Shown: in pieces, positions 1-13,813 of the stretch
Numbering within the stretch: position 1 is the stretch's first letter
Layout: the number at the start of each line of letters is the position of its first letter
Assembly (NCBI GenBank): GCA_030603495.1
Contig: JAUVXR010000043.1
Span: 1-13,813, forward strand
DNA length: 13,813 nucleotides
Source of the DNA: a bacterium
GTDB lineage: Bacteria; Armatimonadota; Zipacnadia; Zipacnadales; Zipacnadaceae
Reading direction: 5' to 3'
Notes under the pieces: generated by a model
Told to the model about the DNA's origin: nothing
The model's database searches: none
Seen by the model: the letters and a program-made list of their open reading frames with translations, nothing else
Made by a program: the position numbers and the translations under genes

Positions 1-136
1 GGTCGGAACGATTCGTACGTTTCCTCTCGGGGGACTTAAGAGCGACCGCGTGCGGCTGATTGTCCCTAACCCACCGCCGCCAGGCAAACGGGAAGTGTAC
101 TACGAGATCGAGGTCTACCGCGCCAAACAACGCTGA
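1..136 (+). CDS. C-terminal end of an unidentified protein (5' truncated)
   Basis: An open frame runs from base 2 to a TGA at 134-136 and gives the last 44 residues of a protein that starts outside the window. The segment contains RVRLIVPNPPPPGKREVYYE and ends in IEVYRAKQR. Alternating hydrophobic residues around a proline loop, closing on a YYEIEVY strand, look like the final strands of an extracellular beta-sandwich such as a discoidin (F5/8 type C) or carbohydrate-binding module, but this is only an impression. The gene is followed by about 370 bases without a gene before the glycan promoter, so it is probably a separate transcription unit. Function cannot be assigned from the fragment. 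Confidence 0.5.
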   Translation, partial: VGTIRTFPLGGLKSDRVRLIVPNPPPPGKREVYYEIEVYRAKQR

Positions 137-508
137 ACACAGCACTCTCGTCCCGTCAAGGCCCGGCACATCTGGCTATCGCTTGCGTTCACAAGGATTA
201 CTAATACTGTGGTGATCAATTCGCTGGGGGCGATCGCCAAACTCTGACGCCCGCAAGCCATTAGGCAGCCAGGCCTGGCGCGAGTTCTTCCACGGCCAGT
301 GAGAGTGGTCACATTCGGCTAGCCCCTGGCTCTTACCCGCGTGGGCTAGGCCTGCCACGCCAGCCGCAGCGCCGGCGGCACTGCCACACCCCCTCCGCTA
401 CGAGCACTCCCGACAGGGTCTATTCTTCTCCGATGACGCCCTGGATCGCAATACACGGTCAGTTCCGGGGCCGCCATTCTGCCTGCTTTCGATATGAGAA
501 TGTGTAAC
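137..508. other. Intergenic region upstream of the σ54 promoter, with small dyads
   Basis: I see no convincing gene here; the minus-strand open frames over 115-657 are Arg/Ser/Ala-rich and have no family features. It holds several small symmetric elements: a perfect 12-base palindrome GCCAGGCCTGGC (268-279), a 7-bp inverted repeat CTAGCCC/GGGCTAG (319-325 and 343-349), a GCCGC/GCGGC dyad (363-379), and two related words, GGCCTGCCAC (349-358) and GGCACTGCCAC (377-387). The last two lie about 150-190 bases before the predicted σ54 start site, where enhancer-binding proteins usually bind. Some of the dyads could equally help end the upstream transcript, though none has a T-tract. A poor σ70-like pair at 183-210 was not accepted. 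Confidence 0.4.
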
Positions 509-525
509 TTGGCACGGCGCTTGCA
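509..525 (+). promoter_or_regulatory. σ54 (RpoN) -24/-12 promoter of the glycan operon
   Basis: The bases TTGGCACG-GCGC-TTGCA match the σ54 core consensus YTGGCACG-N4-TTGCW at every defined position, with the -24 GG at 511-512 and the -12 GC at 523-524, exactly 12 bases apart. Transcription would start near 535-536 and give a leader of about 120 bases before the ATG at 656. This is the only full match I found in the window, and it sits between genes, facing the operon. σ54 promoters need an ATP-driven enhancer-binding protein; neither that protein nor RpoN is encoded here. The site also bears on gene starts: it lies downstream of the ATG at 494, so a protein starting there could not come from this transcript. 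Confidence 0.75.
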
Positions 526-533
526 GTGGAGTG

Positions 534-581
534 CTACGGCAGGCCGCTGGCATACGGAGCCCCACGGCCTGCCAACTGTAG
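534..581 (+). promoter_or_regulatory. Stem-loop at the 5' end of the predicted σ54 transcript
   Basis: GGCAGGCC (538-545) and GGCCTGCC (566-573) form a perfect 8-bp stem. CTAC (534-537) and GTAG (578-581) can extend it across a four-base bulge, and GGC/GCC inside the 20-base loop can pair as well. It begins almost exactly at the predicted σ54 start site, so the mRNA would open with this hairpin about 75 bases ahead of the dehydratase start codon. It could protect the mRNA 5' end, act as an attenuator-like leader, or, as DNA, be an operator. There is no T-tract, so it is not a standard terminator. The pairing is visible; the role is inference. Confidence 0.4.
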
Positions 582-655
582 CCGAAATCGAGCCAGCGCA
601 GCCAATCCGGTCACAGAGGGCGGCACTGGCCCTGCCCGAGGACAACACGAGGACC

Positions 656-2656
656 ATGGATAACCTTCACAGCGCGTCCACAGCCGAGGACGCAGCCAAG
701 ACCATTCTCGATGAGCAAGCACGTCCTGCCACTAGGACCTCCCTTTGGCACACAATACTGACCACGCTTGAGCAGAAGATTGAGTTGCGCTACTACGTGC
801 CAGTAAAGCTGTTGACTGACGTCGTGCTGATCACGCTGGCTGCTTTATGCAGTTGGGTGGTAGTCCTGGGGCATCAAGTTACCGCCGGCAATACGCTGCT
901 CTTTGTTGCGCTGGCCCTGCTAATCCGCCTACCGCTCTATGTCCTACTGGGCATCTGGAAGTACTCGTGGAAACAAGTCGCTCCTCAGGACGTGCTGCAA
1001 CTGGCCCTCAGCGCTGTGCTGGGCGCGCCTTTTCTGGTCGCTGTTCTGTACTCCGTGCCTGAGCGGTTCCCGCCCGGCGTCCGGCCTGTCGATGTGCTGC
1101 TGACCGAGCCTGTCTACCACCTGCTGTTCCTGAGCGCAGTCCGTCTGCTCACGCGAATTGCCCAGAGGTCGAACAGCAACGGCCGCGGGCGTGTTCTGAT
1201 AGTAGGAGCAGGAGCTAGTGGCAGGGCCCTGGGTTACTTGCTGGAGGAGGCGGGCGACCAGTACACAGTGGTCGGCTATGTGGATGACGACCCCCGCAAG
1301 CGCGGTTCACGGCTACGCGGACGCACCGTGCTGGGCAAGATTGAGGATGCGCCTCGTGTAGCCCAGGAGCGGGGCGCCGAGCTGATCGTAATCGCCATTC
1401 CCTCTGCTACTCCCGAGCGACTACGCGAGGTATTAGCGACCCTGGAATCCACGGGCCTGCCTGTGCGGACTGTACCGTCATTGGCGGAGGTGATCACCCG
1501 CCGAGCACAACTGGACGACCTGCGTGAACTCAGCATGGAAGACCTCCTGCAGCGAGAGAGCGTTCCGCTCGACCGCCTACCCGTCTCGGACTATCTACGG
1601 GGCAAGACCGTCTTGGTCACCGGCGGCGGCGGCTCCATTGGCCGCCAATTGTGCAAGGAGGTGGTGAAAGCTGCTGCGGCACGTCTGCTGGTACTGGGCC
1701 GCGGAGAGAACAGTGTGTTTGAATCAATTATGGAGTTACAGGAGCTCGATGGGAACTGCGAAGTGATTCCGGTCATCTGCTGTGTCAAGGACCGTCGCAG
1801 CCTGGAGCGGGTGCTCCAGCGGTTCGCCCCGCAGGTGGTCTTTCACGCAGCGGCGCATAAGCATGTTCCGCTTATGGAGATGTACCCGGCGGAGGCCATC
1901 AATAACAACGTCATCGGCACCCTCAATCTGGTGGAACTGGCCGTGCAGTACGACGTGGAACGGCTCGTGCTGGTCTCCACCGATAAGGCCGTCAACCCGG
2001 TCAATGTCATGGGCGCTAGCAAGCGGGTCGCCGAGCTACTCGTGCAGGCCTATGCGGAGAAAACCGGCACCAATATGGTTAGCGTGCGCTTCGGTAATGT
2101 CCTGGGCAGCCGGGGCAGTGTGGTGCCCATAATGACACGACAGATCCAACAGCGGCGGCCCGTCACGGTCACCGACCCCGAGATGGTACGCTACTTTATG
2201 ACCATCCCCGAGGCAGTGCAGCTAATCCTTCAGGCCGGCACTAACGGCGGAGGCGGCGAGAGCTACATCCTGAAGATGGGCCGCCCCGTGCGGATCATGG
2301 ACCTGGCTCGTGACCTCATCCGGCTGGCCGGACTAACGCCCCACGTGGACATTCCCATCGAGATCATCGGCCCCCGCCCCGGTGAGAAGCGCACCGAAGA
2401 TCTCTTCACCCACATAGAAAACGAATGCGTACAAGCCAACGAGTACTTCTACACAGTCCCCTCACAGCGGATCAACCTGGAGACGTTGCTCCTGGATATC
2501 GAACAGCTCCGCCAGGCGGCAGAAGACGACGACCGCGAACGGATCCTAGAGCTCCTGCAAAGACTGATTCCCGATTTCGCCCCCATCGCCTCTACGACAG
2601 TGGCTGAAGTGGCTGGCGTCGAGCAGGCGGAGATCCGAACGGGCACTGATGGCTAA
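656..2656 (+). CDS. Membrane-anchored NDP-sugar 4,6-dehydratase (PglF/WbpM/CapD type)
   Basis: Predicted to oxidise, dehydrate and re-reduce a UDP-HexNAc, probably UDP-GlcNAc, to the 4-keto-6-deoxy sugar at the inner face of the membrane. From the ATG at 656 the protein has 666 residues. About four membrane segments lie between residues 50 and 166. A first Rossmann domain follows (GAGASG, 184-189), then the catalytic SDR domain with TGGGGSIG (322-329). The active-site stretch STDKAVNPVNVMGASK (441-456) has Met452 and Lys456 in a MxxxK arrangement: Met replaces the usual Tyr, as in PglF and WbpM. The frame is open back to an ATG at 494, but those 54 extra residues have no family features and would begin upstream of the σ54 promoter, so I reject that start. 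GAGG lies only three bases before ATG 656, so the ribosome site is weak. First gene of the operon; 62 bases to the next. Confidence 0.92.
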   Translation: MDNLHSASTAEDAAKTILDEQARPATRTSLWHTILTTLEQKIELRYYVPVKLLTDVVLITLAALCSWVVVLGHQVTAGNTLLFVALALLIRLPLYVLLGIWKYSWKQVAPQDVLQLALSAVLGAPFLVAVLYSVPERFPPGVRPVDVLLTEPVYHLLFLSAVRLLTRIAQRSNSNGRGRVLIVGAGASGRALGYLLEEAGDQYTVVGYVDDDPRKRGSRLRGRTVLGKIEDAPRVAQERGAELIVIAIPSATPERLREVLATLESTGLPVRTVPSLAEVITRRAQLDDLRELSMEDLLQRESVPLDRLPVSDYLRGKTVLVTGGGGSIGRQLCKEVVKAAAARLLVLGRGENSVFESIMELQELDGNCEVIPVICCVKDRRSLERVLQRFAPQVVFHAAAHKHVPLMEMYPAEAINNNVIGTLNLVELAVQYDVERLVLVSTDKAVNPVNVMGASKRVAELLVQAYAEKTGTNMVSVRFGNVLGSRGSVVPIMTRQIQQRRPVTVTDPEMVRYFMTIPEAVQLILQAGTNGGGGESYILKMGRPVRIMDLARDLIRLAGLTPHVDIPIEIIGPRPGEKRTEDLFTHIENECVQANEYFYTVPSQRINLETLLLDIEQLRQAAEDDDRERILELLQRLIPDFAPIASTTVAEVAGVEQAEIRTGTDG

Positions 2657-2718
2657 CCAAACAGAGGACCACACCCTCGAGACCGGTCATACGGTCCCTG
2701 ATTTGATCGAGGTCACGT

Positions 2719-3309
2719 ATGTATCGCAAGGGAGGCAAACGCCTCTTTGATTTTGGGGCCGCCCTGGTGGGCCTGCTAATCCTGGCAGTACCGATGGGAA
2801 TCGTTGCCCTTGCGGCATGGCTAACCTCGGGCCGTCCGGTACTGTTCGTGCAGGACAGAGTCGGGATCGGCGGGCGGATCTTTCGGGTGAGGAAGTTTCG
2901 GACTATGCACATCCGCAGGACACCAGACAGCCCGGTCACTGTTTACGCAGACGAGCGCCTGACACCAACGGGTCGCGTACTCCGCAGGTATAAGCTGGAC
3001 GAATTGCCCCAGTTATGGAACGTCCTTGTCGGGGAGATGAGTTTCGTGGGGCCTCGCCCTGATGTACCCGGGTATGCGGATAAGCTCGTAGGTGAAGACC
3101 GTCGTCTGCTCTCGTTGCGCCCGGGAATCACCGGACCGGCAACACTGATCTACCGAAACGAAGAAGAGATGCTGGCACGGGTAGACGATCCAGTCAAGTA
3201 CAACGACGAAGTGATCTACCCGGACAAGGTCCGCTTGAACCTTGGGTATTTGAAAGAATGTTCCTTCACCAGAGATCTGCACTACATTTGGCGTACGATT
3301 CTCCCATAA
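2719..3309 (+). CDS. Monotopic phosphoglycosyl transferase (PglC-like priming sugar transferase)
   Basis: Transfers a sugar phosphate from a UDP-sugar to polyprenyl phosphate, the first membrane-committed step of glycan assembly. At 196 residues it is the minimal catalytic form, without the extra membrane domain of WcaJ/WbaP enzymes. One N-terminal hydrophobic stretch (about 11-36) fits a re-entrant membrane helix. Family motifs are complete: KFRTM (59-63), the Asp94-Glu95 catalytic pair in KLDELPQLWNVL, SFVGPRPD (108-115) and RPGITGPA (134-141). Asp-Glu attacks through a covalent phosphosugar intermediate in this family. The start is fixed by GAGGT at 2709-2713, five bases before the ATG, and by an in-frame stop just upstream. 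Placed between a dehydratase and an aminotransferase, it probably uses their 4-amino-6-deoxysugar product. The next gene starts one base after its stop. Confidence 0.94.
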   Translation: MYRKGGKRLFDFGAALVGLLILAVPMGIVALAAWLTSGRPVLFVQDRVGIGGRIFRVRKFRTMHIRRTPDSPVTVYADERLTPTGRVLRRYKLDELPQLWNVLVGEMSFVGPRPDVPGYADKLVGEDRRLLSLRPGITGPATLIYRNEEEMLARVDDPVKYNDEVIYPDKVRLNLGYLKECSFTRDLHYIWRTILP

Positions 3310-3310
3310 C

Positions 3311-4507
3311 ATGATGATTCCACTGTCCCGACCCTGCCTGGTTGAGCAGGACGTAGAAAAGGTGCTCGAAGTGCTGCGGACGCCACGGCTGTCGCTTGGG
3401 CCCCAATTGCTGGAGTTCGAGCAGAAGATGGCCGAATACGCAGGCTGCCAGTACGCCGTAGGGGTAAACTCCGGTACCAGCGCTCTGCACCTGATTGTTC
3501 GGGCTCTGGGCATAGGGGAGGGAGACGAGGTCATCACCACTCCCTTCAGCTTCGTGGCCTCCGCTAACTGCATACTTCTGGAACGGGCTCGGCCGGTCTT
3601 CGTGGACATTGACCCCGTTAGCCTGAATATTGACGCAAACCGCATCGAGGCAGCGATCACCCCGCATACCAAGGCCATTCTGGCAGTCGATGTTTTCGGA
3701 TGTCCCGCTGATTGGAATCGCCTGCGGGAGATAGCTCACCACCACGGCCTGGTGCTGATTGAGGATAGCTGCGAAGCGCTGGGCGCGCGGTACCGGCTTG
3801 CCGACGGCACCTGGGCCATGGCGGGAGCGCTGGGCGAGGCGGGGTGCTTCGCATTCTACCCCAACAAGCAGATTACCACCGGTGAGGGCGGCATCATCGT
3901 CACCGACCGCGAGGATCTGGCCAGCCTGTGCCGCAGTATGCGCAACCAGGGGCGCGATGAAGGGGCTGGCTGGCTGCAGCACACACGCCTCGGTTTCAAC
4001 TACCGTTTATCGGATATCAACTGCGCGTTGGGCATCAGCCAAATGACGCGCATTGACGAAATTCTGGCGGCGCGGCGCCGGGTAGCACAGTGGTACGGTG
4101 AGGCCCTGGCTGACTTGTCCGAGGTCGCAACGCCGCAGGAGCCGTCCGACGTCCAGATCAGCTGGTTCGTCTATGTGGTTAGACTATCGGAGGTCCACAC
4201 TCGGGAGAGCCGCGACGCCATCCTTACAGACCTGCGCTGCCAGGGAATCGGCTGCGCCGACTATTTCACGCCCATTCACCTGCAACCGTACATGCGCGAG
4301 ATGTTCGGCTTCCGCGAGGGCGACTTCCCCATCACCGAGAGCGTTTCGGCGCGGACCCTTGCGTTGCCCTTCTACAATGGCTTGAACCAGGATCAGATAG
4401 GGGACGTGGTCGCAGCACTACGCGAGACACTGGCCAGGAGAAGCTTGCCGCGACATGACCGGAGTCCTGGTGGGTCTGGGGGTAGCAGCCCTGGTGGTCA
4501 GGCGTGA
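3311..4507 (+). CDS. DegT/DnrJ/EryC1/StrS-type PLP sugar aminotransferase
   Basis: Predicted to transfer an amino group, usually from glutamate, to the 4-keto-6-deoxy sugar made by the upstream dehydratase, as PglE does in bacillosamine synthesis. The 398-residue chain has the family landmarks: SGTSALH (54-60) for phosphate binding, VDVFGCPAD (126-134), IEDSCEALGA (150-159) with the Asp that contacts the PLP nitrogen, and FYPNKQITTGEGG (182-194) with Lys186 as the Schiff-base lysine. Start is ATG 3311 or the adjacent ATG 3314; the preceding stop is one base upstream and there is no clear Shine-Dalgarno, so translational coupling is likely. The fold should end near residue 375; the last 20-odd residues (SLPRHDRSPGGSGGSSPGGQ and one more) are low-complexity and overlap a small ORF in another frame, so the true C-terminus is uncertain. 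Confidence 0.92.
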   Translation: MMIPLSRPCLVEQDVEKVLEVLRTPRLSLGPQLLEFEQKMAEYAGCQYAVGVNSGTSALHLIVRALGIGEGDEVITTPFSFVASANCILLERARPVFVDIDPVSLNIDANRIEAAITPHTKAILAVDVFGCPADWNRLREIAHHHGLVLIEDSCEALGARYRLADGTWAMAGALGEAGCFAFYPNKQITTGEGGIIVTDREDLASLCRSMRNQGRDEGAGWLQHTRLGFNYRLSDINCALGISQMTRIDEILAARRRVAQWYGEALADLSEVATPQEPSDVQISWFVYVVRLSEVHTRESRDAILTDLRCQGIGCADYFTPIHLQPYMREMFGFREGDFPITESVSARTLALPFYNGLNQDQIGDVVAALRETLARRSLPRHDRSPGGSGGSSPGGQA

Positions 4508-4586
4508 GGGAAGGCAGCTGCGGCTATCCAGCGATGGCAACACAGTTGAACTGCGCCGTGGCACTGAGACACAGGCGGTGAGATGA
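4455..4586 (+). CDS. Possible 43-residue membrane microprotein overlapping both neighbours
   Basis: An ATG at 4455 opens a 43-codon frame that overlaps the last 53 bases of the aminotransferase in another frame and ends with a TGA (4584-4586) overlapping the ATG of the kinase gene (4583), an ATGA-type junction typical of translational coupling. The product begins MTGVLVGLGVAALVVRREGR, a short hydrophobic helix followed by a positive charge, then continues with a polar Arg/Ser/Glu stretch. AGGAG at 4436-4440 is a good Shine-Dalgarno sequence but lies 14 bases away, longer than usual. Third positions are about 65% G/C, similar to neighbouring genes. No family is recognised. It may be a real small membrane protein, a coupling ORF, or chance. 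Confidence 0.35.
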   Translation: MTGVLVGLGVAALVVRREGRQLRLSSDGNTVELRRGTETQAVR

Positions 4587-5692
4587 TGATCACCAAGTGG
4601 GTGGGAGCGCGGGTGGGCATAATGGGGAATCCCTCCGACGGTTTTGGCGGGAAAACCATTGCCTGTCTCATCCGTAACTTTGGAGCAACTGTTACGGTGC
4701 GCGAGAATAAGACCATCGAAATTGTGCGTCACGCCCAGTTCGATCCGCTCAGTTTTGCGGACCTCACGCATCTCGCGGATCTGGCTTCACAAGATGGATA
4801 CTACGGCGGCATCCGTCTGCTATTTGCTGCCTGCAAGCGATTTAGCGATGCCTGTCGAGAATACGGGGTGGTCCTCCCGGAGCGCAACTTCGTCCTACAA
4901 TACGATACCACCGTCCCCCGCCAGGTCGGTCTGGGGGGCTCTAGTGCCATAATCACGGCGACCTTTCGGGCACTGATGGAGTTCTATGGCGTGACCGAAG
5001 AGGCACTGCCTCAGCCGATCCTACCCAGTCTGATCCTAACAGTGGAAACTGATGAGCTGGGCATCGCCGCCGGCCTGCAGGACCGCGTGGTTCAGGTCTA
5101 CGGTGGCCTGGTGGATATGGACTTCGACCCCAATTACGTGGCGGTTCATGGCCACGGACGTTATGAGCGCCTCGATTCGGAGTTGCTCCCGCCGATGCTT
5201 CTGGCCTGGGACAGATGTTGGTTGGATTCGGGTAAGATCCACAGCACGGTGCGGCACCGCTTCAATGAGGGCGATCCAGAAGTACATTCGGCGATGCACA
5301 CCTGGGCTGACTATGCCACACAAGCGCGCCAGGCTATGGAACACCGTGATTGGGCGAGCCTGGCCAAGCTGTTGAACCTCAACTTCGACCTGCGCAGGTG
5401 TATATACGGCGAAGAATGCATCGGCGAGCGTAACTTGCTGATGATTGACACACTGCGCTCGCTGGGCCTTCCCGCGAAGTTTGCCGGATCGGGAGGCGCG
5501 GTTGTGGGCTTCTCGGAAGACCCCGAGCAACTGGCAGTGGCGCGAGATGCACTGGCAGATGAAGGCTTTCAGTTCACTACGCTGACCTGTGCTGATTATG
5601 ATACTCACGCCAGCCCTATGGTGATAGCGGACACCAGCAAGGCCAGCCCAACAATAGAAGTGGACCGGGAGGATTATTCTCGTGCTGCATAG
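4583..5692 (+). CDS. GHMP-family sugar kinase, glucuronokinase-like
   Basis: Predicted ATP-dependent kinase that phosphorylates a free sugar at the anomeric carbon; the best motif match I know is glucuronokinase, which makes glucuronate 1-phosphate. The 369 residues carry GNPSDGFGGKT (15-25) near the N-terminus, the ATP-binding GHMP loop PRQVGLGGSSA (112-122) followed by a small-residue helix, and the C-terminal GSGGA motif (302-306). GNPSDG plus PRQVGLGGSSA is the pairing that points to the glucuronokinase branch; heptose and galactose kinases usually differ there. Start is ATG 4583 or the adjacent ATG 4586, overlapping the small ORF's stop. As last gene of the glycan operon it may supply a sugar 1-phosphate for another NDP-sugar, but no matching pyrophosphorylase is in the window, so the substrate is open. 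Confidence 0.83.
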   Translation: MMITKWVGARVGIMGNPSDGFGGKTIACLIRNFGATVTVRENKTIEIVRHAQFDPLSFADLTHLADLASQDGYYGGIRLLFAACKRFSDACREYGVVLPERNFVLQYDTTVPRQVGLGGSSAIITATFRALMEFYGVTEEALPQPILPSLILTVETDELGIAAGLQDRVVQVYGGLVDMDFDPNYVAVHGHGRYERLDSELLPPMLLAWDRCWLDSGKIHSTVRHRFNEGDPEVHSAMHTWADYATQARQAMEHRDWASLAKLLNLNFDLRRCIYGEECIGERNLLMIDTLRSLGLPAKFAGSGGAVVGFSEDPEQLAVARDALADEGFQFTTLTCADYDTHASPMVIADTSKASPTIEVDREDYSRAA

Positions 5693-6025
5693 GTAGGCTC
5701 CGCTGCAAATCCCTCGTCACGTTCCCTAGCGTGTCCCCGTATTCCCTGCACAGAAACCACTCGGGTCGAGTATGCCCGGTGAAGGTTCCGGGGGAGACCT
5801 GGCTGGAGATGGGGCTGGCCTAGACTGCTTGAGGGGGGGTCGTAGCAGCTCTGGGGACTACACCTGGGATGTCTTGGGCTACTGCGGGCCTACGCGTTCT
5901 TCTGCCGCTACGCGCAATGTCCCTGCCCCGTGAGGTTACGGCCAAACTTCGCCTACAAGGGGGCCAAGAGCCGTAAGCACGCGCAGCGGACAGAGCTGGT
6001 GTCGTGTGGCGACGTTGTGCGTGGG
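5693..6025. other. 333-base gap between convergent genes
   Basis: The glycan operon and the flagellar genes converge here. I find no tRNA and no terminator with a T-tract on either strand. Small stems exist, such as ACTCG-GGT-CGAGT (5759-5771), but are too short to call. A plus-strand open stretch described separately (5846-6046) and a 76-codon minus-strand frame (5820-6050) with a Ser/Arg/Pro-rich product do not look like ordinary genes. Rho-dependent or bidirectional read-through termination is possible. Confidence 0.4.
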
Positions 6026-6046
6026 TCACATGAGCCGATGGGCTAG
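5846..6046 (+). pseudogene. Weak open stretch, possible gene remnant
   Basis: After an in-frame TAG at 5843-5845, 66 codons stay open to a TAG at 6044-6046, overlapping the 3' end of fliA on the other strand. There is no ATG near its beginning. The reading includes FFCRYAQCPCPVRLRPNF and then AYKGAKSRKHAQRTEL; the FCRYAxCP piece recalls the N-terminal cysteine motif of some transposases I remember from Chloroflexota and related genomes, but the match does not continue. It may be debris of an insertion sequence or simply chance in GC-rich DNA. Confidence 0.18.
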
Positions 6047-6742
6047 GCAACCGTGCAGACGGCTGATTGCCTGGGCGTGTATCTGGCAGACGCGAGACTC
6101 GGTCACGCCGAGCACTTCGCCGATCTCGCGCAGCGTCAACTCCTCCTGGTAATAGAGCGCGATGACGTGCTTCTCCCGCTCGGGCAGTTCCTCGATGGCT
6201 TTCGCGATCATCTGTTGCAGTTCGGCCTGCTCGAGGGTCCGGGTGGGATTATCGTAGTGTCTTGCGCTTTGGCCTGGCTGGACTGGCTCGGTGGCAAGAT
6301 GGGGCTGGGTTTCCATAAGCTGGTCGAGCGAGAGGATCGTCGTGCCGCTGATCTTGCCCAGGATTTCCTGATACTGCTCGGTATCCATCTGGAGGGCCTC
6401 AGCGATCTCGTCGTCATCGGGTGGATAGCCGAGTTGGGCCTCTAGCTCCCCGATGGTCTCAGCAATCTGCCGGGCCTGCCGCCGCAGTACCCGGGGAGCC
6501 CAATCGCGCGCCCGCAGACACTCCATGACCTCCCCCCGGATGACAGTGCTAGCATACGTGTCAAACTTGACGCCCCGTGCGACATCGAACCGGTCAACTG
6601 CCTTAATCAGGCCGATTATTCCGGCGCTGAATAGGTCCTCACGGTCTACGCTGGCCGGCAAGGTTGCCGTGACGCGCCCCACGATATAGTGCACTAGATT
6701 GACATGGTCTTCGATTAGCCTGTTGCGCTGCTCTTGGTTCAT
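6026..6742 (-). CDS. fliA: FliA/WhiG-type sigma factor (σ28, flagellar)
   Basis: Predicted alternative sigma factor that directs RNA polymerase to late flagellar promoters. The 238 residues have normal FliA length. Region 2 spans about residues 12-80, with VNLVHYIVGRV, DREDLFSAGIIGLIKAVDRFD and KFDTYASTVIRGEVMECLR; the PRVLRRQAR start of region 3 follows (83-91); region 4 is about 186-230, with the helix-turn-helix LTLREIGEVLGVTESRVCQI (202-221). ATG start at 6742, 48 bases after the flhA stop on the same strand, with only a weak GGCGG ahead of it, so it is probably read on the flhA transcript. Pairing with flhA favours a flagellar role over sporulation (WhiG) or general stress. No anti-sigma factor FlgM is in the window. 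Confidence 0.9.
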   Translation of the reverse strand: MNQEQRNRLIEDHVNLVHYIVGRVTATLPASVDREDLFSAGIIGLIKAVDRFDVARGVKFDTYASTVIRGEVMECLRARDWAPRVLRRQARQIAETIGELEAQLGYPPDDDEIAEALQMDTEQYQEILGKISGTTILSLDQLMETQPHLATEPVQPGQSARHYDNPTRTLEQAELQQMIAKAIEELPEREKHVIALYYQEELTLREIGEVLGVTESRVCQIHAQAISRLHGCLAHRLM

Positions 6743-6790
6743 AACCGCCAGTACCGCTTGGTATCGTCACCGAGTTGAGGTGGGCCACAG

Positions 6791-8836
6791 CTATTCAGTC
6801 GCTCCACCCAACTCCTCAGTGACTATGGTGTGCACGTTCTCAATTTGGGGCTCCCCGCCAATTTCGTTGGGCTCAAGCACCACCAACGCCGGCACCAGCG
6901 ACCGGGCGAGTTCTCCCAGACCGGCGCGGATCTCAGCACTGCACAGCAGCACCAGCGGCCGGTCTACTCGCCGATGGCGTGCCACTAACGTCTCGAGCAG
7001 GTGGCGCCACCGCTCCGCCTCATCCGGGTCTAGCACCGGTGGCGTCGCCTTGGGCTGGTGCCGACTCGCTGCCAGTAGCTCCTGTTCCACCTGCGGCCCT
7101 AGGGTTATTGCACGAATCGTGCCATCTGGCGCGATAGCTTGGGTAGTGGCGGGTGCCATCGCCTGCCGCGTCATTGCCACCAGCGCTGCGGGAGCGGCAG
7201 CCTGGGCCAAACCTGTGGTCAACACCTCGACGAGGGCCACCCTGTCAGTCAGCGCCAGCCCCTGGCTGAGCAGTTCACGGCCCACTCCCACGAGAGTGGC
7301 CGGCGTCAATCCGGCGGACCGCGCTTCGGCTACCGTTGCCCCGTGCGTCTGGGCGAGCTGGTCGAGCAGCTCACTGGCTCGCTCCGTATCGAATAGGTCG
7401 GCTGCGTGCTTGCGCAGCACCCAGGTCAAGTGGGCAACCAGGGCTTCCTCCGGCTGGAGTAACTTGAGGGCATCTCCTGAAATGTGGCCCCCTTCGTCTG
7501 GTCTAACCCACTTGCCATATCGGCCGTCGGGCAGCTCAACCAAAACTCCTTCTTCGGGCAGCATCTCCGGCTGGTCGGCGACCGCCAGCTGACGGGCAGG
7601 CCGCAGCCGCCCAGTGTCCAGAATAATGCCGCGGACTACGAAGGCATACTGGTCGAAATCGAGCTTTTCCGAATCGCGGACAATCAAGGCGGGCAGGCCG
7701 AATCCTAACTGCTCGGATAGCTCGCGGCGCACTCGGGCCAATTGATTCAGCAGCGACGCGGCGTCGTCGCTCAGCAAGTCCAATAGCCCCCAGCCTAGTT
7801 GCAATTGCGGTCCAGTGGCAACTGTCGCAGCCCCCTCCGCAACTGGCTGGGGGTGTGCGTGGGCGGGAGCTTCCCGCTGAGCTCCCCGCACGGCAATAAG
7901 CCAGCCCCATATCCCCAGACCAGCGGCGACGAACAGCAGGGGCAATTTGGCCACTCCGGGCACCAGCGCCAGCAGTAGGCAAGCTATGGCTACGCCCAGC
8001 ACCGCTACGGGACTGCCGAAGAACTGCCGGCCGGCCTCAGCCGTCAGGTCGGACGTCGAACTAGCTCGGGCCACCATTATCGCTGCGGCTGCCCCGACCA
8101 GCAAAGCCGGCACCAGTATTATCAAGCCGTGGCCGGCTACCGTCAGCGCCAGATTTTCCCAGGCGCTGCCCCCCAGGCCCGCCGCGCCCAGTCTCACCAG
8201 GGGCGTCAGGACGACTATAGCCACCACCGCAATGGTCTCGCCCCGCAGGAAGCGGGCGGCGCCGTCCATTGCGCCGTAGAAGTTAGCTTCGCGTTCCAGA
8301 TGGGCCACCGCGTCTTCGGTCTCGAGGCTAGCCTCTGCTTTGGTGCGTGCTCTTGTCTCCAGCGCGAGCTGCTTGCCGGGCAGAGCGTCGAGGGCGAAAC
8401 GGGCGGCGACTTCGGCAATACGGGTTACGCCAGCGGTCACGACCACGAACTGCACGACTGCCAGAGTAATCAGGCTTCCCAAGCTAGCGACCGGGTTATT
8501 AAAGCCGGCGACCGCAGCGAGCGTCATGGTAAGTTGCCCCGCCTGGCCCAGGGCGACGATAAGTCGGGCCACCGCTAGAGCCAGCAAGAGTCGTGCCAGG
8601 CTGGAAAGGACGATTATGCTAGGTAGAGTGGTGAGCTCGACCGGCCGGGGGGTGAGGACGGCCACCAGGAGCAGTCCGGTAGCGCCGGCCAGGTTGGCAG
8701 CTAGCAGCAGGTCCACCACCAACGCCGGCAGCGGCACCATCAATAAGATAAGCGCCCCCACTGCGCACGCCACCGCCACGCCGGTGGAGATCACTGCGCT
8801 ATATGGCGATTCAAAGGTGCTCCGGCCTGAAGACAC
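6791..8836 (-). CDS. flhA: Flagellar type III export gate protein FlhA
   Basis: FlhA forms the ring-shaped export gate of the flagellar secretion apparatus; its membrane part couples ion flow to export and its cytoplasmic ring docks substrate-chaperone complexes. The protein has 681 residues, standard for the FHIPEP family. Hydrophobic helices fill about residues 15-330. The FHIPEP loop is recognisable: VTRIAEVAARFALDALPGKQ (137-156) and NFYGAMDGAARFLRGE (185-200). The soluble domain occupies roughly 340-681. Start is GTG 8836, supported by a strong Shine-Dalgarno. Oddity: the segment after PGKQ reads LALETRARTK in place of the usual MxIDADLNAG, at the same length. The adjacent σ28 gene argues for a flagellar rather than virulence (SctV) role. 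flhB and other export genes are not adjacent. Confidence 0.93.
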   Translation of the reverse strand: MSSGRSTFESPYSAVISTGVAVACAVGALILLMVPLPALVVDLLLAANLAGATGLLLVAVLTPRPVELTTLPSIIVLSSLARLLLALAVARLIVALGQAGQLTMTLAAVAGFNNPVASLGSLITLAVVQFVVVTAGVTRIAEVAARFALDALPGKQLALETRARTKAEASLETEDAVAHLEREANFYGAMDGAARFLRGETIAVVAIVVLTPLVRLGAAGLGGSAWENLALTVAGHGLIILVPALLVGAAAAIMVARASSTSDLTAEAGRQFFGSPVAVLGVAIACLLLALVPGVAKLPLLFVAAGLGIWGWLIAVRGAQREAPAHAHPQPVAEGAATVATGPQLQLGWGLLDLLSDDAASLLNQLARVRRELSEQLGFGLPALIVRDSEKLDFDQYAFVVRGIILDTGRLRPARQLAVADQPEMLPEEGVLVELPDGRYGKWVRPDEGGHISGDALKLLQPEEALVAHLTWVLRKHAADLFDTERASELLDQLAQTHGATVAEARSAGLTPATLVGVGRELLSQGLALTDRVALVEVLTTGLAQAAAPAALVAMTRQAMAPATTQAIAPDGTIRAITLGPQVEQELLAASRHQPKATPPVLDPDEAERWRHLLETLVARHRRVDRPLVLLCSAEIRAGLGELARSLVPALVVLEPNEIGGEPQIENVHTIVTEELGGATE

Positions 8837-8843
8837 GAGCCTG

Positions 8844-8852
8844 CCCCTCTCT
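8844..8852 (-). promoter_or_regulatory. Shine-Dalgarno sequence fixing the GTG start of flhA
   Basis: On the minus strand AGAGAGGGG lies seven bases upstream of GTG 8836. It supports GTG as the start. I see no convincing σ70 or σ28 promoter in the 61 bases between the restriction gene's stop and this start, so flhA may depend on read-through or on a promoter inside the upstream gene. Confidence 0.6.
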
Positions 8853-8897
8853 GTGGTACCAGTTGCTATGAGAGATTCCCGCCGGCCTCAGCCCTGA

Positions 8898-11800
8898 CTA
8901 CTCAATGGGCCAGGCCGGGATGATTTGGTCAATCTCCTCCATTAGCTGCCGCGTCTCGCGCAGGGCCAGAACGATCCCCTGGTAATGCTTAATATCATCA
9001 TAGCTTAGGGGCCGGCCCAGCTTTTTGATGGTGCGGTCTTTGAGCCACTTCTGGCAGACCTGGTAGCCGCCGATCTGGAATTCCCACACCTCCGGCTCGA
9101 CCCCAGCGAAGTACTGCTTCTTATTGATGTAAACCCGCTCTTTCGGTACGACAGGCGTCTCGCCTGTCGCTTCTCGGTCGGAGGGGACAGGCGGGACGCC
9201 TGTCCTACCACCCGTCTCCTCTACATACCTCACCTTCTCCACCTCGTTGGAGCCGGGGATGTTGAATGCGGGTGCATCGCCGAGCTCGCCGGCCTCGCGC
9301 AGCAGGTGCAGGTCGGCCAGGCGCTCCCCCTTCTCGACCAGCTTGGCGAACAGTTCGCGGTCCGAGGTCAGCGGCAGGCGGGGGAAGTTAATCTTGAGGC
9401 ACTCGGCATAGCGCTCGCGGTAGGTGGGCGAGTGGAAGACGGCATAGGCATAGTAGAAGATGTCCTCCGGGCCGAAGGTCTTAGCCAGGTCGCCCTGCCC
9501 ATCGGGGATGAACTCCAGCCCCAGCTTCGCGGACAACTCCTTGACAAAGTCGGGATTGAGATTGGGCCGCCGCTTCTCCTCGGTCGTTCCCGGCTCGGGG
9601 TAGAGGTAAAGAGGGAAGACTTGGGCGACGCCCCTGTTGCTAACAAAGACTCTGCATTCCACCAACTGAGTCGCCACAAAGAAGTAACAATAGCCGCAGT
9701 GGTACGCATATTGACGCATGCCACATAACGCCAGGTTGTTGCCTGCCAACATGTGCTGCATGACCTTATCAGCTGGTCGGCTCGTCAGTTGTGGGTGATA
9801 GTAGAGGTGTCGCGTATCAAAGGGGCGATACACGCACGGCTCGATGTTGCTCTCGTCGAACGTTGTCCCATCACGTCTCGCCTCTACATCGTAGCTGGAA
9901 CTGGGTCGGACGTTGTATTTCTCCACGAAGTCCTCGTCATAGCTCGCAGCATAGAGCTGTCTCATGCGATCGACAAGGCGGTGCTTGTGGAGATCAAAGA
10001 ACAAAGCGTCACGATCCGTTTTCAAGCCGCTTTGGTGAACGGTGAAAACATCTGCCACTGAACGAAAGCTATCGTACTCTTCTGCAAGCGACAGATCCTT
10101 TGGAACGAAGAAGTAGAAGTCCTCCGTTGGCACGAGCGCCTGCCAGTCCGTTCCATCGCAGTCCTCTGTCTCTAGTGCTTCATACTTCGTTTCGCGGTGC
10201 CCCCAAGCCTCGGCATAGTTGACTTCGGGGAGGGTGGTCTTGCCTCGCTTGGCAAACAGCGCGATGGCAACGCCCTGCTGAATATCGAATACATTCTCGT
10301 CCGGGCTGCCATCCGGTGCAGTTTCGCCTATTCTGGCATTCCCGTGAAGGTTGTAAACGTAGATTTCATCAAAACTCTCAAGCAACGACTCTCTCATGCG
10401 TCTGTGGGTCAGTCCGTCGAGATAGGAGTTGTTGGTGATCATCCCCACGATGCCTTGTTCTGTCCGATCAATGCGCCACTGCGCAAATCTTATGAACTTT
10501 ATGTAGTCGTCATCTATGTTGATCTTCTTCTCGTGCAGCCCCCGCTTGTAGTCTTCGATCTGAGCAAGAATCCAGTCACTTCTGTTGGCAGAGCTGATAG
10601 AATAGGGTGGATTGCCGAGGACGACCATAATTCTCTCTTTGCGCTTGATGTCAGCGGCAGCGTTAGCCTCCTCGGCGATGGCAAGGCCCAATCCGAAGCC
10701 CATCAGTGTATCGGTAACCTTGATGGCCTCCTCCAGCGTGTTGGTAAGATAGATGCCGAGGCGCTCGTCGCCGGAGAAGTCGTAGCCCAGGTCCCGCAAC
10801 TGGATCGCCAGCTTCATATGGGCGATGGTGTAGGGAGCCATCAGCAGCTCGAAACCGAAGATACGCGGGAGTAGCTTGCTCTTGACGTAGTCGGGCCACA
10901 CCCCAGCCAGGCCCGCTTCCTGCATGTTCTGGTGAATCTGCTCAATGACGAAGTACAAGAATGTGCCCGTACCGCAGGCGGGGTCGAGGATGTAGACCTT
11001 ATCATCGGCCAGGCCCAGCGGCTTGTCGAACTTCTCCTTGAGCAGGTGGTCAATGGAGCGGACGATGTAAGAGACGACCGGCTCGGGGGTATAGTAGACG
11101 CCGCGGGCTTTGCGCTTGGCGGGATCGTAGGCGCGCAGGAAGTCCTCGTAGAAGTGGACCACCGGGTCTTCGCGGCCAGGCTTGCGAGCGAAGTCGGCGG
11201 CAATCTGGCTCATATCGGCGCAGTTGAGCAGCTCGGCAATGTCATTGGCGATCCACTCAAGCGACCTGTCGAGGGAGGGGCCAGCGATCTGGTTGAAGAG
11301 CTGGCGGAGAAAGGGATTGGTGGGAGGGACGTAGGCGGCGGCCTTATCGCGAGCGAACTCGGCACCCGGCTGGCGGCGACGCAGCTCAAAACAGGAACTG
11401 AACAGCCCGTAGGCCACCGTCTGGGCGTACATATCGGCGAACTGGTCGGCGTCGAGGTCATGAATGAGCGTCTCGCGGAAGGCTTGGTGCAGAGCATGGA
11501 GCGAGCCAAGCTCGCCCTCCTGCGAAAGCACCCGCTGCGCATTATCCCGCAATTGCTTCGCCTTGGCCGCCATATACCGGGCCAGTTCCTGGGCGGTGCC
11601 GACCGCAATCGGCTCGGCGGAGAAGAAGCCCTCCAGAAGCTCCTGTACCTGCACGACGCCGTCACTATCGCGCTTGACGTCACTGCGATCCGACGTCAAG
11701 CGGCCCAGGCGCTCCGCCCGGCACAGCTCACCTTCCCGATACCAGCGAAACTCCAGGTAGTCGGTGAGGATGAAGTTAGGGAATGCGGGCAGGTAGCGCT

Positions 11801-12059
11801 TGAGCTGCTCAGTGCGCTCTACGTCGTCCAGTTTAGCGCCAATATCCTTGCACTCGATGTAGCCAAGAGCGGCAGCGCCACGCCTGATGATGAAGTCCGG
11901 TGCGCCGACATCGGTGATATGCTTGGGTTCGTTAGTGGCGGTGATACCCTCGCCAGTTTGCTCCAGCAGCGTCTTGAGCGCTGGACGGTGGGTATGTTCG
12001 GTGGCGTCGCCGAGCCGAAGGTGCTTGCGCAATTCTTTGAGATACTGGGTGAAAGGCAT
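8898..12059 (-). CDS. Single-chain restriction-modification enzyme, type ISP/IIG-like, without helicase
   Basis: Predicted to methylate adenine in a specific DNA site and cut unmodified DNA, all in one 1053-residue protein. An N-terminal PD-(D/E)xK nuclease is suggested by PDF (Asp55) and YIECK (Glu69, Lys71). A helical coupler follows (about 140-310). The N6-adenine methyltransferase has GVYYTPEPVV (320-329), DPACGTGTF (359-367, SAM binding) and the catalytic NPPY (483-486). The last 400 or so residues resemble the type ISP specificity region, with RPFDTRHLYYHP, YRERYAECLKINFPR and EFQIGGYQVCQKWLKDR. Classical type ISP enzymes also carry a DEAD-type helicase between nuclease and methyltransferase; none is present, so a type IIG-like cutter is likelier. 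A palindromic repeat adds about 22 residues near 950-972. Alone in its class here: no separate S or R subunit. Confidence 0.88.
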   Translation of the reverse strand: MPFTQYLKELRKHLRLGDATEHTHRPALKTLLEQTGEGITATNEPKHITDVGAPDFIIRRGAAALGYIECKDIGAKLDDVERTEQLKRYLPAFPNFILTDYLEFRWYREGELCRAERLGRLTSDRSDVKRDSDGVVQVQELLEGFFSAEPIAVGTAQELARYMAAKAKQLRDNAQRVLSQEGELGSLHALHQAFRETLIHDLDADQFADMYAQTVAYGLFSSCFELRRRQPGAEFARDKAAAYVPPTNPFLRQLFNQIAGPSLDRSLEWIANDIAELLNCADMSQIAADFARKPGREDPVVHFYEDFLRAYDPAKRKARGVYYTPEPVVSYIVRSIDHLLKEKFDKPLGLADDKVYILDPACGTGTFLYFVIEQIHQNMQEAGLAGVWPDYVKSKLLPRIFGFELLMAPYTIAHMKLAIQLRDLGYDFSGDERLGIYLTNTLEEAIKVTDTLMGFGLGLAIAEEANAAADIKRKERIMVVLGNPPYSISSANRSDWILAQIEDYKRGLHEKKINIDDDYIKFIRFAQWRIDRTEQGIVGMITNNSYLDGLTHRRMRESLLESFDEIYVYNLHGNARIGETAPDGSPDENVFDIQQGVAIALFAKRGKTTLPEVNYAEAWGHRETKYEALETEDCDGTDWQALVPTEDFYFFVPKDLSLAEEYDSFRSVADVFTVHQSGLKTDRDALFFDLHKHRLVDRMRQLYAASYDEDFVEKYNVRPSSSYDVEARRDGTTFDESNIEPCVYRPFDTRHLYYHPQLTSRPADKVMQHMLAGNNLALCGMRQYAYHCGYCYFFVATQLVECRVFVSNRGVAQVFPLYLYPEPGTTEEKRRPNLNPDFVKELSAKLGLEFIPDGQGDLAKTFGPEDIFYYAYAVFHSPTYRERYAECLKINFPRLPLTSDRELFAKLVEKGERLADLHLLREAGELGDAPAFNIPGSNEVEKVRYVEETGGRTGVPPVPSDREATGETPVVPKERVYINKKQYFAGVEPEVWEFQIGGYQVCQKWLKDRTIKKLGRPLSYDDIKHYQGIVLALRETRQLMEEIDQIIPAWPIE
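9145..9209. repeat. Paired-hairpin palindromic repeat inserted in frame in the restriction gene
   Basis: Two near-identical perfect hairpins lie in inverted orientation: CGACAGGCG-TCT-CGCCTGTCG (9149-9169) and GGACAGGCG-GGA-CGCCTGTCC (9185-9205), each with a 9-bp stem and 3-base loop. The whole unit is bounded by GGTA (9145-9148) and TACC (9206-9209), making an imperfect palindrome of 65 bases. On the minus strand it reads in frame as TGVPPVP...TGETPVVP, breaking what should be a continuous VRYVE-TG-ERVYIN stretch of the host protein. It looks like a REP/MITE-type miniature repeat whose hairpin arms are free of stop codons in this frame. Confidence 0.82.
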
Positions 12060-12075
12060 AGTCTACTATTGTATA
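12060..12075 (-). promoter_or_regulatory. Possible leaderless promoter of the restriction gene
   Basis: On the minus strand TATACAAT lies directly ahead of the start codon; read as a -10 box, TACAAT (12073-12068) is separated from ATG 12059 by eight bases. A transcript would then start at or within a base or two of the ATG, leaving no leader. No Shine-Dalgarno sequence is visible upstream of this ATG, which fits leaderless translation. There is no good -35 element, so confidence is modest. Confidence 0.35.
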
Positions 12076-12279
12076 TTCGCGACGCTGTAGGCATTGTCCT
12101 GCGTGGACAGAGTGAGAATGCGTGGCGCGAGCGGCTGCCGAGGCTAGCACAATGCACCTTAACAACAGCCCTTTGCCTGTCTTGACAACGGGGTCCACCT
12201 AGATCGTGAGCGCATGACGCTCTCCTGTCCCCCCGTGTTGGACTCACCTCCACCAGAGGGCAGATGCCCACCGGTCTCT
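12060..12279. other. 220-base gap between the NIL/ferredoxin and restriction genes
   Basis: Apart from the putative -10 box close to 12060, the gap holds a small dyad GAGCG-CATGA-CGCTC (12208-12222) downstream of the NIL/ferredoxin stop. It lacks a T-tract on the minus strand, so it is at best a weak pause or Rho-dependent end. No gene is seen. The size of the gap and the promoter-like box suggest the restriction gene is transcribed separately from the homocysteine genes. Confidence 0.35.
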
Positions 12280-12687
12280 TCAGAGTGCCACCTCCATCGC
12301 CCGTGGAGGGCAGGCGGGGACGCACAGCTCGCAGGCGATGCACTTATCCGAGTCGAACAGCACCTCCTGCGTGGCTATGTGCTTGTAGAGTGCTCCCGTT
12401 GGGCAGATGGTCACACAGGCCCCGCAGTGAGTACATTCTTGCTCGTTGCGCACTACGTCCTTTTCCAAGGGCTGGACGGCTACCCCCTGCTTCTGCACCC
12501 AGGATAGCGCCCGCTCGATGTCGTCCTCGGCACCCTCGAGTCCGAGCACCATCACGCCCTCGGATTGAGGCGTGATGTTGGCACGCAGTATGTTGAACTC
12601 CAGGTTGTATTTGCTCACTATCTGTGAAACCACCGGCGAATCAATGAGCTGCCGGGGATAATGGAACACTACGCGACGTGTTGCCAT
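12280..12687 (-). CDS. NIL-domain / 2[4Fe-4S] ferredoxin protein for homocysteine synthesis
   Basis: Partner of the DUF39 protein in making homocysteine from aspartate semialdehyde and sulfide; it probably provides the electrons for the reductive sulfur insertion. The 135 residues have an N-terminal NIL domain (about 3-75, beginning VVFHYPRQLIDSPVVSQI) and a ferredoxin domain with two complete cluster motifs: Cys85, 88, 91 and 95 (CTHCGACVTICP) and Cys116, 119, 122 and 126 (CIACELCVPACP). The ATG follows the DUF39 stop codon with no spacing, and its GGAGGTG ribosome site (12694-12700) lies inside the last codons of that gene, so the two are translationally linked. The archaeal counterpart is MA1822 of Methanosarcina. 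Other NIL-ferredoxins exist beside methionine transport genes, but the DUF39 neighbour settles the role. Confidence 0.92.
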   Translation of the reverse strand: MATRRVVFHYPRQLIDSPVVSQIVSKYNLEFNILRANITPQSEGVMVLGLEGAEDDIERALSWVQKQGVAVQPLEKDVVRNEQECTHCGACVTICPTGALYKHIATQEVLFDSDKCIACELCVPACPPRAMEVAL

Positions 12688-13813
12688 CTATACCACCTCC
12701 GTGTGAACCGGTCGGTCGGGCAGCGGCTTAAAGGTCAGTCCGGAATCGGCTGAAGGCAACAGCTCGGCTGGCTCGCTGAGCAAGAAATGGCCGGTCGCGA
12801 TCCAGTCTTTGAGGATATCGGCAATCTCGCGCGCCTTCGGATAGCTAGACAAAGACCCCGTCGGCACTTCTTTGCCATTGACCGTTATGCTGCCACTCTT
12901 CAACTGCTTGTAATTGACGTGCCCCAGGGGCCCGCCCTCGCTGTACGGATAGCGGCGGCTGTAGTCGGTAATTGGGGCGACAAGGTCCTCATCCTTGACT
13001 GCCGTGAAGCGTGCCATTTCCTCATCCAGTACCGGAATGGCTGCTCCCAGGCCCATCTGTAACGAGACCCCGTAGCCATACATGCTGACGCCAACAACCC
13101 ACTCGGCGCTCATCTGCTTCATGTCGCCGACCACCGATAGGGTCCCGGCACCACCCTTGGGCACGCCCTTCTCGGTGCGCGCCACGGTGGGATTATGCTG
13201 GGTGCCCTGCCAGAATACATAGCCAGGGGCACCACCCAGAAAGATGCGGCTGCCTATCCCCAGGGTGCGGTAGTACGGGTCATTCAGCAGAGGGCTGAGT
13301 TGCCCCGCCGAGCAATAGTTGGCATTGCCCAGATCTGCCTTGAGCACGCCCATGTAGGTGTATATGTCGCGCTCAGAGTCGAGGTTCACCGCCACATTGT
13401 AGTTCTGGTAGGCGTTGCGAGGATTGCACAGGAAGCACTCATTCAGATCCTCGATGTTTATCCACGTATCCAGCTCCTTGCGTGGGTAGCAGTTAGTACC
13501 GTAGGCAGTGGCCCTCAGTCGCACATCCTGGCCCGCAATCAGCTCCTCGATTACGTGCCCCCCGCCATAAGCGAACTCGCCGGGATGATCCTGGTTAAGC
13601 GGGTCCTGCTCGCTCATCTCCGTGGCCCCGATGTAGAGGTCCACAGCCGCCAGACCGGCGTAAGCCGGTACATCGTTAAGCCACGCCTTCTGCATCTTGA
13701 TACGAGGATTGGCGTGGCCGGTGTTGATGAATGCTCCTGACGAGCACATTGGGCCAAAAGTTCCGGTAGTCACTACGTCCACCTGTTCGGCGGCCTTAGC
13801 GGCTCCCTCCTCT
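12688..13813 (-). CDS. DUF39 (COG1900) L-aspartate semialdehyde sulfurtransferase, 5' end outside window
   Basis: Predicted catalytic component of the non-classical homocysteine route, converting aspartate semialdehyde directly to homocysteine without O-acyl-homoserine intermediates; the archaeal reference is MA1821. The frame is open to the edge of the window, so a GTG at 13782 is an internal Val codon, not a start: EEGAAKAAEQVDVVTTGTFG reads straight through. Seen family stretches include GTFGPMCSSGAFINTGH, ATAYGTNCYPRKE, a CFLCNPRNAYQNYNVAVN segment, and GGAPGYVFWQGTQHNP. Conserved cysteines, in particular the one in CSSG, are candidates for carrying sulfur as a persulfide. The stop TAG abuts the start of the NIL/ferredoxin gene, and the pair is the conserved two-gene arrangement. 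About 374 residues are visible. Confidence 0.93.
   Translation of the reverse strand, partial: EEGAAKAAEQVDVVTTGTFGPMCSSGAFINTGHANPRIKMQKAWLNDVPAYAGLAAVDLYIGATEMSEQDPLNQDHPGEFAYGGGHVIEELIAGQDVRLRATAYGTNCYPRKELDTWINIEDLNECFLCNPRNAYQNYNVAVNLDSERDIYTYMGVLKADLGNANYCSAGQLSPLLNDPYYRTLGIGSRIFLGGAPGYVFWQGTQHNPTVARTEKGVPKGGAGTLSVVGDMKQMSAEWVVGVSMYGYGVSLQMGLGAAIPVLDEEMARFTAVKDEDLVAPITDYSRRYPYSEGGPLGHVNYKQLKSGSITVNGKEVPTGSLSSYPKAREIADILKDWIATGHFLLSEPAELLPSADSGLTFKPLPDRPVHTEVV

Follow-up and report, generated by a model that had tools for sequence, protein, structure and literature searches.

A candidate sigma-54 promoter in front of a glycan-priming operon in an uncultured Armatimonadota lineage

Introduction

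Does the fully consensus-matching -24/-12 motif that faces a four-gene glycan operon in an uncultured Armatimonadota bacterium act as a sigma-54 promoter, and if so, what does it serve? The DNA in question, here called the window, is a 13,813-nucleotide stretch that forms contig C56 of the metagenome-assembled genome G000 (2.67 Mb, 93.5% complete). An initial annotation of the window proposed enhancer-dependent control of amino-sugar priming, and suggested that the glycan might be coordinated with motility or used for flagellin glycosylation. We have re-examined these proposals by comparison with other genomes of the genus and family, and statements made here about G000 as a whole are based on pattern and family searches together with selected stretches.

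Results

The site and its setting

The sequence TTGGCACGGCGCTTGCA on the forward strand of the window fits YTGGCACGRNNNTTGCW, the sigma-54 consensus, at all informative positions, with 10 bases between its GG and its GC (Table 1). Some 130 bp ahead of ATG656, where the first gene starts, it faces the operon on the same strand, within a gap of 519 bp that begins after the stop of the upstream same-strand gene at 136. A long open reading frame (494-2656, from ATG494) covers the site. Similarity to the closest orthologues of the first operon gene (L013 and L014) starts only downstream of ATG656, and the site is therefore best read as non-coding, with 494-655 as leader; the likely starts of these orthologues are at the corresponding place, and an AGGA ribosome-binding motif precedes ATG656. 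The complete core with correct GG-GC spacing, in a non-coding and operon-facing position, as originally described, is thus borne out.

Table 1. Features of the window bearing on the candidate promoter
Feature	Position	Strand	Remarks
Non-coding gap	137..655	+	would have to hold any enhancer
Sigma-54 (-24/-12) promoter candidate	509..525	+	TTGGCACG-GCGC-TTGCA; GG 511-512, GC 523-524
Predicted transcription start	535..536	+	inferred from usual distance to -12 GC
Perfect 9-bp inverted repeat	538..573	+	GGCAGGCCG/CGGCCTGCC; directly after predicted start
FlaA1/PglF/CapD-type membrane nucleotide-sugar 4,6-dehydratase	656..2656	+	CoA_binding_3 + Polysacc_synt_2
Small polyprenyl-phosphate phosphoglycosyltransferase, PglC-like, priming enzyme	2719..3309	+	Bac_transf
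DegT/PseC/PglE-type PLP aminotransferase	3311..4507	+	family match
GHMP-family sugar kinase	4583..5692	+	family match
FliA/WhiG-family sigma factor	6026..6742	-	partner of FlhA-like gene; outside glycan operon
Divergent FlhA (FHIPEP)	6791..8836	-	outside glycan operon
Second perfect sigma-54 core	8583..8598	-	inside flhA-like coding sequence

In 20,000 dinucleotide shuffles of the forward strand of 137-655, the strict motif was never obtained and the relaxed motif TGGCAYRNNNNTTGCW was obtained 10 times. By extrapolation from shuffles of the window, approximately 0.13 strict and 2.7 relaxed sites would be expected per 2.67-Mb genome. The relaxed motif in fact occurs 9 times in the genome, as against 2 for a reversed control; many of the 9 sites lie within genes, so that the excess cannot consist entirely of promoters. 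The other perfect cores in the genome were each considered as promoters and set aside: those on C5 and C45 lie within genes, that on C44 is antisense in a gene, and that on C7 falls in a gap that lacks a good candidate gene close downstream. The second perfect core of the window (8584-8598, minus strand) was rejected as a coding coincidence, as it lies within the flhA-like frame and the motif recurs at the corresponding position of the flhA-like copy in the relative G001 (L042). That a perfect core is found within coding sequence of this very window means that the core alone is no proof of a promoter.

The inverted repeat that follows the predicted start could form a 5' hairpin or be an operator, and the complete leader shows no unusual degree of folding (z -0.9). 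Searches of the window and two orthologous loci with Rfam gave no match. A low-power comparison of 137-655 with the intergenic sigma-54-like site of the genome's activator gene, described below, revealed no shared dyad and no common word of at least 9 bases.

The operon and its predicted product

All four operon genes are on the forward strand, separated from one another by 62, 1 and 75 bases. Judged by their families, they appear suited to making a 4-amino-4,6-dideoxy sugar nucleotide and loading it on a lipid carrier. At the family level only, a PglF-type dehydratase, a PglE-type aminotransferase and a PglC-type transferase are found together, and three of the four genes thus belong to enzyme families of the Campylobacter Pgl pathway, in which PglF is the dehydratase, PglE the aminotransferase and PglC the phosphoglycosyltransferase. 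In contrast to that pathway, none of the four operon proteins has a PglD-type acetyltransferase domain, and the operon has an extra GHMP kinase and the sigma-54 promoter candidate in front. Further along the window comes the gene for a large type ISP-like restriction-modification protein (8898-12059; N6 methylase and Type_ISP_C), with the flhA-like gene on one side and a NIL/ferredoxin and homocysteine-biosynthesis pair (12280-13812) on the other.

RpoN and its activator

The initial annotation had named a genomic search for rpoN and for an activator near the operon as checks of its proposal. An rpoN gene is present on C39, where it is open at the contig end, and its sigma-54 DNA-binding domain is matched with an E value of 1.7e-36. 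PF00158 matches in four places in the genome, of which one, on C9, is strong (E 2.4e-66); the three weak matches are read as other AAA+ proteins. The C9 protein is an NtrC-type activator, with receiver, AAA+ and C-terminal helix-turn-helix domains. Both rpoN and the activator gene are on contigs other than that of the operon, and the expected proximity of activator and operon is therefore not seen in this assembly. An intergenic sigma-54-like site (TGGCATACATGTTGCT) is located approximately 290 bp upstream of the activator gene itself. The activator loop reads GAFTSA rather than GAFTGA, as it does in all eight aligned NtrC-type activators of the family (L230 2159-3523, L234, L235, L236, L237, L239, L194 and L195); the activator sequences from G003, G007 and G010 stop before the C-terminal helix-turn-helix. 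Assignment of the C9 activator as PrsR was considered and rejected, with a score of 334 bits, under the TIGR02915 cut-off of 502.6.

Sigma-54 sites elsewhere in the genus

In each of four relatives (G002, G003, G004 and G006), a polysaccharide-export gene is preceded by TGGCRCRGAAATTGCA, placed exactly at -127 relative to its called start, and in G005 by TGGCACGATTATTGCT at -179. An alignment of these export-gene promoters shows conservation of the core together with a short segment that directly follows it; the upstream flanks are poorly alignable and show no clear enhancer block. The orthologous export gene of G000 is without the sigma-54 site that its relatives have. G004 (L176) retains the -127 site, and rpoN and an NtrC-type activator are undetected in this 93%-complete genome. 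In G003, and for two copies in G002, a larger export gene of Wza-like type is preceded at approximately 215 bp by a second candidate set, AGGMACRRAAGTTGCA; the same sequence is at the matching place in G006, and the GG has been lost from a third copy in G002.

In G003, in G006 and twice in G002, the genes for RpoN and the activator lie at a short distance from each other. In both G002 copies and in G006, the Wza-like export gene followed by the phosphoglycosyltransferase gene is on one contig with rpoN and the activator gene; the G003 genes are split between two contigs, one with rpoN and the activator gene and one with the export and transferase genes. At three of these loci, L234 (G006:C37), L235 (G002:C211) and L236 (G002:C89), rpoN is located between the phosphoglycosyltransferase and activator genes, within a polysaccharide cluster. 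The flagellated relative G001 has sigma-54 sites before two flagellar genes, namely flgB, which comes just after rpoN, and the canonical flhA. From these sites before export and flagellar genes, sigma-54 in the genus appears to serve surface polysaccharide and, where present, flagella.

Conservation of the site itself

None of the other 14 genomes of the family gave a match to the DNA of 100-720, and no orthologue of the dehydratase was found in the other six genomes of the genus, in which the best matches are approximately 30% identical over part of the protein. Orthologues that are 62-65% identical are present in G009 (L013) and G014 (L014). Both lack a sigma-54 site upstream, and the G009 orthologue has instead a TTGATA-N17-TATAAT sigma-70 promoter (L013 1162-1190) approximately 225 bp before its start. 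Loss of the -24/-12 bases in close relatives had been named as an observation that would refute the promoter, and the bases are indeed absent upstream of these closest orthologues; however, neither rpoN nor an NtrC-type activator was found in G009 or G014, and so the loss is uninformative on use of the site in G000. The pattern fits an exchange of promoter type. Among the relatives examined, none was found with both the first gene of the operon and rpoN. More widely, a site scoring at least 11/12 was found upstream of 0 of 73 homologous dehydratase genes in public genomes, which indicates that such matches are rare by chance.

The neighbouring flagellar-type genes

Coordination of the operon with motility, or a role in flagellin glycosylation, is not supported by our data. 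The rod and hook proteins of PF00460 gave no matches in the 93.5%-complete G000, and across the 15 family genomes they were detected only in G001 (6), G007 (5) and G010 (5). The FlhA in the window is the only FlhA of G000 and is divergent; with its FliA/WhiG sigma partner it is convergent with the operon and does not share its promoter. The FlhA and sigma genes occur together in G001, G004, G005, G006 and G011, and the pair is also kept in relatives without rod and hook proteins and in relatives without the glycan operon. Elsewhere in G000 (C21, L241 8521-12782), genes for a histidine kinase, FliO, FliP, FliQ, FliR and FlhB form a run, and G006 (C50, L242 8883-14441) has the same export-gate set plus a FliN-like gene. 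The FlhB protein is short (240-245 amino acids), with a profile match that ends at 238 of 335 in G000, and most of its cytoplasmic switch domain therefore appears to be missing. In G006, which has no detectable rod or hook genes, a sigma-54 site (TGGCATGGATATTGCA; L242:14585, minus strand) lies 144 bp before the histidine kinase gene that is followed by fliN-fliO-fliP-fliQ-fliR-flhB. By the PF00460 search of an incomplete genome, G000 has an export gate without detectable rod or hook, and a working flagellum is unlikely. Flagellar structures have been reported for the class Zipacnadia in MAGs from one site (PMC10290634), and flagella are thus patchy in the group.

Discussion

We consider it probable, at approximately 0.65, that the site in front of the operon is a functional sigma-54 promoter that switches on glycan priming once it is opened by the genome's one activator, that of C9. 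Sigma-54 control is plausible because rpoN and one activator are present in the genome, because export genes of the genus carry such sites, and because rpoN and activator genes lie beside glycan genes in relatives; it would probably be exerted via the genome's single activator. In such a scheme, RNA polymerase containing RpoN would bind 509-525 as a closed complex, which a phosphorylated NtrC-type activator, most likely that encoded on C9, would remodel to give a transcript from approximately 535-536. The genes for the dehydratase, the phosphoglycosyltransferase, the aminotransferase and the kinase would all be on this transcript, presumably a single one. Their products would synthesise an amino-deoxy sugar and transfer it to a lipid carrier, thereby initiating a surface polysaccharide. 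We infer both that the site is used and that the C9 activator acts there. For the enhancer-dependent control that was originally proposed, the evidence is indirect, consisting of rpoN, the activator and the export-gene sites of relatives. Counting against our account are the lack of any recognised enhancer, the failure to trace the site through relatives, the location of rpoN and the activator gene on other contigs, the missing site at the G000 export gene, the retained site in G004 with rpoN undetected, and the perfect cores that fall within genes of G000.

The match could alternatively be due to chance, with the operon driven by a sigma-70-type promoter that escaped a strict scan, or by read-through from the gene ending at 136. 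The consensus sigma-70 promoter of the G009 orthologue, which is without a sigma-54 site, is in agreement with such an arrangement, as are the positions of other perfect cores of G000 within genes and the failure of the site to be kept across species. Against this, the strict motif is expected in the gap less than once in 20,000, the strict consensus scan found no sigma-70-like site on the forward strand of 1-655, and read-through would have 519 bp to cross. The comparison with G009 also loses much of its force, as this organism, in which rpoN and an NtrC-type activator were not found, could not use a sigma-54 promoter. We hold a chance match, the main alternative, to be unlikely.

Two other accounts accept that RpoN binds the site and differ in the consequence, and both seem to us very improbable. 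The promoter might tie the glycan to flagella, by flagellin glycosylation or coordination with motility, as would be in keeping with the sigma-54 sites before flgB and canonical flhA in G001 and before the histidine kinase and fliN-to-flhB gene set in G006. This is difficult to reconcile with a genome of this completeness that has no detected PF00460 proteins and whose only FlhA is a divergent paralogue, encoded with its sigma partner in a convergent pair that does not share the operon's promoter and is kept in relatives without the operon. RpoN-polymerase might instead bind without an activator and interfere, as a roadblock or competitor, with another promoter of the operon; a full consensus core is expected to bind RpoN tightly, and no enhancer site has been recognised. 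Such a role fits poorly with the existence of an activator in the genome and with the sites of relatives, which are at ordinary promoter positions before polysaccharide genes.

A functional sigma-54 promoter, as we favour, would resemble several described systems. Haft et al. 2006 reportedly predicted PrsK/PrsR for PEP-CTERM systems, and the dehydratase orthologue of G009 comes after an exosortase gene and before export genes. The present case differs from PrsR/PEP-CTERM systems in that the C9 activator falls under the PrsR cut-off and no exosortase is encoded in the window. In Aquincola, an RpoN promoter similarly serves an exopolysaccharide-linked gene, a PEP-CTERM gene, and RpoN control apparently does not extend to the genes of polysaccharide biosynthesis (PMC9850573); in the window, in contrast, the biosynthesis operon itself is the candidate RpoN target. 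Control of exopolysaccharide and motility by NtrC and RpoN is reported for Burkholderia cenocepacia (PMC5491218), and the likeness is in polysaccharide as a target of sigma-54 and an NtrC activator; this organism is a proteobacterium with nitrogen control and motility, unlike G000, with its single activator and no rod or hook genes found.

More generally, sigma-54 promoters precede exopolysaccharide, LPS and flagellar genes (Francke et al. 2011, PMC3162934), and the sigma-54 pattern of the genus fits this general picture. The window shares with these systems the -24/-12 core, RpoN with an NtrC-type activator, and a target in biosynthesis of the cell exterior. It differs in that the target is an amino-deoxy-sugar priming operon of an uncultured Armatimonadota, known from sequence and with no recognised enhancer. 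The locus thus probably adds a new case, from this uncultured lineage, to a well-described type of control.

These results would probably extend sigma-54 control of the cell exterior to this lineage, and provide a single-activator, single-sigma system for surface glycan that is open to test. They also correct the view that the genes neighbouring the operon make a flagellum. We tentatively suggest, as a possibility we would rate below even odds, that in this genus RpoN and its single activator, which appear tied to flagellar genes in flagellated relatives, have become dedicated to surface polysaccharide after loss of the flagellum, with the operon in the window a later recruit. If this is true, the keeping of sigma-54 for polysaccharide after flagellum loss would bear on the persistence of rpoN in non-motile bacteria.
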